Source: Roseovarius sp. (GTDB taxonomy: Bacteria > Pseudomonadota > Alphaproteobacteria > Rhodobacterales > Rhodobacteraceae). Taken from it: a stretch of DNA of 64,000 nucleotides. The stretch covers positions 806,001 to 870,000 of the forward strand of contig JAOSKR010000002.1 of assembly GCA_027493545.1 (NCBI GenBank), read 5' to 3'. Below, in pieces: positions 1 to 64,000 of the stretch. Position 1 is the first letter of the stretch; every line of letters begins with the position of its first letter. The translations under genes were made by a program, and so were the position numbers. The notes beneath the pieces were generated by a model. It was given only the letters and a program-made list of their open reading frames with translations. It was not told the origin of the DNA and made no database searches.

Positions 1-1237
1 CCAAGGGCCACGGCGCGCTGACGGACCCCGACCAGCTTGCCGCCGCCAAGGCCGCCTGGGGCTGGCCATATGGCCCCCTTCGAGGTGCCCGCCGACATCA
101 AGGCCGCATGGGAAGCGATCGGGCACCGCGGCCGCACCGAACGCTCGGCCTGGACCGAGCGCCTGAAAGGGGCCGGCGCGCGCCGGCAGACCGAGTTCGC
201 ACGCGTCACCGCCCTCGCGCCCCCGCGCCAGCTCTCGGCGCGCATCAAGGCGCTGAAAAAGCAGGTGAGCGAGGAGGCTCCCAAGGTCGCCACCCGCAAG
301 TCGAGCGAGATGGTGCTCGAGGTGATCAACCCGATCATGCCCGAAACAATCGGCGGCTCGGCCGACCTCACCGGCTCGAACAACACCCTGACCGCCGGCC
401 TCGGGATCTTCGATGTGGGCAACCGCAAGGGCCGCTACATCCATTACGGCATCCGCGAACACGGCATGGCCGCGGCGATGAACGGTATGGCGCTGCATGG
501 CGGCATCAGGCCTTACGGCGGCACCTTCATGTGCTTCACTGACTACGCGCGGCCGGCGATGCGGCTGGCGGCGCTGATGCGGGTGCCCACGGTCTTTGTC
601 ATGACCCATGACAGCATCGGGCTCGGCGAGGACGGCCCCACCCACCAGCCGGTCGAGCATCTGGCGATCAGCCGTGCCACCCCCAACACCCATGTCTTCC
701 GCCCCTGCGACACCGTCGAGACCGCCGAGGCGTGGGAGCTGGCGCTGACGTCGACGACGACGCCGTCGGTGCTGTCGCTGACCCGTCAGGGGGTGCCGAC
801 GCTCAGGCGCGAGCACACGACCAAGAACCTCACCGCGCAGGGCGCCTATGTGCTGGCCGAGGCGGTGGGCAAGCGGCGGGCGATCCTGCTGGCCACCGGC
901 TCGGAGGTGCAGCTGGCGATGGCGGCCCGCGACATGCTGCAGGCCGAGGGCATCGGCACCCGCGTCGTCTCGATGCCCTGCTGGGAGCTGTTTTCGGCCC
1001 AGGACGAGGGTTACCGCCGCCGGGTGCTGCCCGCCGGGCCGGTGCGCGTGGGGGTCGAGGCGGGCGTTCGCCAGGGCTGGGACCGCTGGCTTTGCGGCGA
1101 GCGCGGGCGCGACACCGAGGGCCGGCTTTGTCGGCATGGAGGGCTTCGGCGCCTCGGCGCCGGCGGAGGTGCTCTTCGAGAAGTTCGGCATCACCGCGGC
1201 GGCGGTGGCGGACGAGGTGCGCCGGCTTCTGGGCTGA
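1..1237 (+). CDS. tkt: transketolase, C-terminal part (5' truncated, two frameshifts)
   Basis: Thiamine-diphosphate enzyme of the pentose phosphate and Calvin cycles that moves two-carbon ketol units between sugar phosphates. The N-terminal cofactor domain lies outside the window. What remains is the end of that domain, the Pyr domain ([40 protein letters not shown]) and the C-terminal domain ending in [22 protein letters not shown]. The first bases read [25 protein letters not shown] in frame 3. One extra C in the run at about 75-79 moves the reading to frame 1, and one extra G at about 1118-1121 moves it to frame 2, where the natural stop lies. Both breaks are in homopolymers, so they are probably sequencing errors. 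Converges with lpxB. Confidence 0.93.
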
Positions 1238-1257
1238 GGCGGGCCGAAACCCGGGTT

Positions 1258-1326
1258 CGGGGGCGCTGCCCCCGTCCCGGACCCCGGTCCGGGACTCCCC
1301 CGGAGTATTTGCCGGCAAGATGAAGG
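1258..1326. repeat. intergenic palindromic element with GGAGTATTTG...GCAAGATGAA signature
   Basis: Between the convergent tkt and lpxB ends lie two perfect hairpins in series: CGGGGGC-gct-GCCCCCG, then GTCCCGGACC-cc-GGTCCGGGAC. They are followed by GGAGTATTTGCCGGCAAGATGAAG. A second copy of the signature, on the other strand, sits at 42705-42755 next to the nuoN end. The stems suggest a bidirectional transcription terminator. The signature is, from memory, common at 3' ends in Rhodobacteraceae genomes. Confidence 0.65.
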
Positions 1327-1327
1327 A

Positions 1328-2491
1328 TCAGGCCCGCGTACCCTCGAGGCGGGCCAGCACCGCACGCGCGGCGCGCAGCCCCGGGGCCTCGCCGCCCGCG
1401 CCGAGGCGCTCCATCGTCAGGCGCATGGCGGCGCGCTGGTCGCCGGGGTCGTCGAGAAGCCGCAGGAGCGCGGCCGTGATCCGGTCGGGCCGGCAGGCCG
1501 CGCCCAGAAGTTCGGGCACCGCGCGGGTCTCGGAGACGAGGTTGACGAGCGTCAGCGTATCGACCTTCAGCATGCGTTCGAAAATCAGGCGGCTGAGGCG
1601 GCTGACATCGTAGGCGATGAGCATCGGCGTATCCGCCGCCGCCAGTTCCAGCGACACCGTGCCCGAGGCCGCAAGCGCGCGGTCGGCGGCGCCGAAGGCC
1701 GCCGCTTTCTCGGCCAGGTGGCTGTCGGTGCCGCCCCTGCCCGGCGCGATCAGCACCGGCTGGCCGGGCCAGTCGGCGATGGCCGCGCGCACCTGTTCCT
1801 CGCGCGCCACTGTCGCCGGCACCACCAGGCGCAGATCGGGGCGGGCGGCGCAGACGGTCTCGAGCGCGCGTCCGAAGATCGGCGCAAGCTGCGCCACTTC
1901 CGAGCGGCGCGAGCCCGGCAGCACCATCAGTACCGGCGCCCCGCCGAGCCCGTGGCGGGCGCGGAAACCGGCGATCTCGGCCGCGCTCGCCTGGCGCTCG
2001 CTCACCACCGGGTGGCCGACGAAATCGCAGGCCATGCCGGCGGCCTCCATATAGGGGGGCTCGAAAGGCAGAAGCGCCAGCACATGGTCGATGAAGCGCG
2101 CCATCTTCGCGGCCCGGCCGGGGCGCCACGCCCAGACCGAGGGTGCCACGTAATGCACCGTCCTGACGGCGCTTTTCGTCCGCACCAGCCGCGCCGCGCG
2201 GAGGCAGAAATCTGGACTGTCGATGGTGATCAGCATGTCCGGCCGGGTCTCCAGCACGGCCCCGACGGTCTGGTGCAGGCGCCGGCGCAAAAGCGGATAG
2301 CGGCGGGCGACCTCGGTGAGGCCATGCACGCTGAGGTCGTCCATCGGAAAGATCGAGGAAAGCCCCTGTTCGTGCATCAGCGGGCCGCCGACGCCGGTGA
2401 ATTCGACCTGTGCGAGGCCGCGCAGCCCGGCCATCAGCGCCGCGCCCAGCCGGTCTCCCGAGGCCTCGCCCGCGATGACGAAGACGCGCAT
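1328..2491 (-). CDS. lpxB: lipid-A-disaccharide synthase
   Basis: Glycosyltransferase family 19 enzyme that joins UDP-2,3-diacylglucosamine and lipid X (2,3-diacylglucosamine 1-phosphate) into the beta-1,6 disaccharide of lipid A at the inner face of the inner membrane. 387 aa, normal for the family and unbroken. The N-terminus MRVFVIAGEASGDRLGAALM is the typical LpxB opening, followed by GVGGPLM and TIDSPDFCLRAARLVR. It is the last gene of the pyrH-to-lpxB run. Its start abuts the lpxI stop with no gap, so the two are probably translationally coupled. Confidence 0.97.
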   Translation of the reverse strand: MRVFVIAGEASGDRLGAALMAGLRGLAQVEFTGVGGPLMHEQGLSSIFPMDDLSVHGLTEVARRYPLLRRRLHQTVGAVLETRPDMLITIDSPDFCLRAARLVRTKSAVRTVHYVAPSVWAWRPGRAAKMARFIDHVLALLPFEPPYMEAAGMACDFVGHPVVSERQASAAEIAGFRARHGLGGAPVLMVLPGSRRSEVAQLAPIFGRALETVCAARPDLRLVVPATVAREEQVRAAIADWPGQPVLIAPGRGGTDSHLAEKAAAFGAADRALAASGTVSLELAAADTPMLIAYDVSRLSRLIFERMLKVDTLTLVNLVSETRAVPELLGAACRPDRITAALLRLLDDPGDQRAAMRLTMERLGAGGEAPGLRAARAVLARLEGTRA

Positions 2492-3298
2492 TCAGAGCGC
2501 CCGCGCCGCGAGGAAGATGCCGCTGTCGCGCACCGCCCGAATCGTGGCCTCGCGCTCGACAATGATCAGCTTGCCGGCCTCGATCACCATCCCGGCAAGC
2601 CCCGCCGCCGCCACCGCCGCCACCGTGCGCGGGCCGATCACCGGCATGTCGATGCGCAGATCCCGGCCCGCCTTGGCGGCCTTGACATAGACGCCGCGAT
2701 AACCGCGGCGGTAGGCGGGATCGGTCTCGGCCACCAGGCGCAGCAGGGCATCGGTCCCCTGTACCGTCTCGAAGCCGAGACACTGCCCGCCCGCCACCAC
2801 GCAGCCCTGCCCGATGTCGAGCGCCGCGGCGCCGTGCAGGATTTCCGTGGCCCGCGCGATGTCGGCCTCCTCGTCGGGGCCGGGGATCGGGCCCAGATGC
2901 AGCCCCTCCTCGGCGAGGAGCGCGGGCAACACCTCGGATGGCGCGACGACGGTGAAACCCTGTTCCTCGAACACCTCGATGACCGTCCTGAGAAGACCGT
3001 CATCGCCCTTCGAGAGCGCCGCCATCAGCCGCGGCGCCAGCGCCGCCATCTCGGCATCGAAGAGTGCCGGATCAAACGCCGGGCGGGTCAGCGCACCGGC
3101 AAAGACCACGCGATCCACGCCGGCCGCGCGCATCGCCGCGAATAGTGCCCCGATGCGTTCCAGCCGGTGGCGGTCAGAACGGCCCTCGAGCGGGCTGGCG
3201 ATGCCTTCAAGCGTGATCGTCAGCGCCCCGGGCACGGCCTCGGCCAGCGCCACCGGCAGCGCCCCGTCACAGGCGATGATCGCCAGCCGGCCAGGCAC
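2492..3298 (-). CDS. lpxI: UDP-2,3-diacylglucosamine pyrophosphatase LpxI
   Basis: Hydrolyses UDP-2,3-diacylglucosamine to lipid X, directly feeding LpxB. LpxI (DUF1009) is the alphaproteobacterial replacement for LpxH. The protein opens RLAIIACDGALPVALAEA and ends IIVEREATIRAVRDSGIFLAARAL, with the conserved GPRTVAAVAAAGLAGMVIEAGK before it. The ORF track begins at 3373, but that upstream part overlaps lpxA in another frame. The GTG at 3298, four bases after the lpxA stop, gives a 268-aa protein of usual size and is preferred. Confidence 0.93.
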   Translation of the reverse strand: MPGRLAIIACDGALPVALAEAVPGALTITLEGIASPLEGRSDRHRLERIGALFAAMRAAGVDRVVFAGALTRPAFDPALFDAEMAALAPRLMAALSKGDDGLLRTVIEVFEEQGFTVVAPSEVLPALLAEEGLHLGPIPGPDEEADIARATEILHGAAALDIGQGCVVAGGQCLGFETVQGTDALLRLVAETDPAYRRGYRGVYVKAAKAGRDLRIDMPVIGPRTVAAVAAAGLAGMVIEAGKLIIVEREATIRAVRDSGIFLAARAL

Positions 3299-3302
3299 CG
3301 GC

Positions 3303-4111
3303 TCAGCCCGCGCCCGGGGTAAGGAACGACCGGTCGCTGCCGGCGGTGACGAAATCGACGATCTGGCGGACATAGACGCTTCGGGTTTCGTCGCCGAGAC
3401 GCCGGGCGCGTTCCTGAAAGCTGCCCTCGCCCTGGGCCAGCATCTGAAAGGCGGCGCGCAGCGCGGTGATATCCTCGCGCCCGACGCCGCGGCGCTTGAG
3501 CCCGACGAGGTTGAGCCCGTCGAGATGGCCGCGCGGCGCCTGCACCAGCCCGTAGGGGATGACGTCGTTGGTGACCATGGTCACCGCGCCGATGATCGCG
3601 CCCCGGCCGATGCGCACGAACTGATGGACGCCCGAGAGCCCGCCGATGATCACATCGTCCTCGACGATGCAGTGGCCGGCCAGCGCGGCGTTGTTGACCA
3701 CGATCACCCGGTCGCCCAGCTGTACGTCATGGGCGATGTGGCAGCCGGCCATGAAGAGGCCGTCGTCGCCCACCCGCGTGACCCCGCCGCCGCCCTCGGT
3801 GCCGGGGTTCATGGTGACGTGCTCGCGGATGCGGTTGCGCGCGCCGATGACCAGCCGGGTCTTCTCGCCCCGGAATTTCTTGTCCTGGGGATCTCGCCGA
3901 TGCAGGCAAAGGGAAAGATCACCGTCCCGGGCCCGATTTCGGTGTCGCCGGCGAGAACCACGTGCGATTTCAGCTCGACGCCTTCGCCGAGACGGACCTC
4001 GGGGCCGACATGGCAGAAGGGGCCGATGCGCACGCCCTGCCCCAGCTGTGCCCCGGCCTCGATCACGGCGCTGGGGTGGATCAGGCTGTCGGGGCCGCCC
4101 ATCGCGGTCAT
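3303..4111 (-). CDS. lpxA: UDP-N-acetylglucosamine acyltransferase (one frameshift)
   Basis: First step of lipid A synthesis: transfers a 3-hydroxyacyl chain from ACP to UDP-GlcNAc in the cytosol. The N-terminus ([22 protein letters not shown]) and hexapeptide repeats are in one frame up to FACIGEIP. The rest ([25 protein letters not shown]..., [19 protein letters not shown]) is in the next. One C is missing from the run at about 3887-3890. Repairing it gives one left-handed beta-helix protein of about 269 aa with the LpxA C-terminal helices. The ATG at 4111 overlaps the fabZ stop as ATGA. Confidence 0.94.
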
Positions 4112-4572
4112 GCTCCCTGCATGTCGAGCATGGCGGTGAATTCGGCCTCGGCGGCCATTTCGCCACCGATCCGGGCCGTGCCCGCGAACTTCCACACCTT
4201 GCCGCCGGGCCGCCCGCGCAGGGTGAGCACGTTCAGTTCCAGCACGTCGCCGGGCACCACCATGCGCCGGAACTTCGCCCGCTCGATCGACATGAAATAG
4301 ATCAGGAATTCCTGGTCGGCCATGTCCAGCGCCGTGCCCACCATCACCGCCGCGGTCTGGGCCATCGCCTCGACGATGGTGACGCCCGGCATGATCGGCC
4401 GCCCGGGGAAATGGCCCTGGAAATGGGGCTCGTTCATGGTAACGTTCTTGATCCCGCACGCGCTCCGCAGGCCGTCGATGTCGATCACGCGGTCGACCAG
4501 AAGGAACGGGTAGCGATGCGGAATGAGCCGCTGGATCATCTGGATATCCGCGGATTTCAACGGCTCGGTCAT
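4108..4572 (-). CDS. fabZ: 3-hydroxyacyl-[ACP] dehydratase
   Basis: Type II fatty-acid synthesis dehydratase making trans-2-enoyl-ACP. It sits beside lpxA because both compete for 3-hydroxyacyl-ACP. Hotdog fold; the catalytic His lies in [31 protein letters not shown] and the acidic residue in [10 protein letters not shown]. 154 aa from the ATG at 4572, which has a GGAAGGA ribosome-binding site. The ORF track extension to 4809 is not needed and would run into skp. Intact. Confidence 0.97.
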
Positions 4573-4642
4573 GGATCGTCCTTCCGGTCTGCTCTCGGAA
4601 TTGTCCCTAGCAAGCCGTGCCTGCCCCGGCAAGCGTGCGGTA

Positions 4643-5260
4643 TCACTGGTCGGAAGGCGGCGCGGCCGGTTCCTGCACCCTCTCGGGCGCGGGGGGGCTT
4701 TCGCTTTCCTCGGATGGCGGTTTGCCGTCGCCGATGGCGGCGTCGATGCGGGCGATGGCGGCATCGGTGATGTCGACCGCGTCGGCGCGCAGCAGGACCG
4801 TGCGCGCATCGAGCAGCACCACCCCGCCCATGTCGCGCATCACCGCGATCAGCAGCGGCTCGGCCCGGCGCAGGAAGGCCACCGGCAGCCGTTCGCGGTC
4901 GCGCTCGAGATCGCGCACCCGACGTTCGCTGTCACGGCGGATGTCCTGCACCCTGGCGTCGAAGGCGTCGGCGAGTTTGCGGAACTCCTCGGGGGAAAGC
5001 TCGGCCCGGCGGTCGGTCAGATCGCGTTCCTCGGCTTCGAGTTCGGCTTCGAGCTTGCGGTTGCGCGCCGCCAGTTCCTCGCGCTCGGCCCGATGGTCGG
5101 CCAGCATGCGTTGGCCGAGTTGTGATTCCTCGAAAACCCGCTCGGGATCGAGGATCAGGATGTCACTTTGCACCCTGCCCGTCTCCTGTGCCGCCGCCGG
5201 CGGACTGCCGAGGCAGATCACCGCGGCAGTCACGGCGGCGAGGCGTCGCAGGGCCGTCAC
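4643..5260 (-). CDS. skp: OmpH/Skp family periplasmic chaperone
   Basis: Periplasmic holdase for unfolded outer-membrane proteins, encoded directly after bamA as in most proteobacteria. A signal peptide is visible ([25 protein letters not shown]), followed by [20 protein letters not shown] long charged alpha-helical region (about residues 55-120, rich in E/R heptads) matches the coiled-coil tentacles of the fold. The Pro/Glu-rich tail ([21 protein letters not shown]) is usual in this order but unlike E. coli Skp. 205 aa, intact, 2 bp after the bamA stop. Confidence 0.9.
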
Positions 5261-5262
5261 GC

Positions 5263-7589
5263 TCAGAAATCCGTTCGCACCGAGAAGTCGAAGTTGCGCT
5301 CGATGTCCGTCGGCTCCTTTTCAAGGGCCTTGGTGAAGTCCATCCGGATCGGGCCGAAGGGCGATTTCCAGAAGAGCGACAACCCGATCACATGGCGCGC
5401 CCTGAACGAGGTCGACATGGGGATCGGCGGTCCGATGGTATCGACGTTCCAGATCGAGCCGATATCGTAGAAGGCACCGCCGGAGACACCGAATTCCTCG
5501 GGCAGGCCGAGGGGGAACTCGGCCTCGAACTTGAGCGCCGCGAAGAGGTTGCCGCCGAGATGCTCGCCGGCCTGGGTGGGGCCCATGCCGTTGGGCTCGA
5601 ACCCGCGCATCACCTTGTGGGTGAAGCGATCGGCCGCGCGGCTGCCCGGAGTGCCGGAAAAGTCGACCGATCCGCCCTCGAGGATGCCGCGCAGCGTGAC
5701 CTCCTCGTTCAGCACCTTGGTTTCGCCCACCAACCGCATGGTCGTCTTGACGTATTCCTGATCACCGCCGAGCCCGGCCAGCTCGACTCCGGTGTCGATC
5801 AGGATGCCGGCATTGGGGTCAAGCCCGACGCGGCGTGAATCGTAGACGTAACGGTAGCCGATGGCGCTGGCCCAGAGCCCGCCCAGCGTCGATTCGGCCG
5901 CCAGCGTCGGCGAGGTGCCGAAATAGCTGCCCCTGGTCGGTGTAGGTGGCGCTGTAATAGAGCGTCAGCCTCGAGCGTTCGGCGACCGGAAAGGTCAGCC
6001 CCGGACGGAAGCTGGCGAACTCGGTGTCGTATAACGCGTTGTCGCTGTCGGTCTCGACATAGGCCGAGGAAAACGAGAACGCCACGTCGCGGCCCAGAAA
6101 GGCCGGCTCGACGAAGTCGATCCTGTAGTTGGCCTCTTCACCCGATATCGACAGGCTGGTCGCCAGGGTCTGGCCGCGGCCGAGGAAGTTGCGCTCGCGA
6201 AAGCCGACCGAGAAACCGAGTCCGACATCGCTTGAAAAGCTGGCGCCGAAGGTGAGCGAGCCGGTGGTGGTTTCCTCCACCTCGACATCGACCACCACCT
6301 GATCGGGGCGCGAGCCTTCGCGGGCGTTGACGTCGGCGTCCTTGAAATAGCCCAGCGCGCGGATGCGCTCGGCGGCCTCGCGGATTTCACGCGGGTTGAA
6401 CGGGTCGCCCTCGACGGTGTTGAACTGGCGCCGGATGACGCGGTCGAGCGTGGTGGTGTTGCCCTCGATGTCGATGCGCTCGACAAAGACCCGCGGGCCG
6501 CGCACCAGCGCGAATTCCACGTCGAGCGTCAGGGCGCGGTCGTTGCGGGTGATCCGTGGCTCGACACGCAGGAAATCCTCGCCCTGCCGGATGCCCTGCC
6601 GTTCCATCCGCGCGATCGCGTCCTCGACCAGCGAGGGCGAATAGACCGTCCCCGGGCTCACCCGCAGGACGCTGCGGTAGACGTCGGCGTTGACGGTCGG
6701 GATCTCGCTGATCACGGTGATGGCGCCGAACCGGAACTGCTGGCCTTCCCCGGAGGTTGAAGGTCACGAAATAGGCGTCGCGCTCGCGCGTCAGTTCGGC
6801 GTTGGTGCCGGTAATGCGGAAATCGACATAGCCGCGCGACTGGTAGAAATCGGTCAGCACCTGACGGTCGAAGGCGAGACGATCCTCGACAAAGGTGTCG
6901 CGGGCGATGAGTGCGCGCAGGATCCCCGCCTGCTTGCTTTCGACCACCCGCCGCAGCCGGCGGTCGGAATAGGCCTTGTTGCCGACGAAGCTGACACGCT
7001 CGATCTCGATGCCCTTGCCCTCGAATATCTCGAAGACCAGATCGACGCGGTTCTCGCTGCGGCGGATGATCTTGGGCGTCACCCGCGCGGCGATGCGACC
7101 GCTTTGCAAGTAAGCCTTTGAAATCTCGGCGGCGTCACGCTCTGCCCGGCTGGGGCTGAAGACCTGGCGCGAGCGGCTTTCGACGATGCCCTCGAGGTCT
7201 TCGTCCTTGATCTTGCGGTTCCCCTCGAACGAGATCCGGCTGATCGTCGGGAATTCGGTCACCTTGATCAGAAGGCGGTTGCCCTGGGGCACCATGCGGA
7301 CGGTTTCGAAAAGGCCACTGTCGAGGATGCGCTGATAGGCGTCGTTGAGTTCGCCGGCGCTGACCGTCTGCCCGCGCGAGATGCCCGCGTAGGTCAGCAC
7401 GGTGCCGGCATCGACGCGCTGGTTGCCCTCGATCGCGACCGAATCGAAGCGGTAGGTCTGCGCCGCGGCGTCGCGGGAGGGCGCGAAAACCGCCAGCGCG
7501 AACGCCAGGACAATCAGCCAGCGGGTTGCGAAAATCGTCGGTCGGGCGCGTGCGGGGCGCACGTCTCGCGGCGCGTTAAACAGATTCAT
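5263..7589 (-). CDS. bamA: outer membrane protein assembly factor BamA (two frameshifts)
   Basis: Central beta-barrel insertase of the outer membrane. It has a signal peptide ending in SRDAAA-QTYRF, then five POTRA domains (VAIEGNQRVD..., ISFEGNRKIKDEDL, VSFVGNKAYSDRRL, IDIEGNTTTLDRVIRR), then the Omp85 barrel ending RMDFTKALEKEPTDIERNFDFSVRTDF with a terminal Phe. An extra G at about 6748-6751 and another at about 5930-5933 split it over three ORFs. Removing both restores LREGQQFRFGAIT and TYTDQGSYFGTSP. The repaired length is about 775 aa. The start is the ATG at 7589; a TTG two codons upstream is the track choice. Confidence 0.95.
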
Positions 7590-7867
7590 TTTCAAACCCA
7601 GTCAGACATCCCAGTATGGATTTTGACTAACCATATTGGCTGGGCTTGTCAAAGAGCGCGTTGCCAGCATTTGTGTAATCGGCGCGGGCTGTGACAAGAA
7701 GGACCACGACGCGCCCCCGATCGCTACGGCGCGGGGCGCGGCAGGGTCACGAAGGGGTCATGACAGGGGCCGGGCCGCCCCGGAAAGGGACGGTTTCGAT
7801 CGCGGAGCGGGTGGTTGGCGACGCGCGCGAGTCGGCGGGCGACTCGCGATGCGGCCCGGCGCGCGGT

Positions 7868-8005
7868 TCAGTACGCGAGCAGAAGCGAGCCGAAGAATGC
7901 CCCCGCCATCAGCGCGAACACGATGGTCGCGAGGTACAGGATTCGGTCCCAGTTCACATCCACAAGCAGGCTGAGACCGCGATATCCGCTGATAATCTGG
8001 TGCAT
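7868..8005 (-). CDS. conserved-looking 45-aa membrane protein between rseP and bamA
   Basis: A 45-residue protein, MHQIISGYRGLSLLVDVN..., with one strongly hydrophobic segment (ILYLATIVFALMAGAFFGSLLLAY) that should span the inner membrane with the N-terminus outside the bilayer. The ATG at 8005 has a GGAGTAGG ribosome-binding site at good spacing. The upstream part of the 82-aa track ORF is non-coding in composition. It lies 111 bp after the rseP stop and about 280 bp before bamA. Function unknown; size and position suggest a small partner of the envelope machinery, which is only inference. Confidence 0.7.
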   Translation of the reverse strand: MHQIISGYRGLSLLVDVNWDRILYLATIVFALMAGAFFGSLLLAY

Positions 8006-8116
8006 GATCCGACCTACTCCAGGCGCTTTCCCCACCCCTTGGATGCCGGCCCATTGTGACGGGAATCGGGTCGCGATTGCGGCAAGACCATGGCGAATCG
8101 CGCAGGTCGCGTGCAA

Positions 8117-9468
8117 TCAGGGGCAGAAGAGGTCGTTGGCCAGCGCAAAGGCCATCACCCCCAGCACCAGCGCCAGCCCCGCCGCCATCATCACCCTGAG
8201 CGCGCCGTCGCTGGGCGGGCGGCCGACAACCGCCTCGTAGGCGAAAAACACCAGGTGCCCGCCATCGAGCACCGGGATCGGAAAGAGGTTCAGGAGGCCC
8301 ACCGCCGTCGACAGCACGGCGATGAACCAGATGAAACTGCCGACACCCTGGCTGGCCATTGCGCCCGAGACCTCGGCGATGCCGATCGGCCCGGACATGT
8401 TGCAGCTGCTGATGGCGCCGGTGATCATGTGGTAAAGCCCCGAGACCGAGCCGACGATCACCTGCCACACCTGCACGGTTCCGTTGGCAAGCGCCCGGAC
8501 CGGACCCAGCGCCTCGGTCGCCGGATCGAACGCCAGCCCCCCGACGATGCCGATGCGCCACTGGGTCTCGAACCCGCCCTCCTGCTGCGGCTCGTCCACG
8601 CGGCGCGGCGCCAGCGCGAAATCGAGCAGCTCGCCGTCGCGCCAGACGATGAGTTGCAGCACCCGCCCGTTCGATGCCTCGACCTTTTCCTTGAGCTGCG
8701 AAAACGCCACCACCGGGGTGCCGTCGATGCCGACGATCACGTCGCCGGAGTGCATGTCGATGTCGTAGGCGGCCGATTTCGGCGCCAGCTGCGCGACCAG
8801 CGGCGGCATCGGCTGCGGCCCCTTGGCGGCGATCACATCGCCATCGCGGCGCACCTCGTAATCGAGCAGCGCGGTTACGGGCAACGCGTCCAGAAATCCT
8901 CGAATGCCGAGCCCGCCACGTCCTCGCGCCCCGGCACCGGATGGCCGGCGATACTCACCAGTTCGTCGCCGGGCTGAAGCGTCACGCCGGCGACCGGCAG
9001 CGGCTTGAGCGTCCCCACCGTCAGCGGCTCGGCGACCCTGCCCTGCGACATCATCACCCCGGCAAAGACCAGCACCGAGAGCGCGAAGTTGAACAGCGGC
9101 CCCGCCGCCACCGTCGCCGTCCGCGCCCAGAGCGGCGCGCCCAGCATGGTATGGCGGCGTTCCTCTGCCGAGAGCCGGCTGTAGCTTTCCCCGGGGGTGC
9201 CGCTGGCGGCGTTCTCGTCGCCCATGAACTTGACATAGCCGCCAAAGGGCAGCGCCGCGATCTGCCAGCGGGTGCCGCGCCGGTCGGTGCGCGCCCACAG
9301 CACCGGCCCGAAGCCCAGCGAAAAGACATCCGCCTTGATCCCGCTCCAGCGCCCGACGATGTAATGGCCGTATTCGTGCACCGCCACGATCACCGACAGC
9401 GCCACGACAAAGGCGAGGATGGTCATGAAAAGCCCGCCAAACTGGGGCATGAACGCCATCGATTCCAC
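8117..9468 (-). CDS. rseP: RIP metalloprotease RseP (one frameshift)
   Basis: Inner-membrane site-2 protease that cleaves anti-sigma factors and signal-peptide remnants inside the bilayer. The zinc site HEYGH is in the first transmembrane helix and the partner motif NLFPIPVLDGGH is near the C-terminus. Two PDZ domains lie between (LQPGDELVSIAGHPV and HSGDVIVGIDGTPVV). One C is missing near 8891-8893, so DFLDALPVTALL changes frame after AFEDF. About 450 aa when repaired. The GTG at 9468 follows an AGGA box just after the dxr stop; an ATG three codons later is the alternative. Confidence 0.95.
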
Positions 9469-9477
9469 TAGCTGTTC

Positions 9478-10662
9478 CTAACCTTGTCTTTCTACCACCA
9501 CCGCATCGGCGCAAAGCCGCGCGCCGCGGTCCGCCGACATGACCTCGTCGAGGCCGAATCCGCCGGCACCGGCGTGCCCGCACGTCATCTGCCGGGCCAG
9601 CACCTCTTCCACTACCTCGGACATATGGCAAAATCCGATATGTCCAGCGATGAAATGATCCAGCGCCCGTTCCTTGGCGGCGTTGAAGACCGCCCCGGCA
9701 AGCCCGCCCGCCGCCATCACCTGCCGCGCCAGCCCCAGTGCCGGGTAGCGGCGCGGGTCGGGCGCACGAAAGCTGAGCTGGCCGATCTCGGCCAGATCGA
9801 GCCGCGCCACCGGCAGCGCGGTGCGCCTGGGCCAGTACATGGCATGGCCGATGGCGTGGCGCATGTCAGGCGGGCCGACATGGGCGATCATGCCGCCGTC
9901 GTGGAAGCCCACCAGCGCGTGAACCAGCGATTCGGGATGGATCAGAACCTCGATCCGCTCGGGCTCGAAGCCGAACAATTCCTTCGCTTCAATCAGTTCC
10001 AGCGCCTTGTTGAACATCGACGCGCTGTCGATGGTGATCCTCTGGCCCATGTCCCAGTTGGGGTGGGTCGCGGCCTCGAGCGGGGTGGCCCTGGCCAGCC
10101 GTTCGAGCGGCCAGTCGCGGAAGGCGCCGCCGCTGGCGGTGATCACCACCCGGTCGACGGTGTCCGGATCCTCGCCCCTCAGCGCCTGAAAGATCGCCGA
10201 ATGCTCGCTGTCGACGGGCAGCACCCGCGCGCCGCTGGCGCGCGCCGCCGCCATCACCAGCGGCCCGGCGGCGACCAGCGTCTCCTTGTTGGCGAGCGCC
10301 AGCGTCGCCCCCTGCCCCAGCGCCGCCAGCCCCGGCGCCAGCCCGGCCGCGCCGACGATCGCCGACATCACCCAGTCGGCCGGCCGCGCCGCCGCCTCAT
10401 TGAGCGCCGCCGAACCGGCCGCCGCCTCGATGCCGGTGCCCTTGAGCGCCGCGCGCAGATCGTCCAGCAGGTCGTCATGGGCGGTGACCGCCAGCGCGGC
10501 CCCGAGCGCGCGCGCATCCTCTGCCAGCCGCGCGATGTTGCGCCCGCCGGTGAGCGCCACGACATCGAAGGCGCCCTTGTCGCGCCGCACCAGGTCGATG
10601 GTGCTCTGACCGATCGAGCCGGTCGCGCCGAGAATCGAAATGCGTTTCATGCGTCCCGTCAT
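9478..10662 (-). CDS. dxr: 1-deoxy-D-xylulose 5-phosphate reductoisomerase
   Basis: NADPH-dependent enzyme that makes 2-C-methyl-D-erythritol 4-phosphate, the committed step of the MEP isoprenoid pathway. This supplies isopentenyl units for UppS encoded upstream. The Rossmann motif ILGATGSIGQST is at residues 8-19, followed by ANKETLVAAG, the metal-binding PVDSEHSAIFQAL and MFNKALELIEA. 394 aa, intact. The 658-aa track ORF is fused to an out-of-frame shadow of cdsA. The start ATG at 10662 overlaps the cdsA stop as ATGA. Confidence 0.97.
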   Translation of the reverse strand: MTGRMKRISILGATGSIGQSTIDLVRRDKGAFDVVALTGGRNIARLAEDARALGAALAVTAHDDLLDDLRAALKGTGIEAAAGSAALNEAAARPADWVMSAIVGAAGLAPGLAALGQGATLALANKETLVAAGPLVMAAARASGARVLPVDSEHSAIFQALRGEDPDTVDRVVITASGGAFRDWPLERLARATPLEAATHPNWDMGQRITIDSASMFNKALELIEAKELFGFEPERIEVLIHPESLVHALVGFHDGGMIAHVGPPDMRHAIGHAMYWPRRTALPVARLDLAEIGQLSFRAPDPRRYPALGLARQVMAAGGLAGAVFNAAKERALDHFIAGHIGFCHMSEVVEEVLARQMTCGHAGAGGFGLDEVMSADRGARLCADAVVVERQG

Positions 10663-11438
10663 GCCCCCTGCGGGATCGCGCCCAGCGCCCACATGAGCGC
10701 CGCCGCCGCGGCGGCACCCATCAGCGCGTCGAACCGGTCGAGCAGCCCGCCGTGACCGGGGATCAGGGTCGAGCTGTCCTTGACCCCGGCCCGGCGCTTG
10801 ACCGCGCTCTCGGCAATATCGCCCATCTGCCCGGCAAAGGCCACCGGGACCGAGACCGGCGCCAGCACCACCCCGGCCCCCGTGAGCGGGGCGAAGAGCA
10901 CCCCCATGGCCGCCGCCGCCGCCCAGCCGGCAACGGTGCCGGCCCAGGTCTTCTTGGGGCTGACGCGGGGCCAGAATTTCGGCCCGCCGAAACTGCGCCC
11001 GGCGAAATAGCCGGCCACATCCGTCACCACCACCACCGCCACCAGCCACAGCGCCCAGACGAGACCGGCCTCGTTGCGCAGCGTCACAAGCGCCAGCACG
11101 GCCAGCAATACCCATGCCTGAAAGCCGAAGCAGAGGCGGCGGTCGCGCCCCGCCCGCGTGGCCGTCACGAGCGCCGCAACCAGCACCGGCAGCAGCGCCC
11201 AGACCCCCGTCACGAGCACCCCCAGGACCAGCGCCAGGCCCGCCAGCAAGCCGTCCTGCACCGGCGCCGGCGCGGCAAAGAGGCGCGCGGCCTCCCACGC
11301 CATGACACCGCCCACGGCGCAGACAGCGAGCGCGAACACCCATCCCCCCAGCCACAGGATCAGCCCACCCGCCGCCGCCAGTACCACTCCCGAGACGACG
11401 CGCGGCACAAGATCGTCCCAGCGGGCGGCCCCGCTCAT
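10659..11438 (-). CDS. cdsA: phosphatidate cytidylyltransferase
   Basis: Makes CDP-diacylglycerol from CTP and phosphatidate, the branch point for all bacterial phospholipids. Integral membrane protein with about six to eight hydrophobic helices. The CdsA signature is visible near the C-terminus: SPKKTWAGTVAG ... GDIAESAVKRRAGVKDSSTLIPGHGGLLDRFDAL. 259 aa. The ATG at 11438 overlaps the uppS stop as ATGA, so the uppS-cdsA-dxr trio is translationally coupled. Intact. Confidence 0.96.
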   Translation of the reverse strand: MSGAARWDDLVPRVVSGVVLAAAGGLILWLGGWVFALAVCAVGGVMAWEAARLFAAPAPVQDGLLAGLALVLGVLVTGVWALLPVLVAALVTATRAGRDRRLCFGFQAWVLLAVLALVTLRNEAGLVWALWLVAVVVVTDVAGYFAGRSFGGPKFWPRVSPKKTWAGTVAGWAAAAAMGVLFAPLTGAGVVLAPVSVPVAFAGQMGDIAESAVKRRAGVKDSSTLIPGHGGLLDRFDALMGAAAAAALMWALGAIPQGA

Positions 11439-12175
11439 GCCGGGACAGCCCCATAACGGCGCTCGCGGGTGCCGTAACCCTGGATCAGGTCGGTAAAGAT
11501 TTCGCTGGTGAAGTCGGGCCAGAGCGTGTCGATGAACTCGTATTCCGCATAGGCCGACTGCCACAGCAGGAAGTTCGAGATCCGCGCCTCGCCGCTGGTG
11601 CGGATCACCAGGTCCGGGTCCGGCAGGACGCAGGTATCCAGGTATCTTGGCAGGGTTTCCTCATCCACGTTTTCGGGCTTCAGCCGGCCCGCGGCGACAT
11701 CCTGGGCCAGCCGCCTGGTGGCGCGCGCCACCTCGTCGCGACCGCCGTAGTTGACCGCCACCGTCAGGTTGGTGCCGCTGCAATGCGCGGTCACCGCCTC
11801 GGTCTCGTCCATCAGGGCGCGCAGCTTGGCATCGAGGCGCACCCGATCGCCGATGAACCGCACGCGGACGTCGTTTTTGACGAATTCCTGCATCTCCTTG
11901 ACGATGTAGCGGCGAAAGAGGTTCATCAGCCCCGCAACCTCGGTCTGGGTCCGTCGCCAGTTCTCGGTCGAGAACGCAAAGATGGTCAGGTATTTCACCC
12001 CCAGGTCGGGGCAGGCGGTGACGATCTCGCGGACCCGGCGCGCCCCGGCGTGATGGCCGAAAAGGCGCGGCCGCCCGCGCGCCTGCGCCCAGCGGCCGTT
12101 GCCGTCCATGATGATCGCGACATGGCGCGGCCCGGCCCGGGTCTGGGGTTTGCGCTTGTCGCGTCCGTCGGGCAT
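11435..12175 (-). CDS. uppS: undecaprenyl diphosphate synthase
   Basis: Cis-prenyltransferase that extends farnesyl diphosphate to the C55 carrier lipid used for peptidoglycan and O-antigen. The family signatures are complete: HVAIIMDGNGRWAQARG with the catalytic Asp, the FAFSTENWRR loop, AVNYGGRDE and the C-terminal PDPDLVIRTSGEARISNFLLWQ. 246 aa, intact. It begins 1 bp after the frr stop, the classic frr-uppS-cdsA-dxr arrangement. Confidence 0.98.
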   Translation of the reverse strand: MPDGRDKRKPQTRAGPRHVAIIMDGNGRWAQARGRPRLFGHHAGARRVREIVTACPDLGVKYLTIFAFSTENWRRTQTEVAGLMNLFRRYIVKEMQEFVKNDVRVRFIGDRVRLDAKLRALMDETEAVTAHCSGTNLTVAVNYGGRDEVARATRRLAQDVAAGRLKPENVDEETLPRYLDTCVLPDPDLVIRTSGEARISNFLLWQSAYAEYEFIDTLWPDFTSEIFTDLIQGYGTRERRYGAVPA

Positions 12176-12176
12176 C

Positions 12177-12740
12177 TCAGACCTGCATGATCTCGGCTTG
12201 CTTGTGCTCCAGCGCCTCGTCGATGGCGGCGATGTGGCGGTCGGTGATCTCCTGTACCTCGGTTTCCCAGAACTTCTGGTCGTCCTCGGACATGCCCTCA
12301 GCCTTGGCCCGCTTGATCTTGTCCATGCCGTCGCGGCGCACGTTGCGGATGGCGACGCGGGCGCTCTCGGCGTATTGCGAGGCGACCTTGGTCAGATCGC
12401 GCCGGCGTTCCTCGTTCAGTTCGGGGATCGGCAGCATGATGATGGTGCCGTTAAGCTGCGGATTGATCCCCAGCCCCGATTCGCGGATCGCCTTCTCGAC
12501 CTTGCTGACCAGCGACTTGTCCCAGACGTTGATCGTCACCATCCGCGGCTCGGGTACGTTGACGGTGCCGACCTGGTTGATCGGGGTCATCTGGCCGTAG
12601 GCGTCGACCTGGATGGGTTCGAGCATCGAGGCCGAGGCGCGACCCGTGCGCAGGGACGCGAACTCGGTCCTGAGCGCGTTCATCGCCCCGTCCATCCGGC
12701 GCTCCAGATCCCTGGTGTCGAGCTTGAATTCGTCCGTCAT
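12177..12740 (-). CDS. frr: ribosome recycling factor
   Basis: Splits post-termination ribosomes together with EF-G. 187 aa, all as expected for the family: [51 protein letters not shown] and the C-terminal three-helix bundle ending [10 protein letters not shown]. The ATG at 12740 is chosen over the longer track ORF (12818), whose extra residues fall in the pyrH-frr spacer and do not look like RRF. Co-directional with pyrH, 46 bp upstream. Confidence 0.97.
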
Positions 12741-12786
12741 CGTGGTGTTCCTCTCGCGGGTCGTGCCTGAGTGATCCTGTTTAGCC

Positions 12787-13517
12787 TCAGCCGTGCACGG
12801 TTGTATAGGTGCCCTCACCTGCCAGTATGCTGCGAAAGCCGCCAGGCTCGTCGAGGGAAAAGACGATGATCGGCAGGTTGTTGTCGCGCGCCAGCGCGAT
12901 CGCCGAGGCGTCCATCACCTTGAGATGCCGCGCCAGCACCTCGTCATAGGTGACATCGTCATAGCGTTTGGCGTCCGGGTGCTGCACCGGGTCCTTGTCG
13001 TAGACGCCATCGACCTTGGTGCCCTTGAAGATCGCCTCGCAGGCCATTTCGCTGGCGCGCAGCGTGGCCGCGGTGTCGGTGGTGAAATAGGGGTTGCCGG
13101 TGCCGGCGGCGAAGATGCAGACGCGCTTTTTTTCCAGATGTCGCACCGCCCGGCGGCGGATATAGGGTTCGGCCACCTCGTCCATGCGGATGGCGGTGAT
13201 CACCCGGCAATGGACGTCGAGACCCTCCAGCGCGCTCTGCATCGCCAGCGCGTTCATCACCGTGGCCAGCATTCCCATGTAGTCGGCGGTGGTGCGTTCC
13301 ATCCCCTGCGCCGATCCCTGCAATCCGCGAAAGATGTTGCCGCCGCCGATCACCATGCAAAGCTCGACGCCCATGTCATGCACCGACTTGACCTCGCGGG
13401 CGATGCGCTCGACCGTTGGCGGGTGCAGCCCGAAACCCCGGTCCCCCATCAGCGCCTCGCCGGAGATCTTCAGCAGAACGCGACGGAATGTCGGCTTGGG
13501 GATTCGGTGTCGGGCAT
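12787..13517 (-). CDS. pyrH: UMP kinase (frameshift near the start)
   Basis: Amino-acid-kinase-fold enzyme phosphorylating UMP to UDP, normally hexameric and GTP/UTP regulated. The body is intact: [53 protein letters not shown]. The track start at 13551 is a TTG with an implausible Arg-rich leader. In another frame the ATG at 13517 reads MPDTESP. Adding one C to the run near 13495-13500 joins it directly to [11 protein letters not shown], giving about 243 aa, so I take this as the true start. Confidence 0.94.
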
Positions 13518-13587
13518 GGGGTCTGGGCTCTCGCTGGCGCCGGTCTGGCAATCGCGGGCAAAATGTCGCAAAAGCCGCAGGGGTTCA

Positions 13588-14528
13588 ATGACTGAAAAGC
13601 CCACGCCGCCGGATAAGCCTCGCGATACCCGAACGATGACGTTTCCGCCCGACATTCCCGCCGGCATTCCCGCCGGGCGCCCGGTGCTCATCGCCGGGCC
13701 CACCGCCTGCGGCAAGTCGGCGCTGGCGATGCGCATCGCCGAGGCCCGGGGCGGTGTCGTGATCAATGCCGACGCCATCCAGGTCCATGCCAACTGGCGG
13801 GTGCTGACCGCGCGCCCGACCGAGGCCGACGAGGCGCGTGTGCCGCACCGTCTCTACGGTCATGTGGCGGGCGATGAGCCCTATTCCGTGGGCCGCTGGC
13901 TGCGCGAGGTGACGCCGCTTCTCTCGCGGCCCGAGCAGGCGGTGATCGTCGGCGGCACCGGGCTCTATTTCACGGCGCTGACCGAGGGGCTGGCAGATAT
14001 CCCCCGATCCCGCCCGAGACCCGCGCCCGCGCCGAGGCAATTCTTTCAGAACAAGGCCTTGCGGGGCTCATCGCCGGGCTCGACACGCGAACCCGCGCGC
14101 GCATCGACTGCGCCAACCCCGCCCGCGTGCTGCGCGCCTTCGAGGTGCAGCAGGCGACCGGGCGCGGCCTCGCGGACTGGCACGACGCCACCCCGCCGCC
14201 GGTGCTGGCGCCACAGGACTGCACGCGGCTCCTGATCGAGGCGCCGAGGGACTGGCTCGCCGCCCGCATCGCGGCGCGTTTCGATGCCATGCTGGCCGCC
14301 GGCGCCCTCGATGAGGCGCGCGCCAACCTGGCCCTGTGGTCGCCCGCCCTGCCCTCGGCCAAGGCGATCGGGGCGGCGGAGCTCATCGCCCATCTCAGGG
14401 GCGAGCTGAGCCTCGACGCCGCGCGCGACCGCGCCATCACCGCCACCCGCCGCTATGCCAAGCGTCAGCGCACATGGTTTCGCGCCCGGATGCGGGACTG
14501 GCAGCGGGTTTCCGCCTGCGACATATAG
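13588..14528 (+). CDS. miaA: tRNA dimethylallyltransferase (one frameshift)
   Basis: Adds the dimethylallyl group to N6 of A37 in tRNAs reading UNN codons, using DMAPP. P-loop [15 protein letters not shown], then [21 protein letters not shown] and [18 protein letters not shown]. After this the frame changes at the C-run near 14001-14005 (one C lost). It continues [37 protein letters not shown] to [14 protein letters not shown]. Two start ATGs are possible, 13588 or 13636; the second gives an N-terminus closer to the family. Divergent from pyrH across about 70 bp. Confidence 0.94.
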
Positions 14529-14615
14529 GTTTTCCGACATCTCCCCCTTCAAATCCGGCAACTTTCTGGGGAAAGCTGTCAGAATTCCGGCAGATCGCGA
14601 AAGGCAGGAACAGTC

Positions 14616-15455
14616 TTGAGCAAACACCCCAAGGTCATGAGCATCGCCCAGTGGACCGGCACCGGCACCTCGTGGCGGGCCGAACTGCCGCATTCGCGGC
14701 CCGAGCACGCGCTGGTGTGGATCACCCGCGGCCAGGGCCGCTGCCTGATCGAGGGGGTGCTGCGCGGGCTCGGGGTGCATACCGCGCTCTGCGTTCCCGC
14801 CGGCACGCTTTTCGCGCTGGAGATGGGCAAGCAGGGCTTCGGCACCGTCTGCGCCATCCCCGCCGGCGGGCCGCTCCTGATGCCCGACCAGCCGACGCTC
14901 CTGCGCATTCGCGACGTGCTGGCGCAGGTGGAACTCACCGGCATCCTCGAGGCGATGCAGCGCGAACAGACCGGCGCGCGCGACTTTACCGACGAGGCGA
15001 TGACCGCGCACGCCACGCTGCTGACGGTGTGGCTGCGCCGGGCGATCATCGGCCATGCCGAGGACCCGCCCGAATTCAGCGCCGCGCAGCGGCTGACGAT
15101 GGCCTATGCGGCGCTGGTCGAGCGCGATTTCACCACCGGCAAGCCGATGGCCGACTATGCCCGCACGCTCGGCGTGACGCCCACGCATCTGACCCGCGCC
15201 TGCCGCACCAGCGCGGGCATGACCGCGTCCGAACTGCTGACCCGCCGGATCGTGCATGCGGTGCGCGATCTGCTGGAAACCACCGACCACCCCGCCAACC
15301 GCATCGCCGCCATGCTGGGCTTTCGCAGCGCCGCCTATTTCTCGCGCTTCGTGTTGCAGCATACCGGGCTGACCCCCACCGCGCTGCGCAACGCAGGGGC
15401 GGCAAAGGGCGCCGGCGGGGCGGCGCCAACGCGCCGGGTGTCCGGCGGCGCTTGA
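14616..15455 (+). CDS. AraC family transcriptional regulator
   Basis: 279-aa DNA-binding protein. The first part resembles a small cupin-like sensing domain (HALVWITRGQGRCLIEGVLRGLG...HTALCVPAGTLFALEM). The last 100 residues form the two helix-turn-helices of AraC proteins: MADYARTLGVTPTHLTRACR and ANRIAAMLGFRSAAYFSRFVLQHTGLTPTALR. Start is a TTG at 14616 with an AGGAA box. It lies 87 bp after miaA and 64 bp before a solute-binding protein on the same strand. That hints it may control the transporter component; the ligand cannot be told from sequence. Confidence 0.88.
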   Translation: MSKHPKVMSIAQWTGTGTSWRAELPHSRPEHALVWITRGQGRCLIEGVLRGLGVHTALCVPAGTLFALEMGKQGFGTVCAIPAGGPLLMPDQPTLLRIRDVLAQVELTGILEAMQREQTGARDFTDEAMTAHATLLTVWLRRAIIGHAEDPPEFSAAQRLTMAYAALVERDFTTGKPMADYARTLGVTPTHLTRACRTSAGMTASELLTRRIVHAVRDLLETTDHPANRIAAMLGFRSAAYFSRFVLQHTGLTPTALRNAGAAKGAGGAAPTRRVSGGA

Positions 15456-15519
15456 TCTTGGCGGTGCGCCGGTATTCTAATCGGGGGATTGGCCGCGCCG
15501 ATTTCAATCAGGTGATCCG

Positions 15520-17211
15520 ATGCCCAGCGAGTTTTCCGCAGACCGCCCTTCCGACCGGGTTCACCCGTCGGCGCCGGGGCTTGCGCGAGAGCTGGCAAGC
15601 GGGGCGATCGGGCGGCGCGAGTTTCTCGCCCGCGTCACCGGGCTGGGGCTCGGCGCCGGGGCCGCGCGGGCGCTGGGCGGGCTCGCCCTGTCAGCGTCCA
15701 CCGCCGCCGCCGAGATCGCGTCCGGGATTGTCCCCGGCGGCACGCTGCGCATCCAGCAGACCGTCCGCCCGCTCAAGGACCCGCGCAGCTATGACTGGTC
15801 GGAGCTCGGCAACCAGACCCGCGGCTTTCTGGAATATCTGGTGGAATATCAGTCTGATGGCGCGTTTCGCGGCATGCTGCTGGAGCGCTGGGAGGCCAAC
15901 GCCGACGCCACCCGCTACCGGCTGCATCTGCGCCGGGGCGTGCGCTGGAACAACGGCGATGCCTTCACCGCGAGGGATGTGGCGCGCAACATCGCGCGCT
16001 GGTGCGACACCACGGCGCCGGGCAACTCGATGGCCAGCCGGCTTGCCGGGCTGATCGACCCGGCCACCGGGCAGGCGCGCGCCGGCGCGGTCAGGGTGGC
16101 GGACACCCACACCGTCGATCTGGCGCTGTCATCCCCCGATATCGCCATCATCGCCAATTTCTCGGACTATCCCGCCGCGCTCACCCATCAAAGCTACGCC
16201 GGCGGCGACCCCTTCGAGCACGGCATCGGCACCGGCCCCTTTCGCCCGGTCGAGCTGGTCCCGGGGGTGCGCTGCGTGCTCGAGCGCGACACCGAACACG
16301 CCTGGTGGGGCAGCGCGGTGCTGGGCGGGCCGTGGCTCGACCGGGTGGAATTCCTCGACTACGGCACCGACCCGGCCAGCTGGGCGGAGGCGGCCGAGGC
16401 CGGCGAGGTCGATCTGCTCTACGAATCGGTTGGCGTCTTCATTGAGGTGATGGATGCGCTCGGCTGGACACGCACCCGCGCCGACACCGCCGCCACCATC
16501 GTCATCCGCGGCCACCAGCAGGCCGAGGTGGACGGGCGCAGACCCTATGCCGAGACGCGCGCGCGCCGGGCGCTGGCGCTGGCGGTCGACAACGCCATCT
16601 GCCTCGAGCTGGGCTATGCCGGGCGCGGCGGCGTTGCGGCCAACCACCATGTCAGCCCGATCCATCCCGCCTATGCCGATATCGGACCGGCCGAACACGA
16701 TCCCGCCCGCGCCCTCTCCGAAATGCGCGCACTGGGGCTTGAGGATTTCGAGCACGAACTCATCACCGTCGACGACGAATGGCAGCGCAACACCGGCGAC
16801 GCGGTAGCGGCGCTGATGCGCGATGCCGGGCTGAGGTGCCGCCGCGCCATCCTGCCGGGCAGCACGTTCTGGGAAAACTGGCTCGGCTACCCGTTTTCGG
16901 CCACGCAGTGGAATCACCGCCCGCTCGACGTGCAGACGCTGGCGCTGGCCTATCGCTCGGGCGCGGCCTGGAACGAGACCGGGTTCGCCAACGCCGAGTT
17001 CGACGCGCTGCTCGATCAGGCGATGTCGATCGCCGACGCCGACACCCGGCGCGCGATCATGGCCCGCATCGAAACCCTGCTGCGCAATGAGGGGGTGATC
17101 ATCCAGCCCTACTGGCGCGCACTTTACAGCCACCACAACGGCCGGCTGGTCAACGCCCAGAAGCACCCCGCGCACGAGATCCATCTCTACAGAATCGGGT
17201 TTGCCGCCTGA
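15520..17211 (+). CDS. Tat-exported ABC transporter substrate-binding protein, family 5
   Basis: 563-aa periplasmic solute-binding protein of the oligopeptide/dipeptide/nickel class (SBP_bac_5). A twin-arginine signal is visible at residues 31-55 (GRREFLARVTGLGLGAGAARALGG, cleavage near STAAAEI). It is followed by GGTLRIQQTV, the LRRGVRWNNGDAFTARDVARNIARW block typical of family 5, and a C-terminal lobe with FANAEFDALLDQA. No permease or ATPase gene is adjacent, so it is an orphan component or pairs with a transporter elsewhere. Substrate unknown. Confidence 0.9.
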   Translation: MPSEFSADRPSDRVHPSAPGLARELASGAIGRREFLARVTGLGLGAGAARALGGLALSASTAAAEIASGIVPGGTLRIQQTVRPLKDPRSYDWSELGNQTRGFLEYLVEYQSDGAFRGMLLERWEANADATRYRLHLRRGVRWNNGDAFTARDVARNIARWCDTTAPGNSMASRLAGLIDPATGQARAGAVRVADTHTVDLALSSPDIAIIANFSDYPAALTHQSYAGGDPFEHGIGTGPFRPVELVPGVRCVLERDTEHAWWGSAVLGGPWLDRVEFLDYGTDPASWAEAAEAGEVDLLYESVGVFIEVMDALGWTRTRADTAATIVIRGHQQAEVDGRRPYAETRARRALALAVDNAICLELGYAGRGGVAANHHVSPIHPAYADIGPAEHDPARALSEMRALGLEDFEHELITVDDEWQRNTGDAVAALMRDAGLRCRRAILPGSTFWENWLGYPFSATQWNHRPLDVQTLALAYRSGAAWNETGFANAEFDALLDQAMSIADADTRRAIMARIETLLRNEGVIIQPYWRALYSHHNGRLVNAQKHPAHEIHLYRIGFAA

Positions 17212-17245
17212 TCGTGCGCGACGAAAACACGAAACCCCGCCCGCG

Positions 17246-17264
17246 CCCCGGGCTCGACCCGGGG
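17246..17264. repeat. short palindrome CCCCGGG-ctcga-CCCGGGG
   Basis: Perfect 7-bp stem with a 5-nt loop, lying between the convergent SBP and lytic transglycosylase genes. Similar palindromes with related loops occur twice at 48174-48252. It fits the dispersed GATC/GACC-loop palindromes common in alphaproteobacterial intergenic DNA, and could act as a bidirectional terminator. Confidence 0.55.
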
Positions 17265-17290
17265 TCGGGGCGCGCCCGTCGCCGGCCGTG

Positions 17291-17875
17291 TCAGCTGCCC
17301 CAGATCACCTTCACGTAATTGCGGGTTTCCTTGTAGGGCGGCACGCCGCCATAGCGCTCGACCGCCTTGGGCCCGGCATTGTAGGCCGCCAGCGCCAGCC
17401 GCCACGACCGGAAGCTGCGATATTGCTGTGCCAGATACCGCGCCCCGCCTTCGAGGTTCTCGTAAGGGTCGTGCGGGTCGACACCCAGCCGCGATGCGGT
17501 CTCGGGCATGAGCTGCGCCAGCCCGATCGCGCCCTTGTGCGACCTGGCGGTCGGGTTCCAGCCGGACTCCTGCTGCACCAGGCGCAAAAACAGGTCCTGC
17601 GGCACCCCGTGGCGCATCGCCGCCGCCCGCGCCATGCCAAGATACGCGCCCTTGTATCGACCGTCATAGGATTTGACCGATTCCCATTTCGTCGGTGTCA
17701 CGACCCGCCCGGTCTCCAGCGAGATCGACGCCTTGACCGCGCCGCGCGCGCGGGTGTCCAGAACGCTGGTCTGCGAACGGAACGCCATCTTCTTGCCCTT
17801 GCCGAAAATGTCGGCCTGCGCCACTGCCGGAACCGACAGTGCCGCGCAAAGCAGCGAGGTTGCGAGAATACGCAT
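17291..17875 (-). CDS. periplasmic lytic transglycosylase (SLT domain)
   Basis: Cleaves glycan strands of peptidoglycan. 194 aa from the ATG at 17875, which starts a clear signal peptide ([21 protein letters not shown]). The SLT domain is in the second half: [26 protein letters not shown] with the catalytic Glu in QQESGW, then [31 protein letters not shown] and [17 protein letters not shown]. The track extension to 17953 is not credible coding. Divergent from ssb over a 187-bp AT-richer gap. Confidence 0.92.
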
Positions 17876-18062
17876 CTCTGTCCCTGTCCCCCAAGTATGT
17901 CGCCGGGCACTATACCCGTTTTGGCACCGATTTCCAGATCCGCGGGCGATCATTCGCGAAAACCGGCGGATTTGCGTGATTGATGGAGAATTTTGGGCTT
18001 TTCTTCACATGCCTGCGATGGTGTAAGCAGACGGCAAACACAATCAGGTGCAGGAGGGCGCG

Positions 18063-18534
18063 ATGGCGGGCTCGGTCAACAAGGTGATCCTCATCGGCAA
18101 TCTCGGACGCGATCCGGAGGTGCGCACGTTCCCCGACGGGGGCAAGCTGTGCAACCTGCGCATCGCCACCTCCGAGCAGTGGAAGGACCGCAACACCGGC
18201 GAACGGCGCGAGCGCACCGAATGGCACAATGTCGTGCTGCGCGGCGACGGGCTGGTGCGGGTGGCCGAACAGTATCTGCGCAAGGGCTCCAAGGTCTATA
18301 TCGAGGGCCAGCTGCAGACCCGCAAATGGCAGGACCAGTCCGGGCAGGACCGCTATTCGACCGATGTCGTCGTGGCGGGTATCGGCGGCACCCTCACCAT
18401 GCTCGACAGCCGTGACAGCGGCGGCGGTGGTGGTGGCGGCGGCGGTTACGGTGGCGGGCAGGACAGCGGCCGCGACGCGGACGAACCGGCCCCCGGCCCC
18501 TGGGCGCGACTACGACGACGAAATCCCGTTCTGA
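18063..18534 (+). CDS. ssb: single-stranded DNA-binding protein (one frameshift)
   Basis: OB-fold protein covering ssDNA in replication and repair. N-terminal fold [55 protein letters not shown]; then a Gly-rich linker with a run of nine glycines. An extra C at about 18497-18500 throws the reading out of frame. Removing it gives the acidic tip DYDDEIPF, the partner-binding tail shared by bacterial SSBs. About 157 aa. No GTTC-N7-GTTC SOS box was seen upstream, although ssb is SOS-controlled in some alphas. Confidence 0.95.
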
Positions 18535-18627
18535 TCCGCGCGGAGCGGGGCTTTTTCTCTGGTCATCCGGTCTCGCGGCGAGTAAGCCCGCGCCTCAGCC
18601 CGAGGAACCCCGAGGACCCCCCGAGAC

Positions 18628-20448
18628 ATGGATCTGCGCAACATCGCCATCATCGCCCATGTCGATCATGGCAAGACCACGCTCGTCAATGAGCTTCTGA
18701 AACAGTCCGGCGTCTTCCGTGCCGGCCAGGCGGTGGCCGAACGGGCCCTCGATTCGGGCGATCTGGAGCGTGAGCGCGGCATCACCATCCTCGCCAAGGC
18801 CACCTCGGTGGAGTGGAAGGGCACCCGCATCAACATCGTCGACACCCCCGGCCACGCCGATTTCGGCGGCGAGGTCGAGCGCATCCTCAGCATGGTCGAC
18901 GGCGTGGTGCTGCTGGTCGACGCCGCCGAAGGCCCGATGCCGCAGACCAAGTTCGTGACCCAAAAGGCGCTGGCGCTGGGGCTGCGCCCGATCGTGGTGC
19001 TCAACAAGGTCGACAAGCCCGACGCCGAGCCCGACCGCGCGCTCAACGAATGCTTTGATCTCTTCGTGGTGCTCGGCGCCAACGAGGACCAGCTCGATTT
19101 CCCGCATATGTACGCCTCGGGGCGCTCCGGCTGGGCCGATCACGCGCTTGACGGGCCGCGCCGCGACCTTTCCGCGCTCTTCAGGCTGATCATCGATCAC
19201 GTTCCCGCGCCGCGCCAGCTCGCCCGCATGGGCGAGGATTTCCGCATGCTGGCCACGACGCTCAGTGCCGATCCCTATCTCGGCCGCATCCTCACGGGGC
19301 GCGTCGAATCGGGAACCCTGCGCGCCGGCGCCACGGTGCAGGCATTGAGCCGCGCCGGACAAAAGATCGAGCAGTTCCGGGTCACCAAGATCCGCGCCTT
19401 CCGCGGCCTGCAATACCAGGACATCGACGAGGCCCGGGCCGGCGATATCGTCACCCTGGCGGGGATGTCGAAGGCGACCGTGTCGGACACCATCTGCGCG
19501 CTCGCCGTCGAGGAACCGCTCGCCGCCCAGCCGATCGACCCGCCGACGATCTCGGTCACCATCGGCATCAACGATTCGCCGCTGGCGGGGCGCGACGGCT
19601 CCAAGGTGCAGTCGCGGGTGATCCGCGAGCGGCTCATGCGCGAGGCCGAACTGAACGTCGCCATCCGCGTGACCGACACGCCCGGCGGCGAGGCGTTCGA
19701 GGTCGCCGGACGCGGCGAATTGCAGATGGGCGTGCTGATCGAGAACATGCGCCGCGAGGGGTTCGAACTGTCGGTTTCACGCCCCCGCGTGCTCTTGCGC
19801 GAGGATGCCGAGGGCCGCACACTCGAACCGGTCGAGGAGGTCACCATCGACGTCGACGACGAGCACGCCGGCACGGTGATCGAAAAGCTGACCGGCCCGC
19901 GCCGCGGCGACCTGACCGAGATGAAACCGGCCGGTACCGGCAAGACCCGGATCGTGGCGCATGTGCCCTCGCGCGGGCTGATCGGCTATCACGGCGAGTT
20001 CCTGACCGACACCCGCGGCACCGGGGTGCTCAACCGCGTCTTTCACGGCTGGGCGCCGCACAAGGGGCCGATTCCCGGCCGCCGCGCCGGCGTTCTGATC
20101 TCGATGGAGGCCGGCGCCGCGGTGGCCTATGCGCTGTGGAACCTCGAAGAGCGCGGCCGCCTCTTCATCGGCCCGCAGGAAACCGTCTATCAGGGCATGA
20201 TCATCGGCGAGCATTCGCGCGAGAACGATCTCGAGGTCAATCCGCTCAAGGGCAAGAAGCTGACCAACATCCGCGCCTCCGGCACGGACGAGGCGGTACG
20301 CCTCACGCCCCCGGTGCGGATGAGCCTCGAGGCGGCGATCGCCTATGTCGACGATGACGAACTGGTCGAGGTCACGCCAAAGGCGCTGCGCCTGCGCAAG
20401 CGCCATCTCGACCCGCACGAGCGCAAGCGCGCGGCCAGGGCGGGTTGA
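18628..20448 (+). CDS. typA: ribosome-associated GTPase TypA/BipA
   Basis: EF-G-like translational GTPase that binds the ribosome and aids 50S assembly and stress or low-temperature growth. 606 aa, intact, with all GTPase motifs: [44 protein letters not shown]. Domain V/C-terminal BipA signatures follow: [58 protein letters not shown]. The ATG at 18628 follows ssb by 93 bp. Confidence 0.97.
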
Positions 20449-20467
20449 GGGCCGAACGCGGGCGCGC

Positions 20468-20758
20468 TCAGTTGCAGGGGATTTCCTGCATCACGTAATA
20501 TTCGCCCTTGATCAGGGTCTTGTGCTCCTCAAAGACCGCCGGGTATTCCAGCAGTTCGTAGCGCCCGTTGCGCTTGACGTATTTGCGCTCGGCGTCCTTG
20601 ATCTTGGTCTTGGTCACGTTGTATTCCGCCGGCATCAGCACGCGCTTGTAGCAGCCCAGGAGCCGCGGCTTGGCATTCTCGGCCTGCGCGGTGGCGGCGA
20701 CAAGCGCCAGACAGGCGCCGGTCATCAGGGTTCTTCCAATCATCTGCTCGACTCCCAT
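20468..20758 (-). CDS. small secreted protein, CY...PC family
   Basis: 96 aa with a signal peptide (MIGRTLMTGACLALVAATAQA-EN). The mature part begins with LLGCYKRVLMPAEYNVTKTKI and ends YYVMQEIPCN, so two Cys residues at the ends could form a disulfide. It shares this pattern with the gene at 20940-21209 and probably arose by duplication. Function unknown; the protein is likely periplasmic. Convergent with typA. Confidence 0.72.
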   Translation of the reverse strand: MGVEQMIGRTLMTGACLALVAATAQAENAKPRLLGCYKRVLMPAEYNVTKTKIKDAERKYVKRNGRYELLEYPAVFEEHKTLIKGEYYVMQEIPCN

Positions 20759-20884
20759 GGATCGTTGTCCGGCGGTCAGACTGACCGCTCAGGATGGCGA
20801 AACTTGGGACACGGAGTGTAAAGAACATGGAAACAATCGGGCCGGAGGGGCGGGCAAGGCCCCGCCGAGGCGATTGCGGCCATG

Positions 20885-20917
20885 AAAAAGGCCCGTGCCG
20901 CTCTGGGCCGGGCCTTT
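20885..20917 (-). terminator. intrinsic terminator after the 20940-21209 gene
   Basis: Read on the minus strand this is AAAGGCCCGG ... CGGGCCTTTTTC: a strong GC-rich hairpin flanked by an A-tract and followed by a T-run. It lies about 23 bp past the stop of the small secreted protein gene and is the clearest rho-independent terminator in the left half of the window. Confidence 0.8.
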
Positions 20918-20939
20918 CCCGATCTTGTGGCCGACAGTC

Positions 20940-21209
20940 TCAGCGACAGGGTACCTGGCGCCAGACATAGTGCCCCGGATCCTTGACGCTGAGCTTTTCG
21001 ATATAGACTGGCGGATAATACACCTTTTCCACCTGGTGAGCACTGACATGCTCGTACTGGGTCTTGGCCGGGATCTGCAACTGCTTGGTGGCGCTGTAGG
21101 TGGTCGCGACCCAAACCTCATCGTAGCAGGCCTGAGTCTGGCCGTCCCGGGCGAAGGCCGGCGCGGCGAAAAGCGCCGCGGCAGCAGTGGCGAGCAAAAC
21201 CTTTTTCAT
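20940..21209 (-). CDS. small secreted protein, CY...PC family (paralog)
   Basis: 89 aa from the ATG at 21209, with a signal peptide (MKKVLLATAAAALFAAPAFA-RD). Mature part QACYDEVWVATTYSATKQLQIPAK...YPPVYIEKL...HYVWRQVPCR. The CY start, the xxYxxTK motif and the terminal V/I-PC match the neighbour at 20468-20758, so the two are divergent paralogs. No known enzyme motif is visible. A terminator follows directly. Function unknown, exported. Confidence 0.75.
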   Translation of the reverse strand: MKKVLLATAAAALFAAPAFARDGQTQACYDEVWVATTYSATKQLQIPAKTQYEHVSAHQVEKVYYPPVYIEKLSVKDPGHYVWRQVPCR

Positions 21210-21554
21210 AATCGTCTCCCTAAGAGTTGGCAGTAACTCAACTTTACCCCAGACCGGCGGATTTTTGCACAAGGATTATGCGGATACCCGCCGATCCGGC
21301 GGTGGAGACGGCTTTGCGGGCGCAAAACAAGGCGATTCAGTGGCGTTTCCGCCGTATCCCGGCCGGAACCAATAAGGCGTTGAAAACAGGTATGTTTCTA
21401 ATTCAGAAACAAATTAACCAATTTCTCCCTTTTGTCTGCGAAAAGGCGTCAACAGACCGAATCATGGCGCCAAGGGCCCCGCGCACATGCTGGCGCCCGC
21501 CACGGATCGGCCTCCGTGCGCGCGCGCGCCCGCGTGACGGCACCCGTGCATGCC
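21210..21554. other. 345-bp intergenic region with an AT-rich palindrome
   Basis: No convincing ORF. The sequence around 21385-21430 is much richer in A/T than its surroundings and contains the perfect inverted repeat GTTTCT-aattc-AGAAAC (21394-21410). It lies upstream of the secreted-protein gene and downstream of the DUF1330 pair. It could hold a promoter or operator, but nothing decisive is visible. Confidence 0.5.
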
Positions 21555-21842
21555 TTATTCGCTGGTCTCCACAACCAGAAGGTCGCGCTCGGAGGCGTTG
21601 CGGGCATGGCTCAGCGCCTCCTGGTACTCGGGCGAGCGATAGCATGCCTCCGCCGCCTCGAGCGAAGGGAACTTCGCCACCACGTTGCGCGGCCGGTCGT
21701 TGCCCTCGAGTTGCACGTAACGGCCGCCGCGGGCGATGAAATGGCCGCCGTGCTGTGCGATGGCGGGGCCGGCCAGCCTGGCATAGCGGCCATAGGCCTC
21801 CTCGTCGGTGACCTTGACATGAGCGATCCAGAGTGCGGGCAT
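21555..21842 (-). CDS. DUF1330 domain protein
   Basis: 95 aa, whole protein is one DUF1330 ferredoxin-like (alpha-beta barrel) domain: MPALWIAHVKVTDEEAYGRY, GGHFIARGG, QLEGNDRPRNVVAKFPSLEAAEACYRSPEYQEAL, ASERDLLVVE. The family resembles small heme/substrate-binding dimers such as the Dabb and ABM folds, but has no assigned reaction. It is 11 bp from a paralog upstream, so the two are likely co-transcribed. Confidence 0.88.
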   Translation of the reverse strand: MPALWIAHVKVTDEEAYGRYARLAGPAIAQHGGHFIARGGRYVQLEGNDRPRNVVAKFPSLEAAEACYRSPEYQEALSHARNASERDLLVVETSE

Positions 21843-21853
21843 GGGGGTCTCCT

Positions 21854-22138
21854 TCAGATGCCGTCGACGACCACGATGTCGCGCTCGCTGCTCGACAGCG
21901 CGATCGGCAGGATTCGGGCGTAGTCGTCGGAATTGTACCAGTCGAGCGCGGCCTGGCGATCGGGAAACTCGATCACCACGTGGCGGTCGGGGCTGTTGCC
22001 CTCGAGCCGGGTCTGCGCCCCGCCCTTGACCAGAAAGCGGCCGCCATGGCGTTCGGCCATCGCCACTGTCTGGCTGGCATAGGCGACATAGGCCTCCGGG
22101 TCGGTCACGTCGATCCGGGCGATGATGTAGGCGGGCAT
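21854..22138 (-). CDS. DUF1330 domain protein (tandem paralog)
   Basis: 94 aa, a second DUF1330 copy: MPAYIIARIDVTDPEAYVAY, GGRFLVKGG, RLEGNSPDRHVVIEFPDRQAALDWYNSDDYARILPIAL, SSERDIVVVDG. Shares the whole layout with the next gene, so tandem duplication is clear. It starts 12 bp after the alaS stop, so it is probably read through from alaS. Function unknown. Confidence 0.88.
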   Translation of the reverse strand: MPAYIIARIDVTDPEAYVAYASQTVAMAERHGGRFLVKGGAQTRLEGNSPDRHVVIEFPDRQAALDWYNSDDYARILPIALSSSERDIVVVDGI

Positions 22139-22150
22139 CGGTGTCTCTCC

Positions 22151-24849
<2,699 letters not shown>

Positions 24850-24878
24850 CGGGGGTCCGTTCCTGGGGCGTGTGTGGC

Positions 24879-24904
24879 GGGCGCGCGCGCACACGCGCGC
24901 GCCC
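24879..24904. terminator. GGGCGCGCGCG-caca-CGCGCGCGCCC hairpin between recA and alaS
   Basis: Perfect 11-bp inverted repeat with a 4-nt loop, made of alternating CG/CA dinucleotides. It lies between the recA stop and the alaS start. No T-run follows, so it is not a classical intrinsic terminator; it may attenuate read-through. Alternating purine-pyrimidine runs of this kind can adopt Z-DNA. Confidence 0.45.
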
Positions 24905-24988
24905 CGCTGACTTAGCGGCGCCGCCCGCCCATGTCCACAGCCTCGACATTGCGCCCCGGCCGTGTACGGCCGCGGGCGCCTGGCCGCT

Positions 24989-26060
<1,072 letters not shown>

Positions 26061-26111
26061 GAAATTCGGTTCCTTATTTCACACCCTGTACCGGCCGTCC
26101 ATCGCCGCTTT

Positions 26112-26126
26112 GTTCACGTGTTGTTC
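26112..26126. promoter_or_regulatory. alphaproteobacterial LexA (SOS) box of recA
   Basis: GTTC-ACGTGTT-GTTC, an exact match to the direct repeat GTTC-N7-GTTC bound by LexA in Rhodobacter and other alphaproteobacteria. It lies directly downstream of the inferred recA -10 hexamer, so LexA bound there would block initiation. This is established for the lineage; the match itself is seen in the sequence. Confidence 0.9.
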
Positions 26127-26127
26127 C

Positions 26128-26156
26128 CTTATGACGACCGGTGGGGAACATTTCAA
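26128..26156 (-). promoter_or_regulatory. recA promoter
   Basis: On the minus strand: TTGAAA, 17 bp, CATAAG. The -35 is five of six to consensus and spacing is ideal; the -10 is four of six. The SOS box begins 1 bp after the -10, consistent with repression at the start site. The recA ATG is about 67 bp downstream of the -10. Confidence 0.7.
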
Positions 26157-26248
26157 GAAAATTGTTCGCGTCCCACTTTTGCCGGCAAGGGTTAAGGAGT
26201 AGTTTACGGCTGGGCGACGATTTCGACTGGTGGCGGGGCCGTGACGGC

Positions 26249-26878
26249 ATGCTGGTGTTCTCGAAGGAAAAACTGGTATTCCTGTCGGTACCCAAGACCG
26301 GCACCACAGCCTGGCAGGCGGCACTGGAACACCGCGCCAGCCTGATCCTGCGCGACCCGCCCGAGCTCAAGCACGCGCCGGTCTTCCGCTACAACCGTTT
26401 CTTCCGCCCGATGCTGGAACGCTTTCTGGGCGAGGGGCTGACGGTGCTGGCGGTGATGCGCGAGCCGGTCGACTGGCTGGGCAGCTGGTATCGCTACCGG
26501 CGGCGGCCGGCGCTGGCCGGCCAGCCTGCCGGCACCCACCAGATCGGCTTCGACGAGTTCGTGCTGGCCTACATGCGCGGCAAGCGGCCGGCCTTTGCCA
26601 ATGTCGGCTCGCAGGCCAAGTTCCTGGAGCCGCAGAAGAACGGCACCGCGGTCACGCATCTCTTTCGCTACGACGATCAGGCCGGGCTGCGCGACTTCCT
26701 GGAAGCGCGGCTGGGGGCCGGGATCGTGACCGAGCGGCTCAACGCCTCGCCGGGCGCGCCGCCGGCGCTCTCGGCCGAGGTGGCGGCGCGACTGCGGCAT
26801 GAATGCGCCGCGGAATTCGCGCTCTATGAGGGCATCGGCGCAAACGGCGCCTACCGCCCGCTGCCGGTCTCCGGCTAG
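26249..26878 (+). CDS. sulfotransferase-like protein (often mislabelled gamma-glutamyl kinase)
   Basis: About 209 aa from the ATG at 26249 (MLVFSKEKLVFLSVPKTGTTAWQAAL). The PKTGTT motif matches the 5'-phosphosulfate loop of PAPS-dependent sulfotransferases, and VMREPVDWLGSWYRYRR matches the region that binds the 3'-phosphate. The sugar or protein acceptor is unknown. Rhodobacteraceae annotations often call this protein gamma-glutamyl kinase, which the motifs do not support. The track start at 26141 reads through the recA promoter and is unlikely. Convergent with cckA. Confidence 0.78.
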   Translation: MLVFSKEKLVFLSVPKTGTTAWQAALEHRASLILRDPPELKHAPVFRYNRFFRPMLERFLGEGLTVLAVMREPVDWLGSWYRYRRRPALAGQPAGTHQIGFDEFVLAYMRGKRPAFANVGSQAKFLEPQKNGTAVTHLFRYDDQAGLRDFLEARLGAGIVTERLNASPGAPPALSAEVAARLRHECAAEFALYEGIGANGAYRPLPVSG

Positions 26879-26934
26879 GGCCGATGTCCGGCGCCCGGCC
26901 CCGCGGGCAGGGCCATGCCCACGCGCATTGCGTG

Positions 26935-29319
26935 TCAACCCGGCAGCTTGCGCTGCACGGTTGCCGTCAGTTCTTGCAGCGAGAACGGTTTCGGCAGGAA
27001 GGTGGCGTCGTCCATGCCATCGCCCGCGCCGCCGAAATGTTCCGGCGCGTAGCCGGACATGAACACCACCGGCGTTCCCGGCCGGCGCTTGAGCGCCTCG
27101 CGCACCCAGCCCGGGCCGTCCATGCCCGGCATGATCACGTCGCTGACGAAGACGTCGATCCGGAGCGCGTCGTCCTCGAGTATCTCCATCGCCTCCTCTG
27201 CCGAGGCCGCCTCGAGCACCGAGAGCCCGCGCATCCTGAGCGCGCGGCCGGCAAATGCGCGCACCGGCGCCTCATCCTCGACCAGAAGCACCACGCCGTC
27301 GCTCCGCCCCCGGGCGGCCGGTGACGGGGCGGCATCCGGCCGCGGAGCGGTTGCCGTGTCGCGGTCGTGGGCCGGCAGCAGCAGCATGATGCGGGTGCCC
27401 TCGCCCGGCGTGCTGTCGACGAAGATGAAGCCGCCGGTCTGCTTGAGAATGCCGTAGACGGTCGAGAGCCCCAGCCCCGTGCCCTCGCCCGGCCGCTTGG
27501 TCGTGAAGAACGGCTCGAAAACCTTGCGGAGGTGGCCCGGAGAGATGCCGACGCCCTCGTCCGCCACGGTCAGTTCGACATAGCGGCCGGGCGCCACCAC
27601 CGCCCGGTCGCGCCGCAACGGCTCCGTCAGCAGGCGGTTGGCGGTGGTGATGCGGATCTCGCCGCCTTCCGGCATCGCGTCGCGGGCATTGACCACCAGA
27701 TTGACCAGCACCTGTTCGAGCTGGCGGCGGTCGGCCCGGACCGGCCACAGCCGGGGCTCGTGGCCGAGCGACAAGGTCACCTTCTCGCCGACGAGCCGGT
27801 TGAGCAGATGGGTCAGGTCGAGGAGGATTTCACGCGGGTCGATCACCTCGGGGCGCAGCGTCTGCTTGCGCGAATACGCCAGCAACTGGCTGACCAGCGC
27901 GGCCGCGCGGTTCGCGTTCTGGCTGATCTGTTTGAGGTCGGCATGATCGGCGTCGTCCGGACCGTGGCGCAACAGCAGCAGGTCGCAATAGCCCGAAATC
28001 GCGGTGAGCAGGTTGTTGAAGTCATGCGCCACCCCGCCGGCAAGCTGGCCGATCGCCTGCATCTTCTGGCTTTGCGCGAATTGCGCCTCGAGCGATTTGA
28101 GCTGCGTGGCGTCGTGCAGCACCGCGATCAGCACGCTCTCGCCGTCATCGGCCGCCGGCGTGAGCGCCACCTGGACAAACCGGTCGCGGTCATCGCGCCG
28201 GAGCGGCACGATCTCGGCCTTGACGGTGCCGCGGCCGGCGGCGGCATCGTCGAGCCAGTCCGCGAGCGGCCTTCCGGGCCCCTGGATCAGGTCCGACAGC
28301 CGTCGCCCTCGCAGCTGTCGATGCCCAGAAGCGCGCGGGCGGGCGGGTTCGACAGCAGGATGCGCCCGTCGCGGGCCAGCTTCAGGAGCGGCACCGGCAG
28401 CGCGGCGAAAAGCGTCCAGCCATCGGCCAGTTCCTTCGCCGCGGGATCGGCGGGAAAGAGGAACAGATCGCGCCCGCCATCGCCGTGCGGCCATGCCGCC
28501 GCCGGGCAGGGCAGCCGGCCCCCGGGTGTCCCGACCCCGACGATCTGGCCGGTGACGATCCCGTCGCCGAGTTCCGGCGGAATGGCGTTTTCGTCCGCCC
28601 AGCCGAAAAGCTGTCGCGCCGCGGGATTGGCCACGGGCGCGGTGTCGGCCGCCGTGAATCGCAATGCCGGCACCGCCAGATCGGGTGCCGCGGGGGGCGG
28701 GCCGGCATCGCTGTCGATGCGCCACAGACACATCCCCTCGCCGGTGCGGCAGGCGGTCAGGGTCAACCGGCCGCCGCCGCCCGGCAGAGTGCGCCGGGCA
28801 CTGCCCCGGGCGCGCGCCGTGCCGGCCATGTCGCGCAAGGTTGCCGTGGCGCCCGCGATCTCGCCCTCCAGAAGTCCTGTGAGCGTGATCTCGCCCTCCG
28901 CCGCGAAGGCCGCGCGGGCGGCGGGATTGGCGTAGACCAGGGCCATGTCGTCCCCGGTCAGGACGGCCGGCACCGGATCGTGCTCGCAAAACATCCGGGC
29001 CGCGCGCCAAGGCCGCCCGGTCGGCCCGGTCGGCGCACCAGACCCGGTACCAGACCCGGGTCGCCGCCGCCCCCGGGACCAGCGCCGTCAGCGCGAAGGT
29101 CAGCTTCGCCAGCCCGTCCTGGCTGAGCATGCCGGCGGCGGCGAAGATCAGCGCCGCGGCGAGGATCGCCCTGCCCCGCGGCCGCAGGCGCGTGGCGACG
29201 CCGCGCAGATCCGCCTCCGATGCCAGTCCGAACCGCAATGCCCCGACCCCGATGGTTACCGCAACGCCCCCTGTCTGACGCAGAAAGCTTAACCTTGACT
29301 TAACGGCAGCCCGGAACAC
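26935..29319 (-). CDS. cckA: cell-cycle hybrid histidine kinase CckA (two frameshifts)
   Basis: Inner-membrane hybrid kinase at the top of the CckA-ChpT-CtrA phosphorelay. In Rhodobacterales this relay affects motility, gene-transfer agent and division. Two hydrophobic segments near the N-terminus (AILAAALIFAAAGML, FALTALVPGAAA) precede PAS-like regions (MALVYANPAARAAF, LLSNPPARALLGID). Then come the H-box GGVAHDFNNLLTAISGY, N-box LVNLVVNARDAM, DEGVGISPGH, TGLGLSTVYGI and a receiver with the phospho-acceptor in VSDVIMPGMDG. Breaks: an extra base at about 28998 and a missing one near 28305. The GTG at 29319 overlaps the upstream gene end by 31 bp, so the exact start is uncertain. Confidence 0.92.
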   Translation of the reverse strand: MFRAAVKSRLSFLRQTGGVAVTIGVGALRFGLASEADLRGVATRLRPRGRAILAAALIFAAAGMLSQDGLAKLTFALTALVPGAAATRVWYRVWCADRADRAALARGPDVLRARSGAGRPDRGRHGPGLRQSRRPRGLRGGGRDHAHRTSGGRDRGRHGNLARHGRHGARPGQCPAHSAGRRRPVDPDRLPHRRGDVSVAHRQRCRPAPRGTRSGGAGIAIHGGRHRARGQSRGATAFRLGGRKRHSAGTRRRDRHRPDRRGRDTRGPAALPGGGMAARRWRARSVPLSRRSRGEGTGRWLDAFRRAAGAAPEAGPRRAHPAVEPARPRASGHRQLRGRRLSDLIQGPGRPLADWLDDAAAGRGTVKAEIVPLRRDDRDRFVQVALTPAADDGESVLIAVLHDATQLKSLEAQFAQSQKMQAIGQLAGGVAHDFNNLLTAISGYCDLLLLRHGPDDADHADLKQISQNANRAAALVSQLLAYSRKQTLRPEVIDPREILLDLTHLLNRLVGEKVTLSLGHEPRLWPVRADRRQLEQVLVNLVVNARDAMPEGGEIRITTANRLLTEPLRRDRAVVAPGRYVELTVADEGVGISPGHLRKVFEPFFTTKRPGEGTGLGLSTVYGILKQTGGFIFVDSTPGEGTRIMLLLPAHDRDTATAPRPDAAPSPAARGRSDGVVLLVEDEAPVRAFAGRALRMRGLSVLEAASAEEAMEILEDDALRIDVFVSDVIMPGMDGPGWVREALKRRPGTPVVFMSGYAPEHFGGAGDGMDDATFLPKPFSLQELTATVQRKLPG

Positions 29320-30517
29320 CCGTCAAGGTTGTGCGCCTCTCCATCCGGCCGCGACAAGCGCGCCAGAAAGAAGCCGTCGCCCTGGTCGGACACCGGCCAA
29401 TTCTGCATGAAGAAACATCTCCATCCATCTGTTTCCTCGATAAATCTCTCGATTATATCCTCGTTCTCGACGCGCAAGAGAGAACAGGTGGCATAGGCCA
29501 GTTCTCCGCCCGGGGCGACCAGCGCGGCGGCCTCCCGAAGTATCCCCATCTGCTGCCCGGCAAGCTCCGCGAGCCGCTCCGGCGTCAGCCGCCACTTGGC
29601 ATCGGGAGTGCGCCGCCGGTGCCGCTGCCCGAGCACGGCGCATCGCAGAGCACCAGATCATAGGGCGCCTGCCGCGCAGCCATTCCCGGCGCGAGACAGG
29701 TCACGCGCGCTCCGGCCCGCTCCGCCCGCGCCGGCAAGTCCTTCATCCGTCCGGCATCGGCGTCGTGGGCGAACCACGTCGCTCCCCCGTCCCCGGCCCG
29801 TGCCGCAAGCGCCAGCACCTTGCCACCGCCGCCGGCGCAGAAATCGAGCACCCGTGCCCCGGCCGGCACCCCGAGCGCCGCCATCGCCGCCCGGCTGCTG
29901 CCGTCCTGAAACTCGACCCGGCCTTCGAGATAGGCCGCTGATCGGGCCACACGGCGCGCGCCGACGACCACCCGCAAGGCGGTGGGCGCGATCTCCAGGG
30001 GTTCGGCCTCCACTCCGTCTTGTTTAAGGCTGTCAATGGATTGCAAGACGGAGCTCATGCTGGAATTGACCCGCAGGATGACCGGGGCGCGCTGGCGCAA
30101 CGCCTCTGCCGCGGCCTCGGCTCCGTCGCCCAGCGAGGCGCGGAAGACCGGCACCAGCCAGTCGGGCAGATCGAGTCGCTCGCCATCGCCTGCCGGCGGG
30201 CGCCCGCCCTGGCGCTCGGCCGCATCGAGCGGCGGAGGCGCGTACCCCGCGCCGGTGAAGAACGTATCGGGATCGTCGCCCGCCGCCCTGATCGCGCCGA
30301 TCATCAGCCCGCGCCCGGTCCCGGTCCCGCCCAGGCAGGCGAGTGTTCGCCGCCGCCGCAGCGCCTCGAAGACATGGTCGCGCACCGCCGCACGGTCCTT
30401 CGATCCGGCATAGCGCGCGCCCCGGGCCCAGCGGGTCAGGGCCTGTTCGGCCGGTTGCCCCGCAAGAATCGCGTCGAGCACGCCGATGGCGGCGGCGACG
30501 CGCGCCCCCGGTGTCAT
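29289..30517 (-). CDS. RsmB/NOP family RNA (cytosine-5)-methyltransferase (one frameshift)
   Basis: SAM-dependent m5C methyltransferase acting on rRNA or tRNA. N-terminal helical part (MTPGARVAAAIGVLDAILAGQPAEQAL), then the Rossmann domain: ARVLDFCAGGGGKVLALAA (SAM binding), HDADAGRMKDL, motif IV CDAPCSGSGTW and motif VI ELAYATCSLLRVENED, with the two catalytic Cys. A single base (T on the coding strand) is lost near 29618, so motif VI sits in another frame. About 409 aa repaired. The short N-terminal part suggests the NOP-type paralog rather than RsmB proper, so no symbol is given. Confidence 0.9.
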
Positions 30518-30562
30518 TTCGTCACCTCAAAAGCGCGTCGCAACACCCTGAAGAAAAACGAC

Positions 30563-32078
<1,516 letters not shown>

Positions 32079-32218
32079 TCATTCGGGCGCGCGCGCCCCG
32101 CGTGGCAGGTGGACAAAGCCGCCGCGCCGTGACAGAGCCCGCCCATGACCGCAGACCGGACCATCGCCCGCCGTTTCACCGGCGGCCCCACCCGACCCGC
32201 CACAAGGCGGGGGCACCC

Positions 32219-32665
32219 GTGACCTCGCTCACCATCGCCAGGCCCCAAGACCTTGACCGGGTGCTGCGGCTCGTGGCCGATCACCATGTCGAGGAAGGCA
32301 TCGCCCTGAGCGACGACGCGCGGCGCGGCGCGGTTCTGCCACTTCTCGAAGGCTCGCCGCACGGGGTGATCTATCTCGTCGGCCCGGTGCGGGCGCCGAT
32401 CGGCTATGCCGCGGTCTCGTTCGGCTGGTCGATCGAGTTCGGCGGCATGGACGGGTTCGTCGACGAGCTCTACATCCGCCCCGGCGTGCGCGGCCGTGGC
32501 ATCGGCTCGGAAATCCTGTCATCGCTGCCCCTGGCGCTGGCCGGGGCGGGGATGAGGGCGATCCATCTGGAGGTGGCTCATGGCAACGAACGCGCCCGAA
32601 AGCTCTATCGGAAACTGGGGTTCCAGTCGCGCGAGGCATACGGATTGATGACCCGCCCCCTCTAG
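32219..32665 (+). CDS. GNAT family N-acetyltransferase
   Basis: 148-aa acetyl-CoA-dependent acyltransferase. The GNAT core is clear: VDELYIRPGVRGRGIGSEILSSL holds the acetyl-CoA pyrophosphate loop (RxxGxG), and HLEVAHGNERARKLYRKLGFQSREAYGLM is the C-terminal beta-alpha-beta. The start is the GTG at 32219 with a GGCGGGGG box; the longer track ORF begins inside the guaB 5' region. Substrate unknown. It is 33 bp before selO and may be co-transcribed. Confidence 0.88.
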   Translation: MTSLTIARPQDLDRVLRLVADHHVEEGIALSDDARRGAVLPLLEGSPHGVIYLVGPVRAPIGYAAVSFGWSIEFGGMDGFVDELYIRPGVRGRGIGSEILSSLPLALAGAGMRAIHLEVAHGNERARKLYRKLGFQSREAYGLMTRPL

Positions 32666-32697
32666 CGAATTGCGGAACACAGACTTATCTTTGAGCC

Positions 32698-34131
32698 ATG
32701 ACCCTGCGCGTTCCCTTCGACAATTCCTATGCCCGCCTGCCGGCGCGGTTCTTCACGCGGATCGACCCGATGCCGGTCACCGCGCCGCGGCTCATTCGCT
32801 TCAACCACGCGCTCGCCGCCGATTTGGGCATTACCCCCGGCAGCGACGACGAGATGGCGCGCATCTTTGCCGGCAACGCGGTTCCCGCCGGCGCCGAGCC
32901 GCTGGCGCAGGCCTATGCCGGGCACCAGTTCGGCGGCTTCTCCCCGCAATTGGGCGACGGGCGCGCCAACCTGCTGGGCGAGGCGGTGGCGGATGGCAAA
33001 CGCTTCGACATCCAGCTCAAGGGGTCGGGCCCCACCCCCTACAGCCGGATGGGCGACGGGCGCGCCTGGCTGGGCCCGGTGCTGCGCGAATACGTCCTCT
33101 CGGAGGCGATGCACGCACTGGGCATCCCCACCAGCCGGGCGCTGGCGGCGGTGGCCACCGGCGAGCCGGTCTGGCGCGAGCAGGGCGCGCTCCCGGGCGC
33201 GGTGCTGACCCGGGTGGCGGCGAGCCATATCCGCGTCGGCACCTTCCAGTTCTTCGCCGCGCGGCGCGATGTCGAGGGGCTGAGGGCGCTTTACGAGTAC
33301 ACTGTCGCGCGGCATTACCCCGAGGCGCGCGACCCCGCCGCGCTGCTCGAGGCGGTGATCGCCCGGCAGGCGCGGCTGGTGGCGCAGTGGATGGCGGTGG
33401 GCTTCATCCACGGGGTGATGAACACCGACAACACCACGCTGTCGGGCGAGACCATCGACTATGGCCCCTGCGCGTTCATGGACAGCTATCACCCCGACAC
33501 GGTCTATTCCTCGATCGACGCGCATGGCCGCTATGCCTATTCCAGCCAGCCCGACGTGATCGTGTGGAACATGGCGCAGCTTGCCACCGCGCTGGTGCCA
33601 TTGATGCCCGACGCGGAGGCGGCGGCCGAAAGCTTCACCCGCATCGTGCATGCCATGCCCGGGCAGATCAGGGCGGAATGGCTGACGCTCTTTCGCCGCA
33701 AGATCGGGATCGACTCGGTGCGGGACGGAGACGAGGCACTGATCGGCGACCTGCTGGCCCGGATGGCGGAAAACCGCGCCGATTTCACCAACACCTTCCG
33801 GGCGCTGGCCACCGGCGGGCCGGCGCGCGATCAGTTCCTGAACCCCGCCGCCTTTGACGAGTGGGCGCGCACCTGGCGCGCGCGCCTTGAAGGCGAGGAC
33901 GGCGGCGAGGAGGGTGCCAGGGCGCGGATGCGCGCCGCCAACCCCGCCTTCATCCCGCGCAACCACCGCGTCGAGCAGATGATCGCAGCCGCGACCGAGG
34001 GCGATTTCGCCCCCTTCGCGCGGCTCGTCGAGGTGCTCTCACGCCCTTTCGACGACCAGCCCGGCGCCGCCGATCTTGCCCGCCCGCCCGCGCCCTCGGA
34101 AGTGGTGCAACAGACGTTTTGCGGCACATGA
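32698..34131 (+). CDS. selO: protein adenylyltransferase SelO (YdiU)
   Basis: Pseudokinase-fold enzyme that transfers AMP from ATP, in flipped orientation, to Ser/Thr/Tyr of redox-linked proteins. 477 aa, intact. Family signatures: [89 protein letters not shown]. The C-terminal QQTFCGT keeps a Cys where eukaryotic homologs have a selenocysteine motif region. No upstream partner beyond the GNAT gene. Confidence 0.94.
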
Positions 34132-34175
34132 CCGGGTGGAACCCAACCGGGTGGAGCGGGGCGGCGGCGACCCCG

Positions 34176-34811
34176 TCACTTGCGCCAGCGGCGGTAGAAG
34201 CGCGGATTGCGGCGCACGAACTCGTCGATCAGGCCCGCGAGCCCGCCGCGCGCGCGCCCCTTGAGATAGCCAAAGCCGGTCGCGGCCCCGATCAGCGCGC
34301 CGATGGCATCGACGATGAGATCGGTCATCGTGTCCATCAGCCCGGATTTCTGCATGTTGAAGCCGAAGGTCTGGTCCATCGCGAACTCGAATATCTCCCA
34401 CAGCGTGCCGATGGTGAGCGCGAAGCAGAACGCGAAGAAGGCCACCGCCACCGGCGGCGCGGCGAGGCGGTCGCCCTGGAACATCATGAACACCAGCACG
34501 AAACCGATCATCCCGAACCCCACCGCCGAGGCGCCGTGCATGACCACGTCCCACCACCAGAACCGGCCGTAGAAATCGAACACCTCGCCCAGAAAGAGCG
34601 TGGCGCCGATGAAGATCACCATCGCGGCGATGAAGGAGGGCGGCACGTGCACGTCGGCCCAGCGCGCCACCACCACCGGCGCCAGCGACAGCGCCAGCGT
34701 CGCCAGCGCGACGAACGCCATTTCGAGCTGCATCTCTGCCAGCGCCACCAGCACCACCACGGCCAGGGCGAGCCAGATCGCGCGCGCCAGCCAGGTCTGT
34801 TCGGCGAACAT
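34176..34811 (-). CDS. multi-pass membrane protein, DUF2238-like
   Basis: 211 aa from the ATG at 34811, with about six hydrophobic helices. The central block VFDFYGRFWWWDVVMHGASAVGFGMIGFVLVFMMF, followed by GTLWEIFEFAMDQTFGFNMQKSGLMDTMTDLIVDAIGA, carries conserved charged residues inside helices (D, H, E, D). This resembles the YjdF/DUF2238 family of uncharacterised inner-membrane proteins. It may be a metal- or lipid-related transporter or enzyme, but nothing firm can be said. Divergent from the EEP gene across 41 bp. Confidence 0.75.
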   Translation of the reverse strand: MFAEQTWLARAIWLALAVVVLVALAEMQLEMAFVALATLALSLAPVVVARWADVHVPPSFIAAMVIFIGATLFLGEVFDFYGRFWWWDVVMHGASAVGFGMIGFVLVFMMFQGDRLAAPPVAVAFFAFCFALTIGTLWEIFEFAMDQTFGFNMQKSGLMDTMTDLIVDAIGALIGAATGFGYLKGRARGGLAGLIDEFVRRNPRFYRRWRK

Positions 34812-34852
34812 CGGGGATACCCCTTTCAACTGTGCATGACCCCGGGGGCGAT

Positions 34853-35559
34853 ATGACACCGGCCGGGCTGAGGATTGCAACCTATAACCTGCAGAAATGC
34901 GTCGGCATCGACATGCGCCGGCGGCCCGACCGCTCGCTCAGCGTGATCGCGGGGCTGGATGCGCAGATCGTGGTGCTGCAGGAGGCCGACAAGCGCCTGC
35001 CGCCTCGTCCCGCCGCCCTGCCCCTCGCGATGGCCGAGGCCGAGGGCTGGCGCATCCCGTCCTTCGGCGGCCCCGGCGGCTCGATCGGCTGGCACGGCAA
35101 CGCCATGCTGGTGCGCCCCGACGTGGCGCTGCGCGCCACCCGGCATATCGAACTGCCGGGGCTCGAGCCGCGCGGCGCGATCCTGGCCGAGTTCGACACC
35201 GCGCTGGGGCCGCTTCGGGTGGTGGGCGTGCATCTGGGGCTGGTGCGCCGGTTCCGCCTGTTGCAGATGGCCGCGATCCAGCGCCACCTGGCGCGGCTCG
35301 CGCCGATGCCGACGGTGCTGACCGGCGATTTCAACGAATGGCGCGGTGGCGCGGCGCTGGCGGCGGCGGCCGGCGACATCCGGTTCATTGCCACGCCGCC
35401 CAGCTTTCCCGCCCCGCGCCCGGTCGCCCGGCTGGACCGGATCGGGCTTTGCGGGGGCTGCGCAGCACCGCCACCGGCACGCTCACCGCCAAGCCCGCGC
35501 ACATCGCCTCCGACCACCTGCCGGTCTGGGCCGACCTGACGGCGGCAAAGACGCGGTGA
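34853..35559 (+). CDS. endonuclease/exonuclease/phosphatase family protein (one frameshift)
   Basis: EEP-fold Mg-dependent phosphoesterase. Motifs in order: LRIATYNLQKCVGID (Asn), VVLQEADKR (Glu), VVGVHLGLV (His), VLTGDFNEWRGG (Asp/Asn) and, in the next frame, HIASDHLPVWADL (catalytic Asp-His). The final SDH motif is reached only if one G is added to the run at 35453-35457. About 235 aa repaired. No signal peptide, so probably cytosolic. Substrate (DNA, lipid or phosphoinositide-like) cannot be assigned. The ATG at 34853 is preferred over the GTG at 34832. Confidence 0.85.
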
Positions 35560-35657
35560 AGCTGCCGCCCGGCCTGCAGAGCGCGTGGCGCACCTGTCCG
35601 GGGTCGACCTGCCCGGTGTGCTGACCGGTCGCCCTGTCGTCGCCGGCGCAAGGCGTC

Positions 35658-35786
35658 ATGGACGTTCTGACCAGAGAAGGGCTGGACGACATTGACCTTG
35701 CCGCCGTGGCCGTCTTGGCGGTGCCCCTGTGGGCACTCCCCGCCGATCAGCGGACGACCGTAGCCGGGTTGTGCGAACACCCCTGA
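35658..35786 (+). CDS. possible 42-aa small ORF upstream of a strong terminator
   Basis: Below the track length limit. Reads MDVLTREGLDDIDLAAVAVLAV...LPADQRTTVAGLCEHP, with an AAGG box before the ATG and the terminator at 35815-35851 only 28 bp after the stop. No homology recognised. The argument for it is position only; it could also be chance ORF inside a non-coding RNA or remnant DNA. Confidence 0.3.
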   Translation: MDVLTREGLDDIDLAAVAVLAVPLWALPADQRTTVAGLCEHP

Positions 35787-35814
35787 CGAACTCCAACGAC
35801 GAAGTGCCAACTAG

Positions 35815-35851
35815 CCCCGGTTCGCGTGCACCGACGCAACCGGGGTTTTTT
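35815..35851 (+). terminator. strong intrinsic terminator without an obvious gene
   Basis: CCCCGGTT, 15-nt loop, AACCGGGG, then TTTTTT: an 8-bp perfect stem with a T-run on the plus strand. It ends at the stop of the minus-strand HEPN-like gene. The nearest plus-strand annotated gene (EEP) ended 256 bp before, so it implies a plus-strand transcript in 35560-35815. Confidence 0.82.
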
Positions 35852-36366
35852 CAGTCGTCTTCGCTATCAAGGCGATCGAGCATTTCGATGATAAATGTTT
35901 TAAATCCTTCACCCCATTTTGTTGCGGATTTCATTTCTTCGACGGAAACGGCATCAACGGCCAAGTTTTCTTCGCCAGTCCGTTCAAATATTGCGAACAC
36001 GACAAAGCTGTCGTCTGCCGACAGATAACCGACGCAGTGCCCGTGGGCTATCTTGTTTCTTGGCTTCGAATACCGCTCGTAGAGTTTTTTGTGCTTCTTT
36101 AAGAGCTTGGTAGCTTCTTCCGTAGAATCGCGCCGTTTTATCAGACGGATCATTTCGGCGAGTTTCCCCGATCCGCTTTGTTTGCCAATGGTGTCGGCAG
36201 CTTTATGATACGGAAGCCCCATGACACGTGCCAGAAGCATCGCAAGCGCGCCGTCTAGCGTTCCCCAAGCAAGAACAAGGTCTAGCATCGCTTCGCGGTG
36301 CTTCGGGTTTAGAGAACGCTTAAAGTTCCCCGCTTTCAGTTCGCTGTTCAGCGTCATTTCGTCCAT
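35851..36366 (-). CDS. HEPN-like hypothetical protein, low GC
   Basis: 171 aa, all-helical and charged. KLYERYSKPRNKIAHGHCVGYL contains RNKIAH, an R-x4-H motif as in HEPN RNases and related toxins. LDLVLAWGTLDGALAMLLARVMGL and a central K/R-rich helix (KLLKKHKKLYERY) precede it. Codon use is clearly AT-richer than every neighbour (many AAA, GAA, TTT), suggesting recent transfer. It lies just downstream of tRNA-Glu, a usual integration neighbourhood. No antitoxin-like gene follows. Could be a stand-alone defence or abortive-infection protein; function is inference. Confidence 0.7.
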   Translation of the reverse strand: MDEMTLNSELKAGNFKRSLNPKHREAMLDLVLAWGTLDGALAMLLARVMGLPYHKAADTIGKQSGSGKLAEMIRLIKRRDSTEEATKLLKKHKKLYERYSKPRNKIAHGHCVGYLSADDSFVVFAIFERTGEENLAVDAVSVEEMKSATKWGEGFKTFIIEMLDRLDSEDD

Positions 36367-36433
36367 GATCGCCCTTTCAGGTGTTCATGTCTTCGTGATC
36401 GCGCGGCGGACCTTCCGGAGCCATTCTTGCCCC

Positions 36434-36458
36434 AAAAAACCTTAGACAATGCTTAGGC
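36434..36458 (-). terminator. weak terminator downstream of tRNA-Glu
   Basis: On the minus strand CCTAAG-cattgt-CTAAGG with one mismatch, followed by TTTTTT. It is about 55 bp past the tRNA 3' end and before the HEPN-like gene, so it would stop tRNA transcription. Confidence 0.5.
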
Positions 36459-36513
36459 AGAGTGCGGCGGATTTGGATTTATCAAGCAAAATCAATATCT
36501 TGCGGTGAGGAAA

Positions 36514-36588
36514 TGGCAGCCCGTAGGGGAATCGAACCCCTCTTTCCGGGTTGAAAACCTGGCGTCCTAACCGATAGACGAACGGGCC
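36514..36588 (-). tRNA. tRNA-Glu (anticodon TTC)
   Basis: 75 nt including an encoded CCA. Minus strand GGCCCGTTCGTCTATCGGTT... with a 7-bp acceptor stem (GGCCCGT/ACGGGCT), anticodon arm CCAGG-TTTTCAA-CCCGG giving UUC, and T arm AGGGGTTCGATTCCCCT. Discriminator G. No duplicate of the 3' end was found nearby, so an att site is not evident. Confidence 0.97.
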
Positions 36589-36765
36589 ACGCTCATGCCA
36601 GCCGCTACCTATTAAAACCGGGCGCGTCGCGCAAGAGGCAAAATGCAGCAGATGCGCGCCCGCCGCCGGCCCCTGCCCCGCCGGCGCCGGGGCCGCAAGG
36701 CGGCATTTGCGTCTCGCCGCACCACGGCCCTTGCGCAGCCTTGCCGCCGGGCGCATTCTGCGGGC

Positions 36766-37782
36766 ATGAAACGCCCACCCAGTTGGGGCGTGGTCGCCAC
36801 CGTCAAGGCGCCCGCCCGCGACATCCTCAATTTCGCCGCCCACCATCTCGATCTCGGGGCGCACCGGGTCCATGTCTATCTCGACGAGGACAACCCGGTC
36901 GCGCGCGCCGCGCTCGGGGCCCATCCGCAATGCCGGGTGACCGTCACCGACGAGGCCTACTGGCGCCGGCGCAAGGGCCGACCCGAGCGCCACCAGCCGC
37001 GCCAGAGCGCCAACGCCACCCGCTGCTATCGCCGCGACCCGCAGGTCGACTGGCTCGCGCATGTCGATGTCGACGAGTTCCTCTGGCCCGGCGCGCCGCT
37101 GGCCGACCAGCTGGCCGCGCTGCCCGAGGCGACCCGCAGCGCTCGCGTCCGCCCGATCGAGGCGCTCGGCCCCGACCCCGACGACCCGCCGCCCGAGGGC
37201 ACGCTCTGGTGCAAGGGCCACGCCCGCCACCACGGGCCGCGCCGGGCCCAGACCATTGCCATCTACCCCACCTATGGCGAACACCTGAACGGCGGGTTCC
37301 TGAGCCACGTCGCCGGCAAGGTGTTCGTGCGCACCGGCATCGAAAAGACCTCGCTGCGCATCCACAACGCCTTTTTCGGCCGCGTGCAGGATCCCGCGCC
37401 GGCGCGGCTCGACGACACCATGCTGGTGCACCTGCACGGCCACAGCTGGGACCACTGGCTGGAGCTCTATCGGTTTCGCATGGCCCGGGGCAGCTATCGC
37501 GACAGCCTGCGCGCCGCGCCAATGCCCGACGGGGTGGCGCTCAACATGAACCAGCTCTTCTCGATGCTCGAGGCCGAGGGCGGCGAGGCCGCGCTCGCGG
37601 CCTTTTATCGCGAGGTCTGCACCGCCACGCCCGAGCTGCGCGCGCGCCTGCAAGACCACGGCCAGCTCTTTGCCGTGTCCCTCGATCTCGACGCCAGCCG
37701 TCGCCGGCATTTCCCCGACGCGGACGCGGCGTTGCCGGATCGGAAACAATCGCCGCCTCCGGCGCCGCGCCGGGCGCAATAA
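36766..37782 (+). CDS. glycosyltransferase family 2-like protein
   Basis: 338 aa from the ATG at 36766 (MKRPPSWGVVATVKAPARDILNFAAHHLDLGAHRVHVYLDEDNP). The opening is the Glyco_tranf_2_4 fold used by many capsule/O-antigen transferases and by proteins annotated only as glycosyltransferase. WLAHVDVDEFLWPG supplies the DxD-type metal motif, and NGGFLSHVAGKVFVRTGI and HNAFFGR follow. No other polysaccharide gene is adjacent, so the acceptor is unknown. A perfect hairpin follows the stop. Confidence 0.85.
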   Translation: MKRPPSWGVVATVKAPARDILNFAAHHLDLGAHRVHVYLDEDNPVARAALGAHPQCRVTVTDEAYWRRRKGRPERHQPRQSANATRCYRRDPQVDWLAHVDVDEFLWPGAPLADQLAALPEATRSARVRPIEALGPDPDDPPPEGTLWCKGHARHHGPRRAQTIAIYPTYGEHLNGGFLSHVAGKVFVRTGIEKTSLRIHNAFFGRVQDPAPARLDDTMLVHLHGHSWDHWLELYRFRMARGSYRDSLRAAPMPDGVALNMNQLFSMLEAEGGEAALAAFYREVCTATPELRARLQDHGQLFAVSLDLDASRRRHFPDADAALPDRKQSPPPAPRRAQ

Positions 37783-37784
37783 TA

Positions 37785-37803
37785 CGTGCCGTCGCACGGC
37801 ACG
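37785..37803 (+). terminator. CGTGCCGT-cgc-ACGGCACG hairpin after the glycosyltransferase
   Basis: 8-bp perfect stem with a 3-nt loop, beginning 2 bp after the TAA stop. The following CATTGCTATTTC is only weakly T-rich, so termination is plausible, not certain. Confidence 0.55.
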
Positions 37804-37935
37804 CATTGCTATTTCACCCGTGATTCGCTAAGGGCAATCAGGCCGACAGGGCCGCGCGCCCGCCAGCGGGTCGGCGCTGCCCTGCCGAATTGACGAGACG
37901 GCGGGCCCGAACGTGTCCGCAAACCATGGACACAT

Positions 37936-39419
37936 ATGACCAAATTTTCCGAACTGAACCTCAATCCGAAGGTGCTCAAGGCTGTCGAGGAAGCCGGCTA
38001 CGAAACCCCCACCCCGATCCAGATCGGTGCCATTCCGCCCGCGCTCGAGGGGCGCGACGTGCTCGGCATCGCCCAGACCGGCACCGGCAAGACCGCCGGT
38101 TTCACCCTGCCGATGCTGTCGCTCCTGGCGCGCGGCCGGGCCCGGGCGCGGATGCCGCGCTCGCTGGTGCTCTGCCCCACACGGGAACTCGCCGCCCAGG
38201 TGGCCGAGAACTTCGACACCTACTCCAAGTATCTCAAGCTCACCCGCGCGCTGCTGATCGGAGGGGTCAGCTTCAAGGAGCAGGAGGCGATCATCGACAA
38301 GGGAGTCGACGTGCTGATCGCCACACCGGGCCGCCTGCTCGATCATTTCGAGCGCGGCAAGCTGATTCTCTCGGACGTCAAGATCATGGTGGTGGACGAG
38401 GCCGACCGCATGCTCGACATGGGCTTCATCCCCGATATCGAGCGCATTTTCGGCCTGACCCCCTTTACCCGGCAGACGCTCTTCTTCTCGGCCACCATGG
38501 CGCCCGAAATCGAGCGCATCACCAACACCTTCCTGCAGGCGCCGGCGCGCGTCGAGGTGGCGCGCCAGGCCACCGCGTCCGAGACCATCGACCAGTTGGT
38601 GGTGATGTTCCGCCCCTCGCGCCGCGAGCGCGCCGACAGCGAGAAACGCGCGCTCCTGCGGGCGCTGATCGACTCCGAGGGCGAGGCCTGCCGCAACGCC
38701 ATCATCTTCTGCAACCGCAAGACGGATGTCGACATCGTCGCCAAGTCTCTCAAGAAACACGGCTATGACGCCGCCGCCATCCACGGCGACCTGGTCCAGA
38801 GCCAGCGCACCCGCACGCTCGACGCCTTCCGCGCCGGCACGCTGCGGTTCCTGGTTGCCTCGGACGTGGCCGCGCGCGGGCTCGACATCCCGGCGGTCAG
38901 CCACATCTTCAACTACGACGTGCCGGGCCATGCCGAGGATTACATCCACCGCATCGGCCGCACCGGGCGCGCCGGCCGCGAGGGCCGCGCGATCACCATC
39001 TGCGGGACACGCGACGACAAGGCGCTGGACGCGGTCGAGGCACTGGTTCAAATGACGATCCCGCGCCGCGAGAACCCGCTGGGCAGCGATGTCGCGCCAG
39101 CGGTGACGGCCCCGAGACGGACGAGAAACCGCGATCGTCGCGGTCGCGGTCGCGCAGGAAGCCGGCGCCGGAAAAAGAGCCGAAACCCGAGGTCGAAACC
39201 AAGAGCCATACGCCCGCCACCAAGACCCGGAGCGAAAAGGCCGGAAGTGAAATCGCCGCAAGCGAAAAGCCCGCGAGCGAAGCGCCGGCCGAAAAGCCCG
39301 CGCCCCGCAGCCGCGGCCGGCGCGACAAGTCCACCGACAAGTCCGGCGTCGTCGGTCTGGGCGACCACCTGCCCCGGTTCATCGCGCTCAGCTTCGACGA
39401 GCGCGGCACCACCGGCTGA
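37936..39419 (+). CDS. DEAD-box RNA helicase (one frameshift in the tail)
   Basis: ATP-dependent RNA helicase of the RhlE/RhlB-like group, acting in ribosome assembly or RNA decay. All motifs: Q motif NPKVLKAVEEAGYETPTPIQ, motif I AQTGTGKTAGFTL, PTRELAAQ, TPGRLLDHF, VVDEADRMLDMGF, FFSATM, FLVASDVAARGLDIP, HRIGRTGRAG. The core ends near residue 375. The charged tail changes frame at about 39100 (one G lost). It continues as a Lys/Ser/Glu-rich low-complexity region to VVGLGDHLPRFIALSFDERGTTG. 494 aa repaired. RNase J is encoded next to it convergently, a possible functional pair. Confidence 0.93.
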
Positions 39420-39443
39420 GGGCGCCGGCGCCGCGCGAACCTG

Positions 39444-41120
39444 TCAGCCGGCGGTGAGGCGGCTGATGATCACCGTCACCTCGGGCCGCTTGCCGATCTC
39501 GGAAACCGCCGTCTGCCGCGCGACCTTGCGCAAGCCCTGTTCGAGCTTGTCGTCATCGGTCAGCGTCGCGTCGCCGGCGCGGCGCATGAACTGGCCGAGA
39601 TCCGCCTCCATGACATCGACCAGCGGCGCGCGGCTTGCGCCCTCCTCGGCCAGCCCGTGAACCTCGCACCAGGGCTCGCCCAGGGGCTCGTCGTCCTCGT
39701 CGATGATGACGTTGACCAGTACATGGCCGTTCAGCGCCATGCGGATGCGGTCGCGCATCACCCCGTCGAGCGCGCCGACCTGCATCCGCCCGTCGAGATA
39801 GACCCGGCCGGTTTCCACGTATTCGGCCACCTGTGCGCCCGCCCGGGTGATCGCCACCATGGTGCCGTTGGGCGCCAGGACGCCCCTGCAGCCGTCCTCT
39901 CCCGCCAGCTTGACATGCTCACGCAGATGGCGGTGCTCGCCATGCATCGGCACCACCACCCGCGGGCGCACCAGCCGGTGCAGCCGCTGCAGGTCGGGGC
40001 GGTTGGCGTGGCCCGAGACGTGATAGCGCCCGGTGTCGTCGTCGATCACGTCGACGCCCTTTTCGCTCATCTGGTTGATGATTCGGATGACGCTGCGCTC
40101 GTTGCCGGGGATGGTCTTGGAGGAAAACAGAAAGGTGTCGCCGGGTTTCAGCTCGATGCCGTTGTACTTGCCCTGGGCCAGCTGGGCAGAGGCGGCGCGG
40201 CGCTCGCCCCGGCTGCCGGTGACGATCAGCATCAGGTTCTCGCGCGGGATGTCGCGCACCTCCTCCGGCGGGACGGTACCCGGAAAGTCGGTCAGCACGC
40301 CGGTCTCGACCGCGGCCTCGATCATCCGCCGCATCGCCCGCCCCATCAGACAGATCGTGCGGCCCGACCGCTGGGCCGCCTCGGCCAGCGTCTTGACCCG
40401 CGCGACGTTGCTGGCAAAGGTTGTCGCCACGAACATGCCCCCGGCCCCGGCGATCAGCCCCTCGATCGCGGGTCCAAGGCCTGATTCCGAGCGCCCCTCA
40501 TGGGGGCTGAAGACATTGGTCGAATCGCAGGTCAGCGCCAGCACGCCGGGCTCGGCCAGCGACGCCCAGAGCGCCTCGTCAAAGGCCTCGCCCACCACCG
40601 GGCCGGTATCCATCTTGAAATCGCCCGAATGCACCACCCGGCCGGCGGGGGTGTCGATCACCAGCCCCGAGCTTTCGGGGATCGAGTGCGAGATCGGCAC
40701 GAATCCCACCTTGAACGGACCCGCCTCTATCGTCTCGGGCCAGGGGCTGGCGGTGATCACCGCCTTTTCCGGTTGGCCCTGCTCGGCCATCCTGGCGCGC
40801 GCGAGATGGGCGGTGAAGGCGCGGGCATGGACCGGCACCGGCCCGAGCCGGTCATAAAGATGCGCCAGCGCGCCGACATGGTCCTCATGCGCGTGGGTGA
40901 TGAAGATCGCCTCGAGCCGGTCGCGCCGCTCGGCCAGCCAGCCGATGTCGGGAAAGATCAGATCGACCCCGGGGCTGGTGTCCATGTCCGAAAATGTCAC
41001 GCCCAGATCGACCAGGATCAGCCGCTCTTTCCCCGGCGCGCCATATCCGTAGACATAGGCATTCATGCCGATTTCGCCCGCCCCGCCCAATGGCAGGTAG
41101 ATCAGCCGGTCCGTGCTCAT
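39444..41120 (-). CDS. rnj: ribonuclease J
   Basis: Metallo-beta-lactamase/beta-CASP ribonuclease with endo- and 5'-3' exonuclease activity, maturing rRNA and degrading mRNA. 558 aa, intact. Zinc motifs FITHAHEDHVGAL and VVHSGDFKMDT, the CASP residues TFASNVARVKTLAEAAQRSGR and VTGSRGERRAAS, then YHVSGHANRPDLQRL and PMHGEHRHL. The C-terminal domain ends EVTVIISRLTAG. It is 4 bp downstream of coaX, so the birA-coaX-rnj group is coupled. Confidence 0.95.
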   Translation of the reverse strand: MSTDRLIYLPLGGAGEIGMNAYVYGYGAPGKERLILVDLGVTFSDMDTSPGVDLIFPDIGWLAERRDRLEAIFITHAHEDHVGALAHLYDRLGPVPVHARAFTAHLARARMAEQGQPEKAVITASPWPETIEAGPFKVGFVPISHSIPESSGLVIDTPAGRVVHSGDFKMDTGPVVGEAFDEALWASLAEPGVLALTCDSTNVFSPHEGRSESGLGPAIEGLIAGAGGMFVATTFASNVARVKTLAEAAQRSGRTICLMGRAMRRMIEAAVETGVLTDFPGTVPPEEVRDIPRENLMLIVTGSRGERRAASAQLAQGKYNGIELKPGDTFLFSSKTIPGNERSVIRIINQMSEKGVDVIDDDTGRYHVSGHANRPDLQRLHRLVRPRVVVPMHGEHRHLREHVKLAGEDGCRGVLAPNGTMVAITRAGAQVAEYVETGRVYLDGRMQVGALDGVMRDRIRMALNGHVLVNVIIDEDDEPLGEPWCEVHGLAEEGASRAPLVDVMEADLGQFMRRAGDATLTDDDKLEQGLRKVARQTAVSEIGKRPEVTVIISRLTAG

Positions 41121-41124
41121 CGCC

Positions 41125-41898
41125 TCATCCCTTCGTCTTGTTGTGGGCGTGGATCACCGTCAGCCCGTGCATGGTCAGATCGTCCTCGATGATGTCGAAA
41201 AGCCGCTCGCCCTGGGCAAAGAGCGGCGCCAGCCCGCCGGTGCCCACGACCCGCATCGGCCGGCCGTATTCCGCGCGGATGCGGTCGCAGATACCCTGCA
41301 CCAGCCCGATATAGCCCCAGAACACCCCCGACTGCATGCAGTCGAGCGTGTTGGTGCCGATGACGCGGTCGGGCGTCGTGACGTCGATATGGGGCAGCGC
41401 CGCGGCCGCCATGTGCAGCGCCTCGAGGCTGAGGTTGACCCCCGGTGCGATCGCGCCGCCGACATAGGCGCCGTCCTGGGCGACCACGTCGAAGGTGGTG
41501 GCGGTGCCGAAATCCACCACGATCAGGTCGCCGCCGTGCCGGTCGTGCGCGCCGGCGGTGTTGACCAGCCGGTCGGGGCCGATCTGGGTGCCCTCGTCCA
41601 CGCGCGGGGCGACCGGCAGGGCGCAGTCGGGCCGGCCCACCACCAGCGGCCGGCAGCCGAAGAAACGGTCGGCGAAGACCCGCAGGTTGAAGACCACCCG
41701 CGGCACCGTCGACGAGATGATCACGTCGCTTATACGCGCGTCGATGCCGTAATGCTTCACCAGCGTGGAAAACCAGGTGAAATAGGCGTCCGCCGTGCGC
41801 GCGTGATGGGTCGATGTCCGCAACGTGCAGAGAAACCGCGTCCCGTCCCAGATCGCAAAGACGGTGTTGGTGTTGCCGCAATCTATCGCCAGTAGCAT
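41125..41898 (-). CDS. coaX: type III pantothenate kinase
   Basis: First step of coenzyme A synthesis, in the ASKHA fold. It differs from CoaA in lacking CoA feedback inhibition. 257 aa, intact. MLLAIDCGNTNTVFAIWDG is the phosphate-1 motif; GPDRLVNTAGAHDRHGGDLIVVDFGTATTFDVV carries the catalytic Asp and phosphate-2; VVGTGGLAPLFAQG is the adenosine motif. Sits 13 bp after birA, the usual birA-coaX-rnj order in the family. Confidence 0.96.
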   Translation of the reverse strand: MLLAIDCGNTNTVFAIWDGTRFLCTLRTSTHHARTADAYFTWFSTLVKHYGIDARISDVIISSTVPRVVFNLRVFADRFFGCRPLVVGRPDCALPVAPRVDEGTQIGPDRLVNTAGAHDRHGGDLIVVDFGTATTFDVVAQDGAYVGGAIAPGVNLSLEALHMAAAALPHIDVTTPDRVIGTNTLDCMQSGVFWGYIGLVQGICDRIRAEYGRPMRVVGTGGLAPLFAQGERLFDIIEDDLTMHGLTVIHAHNKTKG

Positions 41899-41911
41899 GG
41901 CCTTGCCCCCG

Positions 41912-42700
41912 TCAGAAAAAGACCTCGGCGGCCGCGATGGCCCGCCGGGCCCGTGAGGTTCTCAGGACAAGGTTGCCGGCCGCGTCCACGGTCTCGAAGA
42001 CCCCGGTGACCTCGTCGTGCCCGGTGCGCGCGGTGACGGTCTCGCCCAGCCGTGCCGCCCGGCCGAGCCACGCCTCCCGGATCGGCGCGAAGCCATAAGC
42101 GGCGAATTGCGCCTCGAGCCGGGCGAAGGCGGGCGCGAGCAGCGCGAGGAACTCCTCCGGCGCCACCGCCACGCCGGTCTCCGACATCAGCGAGACCGGC
42201 CGCAGCGCGCCCGCCTCGACCGCCTCCGGCGCCGGCGCGGCCACGAGGTTCACCCCGAACCCGATGGCGAGCGGCGCCGGCCGGCCCGCCGCCCCCGCGC
42301 TTTCCAGCAAGATCCCCGCCACCTTGCCGCCGTTCAAAAGCACGTCGTTGGGCCATTTGAGCGCCAGCCCCTGCGCTCGCCCGGTGGCCGCGACAAAGGC
42401 GTCATGGAGCGCCAGCGCGGCTATGAACGACCGCAGCGCGGCGCGGTCGGGGGTGCCGGGGTCCGGCAGTACCAGGTGGCGGCGAAATTGCCCGGCGTAT
42501 CCGCCCAGGCCCGCCCGCGCCGCCCGCGCCCCGGCGCTCTGGCGACGGGCCAGCACCCATTCGGGGCCCGCGAGCCCGGCGCCGATGCGCAACCCTTCGG
42601 CGTTGGTGCTGTCGATTTCCGCCAGCACCCTGCGGCCGTAGCCGGCCGGCCACGCCGCTGCCCGGCGTCTGCCCGGTGGTCTGCCCGGTCGTCTGTCACT
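41912..42700 (-). CDS. birA: biotin-[acetyl-CoA-carboxylase] ligase (two or three indels)
   Basis: Adenylates biotin and attaches it to carboxyl-carrier proteins. Recognised by YGRRVLAEIDSTNAEGLRIG, LALKWPNDVLLNGGKVAGILLES and IGFGVNLVAAP. The biotin loop is split: an extra G near 42530 and a lost C near 42472 hide RQSAGRGRRGRAWADTPGNFAATWY in another frame. Restoring it gives the GRGRRGR signature. It has no N-terminal HTH, so it is the monofunctional type. The start is unclear: the nearby ATG at 42711 belongs to an intergenic repeat, a GTG at 42700 is more likely, and one further indel would be needed to join it to WPAGYGRRV. Confidence 0.88.
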   Translation of the reverse strand, partial: SDRRPGRPPGRRRAAAWPAGYGRRVLAEIDSTNAEGLRIGAGLAGPEWVLARRQSAGARAARAGLGGYAGQFRRHLVLPDPGTPDRAALRSFIAALALHDAFVAATGRAQGLALKWPNDVLLNGGKVAGILLESAGAAGRPAPLAIGFGVNLVAAPAPEAVEAGALRPVSLMSETGVAVAPEEFLALLAPAFARLEAQFAAYGFAPIREAWLGRAARLGETVTARTGHDEVTGVFETVDAAGNLVLRTSRARRAIAAAEVFF

Positions 42701-42704
42701 CCCG

Positions 42705-42755
42705 GTTTCATCTTGCCCCAAATACTCCCGCCGGAGGCGGTCCGCCGGCGCGGCC
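42705..42755. repeat. second copy of the GGAGTATTTG...GCAAGATGAA element
   Basis: Minus strand: CCGCC-tcc-GGCGG hairpin followed by GAGTATTTGGGGCAAGATGAAAC. It matches the element at 1258-1326 except for a 1-base gap. It sits just past the nuoN stop, between the nuo operon and birA, again at a 3' end. Confidence 0.65.
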
Positions 42756-42765
42756 GGATGCGGCG

Positions 42766-44199
42766 TCAGTTGACAAGAGCCGCCGCCGCGGCCTGGGCCA
42801 TGCCCTCGACGCCGAACATGTTGACGATGCCGAGAAGCATGATCGCCGCCGAGGCCATCAGGAAACCCCACTGCACCGGCGAACGGTCGGCCTGCAGCGT
42901 CTCGCCCTCCTCGCCGAAATACATGTAGTAGACGATGCGCAGATAGTAGAACGCGCCGATCACGCTGGCGACGACCCCGGCCACCGCCAGCCACACCAGC
43001 CCGCCCTCATAGGCGGCGCGCAGCACGTAGAGCTTGCCGAAGAAGCCCAGCAGCGGCGGCACCCCGGCAAGGCTGAAGAGCAGCAGCAGCATCGCCATCG
43101 CGCGCCCCGGATGGGCCCGGGAATAGAGGTTGAGGCTTCTGATGTCGGTTACCGGCTCGCCGTCGCGCTCCATGCCGAGGATGAAGGCGAAACAGCCCAC
43201 GTTCATGGTGATGTAGATGGCGATGTAGACCAGCATCGCCTGGACGCCAAAGACCGTGCCCGAGGCCAGCCCCATCAGCGCGTAACCCATGTGCGCGATG
43301 GTGGAATAGGCCATCAGCCGTTTGATGTCGCGCTGCCCGATCCCGGCGACGGCGCCGAGGAACATCGACAGCAGCGACAGCACCGCCACCACCTGGGTCC
43401 AGTCGCCCACGACGCCGCCGAAGGCATCATAGACCACCCGCGCGAAGAGCCCCAGACCGGCCATCTTGGGCGCGGTGATGAAGAACGCGGTGACCGGCGT
43501 CGGGGCGCCCTCGTAGACATCCGGCGTCCACATGTGAAACGGCACCGCCGAGACCTTGAACGCCATCCCCGAGATCATCAGCACCAGCCCGATCAGCAGC
43601 CCCACCGGTGCCTGGCCTTCGGCCGAGGCGAGGATGCCGGAAAAGAGCGTCGTGCCGGCAAAGCCGTAGATGAGCGAGGCGCCGTAGAGCAGCAGCCCCG
43701 AGCTGAGCGCGCCCAGGACGAAGTACTTGAGCCCGGCCTCGGTCGACTTGATGCTGTCGCGGCGCATCGCAGCGATCACGTAGAGCGCCAGCGACTGCAG
43801 CTCGACCCCCATGTAGAGCGACATCAGGTCGCCCGCCGAGACCATCATCATCATCCCCACCGCCGCCAGCGCGATCAGCAGCGGGTACTCGAACCGCAGG
43901 ATCCGGCGGCGCGACATGTAGTCCTGCCCCATCACCATCACCGCTGCCGCCGCCAGCAGCAGGGTAACCTTGCCGAACCGGGCAAAGCCGTCGTCGATGA
44001 ACATGCCGCCGAAGGCGGTGCGCGTACCCTCGCCGGTCATGCCGATCCAGACCGCCATCAACGTCATCAGCGCGGCGGTCAGCCAGGTCAGCATCCCCGC
44101 CATCCGGTCGCGGCCGGAGAAGACCGTCAGGATCAGCGCGGCCATGGCGTAGACCGAGATCACGATCTCGGGCAGGATTACGTTCAGATCAGCCTGCAT
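42766..44199 (-). CDS. nuoN: NADH-quinone oxidoreductase subunit N
   Basis: Antiporter-like proton channel of the complex I membrane arm. 477 aa, about 14 transmembrane helices, intact. Begins [22 protein letters not shown] with a GGAGG box (start ATG 44199, chosen over the track extension). Contains the proton-pumping Lys helices and [45 protein letters not shown]. Last gene of the nuo series, 13 bp after nuoM. Confidence 0.97.
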
Positions 44200-44212
44200 C
44201 ACGCGGCCTCCG

Positions 44213-45760
44213 TCACTGCGACAGCCCGGCGAGGTCGGCGGCGGCGCCAGCCTCGGCAAGGGCGGTCTGGTAATTGCCGATCAGCGCCTCGACCGAGGGG
44301 CCGATGATGTCGGTCACGAGGCTGGGATAGACCCCCAGCAGCAGGGTCATCACCACCAGCGGCGCAAACACCGCGCGCTCGCGCGCGCTCATGTCGGTGA
44401 TCGACTTGAGGCTTTCCTTGATCAGTTCGCCCAGAACCACCCGGCGATAGAGCCAGAGCGCGTAGCCCGCGCTGAGGATCACGCCGGTGGTGGCCACCAG
44501 CGCCACCCAGGTGTTGACCTGGAAGACGCCCATGAGCGTGAGGAACTCGCCGATGAACCCGCTGGTGCCGGGCAGCCCGACATTGGCCATGGTGAAGAGC
44601 ATGAAGACCAGCGCATAGGCCGGCATCCGGTTCACGAGCCCGCCATAGGCGTCGATTTCACGGGTATGGATGCGGTCGTAGATCACCCCGACGATGAGAA
44701 AGAGCGCGCCGGAGATGAAGCCGTGGCTGACCATCTGGAAGATCGCCCCGTCGATGCCCTGCTGGTTGGCGGCGAAGATGCCCATCGTGACGTAACCCAT
44801 ATGGGCCACCGAGGAATAGGCGACGAGCTTTTTCATGTCCTCCTGCGCCAGCGCCACCAGCGAGGTATAGACGATGGCGATCGCCGACATCCACAGGATC
44901 AGCGGCGTCATCACCTCCGCGCCCACCGGGAACATCGGCAGGGAGAACCGCAGGAACCCGTAGCCGCCCATCTTGAGCAGGATCGCCGCCAGCACCACCG
45001 AGCCGCCGGTGGGCGCCTGCACATGCGCGTCGGGCAGCCAGGTATGCACCGGCCACATCGGCATCTTGACCGCGAAGGAGGCGAAGAAGGCGATGAACAT
45101 CAGCGTCTGCATCCCGCCGACGATGTGCAGCCCGAGGATCGAGAAGGTCTCGAACTGGAATTCGTGGGTCAGCAGCGTCGGGATGTCGGTGGTGCCGGCC
45201 TCGGCGAACATCGCCACCATCGCCACCAGCATCAGCACCGAACCGAGGAAGGTGTAGAGAAAGAACTTGAACGCCGCGTAGATGCGCTCCTTGCCGCCCC
45301 AGATGCCGATGATCAGGAACATCGGGATGAGCCCGCCCTCGAAGAAGAGGTAGAAGAGGATCAGGTCGAGCGCCACGAACACGCCCAGCATCAGCGTCTC
45401 GAGCACCAGAAACGCGATCATGTAATCCTTGACCCGCGCGGTGACGTTCCACGACGCCAGGATGGTGAGCGGCATCATGAAGGTGGTGAGCATCACGAAC
45501 AGCACCGAGATGCCGTCGACCCCGACCTTGTACTTGAGCCCCAGCAGCCACTGGCGTTCCTCGACGAACTGGAACCCGGTGTTGGAGGGATCGAAGTCGA
45601 AGAGGATGAAGAGCGACACCAGGAAGGTGAGCGTCGTCGCGATCAGCGCCACCCATTTGGCGTTGCGCTGCGCCGCCTCGTCCTCGCCACGAAGGAAGAT
45701 CGCGAGGATCGCCGCCGCGATGGCGGGGATGAACGTGGTGATGGAAAGCAGGTTGTCCAT
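44213..45760 (-). CDS. nuoM: NADH-quinone oxidoreductase subunit M
   Basis: Second antiporter-like subunit of the membrane arm. 515 aa, intact. Glu and Lys channel residues lie in [34 protein letters not shown] and [30 protein letters not shown]. The conserved [20 protein letters not shown] follows. The ATG at 45760 overlaps the nuoL TAA by one base (TAATG), so translation is coupled. Confidence 0.97.
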
Positions 45761-47816
45761 TATTCGGCCCCCCCGTAAAGACCACCCACGTCACCAGCAC
45801 CGCGATGCCCAGCACCATCGCCAGCGCGTAGGTAAAGAGGTACCCCGATTGCGCCCGCCCCGAGAGGCGGGTGAAGAAGGGGATCGCCCCCATCGCCACG
45901 CCGTTGAGAAAGCCGTCGATCACCCCGAGATCGCCGCCGCGCCACAGAAACCGCGCCAGCCGCTTGGTCGGATTGACGACAACCGCGTCGTAAATCTCGT
46001 CGATATACCACTTGTTGAGCAGGAAGAGGTAGAGCGGCCGCTGGCTTTGGGCGACGCGCGCCGGCATCGAGGGATCGACGATGTAGAACCAGACCGCCAC
46101 GCCAAGCCCCAGCAGCATCGCCAGGAACGGGCTGGCCTTGACCCAGACCGGAGCGTGGTGGGCCTCGTCCATGACATGGTTGTCGGGGGCCATGAAGATG
46201 GCGCCCTGCGGCGCACCCGCCGCCTCGGCGTGACCGACAGTCGCCGCCGCGCCCTCGCCGGCCTCGGCCGTGGCCGCCTCGGCGTGGGCGGCGATGCCGA
46301 AGAACCGGTTCACCCGGTCGTGATCGCCGAAGAAGCTGCCGTACCACACCATCCCCGACAGCACCGCGCCCACGGCCAGCGCGACCAGCGGCACCAGCAT
46401 CACGTTAGGGCTTTCCTTGGCGTGCTCGTGCGCGTGGCGATCGCCTCGCGGGCTTCCCCAGAAGGTCATGAACATCAGCCGCCAGCTGTAGAAGCTGGTG
46501 AAGAGCGCCGCGATCACCAGCGCCCAGAAGGCGCCGCCGCCCGCGGTGCCGGCCCAGGCGCTCTCGATGATGGCGTCCTTGGAGAGGAACCCGGCAAAGC
46601 CGATCTGCGTGAGCGGAATACCCACCCCGGTGATCGCCAGGGTGCCGATCATCATCGTCCAGAAGGTCACCGGCATCTTCTTTCGCAGCCCGCCATAGTT
46701 GCGCATGTCCTGCTCGTGATGCATCGCGGTGATGACCGAGCCCGAACCGAGGAAGAGAAGCGCCTTGAAGAAGGCATGCGTCAGCAGGTGGAACATCGCC
46801 ACCGAGTAGACGCCCACGCCGGCGGCCACGAACATGTAGCCCAGCTGGCTGCAGGTCGAATAGGCCACCACGCGCTTGATGTCGTTCTGCACCAGGCCCA
46901 CCGTGGCGGCGAAGAAGGCGGTGAGCGCGCCGATGAAGACCACGAACATCTTGGCCTCGGGCGCGAACTCGAAGATCGGCGACATCCGGCACACCAGGAA
47001 CACCCCGGCGGTCACCATGGTCGCGGCGTGAATGAGCGCCGACACCGGGGTCGGGCCCTCCATCGCGTCGGGCAGCCAGGTGTGCAGGATGAACTGCGCC
47101 GACTTGCCCATCGCGCCGACAAAGAGCAGGAAGGCCACCAGGTTGGCGGCGTTCCACTCGGTCCACAAGAACGTCATCTGCGTTTCGGCCAGCTTGGGAG
47201 CGGCGGCGAAGATATCGTCGAACCGCAGCGAGTCGACCAGGAAATAGAGCGCGAATATCCCCAGAAGAAAGCCGAAATCGCCCACCCGGTTGACCACGAA
47301 GGCCTTGATCGCGGCGGCGTTGGCGGATGGTTTTCGGTAGTAGAAGCCGATCAGCAGATACGAGGCGAGGCCCACCCCCTCCCAGCCGAAGAAGAGCTGC
47401 ATGATGTTGTCGGCGGTCACCAGCATCAGCATGGTGAAGGTGAAGAACGAGAGATACGCGAAGAAGCGCGGCCGGTAGCTCTCGGTCTCGCTGAAATTCT
47501 CGTCGTGGGCCATGTAGCCCATCGAATAGAGGTGGACCAGCGCCGAGACCGTGGTCACCACGATCAGCATGATCGCGGTCAGCCGGTCGAGCCGGATCGC
47601 CCAGGCGGTGTCGAGCGTACCCGACTGGATCCAGTCGAGGATATGCACCTGGTGCATCTGCCCGTCATGGCCCAGGAACACCACCCAGCTGAGCAGGCAC
47701 GAGAGGAACAGCAGACCCGTGGTCAGCCACTGCGCGCCCCTGTCGCCGATGATGCGCCAGCCGAACCCGGCGATGATGGCGCCGATGAGTGGCGCGAAGA
47801 GAATGATGCTCGTCAT
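45760..47816 (-). CDS. nuoL: NADH-quinone oxidoreductase subunit L (frameshift at the 3' end)
   Basis: Largest antiporter-like subunit, distal in the membrane arm, with the long lateral helix HL that ties the proton channels. About 685 aa. [103 protein letters not shown] is missing at about 45777-45779. The track therefore reads on into nuoM as a 1052-aa ORF. The correct end is VVFYGGAE-stop. Confidence 0.97.
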
Positions 47817-47820
47817 GTCC

Positions 47821-48126
47821 TCAACCCTTCATCACGTTGACGTCTTCGACGTCGATGGTGCCCCGGTTGCGGAAGAAACAGACTAGGATCGCCAGGCCGA
47901 TGGCGGCCTCGGCCGCGGCCACGGTCAGCACGAAAAGGGTAAAGACCTGCCCCACCAGATCGCCGAGATGGGCCGAGAACGCCACCAGGTTGATGTTGAC
48001 CGACAACAGCATCAGCTCGATCGACATCAGCAGGATGATCACGTTCTTGCGGTTCAGGAAGAGCCCGAAGATGCCGATGACGAACAGCGCCGCCGCCACC
48101 GTCAGGTAATGTTCCAGTCCTATCAT
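47821..48126 (-). CDS. nuoK: NADH-quinone oxidoreductase subunit K
   Basis: Three-helix membrane subunit next to NuoJ in the proton path. 101 aa, intact: [51 protein letters not shown], with the conserved Glu in MSIELML, and [26 protein letters not shown]. 4 bp before nuoL; preceded by a repeat-containing 196-bp gap from nuoJ. Confidence 0.97.
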
Positions 48127-48173
48127 GCGTCCGTCCCTCCGGGTTTGACCCGTCGTCTCTTTTGCGTCGTGCG

Positions 48174-48252
48174 CCCCGGACCTGATCCGGGGCCTCTTTT
48201 CGTCATGCTCCCGGCGCGTCCCGGCCGGAAGGTCCCGGGTCAGGCCCGGGAC
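48174..48252. repeat. pair of inverted palindromic repeats between nuoK and nuoJ
   Basis: CCCCGGA-cctga-TCCGGGG (48174-48192) and GTCCCGGG-tcagg-CCCGGGAC (48232-48252). The loops are reverse complements of each other, so these are two inverted copies of one element, also resembling 17246-17264. They occupy the only large gap (about 196 bp) inside the otherwise overlapping nuoI-nuoN stretch. The pair could fold into a large cruciform or act as a BIME-like processing site. Confidence 0.7.
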
Positions 48253-48322
48253 GGGCGGGGCCGCGCCACGGCCCCTGTTACTTTTCCGTCGCCTCAGCCT
48301 CCGAGGCCCCGGCCAGTATCGC

Positions 48323-48931
48323 TCACAGCCCCTGCCCCGGCTTGACGTCGCGCAGCTCCATCGCCGTGCCCGGGTCGCGGTACATCTGCGCCAGCACGTC
48401 CTGGCGCTTGATGTTCTCGCGGTGCCGCAGCGTCAGCACGATCGCCCCGATCATCGCCACCAGCAGGATCAGCCCGGCCAGCTGGAAGAGCAGGAAGTAC
48501 TGGTCATAGAGGATCAGCCCCAGCGCGGCGGTGTTCTCGATCCCGTCGGGCGTCGGCGCGGCGCGCGCGGCGCCGGCCCCGTCGGATATCTGCCAGTCGC
48601 CGAAGACGATGCCGAGCTGCATCAGCAGGATCAGCCCGATCAGCAGCGCCAGCGGCATGTATCTGGCCATCTCGGCCTTGAGCGCGGCGAAATCCACGTC
48701 GAGCATCATCACCACGAAGAGAAACAGCACCGCCACCGCCCCGACATAGACGATCAGCAGCAGCATCGCCAGGAACTCGGCCCCCAGCAGCACGAAGAGC
48801 CCCGCCGAGGAGGCGAAGGTGAGGATGAGCCACAGGACCGAATGCACCGGGTGGCGGCTGATGACGGTGAAGAGCCCGCCGACGAGCGCGGTCATGGCAA
48901 AGAGGTAGAACGAGAGCGCGGCGATGGTCAT
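48323..48931 (-). CDS. nuoJ: NADH-quinone oxidoreductase subunit J
   Basis: Five-helix membrane subunit lining the quinone-coupled proton path. 202 aa, intact: [68 protein letters not shown] (the mobile helix 3 region). ATG at 48931 overlaps the stop of the preceding CMD-like gene as ATGA. Confidence 0.96.
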
Positions 48932-49339
48932 GATTGGTCTTCCCTTCCTGTTCCTCGTCCAGCACCTCGCGGGCGAAATCCATCGCCCGGGTCATCGACG
49001 GGATGCCGGCAAAGACCGCCATCTGCGCGATGGTCTCGGCGATCTCGTCGCGGGTGGCGCCGGCCTCGCGCGCGTGGCGCACGGTCATGCGGATCTGGGT
49101 GTCGCTCTGCGCCCCCAGCATGGTCAGCCCGGCGAGCGTCAGCAAGAGCCGGGTCTTGGCGTCCAGCCCTCGCCGCTGATCCCGCGGCCGAACGACATTT
49201 CCATCAGCTCTTTCGGCATGGTCGGCCACAGCTTCTCGAACCCCTTGGGCGAAAAGCTCTCGAGCGCGGGGTTGAAGGCACGCGCCATTTCCTGCGCCTG
49301 GGCCATCATGGCCTCGAAGGGGTTCTTGGCATCGCTCAT
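48928..49339 (-). CDS. carboxymuconolactone-decarboxylase family protein in the nuo operon (two frameshifts)
   Basis: About 137 aa, located between nuoI and nuo[23 protein letters not shown]...[13 protein letters not shown] then, after a missing C near 49165, [67 protein letters not shown]: an AhpD/CMD-like helical fold. It lacks the Cys-x-x-Cys of AhpD; the canonical Cys is replaced, so peroxidase activity is unlikely. A second missing G near 48946 would give a stop (EDQS) overlapping nuoJ. Possibly an assembly factor; inference only. Confidence 0.85.
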
Positions 49340-49830
49340 CGGTAGGGTGCGTCCAGTTCCTGGTTGCGGGCGATCTCGACCTCCCAGCGTTCGCCGTTGT
49401 CGAGAAGCTTCGCCTTGTCGTAGAAAAGCTCCTCGCGGGTCTCGGTGGCGAACTCGAAATTGGGGCCCTCGACGATGGCGTCGACCGGGCACGCCTCCTG
49501 GCAGAAGCCGCAATAGATGCACTTGGTCATGTCGATGTCGTAGCGCGTGGTGCGGCGCGAGCCGTCGTCGCGCGGCTCGGCGTCGATGGTGATCGCCTGC
49601 GCCGGGCAAATCGCCTCGCAAAGCTTGCACGCGATACAGCGCTCTTCGCCGTTGGGGTAGCGCCGGAGCGCGTGCTCGCCGCGAAAGCGCGGGCTGAGAT
49701 AGCCCTTTTCATGCGGGTAGTTGAGCGTCGCCTTGGGGGCGAAGAAGTACTTCAACCCGACCCTGAAGCCGAGGATCCAGTCGCCCAGCAGGAAGTACCA
49801 GCCCGCGCGCCGATAGTCGATCTGCGTCAT
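49336..49830 (-). CDS. nuoI: NADH-quinone oxidoreductase subunit I
   Basis: Ferredoxin-like peripheral-arm subunit carrying clusters N6a and N6b. 164 aa, intact. The two 4Fe-4S motifs are complete: [12 protein letters not shown] and [13 protein letters not shown]-terminal amphipathic anchoring helix [22 protein letters not shown]. The stop overlaps the CMD-like gene start as ATGA; 3 bp after nuoH. Confidence 0.98.
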
Positions 49831-49833
49831 CTC

Positions 49834-50871
49834 TCAGCCCCCCATCGCCCAGCGCGCCCAGAAGCCGCCGAACACCTCGAATTTCGCCAGGAACGCCACG
49901 ATCACCACCCAGCCGAGCGACAGCGGCAGGAACACCTTCCAGCCGATCCGCATCAGTTGGTCGTAGCGATAACGCGGGGTGATCGCCTTGACCATCGCGA
50001 AGAGGAAGAAGAAGAACGCCATCTTGCCGATCATCCACAGCACCCCGTCGGGCAGGCCCGGGATCGGGCTCAGCCAGCCGCCGAAGAACAGAAGCGAGGT
50101 GAGCGCGCACATCAGGAAGATGGCGATGTATTCGCCGGCCATGAAGAGCAGGAAGGGCGTGGCGGAATATTCCACCTGATAGCCCGCCACCAGTTCCGAT
50201 TCGGCCTCGGGCAGATCGAACGGCGGGCGGTTGGTCTCGGCCAGCGCCGAGATGAAGAAGAGAAACACCATCGGCAGATGCGGCAGCCAGTACCAGCCGA
50301 AAAAGCCGTAGCCGGTGTCCTGCGCCGCGACGATGGCGGAAAAGTTCAGGCTGCCGGAGGAGATCACCACGCCGATGATGATCAGCCCGATCGACACCTC
50401 GTAGGAAATCATCTGCGCCGCCGACCGGAGCGAGCCGAGAAACGCGTATTTCGAGTTCGACGCCCAGCCGCCCATGATCACGCCGTAGATCTCGAGCGAG
50501 GAGACCGCGAAGACAAACAGGATGGCGACGTTCATGTCCGAGAGCACCCAGCCCTCGTTGAGCGGGATCACCGCCCAGGCGAGGATCGCCAGCACGAAGC
50601 TGGTCAACGGCGCCAGCAGGAACACCGCGCGGTCGGCGCCGGCCGGCACCACCACCTCTTTCACCACGTATTTCAGCGCATCCGCCACCGATTGCAGGAT
50701 GCCGTAGGTGCCCACCACGTTGGGCCCCCGCCGCATCTGCACCGCCGCCCAGATCTTGCGGTCGCCGTAGACCAGAAACAGCAGCGAGATCATCACGAAG
50801 CCGACGATCGCCGGGCACTGGGCGAAGATGATCACCGCGATCCCGAGCGGGGTTGCAAAGAAGTCAGCCAT
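49834..50871 (-). CDS. nuoH: NADH-quinone oxidoreductase subunit H
   Basis: Membrane subunit at the peripheral-arm junction that forms part of the quinone site. 345 aa, intact, about eight helices. [33 protein letters not shown] is the conserved opening loop; [18 protein letters not shown] and [26 protein letters not shown] carry the family charged residues. Start ATG at 50871, 7 bp after the lipoprotein gene stop. Confidence 0.98.
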
Positions 50872-50878
50872 CAGGTCC

Positions 50879-51287
50879 TCACACCATCGGTATTCCGTTT
50901 TCGGCGCAGTCGGCGGCCACCACCTCGGCGTCGATCTTCGTCAGCCCCCTCGGGCAGCGCCGGCGAGACGGTATAAACCGCATCCCCGCGCCAGATGCCA
51001 CCCTCTTCGGCCACATTCGTGCGCAGATGCCGCGCGAAACCGAAGCCGCGGATCAGCGCATACTGCGCCGCCGCGCATTCGGCATAGCGTTCCACGTCGC
51101 CGCTGTCGCGGGCGCCGGCCATCTCGACATGGAAACGCACCAGATCGCCGTCGAGCAGCCGGGTTTCGATGCCCCGGTAATCGGGGGCAAAGCGGGTCAC
51201 GTCGCGCCCTTCGGACGCGGTGCAGCCCGACACCGCCCCGGCAAGGCAGATTGCGGCCGGCGATATGAGCGCGGCGCGCAGCATCAT
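50879..51287 (-). CDS. lipoprotein encoded between nuoG and nuoH (frameshift)
   Basis: About 135 aa. Lipobox in the leader [22 protein letters not shown], so probably anchored in a membrane facing the periplasm. The mature part ([56 protein letters not shown]) has no known enzyme motif. An extra G near 50950 breaks the tail; removal gives [25 protein letters not shown]. The start ATG overlaps the nuoG stop as ATGA. A nuo-operon lipoprotein is lineage-typical, role unknown. Confidence 0.8.
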
Positions 51288-53365
51288 TCCGCGGCGAGCC
51301 TTTGTTCGCGCCGCGCGCGGGCGTTGGCGGAAAGCTCGGCCATCAGCTCGCTGGCGCGCGCGATTGGATTGGTCAGGTAGAAATCAGCAATCGCCGCGCG
51401 CAGTTGCCCCGCGCCCAGTTCGACCTCGTCGACCGGGGCCCAGGCGTTTTCGGGCACGCTGTCGATCTCGCCCAGATGCGGCACTTCCGCGACCAGCGCC
51501 TGCCGCAATTGCGCCAGGCTGTCCCAGGGCAGGACGCTGCCCATCTCGCCCGAAAGCGCGCGCAGGATCGCCCAGTTCTCCTTGGCCTCGCCCGGCGGGT
51601 GGCCGGCGCGCAGCGCCAGTTGCGGACGGCCCTCGGTATTGACGAAGAGCCCCTGCTCCTCGGTCCAGGCGGCGGCCGGCAGGATCACGTCGGCACGGTG
51701 CGCGCCGCGGTCGCCATGGCTGCCCTGGTAGATCACGAACGGGCCGCCGGCGCCGTCGCGCGCGATCTCGATCTCGTCGGCGCCGAGATTGTAGATCACG
51801 TCCGCCCCCTCCAGCGCCGCACTGACGCCGCCCTCGCAGGTGGCGTCCACATCCATCGCGCCGACACGGGCGGCGGCGGTGTGCAGGACCAGCATCTTTC
51901 CCCCGACCTTGTCGGTGAGGCGCATCGCGAGGCTCAGCGCCGCGGCGCCGTTCTCGCCCAGGAGCGCGCCCTGACCGACGATGACGAGGCTCGCCTCGGC
52001 CGGCTGGGCATCCTCCAGCATCCGCAGCGCGAACTTGTTGCGCGCCCCCAGTTCGGTGGCGCCGAAGGTCAGCTCGGCGGGCTGGCCGGCATGCACCACC
52101 TCGGCGCCCTTGAGCCACGCCTTGCGGATACGTGCCCCCAGCACCGGCGCCTCGGCGCCGGGATCGGTGCCGATCAGGTAGATCTTGCGCGCGGTGTCGA
52201 TCTCTTCGATGCGGGCGTTGCCGACATAGGCCGAGCGGTTGCCGGCGGGCAGATGCGCGCCGTCGGTGCGGCATTCCACGCGCCCGCCCGCGCCCTCGAT
52301 CAGCCGCTTGAGCGAATAGGCCGCCTCGACCGGGGCGAGATCGCCGATGAGGCCGGCAAGGCCCTTCGCGCCCTTGATCGCCCTGGCCGCCGCCGCCAGC
52401 GCCTCGGGCCAGGTGGCGGGCCTGAGCTTGCCCTCCTCGCGCAGATAGGGCCGGTCCAGCCGCTGCCGGCGCAGCCCGTCCCAGACGAAACGGGTCTTGT
52501 CGGAAATCCATTCCTCGTTCACGCCGTCATGGTTGCGCGGCAGGATGCGCATCACTTCGCGGCCCTTGGTATCGACCCGGATCGACGAGCCGAGCGCATC
52601 CATCACGTCGATGGTCTCGGTCTTGGTCAGCTCCCACGGCCGGGCGGTAAAGGCGTAGGGCTTGTTGGTCAGCGCCCCCACCGGGCAGAGGTCGATGACG
52701 TTGCCCTGCAGGTTCGACGCCATGCTCGCGCGCAGCGCCGCCGAGACCGAGGTCTCGGGATCGGCGCCCTCGATGGCCAGCATCTCGTTGTCGTAGGTGG
52801 TCACGCGGGTGTCCTCGCCGCGCCCCAGCGTGCCCCACTGCTCCATCCCCGCCACCTCGGTGGTGAAGCGGATGCAGCGGGTGCAGTAGATGCAGCGCGT
52901 CATGTATGTCGCGACCAGCGGCCCGATCGACAGGTCCGGCAGCGCGCGCTTGGGCTCGCGGTAGCGCGAGAAATCGACGCCATAGGCGATGGACTGGTCC
53001 TGCAGGTCGCACTCGCCGCCCTGGTCGCAGATCGGGCAGTCGAGCGGGTGGTTGATGAGCAGGAACTCCATCACCCCCTCGCGTGCCTTCCTGACCATCG
53101 GCGAGTTGGTGCGCACCTGCGGCGGCTGGCCCTCGGGGCCGGGGCGCAGGTCGCGCACCTGCATCGCGCAGGACGCGGCGGGCTTGGGCGGCCCGCCGAC
53201 GATCTCGACCAGGCACATCCGGCAGTTGCCGGCGATCGACAGCCGTTCGTGATAGCAAAAGCGCGGGATCTCGACCCCCGCCTGTTCGCAGGCCCGGATG
53301 AGGGTCATCGCCCCCTCGGCCTCGATCTCGTTGCCGTCGATGATGATTTTGCGCAGGTCAGACAT
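51284..53365 (-). CDS. nuoG: NADH-quinone oxidoreductase subunit G
   Basis: Large Fe-S subunit of the NADH module. 693 aa, intact. N-terminal 2Fe-2S (CRMCLVE), [18 protein letters not shown] (His/Cys-coordinated N5 with HxxxCxxC) and N4 4Fe-4S ([10 protein letters not shown]). These are followed by the molybdopterin-oxidoreductase-like fold ([52 protein letters not shown]). The fold is kept without obvious catalytic cofactor residues, as in other NuoG. Confidence 0.97.
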
Positions 53366-53371
53366 CGGTTC

Positions 53372-53840
53372 TCACTTTGCTCTCAGTAAACGGCCAATCC
53401 GGCTGCCCTGGGCGATTTCCGCCCGGCCCAGCTTGCACAGGCTGGCCGGATCCGAGGTTGCTCGCGCCCCCGGCCTCGAAATAGGCGTTGCGGCGCTCGC
53501 GCATCTTCGCCTTTTCGGCGTCGTCATCGATGTAGGCGTCGACCTCGGCCTCGCTGTAGCCGCGCTCGCGGGCCATTGCCTTGAGGTCGTCGGCATATCT
53601 TTGCGCCCGAAAGAAGCGCGCGCCGATATTGCCGCATTCGCGCTGGATCTTCTCGGCCACCGCGATATCGAGAAGGCCGGTATTGATGTCGGCCTCCGCT
53701 CGCAGCCCGGCCCCGGCGCTGGCACCGGCGGCGCCACCCGAGATCGCCGGGCAGAGGATCAGCGCGCTCAGCGACGGCACGGATCTGTGCATCGGGCGGG
53801 CCACGGGGCTGGTCATGGATCGGATCGTCGGACGTGTCAT
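53372..53840 (-). CDS. DUF5333-like exported protein (frameshift)
   Basis: About 155 aa. Start ATG at 53840 with a GGAGA box. N-terminus MTRPTIRSMTSPVARPMHRSVPSLSALILCPAIS is signal-peptide-like. Mature helical part ...AEKIQRECGNIGARFFRAQRYADDLKAMARERGYSEAEVDAYIDDDAEKAKM ends, after removal of an extra G near 53450, in ASLCKLGRAEIAQGSRIGRLLRAK. The pattern of two Cys, the RGYSEAEVDAYI motif and the terminal SRIGRLLR fits DUF5333, a Rhodobacteraceae family found in nuo operons. Function unknown. Confidence 0.75.
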
Positions 53841-53870
53841 GGGCGTTCTCCTTTTACGGCGAACGGAGCA

Positions 53871-53887
53871 CCCGCCGGTCCGGCGGG
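53871..53887 (-). terminator. CCCGCC-ggtcc-GGCGGG hairpin in the nuo operon
   Basis: Perfect stem with a 5-nt loop in the 128-bp gap before the DUF5333-like gene, inside the operon. It has no T-run, so it is more likely a transcript-processing or attenuation element than a terminator. Confidence 0.35.
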
Positions 53888-53967
53888 CCCCCGCGGGGCC
53901 GACAGGAGAAAAGACGCGCGTGCTATGCAATAACATGCGCGACTTGCCGCCGATATGAAAAAGACCG

Positions 53968-54325
53968 TCACCACAGCACGCATTTTCCCGAGAGCGTGAA
54001 GCCGCTGCCCGTGAGCGCCGCGGCGGATGCATCCGGCCCGACCGTCCAGGCGATTTCCGAGGTGCCGAAGTTCGTCAGGCAGTATTTCTTGCCGGCGTGG
54101 CGGCCGGCCTCACGGGCACCGGCGAGCCCCTGATCGGCACGCCGGACGGAGACGGTAAAGAGCGTGCGGTCGGACTTGTCGGCGGCACGCGCCTTGGTCG
54201 GATAATAGGCGCCGTTGAAAAGCACCCGGTCGGACTTCTTGGTACAGCCGGATACGGCCGGGGGCAAGGCCCACGGCCGCGACCAGCACCGCGCCCCTTC
54301 GCCAGTATCTGCACATGCCGCTCAT
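53968..54325 (-). CDS. small lipoprotein of unknown function (frameshift)
   Basis: About 118 aa. Leader MSGMCRYWRRGAVLVAAVGLA joins, after removal of one extra C near 54262, to PAVSGCTKKSDRVLFNGAYYPTKARAADKSDRTLFTVSVRRADQGLAGAREAGRHAGKKYCLTNFGTSEIAWTVGPDASAA. This gives a lipobox VSGC. Two further Cys (KYCLTNFG, GKCVLW) may pair. No family recognised, exported and membrane-anchored. It sits with the next gene between nuoG and the methyltransferases. Confidence 0.68.
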
Positions 54326-54341
54326 CCGCCCCCCACTTTGC

Positions 54342-54683
54342 TCACTCCCCGCGCGCGCAGAGCACTTCGTAACGCCCCGCGCCGGCCTCGACACCGATCA
54401 TCAGCGAGACCAGCACCGTCCTTGTGCCGCAGGCCGCCTGTTCGGCAAAGGCCACATACTCGCCGAGGTCGCCCGCGCCGATCGCCGCGCCGTCGCGCCG
54501 GCGCATCGTGACATGGACCTGCTCGCCGGCGATGGTGGCGCCCTCCTTCGAGGTCATCGACACCGCCCGGCGTGTCAGTTCGGCCTCGAGATTGGCCGAT
54601 TGCAGCGTCTCGGCGCCGGCCGTCGATACCGACATGCCCGCGCCCAGCACCGCCGCCGTCATCGTCATCGTCAGAACCTTCAT
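54342..54683 (-). CDS. small secreted protein of unknown function
   Basis: 113 aa from the ATG at 54683, with a signal peptide MKVLTMTMTAAVLGAGMSVSTAGAET. The mature part contains VSMTSKEGATIAGEQVHVTMRRRDGAAIGAG, AFAEQAACGTRTVLVSLMIGVEA and a single late Cys pair (CGTR, VLCARGE). Unrecognised family; probably periplasmic, 16 bp before the lipoprotein gene. Confidence 0.7.
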   Translation of the reverse strand: MKVLTMTMTAAVLGAGMSVSTAGAETLQSANLEAELTRRAVSMTSKEGATIAGEQVHVTMRRRDGAAIGAGDLGEYVAFAEQAACGTRTVLVSLMIGVEAGAGRYEVLCARGE

Positions 54684-54809
54684 CCCGTCGCCCTTCCTGT
54701 CGCCGCCGTTTTCCCGGCCCCTCGTCGCGCATCTGGCGCCGCGTTGCAAGCGTCGCGTGATGCCGGTCCGCGCGCGAGGATGCGCCGTTATGCCGCTTCG
54801 CCGGCGCGC

Positions 54810-55517
54810 TCAGACCACCCGCGAATGCACCGGCGCCCGCGGGACACTCTTTTCGATCACCACCAGCGGATCGTGTACGTGCACGCCGCTCACGGCCCCC
54901 TCCATCTCGGGCCGGTTGAGCCCCTTGTGGTGGTAGCGGCGGTGCATGTCGTCGATGATCGCGCGCACGCTGTTGAAAAAGTTTCCCGGCGCGTCGATGC
55001 CGCCCTCGAAGCCCTTCCAGTAGGCGGCGTGCAGATCCTCGATCATGTAGGTGCCGCCGTCCGCGAGGCGCGGATAGAGCACACGCAGCGATGCCTCGAT
55101 GTGGCTCATGCGGTGGCTGCCGTCGTCGAGCACCACATCGACGCCGCCCATCTCGTCGACCACCCGGGCCAGGAAATCCGGATCGTCCTGCGAGCCGATC
55201 CGCACCTGCCCGAAGAGCCCGTCGAACGCGGCACAGCCCTTGCGGATGTCGATACCGAAGAGCACCGCCTCGTCACCCAGGAACCGCCGCCACATCTGCA
55301 GGCTGCCGCCCTTGGCGACGCCGATTTCCAGAAACCGCACGCCGGTGCCCCGGTAACGCGCCAGGTAACGGTCATAGAGCGGGATGTAGTGATGCCACTT
55401 GTGCACCTCGAAATCGCGGTTGCTGGCATAGATCTCGGCCAGTTCGCCATCGAAGCCGTAGCGCTCCAGTATATCGGCGGCGACATCGCCGCCTTCGAAG
55501 GCGTATTTCCTGATCAT
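54810..55517 (-). CDS. class I SAM methyltransferase, MycE-like (tandem copy 2)
   Basis: 235 aa, intact. [53 protein letters not shown] is the SAM-binding start; VDVVLDDGSHRMSHIEASLRVLYPRLADGGTYMIEDLHAAYW follows. The pattern (EIGVxxGGSL, [17 protein letters not shown]) is that of sugar O-methyltransferases such as MycE/ElmM and of surface-glycan methyltransferases. It is highly similar in layout to the gene upstream, with overlapping ATGA (55514/55517). It sits inside the nuo operon. Confidence 0.85.
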   Translation of the reverse strand: MIRKYAFEGGDVAADILERYGFDGELAEIYASNRDFEVHKWHHYIPLYDRYLARYRGTGVRFLEIGVAKGGSLQMWRRFLGDEAVLFGIDIRKGCAAFDGLFGQVRIGSQDDPDFLARVVDEMGGVDVVLDDGSHRMSHIEASLRVLYPRLADGGTYMIEDLHAAYWKGFEGGIDAPGNFFNSVRAIIDDMHRRYHHKGLNRPEMEGAVSGVHVHDPLVVIEKSVPRAPVHSRVV

Positions 55518-56301
55518 GCCGCGCCCTCCGGCGGGTCGGCCTTACCCACCTGCGAATGAACCGGCGGCCAGACCGGCGCCTTTTCGAACACGGTGATCGG
55601 ATCATGCACGTGCACCGCCGAAATCGCATCGCCCACGCCCGGCCGGCTGACGCCGCGGGTGTGGTACCAGCGATGCATGTCGTCAAAGATGTGGCCGAGG
55701 TTATGAAAGAAATTCGCCCGAGTGCCATACCCGCCCTTGTAGGTCGGCCAGTAGGCGGTGTGCAGATCCTCGATCATGTAAAGGCCGTCCCGCGCCAGCA
55801 GCGGAAACAGGATGTCGAGCGTCCGGCGGACATGCGGCATCATGTGGCTGCCATCATCCAGCACGATATCGACGCCGCCCATCTCCTCGACGACGGCGCC
55901 GAGAAACCCGGCATCGTCCTGCGATCCGATCCGGACCTGTCCCGCCTCGCCGTCGAAACGGGCGCAGTCGGGGTCGATGTCGATGCCGTAGATCACCGCC
56001 TCGGGCCCGAAATATTCACGCCACATCCGCATCGAGCCGCCCTTCGACACGCCGATTTCCAGAAACCGGACCCCGGTGCCGCGAAAGCGGCTGAAATAGC
56101 GGTCGTAAATGGGGATGTAGTGATGCCATTTATGCACCATCGCCCCCGACGTGCCGGTGAATATCCGCAGCAGATCGCCGTCGTAGCCATATTTCTCGCG
56201 AATATCGCCGGCAACGTCCGGCCCCTTGTAGAAGAAGTCCCAGACGCCGGGCTGACCGCCCCCGCCGCGCCGGGCGGGGTCTTGCGGCCAAAAAGCTTCA
56301 C
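55514..56301 (-). CDS. class I SAM methyltransferase, MycE-like (tandem copy 1, frameshift)
   Basis: About 262 aa. Body [25 protein letters not shown]...[43 protein letters not shown]...[43 protein letters not shown]. The track GTG at 56317 lies inside nuoF. A better start is the GTG at 56301 overlapping the nuoF TGA ([18 protein letters not shown]), joined to GVWDFFYKG if one G is restored near 56249. Clear paralog of the next gene. The acceptor is probably a sugar hydroxyl, by family analogy only. Confidence 0.85.
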
Positions 56302-57594
56302 TCCGCCGCCACGGCACTGACGCGGCCGGATTTCTGCGCCCTGATGCGGTCCTCGATCTCGTCGCGGAAGTTGCGGATGAGCCCCTGCACCGGCCACGCC
56401 GCGGCGTCGCCCAGCGCGCAGATGGTGTGGCCCTCGACCTGCTTGGAGACGTCGTAGAGCATGTCGATCTCCTCGATCTCGGCCTCGCCGCGAATGAGCC
56501 GGTCCATCACCCGCATCATCCAGCCGGTGCCCTCGCGGCAGGGCGTGCACTGGCCGCAGCTTTCGTGCTTGTAGAACTTGGAAAGCCGCCAGATCGCCTT
56601 GATGATGTCGGTGGACTGATCCATCACGATCACGGCGGCGGTGCCGAGCGACGAGTTGACCTCGCGCAGCGCGTCGAAATCCATGATCGCCCCGCGCATG
56701 TCCTCGCCGCGCACGCAGGGCACCGACGAGCCGCCGGGGATCACCGCCTTGAGGTTCTTCCAGCCGCCGCGGATGCCGCCGCAATGCTTTTCGATCAGTT
56801 CCTCGAAGGGGATCGACATTGCGTCCTCGACCACGCAGGGATTGTTGACGTGGCCCGAAATCGCGTAGATTTTGGTGCCGGCGTTGTTGGGCCGCCCGAA
56901 ACCCGCGAACCAGTCGGCCCCCGCGGCGCAGGATGGTCGGCGTCACGGCGATCGATTCGACGTTGTTGACGGTGGTGGGGCAGCCGTAGAGCCCCGCCCC
57001 GGCGGGAAACGGCGGCTTCATCCGCGGCATCCCCTTCTTGCCCTCGAGGCTTTCCAGCAGCGCGGTTTCCTCGCCGCAGATATAGGCGCCGGCGCCATGC
57101 GCCAGGTAGAGGTCGAAATCATAGCCCGTCCCGCAGGCGTTGCGGCCGATGAGGCCCGCATCATAGGCCTCGTCGACGGCCATCTGCAGCGCCTCGCGCT
57201 CGCGGATGTATTCGCCGCGAAGATAGATGTAGGCGGCATGCGCCCCCATCGCGAAGGCCGCGATCAGACTGCCCTCGACCAGCGTGTGCGGGTCGTGGCG
57301 CATGATCTCGCGGTCCTTGCAGGTGCCGGGCTCGGATTCGTCGGCATTGACCACCAGATAGGCCGGCCGGCCGTCGCTCTCCTTGGGCATGAACGACCAT
57401 TTGAGCCCGGTCGGGAAGCCCGCGCCGCCGCGTCCCCGCAGCCCCGACGCCTTGACCTGCTCGACGATCCAGTCGCGCCCGTTCTGCAAGAGCCGGGCGG
57501 TGCCGTCCCAGTGCCCGCGCGCCCGCGCGCCCTTGAGCGTGCGGTCGTGCATCCCGTAGAGATTGGTGAAGATACGGTCCTGATCCGTCAGCAT
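56298..57594 (-). CDS. nuoF: NADH-quinone oxidoreductase subunit F (frameshift)
   Basis: Holds the FMN, NADH site and 4Fe-4S N3. The N-terminal frame has [42 protein letters not shown] (FMN/NADH loop), [25 protein letters not shown] and [27 protein letters not shown]. An extra G near 56923 breaks [19 protein letters not shown]. The tail holds [31 protein letters not shown] (N3 cluster). About 431 aa repaired. Ends overlapping the methyltransferase gene. Confidence 0.97.
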
Positions 57595-57598
57595 GCCG

Positions 57599-57817
57599 CT
57601 ACCCCTGATTGTCCTGGCGTGCCCGCCAGTATTGAAAGATGAGCCAAAAGGCAAAGACGAAACCCGCCAGCGCCATGAGGTCGAAGACGAGCCGCAGCCC
57701 CTGGCCGAAGCCCTCCTTGTCGGCGATGAGCGTGAGAAGCGCCCACAAGAGCCCGGTGCCGGCGATCGCCAGCGCCGCCTGACGCCCCTTGCGGGCGGCC
57801 TTGTCGTCTTTCCTCAT
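57599..57817 (-). CDS. DUF5337-like small membrane protein
   Basis: 72 aa, two hydrophobic helices: [29 protein letters not shown] and [27 protein letters not shown]. The layout and the terminal WRARQ match DUF5337, a small Rhodobacteraceae family that occurs inside nuo operons. It lies 4 bp before nuoF. Perhaps a lineage-specific complex I assembly or peripheral protein; not shown. Confidence 0.78.
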
Positions 57818-57826
57818 CGGTCCCGC

Positions 57827-58570
57827 TCATTCGTATACACCGCCATCCTCGACCCGGCGGGAAAACTCGGTCTGCCCGCCCGCGGCGAGCGTGCTGGCCT
57901 GCGCGACCCATTCGTCGCGGCTGACCCGGCCCCTGAAGCCCTTGAGGTTCTGATCGACCCAGGCAACCTCGTCCGGCCCCCAGGCGGCGATCTGGTCGAA
58001 GTGAAAATATCCCATCGAATTCAAGAGCTTCTCCAGCTTGGGGCCGACGCCCTTGATCTGCTTGAGGTCGTCCGGAACCCCGCCGCGCGGTTCGGCCAGG
58101 CCCTCGGGCCGGCGCTCTCCGGCGGGGGCGGCGGCGGGCGCGGCAGGCGTGGCCGGTGTCGCTACCATGGCCGCGGGCTTTGGGCCGCCCCGATAGACCC
58201 ACGTCCCCTTGCGCGCGGCCAGTTCGGTCTCGCCCGGCAACTGGATGCCGGATTTCACCGCGGACGCCGCCGCATGGCCGCCCTCGGGCTCGGGTTCGGA
58301 CGGGGCCGGCGGCACCGCATCGGGTTTCGGCGCGACGGCCGGCGCGGGGGCGAGGGTTTTTTCTCGCGGCGTCGGCGCGGCCTCCGCCCGGGCGGTACAC
58401 AAGACCCGGGTCAGGACGAAATAGAGCATGACGCCCAGCGCCACCCCCGCCAGCACCGCCGCGAGCGTGCCGATGGCGCCATGGGTGGCGAGAATGACGA
58501 TCAGCCCGATCACCGCCGCAATCGAGCAGCAGACGATTTCGCACAGGCTCCAGTTCGATGAATTCGGCAT
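57827..58570 (-). CDS. membrane-anchored helix-hairpin-helix protein, paralog of the NuoE tail
   Basis: 247 aa. N-terminal hydrophobic helices (IVCCSIAAVIGLIVILATHGAIGTLAAVLAGVALGVMLYFVLTRVL), then a Pro/Ala linker of about 80 residues. The last 80 residues ([31 protein letters not shown]...NLKGFRGRVSRDEWVAQA) match the NuoE tail at about 63 of 80 positions. The GVGPKLEK loop is a helix-hairpin-helix like those in flap endonucleases and ribosomal L21-like fusions, but no nuclease residues accompany it. It may tether or organise the complex; unknown. Confidence 0.83.
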   Translation of the reverse strand: MPNSSNWSLCEIVCCSIAAVIGLIVILATHGAIGTLAAVLAGVALGVMLYFVLTRVLCTARAEAAPTPREKTLAPAPAVAPKPDAVPPAPSEPEPEGGHAAASAVKSGIQLPGETELAARKGTWVYRGGPKPAAMVATPATPAAPAAAPAGERRPEGLAEPRGGVPDDLKQIKGVGPKLEKLLNSMGYFHFDQIAAWGPDEVAWVDQNLKGFRGRVSRDEWVAQASTLAAGGQTEFSRRVEDGGVYE

Positions 58571-58603
58571 CAGGTGACCTCCCGGTTGTCCGGCGTGCCG
58601 GCC

Positions 58604-59747
58604 CTAGTAGACGTCCCCCTTCTTAACACGTTCGGAGAAGTCGGTCGCCCCGCCCGTCGCCAGCACCCGCGCCTGTGTCACCCAATCGTCGCGACTGACC
58701 CGGCCCTTGAAGCCCTTGAGGTTCTGGTCGACCCAGGCAACCTCCGCCTCGGTCCACGCGGCGATCTGGTCGAAATGGAAAAACCCCATCGAATTCAATA
58801 GTTTCTCAAGCTTGGGACCAACGCCCCTGATCTGCTTGAGATCGTCCGCCCCGCCCTCGCGCGCGGCCTCGAGCGCCGGCGGGCGGCTGCCCGCCCCCGC
58901 GTCCTGCCCGCCGCTTTCCGGCGCCGGCTCCGGCGCCGGCGCAGGGGCGGCCCCGGCTTGCGGCTCCGGTGCCGGCGCGGGGTCGGGCACCGCGTCGGGG
59001 TCGGGCGCCCTGAACGCCGCGGGGGCGTGGTTCGCGCCCTTGTCGCGCCAGGGCGTGATCAGCGGCACCTCGGTGCCGTCGATGCGCCGGATCGTGTCGC
59101 CCAGCTCGGTGGCCAGCGCGACGCTGGCGTTGTAGCGCGTGCGCCCGCTCTCGAAGTCCTTGAGCGCGGTCAGCCCGGCTTTCGGTTCCGACGCGTAGCG
59201 GCCGTTCTGCGGCCCCGGCACCGGCACCTTGCCGGCGGCCAGCTCGTCGATGATCTCGGCCAGCCGCGCGGCGGTCAGGTCCTCGTAATAGTCCTTGCCG
59301 ATCTGCGCCATCGGCGCGTTGGCGCAGGCGCCGAGGCACTCGACCTCTTCCCAGCTGAACTTGCCGTCGGCGCTCAGCTCGTGCGGGTTGGGGGCGATCT
59401 TCTCGCGGCAGACGCCAATCAGATCCTCGGCCCCGCAGATCATGCAGGACGTGGTGCCGCAAATCTGGATATTCGCAATTGATCCAACTGGTTGCAGGTG
59501 GAACATGAAGTAGAACGTGGCGACTTCGAGCGCCCGGATGCGGGCCATCCCCAGCATGTCGGCGACATGCTCGATCGCCGGGCGCGAGAGCCAGCCCTCC
59601 TGCTCCTGCGCGCGCCACAAGAGCGCGATGACCGCGCTCGCCTCGCGGCCCTCGGGGTACTTGGTGATCTGCGCCTCGGCCCGGGCCAGGTTGGCGGGGG
59701 GTGAAGGCAAAGCTCTCGGGCTGGTCTTGGTGAAGGCGTCTCAGCAT
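58604..59747 (-). CDS. nuoE: NADH-quinone oxidoreductase subunit E with C-terminal HhH domain (frameshift)
   Basis: 24-kDa subunit with 2Fe-2S cluster N1a. The N-terminus [17 protein letters not shown] joins [19 protein letters not shown] after removal of one extra C near 59695-59701. The cluster ligands are in [16 protein letters not shown] and [12 protein letters not shown]. The E. coli-type part ends near residue 200. Beyond it is a Pro/Ala-rich linker ([21 protein letters not shown]) and an HhH tail [21 protein letters not shown]. About 381 aa repaired, much longer than typical NuoE (about 160-200). Confidence 0.96.
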
Positions 59748-59750
59748 GGC

Positions 59751-60041
59751 TCAGGCACAGGCTCCCGTCGTCAGTTTCACGCCGCCATCGGGCAGGTTCA
59801 CGGCCCTCTCGGTGGCGACAAGATAGGTGGTGATGTCGAGCGCCTGCTGCCGCGTCAGCCCGGCCTGCAGCTCGACCGGCAGATAGTCGGTGTCGAATTT
59901 CATCACGCAGCCGATGGTGGCGGCGGCGGCGACATAATCGGCGACCATGTCCTCGTTCACGCCCTCGGGCGCGCCGCCGCAGGCGGCAAGCGCCAGCAGC
60001 GCCAGCCCGGCGCCGGCAACGATGGTCGGCCGCCGCCGCAT
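59751..60041 (-). CDS. small lipoprotein between nuoD and nuoE
   Basis: 96 aa with a lipobox ([23 protein letters not shown]), so exported and lipidated. The mature part VNEDMVADYVAAAATIGCVMKFDTDYLPVELQAGLTRQQALDITTYLVATERAVNLPDGGVKLTTGACA contains two further Cys. No family recognised. The start ATG overlaps the nuoD TGA by one base and nuoE follows 3 bp later, so it is part of the operon. Confidence 0.78.
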   Translation of the reverse strand: MRRRPTIVAGAGLALLALAACGGAPEGVNEDMVADYVAAAATIGCVMKFDTDYLPVELQAGLTRQQALDITTYLVATERAVNLPDGGVKLTTGACA

Positions 60042-61265
60042 CAGCGGTCGATCTCCCCGAACACCACATCCATGGTGCCGATGATCGCCGCCACATCGGC
60101 CAGCTGGTGGCCGCCGGCGATGAAATCCATCGCCTGCAGGTGCAGGAAACCCGGCGCGCGCAGCTTGGCGCGGTAGGGCTTGTTGGTGCCGTCGGCCACG
60201 AGATAGACGCCGAACTCGCCCTTGGGCGCCTCGACCGCGGCATAGACCTCGCCCTCGGGGACGTGAAAGCCCTCGGTGTAGAGCTTGAAGTGGTGGATCA
60301 GCGCCTCCATCGAGGTCTTCATCTCACCGCGCCTGGGCGGGGCGATCTTGCCCCGCGCGAGGATGTCGCCCTGCCCCTCGGGCGCGCGCAGCTTGTCGAT
60401 GCACTGCTGCATGATCTTCACCGACTGGATCATCTCTTCCATCCGCACGAGGTAGCGGTCGAAGCAGTCGCCGTTCTTGCCCACGGGAATCTGGAATTCC
60501 ATCTCGTCGTAGCATTCATAGGGCTGGGCGCGGCGCAGATCCCAAGCCAGCCCCGATCCGCGCACCATCACGCCCGAAAACCCCCAGTCGAGGATGTCCT
60601 GCTCGCTGACCACGCCGATGTCGCAGTTGCGCTGCTTGAAGACGCGGTTTTCGGTCAGCAGCATGTGTATGTCGTCGACCACCCTGGGGAAGCTGTGCGT
60701 CCACGCCTCGATGTCGTCGATCAGCTCGGGCGGCAGGTCCTGATGCACCCCGCCGGGGCGGAAATAGGCGGCATGAAGGCGCGCCCCGCAGGCGCGCTCG
60801 TAGAAGATCATCAGCTTTTCGCGCTCTTCGAACCCCCCACAGCGGCGGCGTCAGCGCGCCCACGTCCATCGCCTGCGTGGTGACGTTGAGCAGATGGCTC
60901 AGGATGCGCCCGATCTCGGAATAGAGCACCCGGATCAGCTGTGCCCGGCGCGGCACCTCGACCCCGCAGAGCCGTTCGATCGCCAGACACCGGGCGTGTT
61001 CCTGGTTCATCGGCGCGACATAGTCGAGCCGGTCGAGATAGGGCAGGTTCTGCAGGTAGGTGCGGCTTTCCATCAGCTTCTCGGTGCCGCGGTGCAGGAG
61101 CCCGATATGCGGGTCGGCGCGCTCGACGATCTCGCCGTTAAGCTCGAGAACCAGACGCAAAACCCCATGCGCCGCCGGGTGTTGCGGGCCGAAGTTGATG
61201 TTGAAGTTGCGGATCCGCTGCTCGCCGGTCAGCGCGTCCTCGAAACCCTTGGAGCCGTCCATCAT
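60041..61265 (-). CDS. nuoD: NADH-quinone oxidoreductase subunit D (frameshift)
   Basis: 49-kDa subunit forming the quinone pocket with Nuo[67 protein letters not shown] is intact, then one extra G near 60833 breaks [37 protein letters not shown]. The rest includes [33 protein letters not shown] and ends [17 protein letters not shown]. About 407 aa repaired. ATG at 61265 overlaps the small-protein stop as ATGA. Confidence 0.97.
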
Positions 61266-61468
61266 TGCCGGCCCTTCTCGATAAAGTCCTTCACCGCAAT
61301 CAGCCACAGCAGGACCACCGCGCCGAGCGGGATGATCGCCGCCGCCGCCGCCCAGCTGGGCAGGCCGAAACGCGGCAGGATGCGCCAGAAGGGGATCACC
61401 AGGATCACCCCCAAAAGCAGGAACATCGGAAAGCTGATGCTTCCCATGCCGTATTGAAAGATGCTCAT
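61262..61468 (-). CDS. 68-aa membrane protein upstream of nuoD
   Basis: [68 protein letters not shown]: two hydrophobic helices around a [10 protein letters not shown] loop. A paralog is encoded just upstream. ATG at 61468 overlaps that gene's TGA. The stop overlaps the nuoD start. Function unknown, presumably a small inner-membrane partner of complex I. Confidence 0.78.
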
Positions 61469-61635
61469 CGGCGGCCTCCTTGTCGCCCCGGCCCAAAGGC
61501 CATGATATAGAGCAGGACGAGCGCGCAGAGCGGAAAGATGGCGATCAGCGCCCATTCCCGGCTCATCCCGTAATCCGGCAGGAGCCTCCAGAACGGCACC
61601 ACGAACGCCACCGAGAGGAGAATGAGCCAGATCAT
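61465..61635 (-). CDS. 56-aa membrane protein, paralog of the next gene (absent from ORF track)
   Basis: [56 protein letters not shown], read directly from the sequence. Shares [12 protein letters not shown]...[17 protein letters not shown] with the following gene ([12 protein letters not shown]...[15 protein letters not shown]), so a small tandem duplication. It follows nuoC by 36 bp. It was missed by the ORF track because it is shorter than 60 codons. Confidence 0.78.
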
Positions 61636-61671
61636 GCCTTCGCCCCCGCCTCACGCACGTCCCTTGACCGG

Positions 61672-62280
61672 CTACTTCGCCGGATCCCGCTTTTCGTCCC
61701 CCGGCAGGATGTATTCCGCACCCTCCCATGGCGACATGAAATCGAACTGCCGGTATTCCTGCACCAGGCTCACCGGCTCGTAGACCACGCGCTTTTCCAC
61801 CTCGTCATAGCGCACCTCGGTATAGCCCGTGGTCGGGAAATCCTTGCGCAGCGGATGACCGCGAAAGCCGTAATCGGTCAGGATGCGCCGCAGGTCGGGG
61901 TGCCCCGGAAACAGGATGCCGAACATGTCGAACACCTCGCGCTCGAACCAGTTGGCGCTGGGATGCACGCCGGTGATCGAGGGCACCACGTCCTCTTCGC
62001 GCACCGCCACCTTCAGCCGGATGCGGTGGTTCTGGTACATCGAAAGGAAATGATAGACCACGTCGAAGCGGCGCGGCCGCTCGGGGTAGTCGACGGCGGT
62101 GATGTCAATGAGCGTGCTGAAGCGGCAGGTCGGATCGGTCTGGAGAAACTCGACCAGCCCGACGATGTTGCTCAGCGCCGCCTCGACGGTCAATTCGCCG
62201 GTGGCCACGTGCCAGTCCACTACGCTGTCGGACCGCCTGGCGGCGATATGTTCGCCCAGTTCGTGCAAGGCTTCTGTCAT
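61672..62280 (-). CDS. nuoC: NADH-quinone oxidoreductase subunit C
   Basis: 30-kDa subunit of the peripheral arm. 202 aa, intact: [100 protein letters not shown] (the NuoC signature). The ATG at 62280 overlaps the nuoB TGA. The track ORF extends upstream only as shadow. Confidence 0.97.
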
Positions 62281-62810
62281 CTCACGATCGTCCCTGTGCG
62301 TCGAATCTTGCGCTGCAGCGTCATGATCCCGTAAACCAGCGCCTCGGCCGTGGGCGGACAGCCGGGCACGTAGACGTCGACCGGCACGATGCGGTCGCAG
62401 CCGCGTACCACCGAATAGCTGTAATGGTAATAGCCCCCGCCATTGGCGCACGACCCCATCGAGATCACGTAGCGCGGTTCGGGCATCTGGTCGTAGACCT
62501 TGCGCAGCGCCGGCGCCATCTTGTTGGTCAGCGTGCCGGCCACGATCATCAGGTCCGACTGGCGCGGGCTGGCGCGCGGCGCGGTGCCGAAGCGTTCGAG
62601 ATCGTAGCGCGGCATCGACGCCTGCATCATCTCGACCGCGCAGCACGCCAGGCCGAAGGTCATCCAGTGCAGCGAACCGGTGCGCGCCCAGTTGACGATG
62701 TCCTCGACCGAGGTGACGAGAAATCCCTTGTCCTGCAGCTCGCGGTTCAACTCCTGCGTGGCGACCTCGCGGTCGGCCCCGGCGGTGTTGATGCCTGCAC
62801 TCACTCCCAT
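62277..62810 (-). CDS. nuoB: NADH-quinone oxidoreductase subunit B
   Basis: Carries the terminal cluster N2 that reduces quinone. 177 aa, intact: [45 protein letters not shown] (tandem Cys ligands), [46 protein letters not shown]. Start ATG at 62810 overlaps the nuoA end by 10 bp; the longer track start is not needed. Confidence 0.98.
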
Positions 62811-63166
62811 GTCATCGCCCCCTTCTTCCATTCATAGGCGAACCCGATGGTCAGCACGCCGAGGAACACCATCATCGACCAGAACGCGGTCATCGAGAGG
62901 TCCTTGAACGCCACCGCCCACGGAAACAGCATCGCGATTTCCAGGTCGAAAATGATGAACAGGATCGACACCAGGTAGAAGCGCACGTCGAATTTCATCC
63001 GCGCGTCGTCGAAGGCGTTGAAGCCGCACTCGTAGGCGCTGACCTTTTCGGGGTCGGGGTTGCGCACGGCGAGGACGACGGCGGCGAGGATGAGCACGAC
63101 CCCCAGCCCGATGGCGACCGCCAGCAGGACCAGGACGGGCAGGTATTCCCTCAGCATCTCTTCCAC
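62801..63166 (-). CDS. nuoA: NADH-quinone oxidoreductase subunit A
   Basis: First nuo gene: three-helix subunit by the quinone channel. 121 aa from the GTG at 63166 ([30 protein letters not shown]), which follows AAAGGAG at 7-8 bp spacing. Signature [52 protein letters not shown]. The track ORF start at 63328 runs through the promoter and is rejected. Confidence 0.96.
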
Positions 63167-63227
63167 GAGGTGGCTCCTTTCATGCCCGCGCGGACGCGGC
63201 ATCAAGACGGCTGCTATGACTGATGCG

Positions 63228-63256
63228 GGTTTACCCGTGCCCCTGCACGGGGTCAA
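63228..63256 (-). promoter_or_regulatory. putative nuo operon promoter with inverted repeat in the spacer
   Basis: Minus strand TTGACC, 17 bp, TAAACC: -35 five of six, -10 degenerate, as often in this family. The spacer is GC-rich and contains the perfect inverted repeat CCCGTGC-ccct-GCACGGG (63234-63251). A regulator binding there would sit between the hexamers. The GTG of nuoA lies about 60 bp downstream. Confidence 0.55.
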
Positions 63257-63306
63257 CCGAAGCCGCGCATTTTCGCGCTGGCGCCGGCACACCGCGCGGG
63301 CCGGCG

Positions 63307-63325
63307 AAAACCCCTGAAATCGGGG
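63307..63325 (-). terminator. weak terminator downstream of the crotonase gene
   Basis: Minus strand CCCC-gatttca-GGGG-TTTT, a short stem followed by Ts, about 70 bp past the crotonase stop and before the nuo promoter. The stem is only four base pairs. Confidence 0.45.
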
Positions 63326-63394
63326 CATTCGGGCGGACCGGCCGGGATGCGACGCCCCGCGATCCGGCCCGGCGATAATGCCGCAGGCCTGGGT

Positions 63395-64000
63395 TCAGTC
63401 CGCCATCCAGCCGGGCTTGCGGCGCGCGAAAAACGCCGCGACGCCCTCCCGCGCCTCGTCGCCGGCCCAGGTTTCGGCCAGCGCGGCGACGGTATCGGCG
63501 ATGGTGTCGTCGTCGATCTTCGGGCCCAGCGCCCGCAGAAGCGCCTTGGCGCGCGCCACCGCGCCCGGCGCGCAGGCGAGATAGGGCGCGACCTCGGCCT
63601 CGATTGCCGCGTTGAGGTCGCCCGCCGGGACCGCCCGCGCCAAAAGCCCCAGCGCCACCGCCTCCTGGGCGCCGAACGGGCGGCCCGACATGAACACCCG
63701 TCGCGCCCGCGCCTCGCCCATGCGGGCGCAGACATAGGGGCCGATGGTGGCGGGGATGAGGCCCAGCCGGGTTTCGGTCAGCGCCATTCGCACCGAATCC
63801 GCCCCGATGGCCACGTCGCAGACGGCGAGCATTCCCACCCCGCCGCCAAAGGCGTTGCCGTGTACCCGGCCGACCAGCGGCTTCGGCAGGGTGTTGAGCG
63901 CCTGCAGCATCCGCGCGAGCTTGCCCGCCTCGGCGGCGCGCGCGTCAGGCGCGGCGTCGAACTGCTCGCGCATCCAGCCAAGGTCGCCGCCGGCGCAGAA
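63395..64000 (-). CDS. enoyl-CoA hydratase/isomerase family protein (N-terminus outside window)
   Basis: Crotonase-fold enzyme, visible from FCAGGDLGWMREQF to the stop, about 201 aa. FCAGGD is the first oxyanion-hole segment; LPKPLVGRVHGNAFGGGVGMLAVCDVAIGADSVRMALTETRLGLIPATIGPYVCARMG carries the second. The GDLGWM start and long A/D-rich insertion resemble methylglutaconyl-CoA hydratase of leucine breakdown, but the identity cannot be fixed without the N-terminus. The reading frame continues beyond 64000. Confidence 0.88.
   Translation of the reverse strand, partial: FCAGGDLGWMREQFDAAPDARAAEAGKLARMLQALNTLPKPLVGRVHGNAFGGGVGMLAVCDVAIGADSVRMALTETRLGLIPATIGPYVCARMGEARARRVFMSGRPFGAQEAVALGLLARAVPAGDLNAAIEAEVAPYLACAPGAVARAKALLRALGPKIDDDTIADTVAALAETWAGDEAREGVAAFFARRKPGWMAD

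Follow-up and report, generated by a model that had tools for sequence, protein, structure and literature searches.

The direct repeat just downstream of the recA −10 element in this Roseovarius genome can, with very little doubt, be read as the canonical alphaproteobacterial LexA operator of recA, judging from its sequence and its placement in orthologous promoters. As an operator it is ordinary and known in kind. The original prediction, which had called it the SOS box of recA, is supported by its conserved place in orthologous recA promoters.

The recA box and its conservation

Within the window (the whole 64,000-nucleotide stretch of DNA analysed), GTTCACGTGTTGTTC at 26112-26126 of the forward strand forms an exact GTTC-N7-GTTC direct repeat, which on the recA strand reads GAACAACACGTGAAC (GAAC-AACACGT-GAAC, 26126-26112). 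This exact repeat with 7-bp spacing (GTTC-ACGTGTT-GTTC), to which the original prediction had drawn attention, agrees with the published alphaproteobacterial LexA motif, which is the same direct repeat (PMC3091678, PMC12700426, PMC8565304). The predicted promoter, TTGAAA-N17-CATAAG with the box 1 bp from the −10 element, was likewise recovered in this genome at 26156-26112; on the recA strand, the −35 element, 17 bp, the −10 element and a single base (26127) lead into the box, and the recA ATG follows 51 bp downstream of it (Table 1).

Table 1. Features of the recA promoter region and its flanks, in positions of the window
Feature	Position	Strand	Basis or remark
recA reading frame, ATG 26060-26058	24912..26060	-	PF00154, E 9.2e-144
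Ribosome-binding site AAGGAA of recA	26070..26075	-	
Predicted LexA operator (SOS box) of recA	26112..26126	-	exact direct repeat; conserved place and orientation in orthologues
−10 element CATAAG of recA promoter	26128..26133	-	CATA conserved in 49 aligned promoters
17-bp spacer starting TGTTC; GTTC-N7-GTCG at 26149-26135	26134..26150	-	decayed copy of conserved LexA-like GTTC-N7-GNTC / GTCY element
TTTC-TTGAAAT-GTTC, one-mismatch LexA-like repeat across −35	26146..26160	-	maintained in genus only
−35 element TTGAAA of recA promoter	26151..26156	-	TTG invariant (49/49), AAA nearly so
Divergent sulfotransferase-like gene	26249..26878	+	tblastn homologues adjoining recA in 41 loci

The window holds two exact matches to GTTC-N7-GTTC against 1.45 expected, and the second (25954-25968), located within the recA coding sequence, is probably a chance occurrence. 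The genome-wide scan to which the original prediction had pointed (3.33 Mb) returned 65 exact matches compared with 37 for a reversed-pattern control. This enrichment is modest, and a single exact motif alone is therefore weak evidence. At the genome rate, 0.0037 matches would be expected in the 188-bp intergenic region between recA and the divergent sulfotransferase-like gene (start codon to start codon). Neither the E. coli-type (CTGT-N8-ACAG) nor the Gram-positive-type (GAAC-N4-GTTC) LexA box had a match in the window. The statement that ssb (ATG 18063) lacks a box also held, with none at up to one mismatch nearby, the nearest one-mismatch copy about 600 bp away and no good profile match.

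We compared recA upstream regions from 21 genomes of the genus, that of the window among them, and from 28 other Rhodobacterales loci. The exact box occupies the same place and orientation in 21/21 of the former and 23/28 of the latter. Of the five exceptions, four differ from it by a single base; the box of one Silicimonas MAG, like that of four Rhodobacter/Pseudorhodobacter-like loci, is degenerate and has at most one exact half-site, and these five Rhodobacterales loci count against the operator reading. No further exact matches were found elsewhere in the 16 kb of recA upstream DNA, and shuffled sequences matched at a rate of about 0.001 per locus. Across the genus, the recA box has the consensus GAACAAGAGGTGAAC; the copy in the window is a variant form. 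Beyond Rhodobacterales, the repeat accompanies many of the recA genes in the named set, at other distances and in either orientation.

LexA and its targets in this genome

The genome encodes a single lexA, whose product combines the LexA_DNA_bind (PF01726) and Peptidase_S24 (PF00717) domains in one protein. Upstream of lexA lies GAACAAGCATAGAAC, ending about 35 bp before the start codon; an equivalent box was found in 18/18 same-genus lexA genes, and among more distant lexA genes the same box recurs in six of seven, the seventh carrying it as GTTC-N7-GTTC. Exact boxes also stand just upstream of mmcB (PF06319) and imuB (PF00817; imuB start recognised by eye). The profile search detected no good LexA site at uvrA, a classical LexA target in R. 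sphaeroides, and this too counts against the operator reading.

Two more genes, both possible further LexA targets, follow an exact SOS box: an adenine-methylase-like gene of the MT-A70 type at a distance of 26 bp (box at G000:C4:57237-57251) and a uvrD-like helicase gene at about 33 bp (box at C1:238777-238791). Outside the window, a stand-alone ORF (C2:43067-43350, minus strand) that resembles the C-terminal OB-fold part of DnaE2 (loci L068, L254-L263) has the SOS box GTTCTATTTTTGTTC 2-3 bp upstream of its ATG, and its mRNA is possibly leaderless. Nine genomes sampled from the genus apparently have the homologue as a short ORF, eight of them with an exact box, and in three other members of the genus the OB-fold domain lies within a full-length frame of more than 1100 aa.

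A conserved element in the promoter spacer

In an ungapped alignment of the 49 Rhodobacterales recA promoters, the −35 element and the CATA of the −10 element were conserved, the last two −10 bases were not, and the bases between the −10 element and the box varied freely. The −10 element and the box are separated by 1 bp in this genome, a gap peculiar to it; most of the genus has 5 bp, and other genera range from −2 to 10 bp (usually 5 bp); the 1-bp gap, which had been presented as an exact alphaproteobacterial spacing, is therefore not a lineage rule. An inverted repeat around the −35 element (GAACA-N12-TGTTC), present in this genome, was considered and set aside, as by eye it is not maintained across relatives.

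The alignment further revealed that the spacer is nearly invariant at TGTTC and TTTTG, which together read GTTC-N7-G (loci L031-L051, L079-L106). Within TGTTC, the T, G and C are present in 49/49 promoters and the two middle T's in 48 and 47, and the following G is found in 47/49. Standard promoter theory offers no explanation for this element. It is retained in loci that lack the divergent sulfotransferase gene, and an overlapping divergent promoter therefore fails to account for its conservation as well. The GTTC-N7-G core pattern occurs at recA only, and at most once per genome. Its use as a marker of a wider regulon was accordingly rejected, the exact pattern being found at recA alone.

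A possible account is that the spacer element is a weak second LexA site. More broadly, the recA promoter may carry more than one LexA site, with the perfect box accompanied by one or two degenerate sites of a GTTC ladder (TTTC-N7-GTTC-N7-GNTC/GTCY) over the −35 element and spacer, giving graded repression or activation at low LexA, as reported for R. sphaeroides. In support of this notion, spacers normally drift, and yet TGTTC and the G seven bases on are near invariant, the core is specific to recA, and the element persists where the divergent gene is absent. When scored with a LexA profile built from the lexA and small-ORF boxes only (recA excluded), 33 of the 49 spacer copies ranked within the top 0.1% of DNA from the genus, and one relative (L084) carries GTAC-N7-GTTC. 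However, in a control that kept GTTC and shuffled the other 11 bases, 11% of sequences still reached the median score, and an exact GTTC second half-site occurs only in L084. The distance between the spacer element and the main box also varies, which makes a fixed cooperative contact unlikely. In addition, the window's own copy, GTTCCCCACCGGTCG, is decayed and scores poorly against the profile, while in most relatives the element reads as a weak LexA site. Taken together, we regard a multi-site recA promoter as possible, if doubtful.

The divergent gene, the recA frame and the promoter class

In 41 Rhodobacterales loci the sulfotransferase-like gene sits between recA and cckA, divergent from the former; its product had no Pfam match. 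In many loci the tblastn homology sets in only at the listed ORF's residue 37, which makes ATG 26249 the most likely start, in place of GTG 26141. This conserved divergent arrangement, with the sulfotransferase-like ATG about 122 bp from the box, raises the question of whether the box controls this gene, either in addition to recA or in its place. We consider such control unlikely: loci with cckA upstream instead still hold the box or a remnant of it together with the promoter core, and the position of the box tracks the recA promoter rather than the divergent start.

The recA frame itself is shifted near 25200 (25190-25205) by an extra base in CTCGGACC, with the C-terminus continuing in another frame through about 24990. 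This break counts against the operator reading, although other housekeeping genes are likewise broken: alaS (about 23200-23700) and guaB (about 31750-31800) in the window, and uvrA (G000:C2:325460) and imuB (L067, about 2170) elsewhere. Since these genes are broken in the same way, the frameshifts are probably assembly indel errors rather than a loss of recA.

Reading the conserved core as an RpoH-type heat-shock promoter, (C)TTGAAA-N14-CYCATA, and not as a housekeeping one would place recA under two stress regulators; we consider this very improbable. A C precedes TTG in 33/49 promoters, the A at −12 is invariant and the last two −10 positions lack conservation, all of which would fit. Compared with the R. 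sphaeroides RpoH logos (PMC3441632), TTG and A-12 are present, but the recA promoters do not conserve the T at −9 that is described as critical for RpoHI, and the T at −13 favoured by RpoHII is replaced by C. Finally, that the recA box is a chance match, as the modest genomic enrichment of the bare motif might suggest, is refuted by the exact box at the same place in 44/49 orthologous promoters, which marks the box as genuine and leaves chance with practically no probability.

A putative small membrane protein behind recG

Outside the window, two boxes precede a 40-aa ORF (G000:C2:602697-602816, plus strand) directly behind recG. Relatives of the 40-aa protein (loci L063, L159-L180, L221-L250; alignment A1) were found in 210/246 Rhodobacterales genomes and 91/101 genera, nearly always in single copy; in a class-wide sample of 240 genomes the protein was confined to the three sampled members of the window's own family. 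GTTC-N7-GTTC lies upstream of the ORF in 22/22 same-genus loci and in 52/52 sampled locus records, some of which represent the same genome twice, and recG adjoins it in all 52 records. The promoter is near invariant, reading GTTC-RCAAAT-GTTC-TYAAAAA-GTTC-TTTAC ... ATGAGAACAAAGnnGCAAC.

No fitting Pfam or NCBIfam family was found for the 40-aa protein, nor any copy on phages or plasmids. A limited literature search returned no paper on it, though one may exist. Its single hydrophobic stretch (residues 16-34) suggests a small membrane protein. By analogy with SulA, SidA, YneA or TisB, our guess is that it might act as an SOS checkpoint effector. We tentatively propose that the recA box belongs to an SOS regulon of the Rhodobacterales in which the most tightly built promoter is the one driving this undescribed single-helix membrane protein, with its near-invariant GTTC half-site ladder and GAACN7CAAC. 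In this view, the protein would serve as the SOS checkpoint effector of the order, either a division inhibitor or a TisB-like membrane peptide, and recA would retain the same multi-half-site architecture in decayed form.

Proposed repression of recA

For the recA operator, we infer the following course of events. A LexA dimer would bind GAAC-N7-GAAC just downstream of the −10 element, over the presumed transcription start; if the start lies about 7 bp after the −10 element, the box would span about −5 to +10. In undamaged cells, LexA would hold recA low, and the step that it hinders is most likely open-complex progress or promoter clearance. Upon DNA damage, RecA filaments would lead to self-cleavage of LexA, which would then leave the operator, and its release would induce the regulon, recA and lexA included. 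Afterwards, LexA would shut off lexA and recA again.

As the box covers the presumed start site, LexA may act by holding RNA polymerase at the promoter instead of keeping it off, and a block of open-complex progress or clearance seems preferable to simple occlusion. In an R. sphaeroides recA study, LexA and RNA polymerase were reportedly bound together, with LexA hindering clearance. By its title, that study, cited in PMC8565304 and PMC6182141, presents LexA as both optimising and repressing recA transcription.

Relation to known SOS systems

The SOS boxes of recA and lexA in R. sphaeroides (GTTC-N7-GTTC / GAAC-N7-GAAC) share with the system predicted here the half-sites, the 7-bp spacing, recA as a target and LexA autoregulation. 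In contrast to this genome, the Rhodobacter-like loci that we examined have a box that is degenerate in one half-site, and the −10-to-box distance also differs from that of R. sphaeroides. The LexA regulon of Caulobacter (GTTCN7GTTC, PMC12700426) uses the same motif and includes recA and the imu genes as targets, whereas a SidA-type division inhibitor was not found by name in this genome, and a different, predicted small membrane protein stands under the box here. In Dinoroseobacter shibae, a relative with the same motif, a LexA site at recA is predicted and both recA and lexA are listed as targets, and the predictions extend to motility, pilus and gene-transfer-agent targets (PMC6473078).

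Our analysis bears out the classical direct-repeat LexA code for the SOS circuit of this lineage. What it adds is the conservation of the promoter core, brought out by an ungapped alignment of 49 Rhodobacterales recA promoters that exposes a conserved spacer element, and a small protein reached via the box. That 40-aa protein, widely conserved and missed by existing family libraries, is a candidate SOS checkpoint for this large order of marine bacteria.
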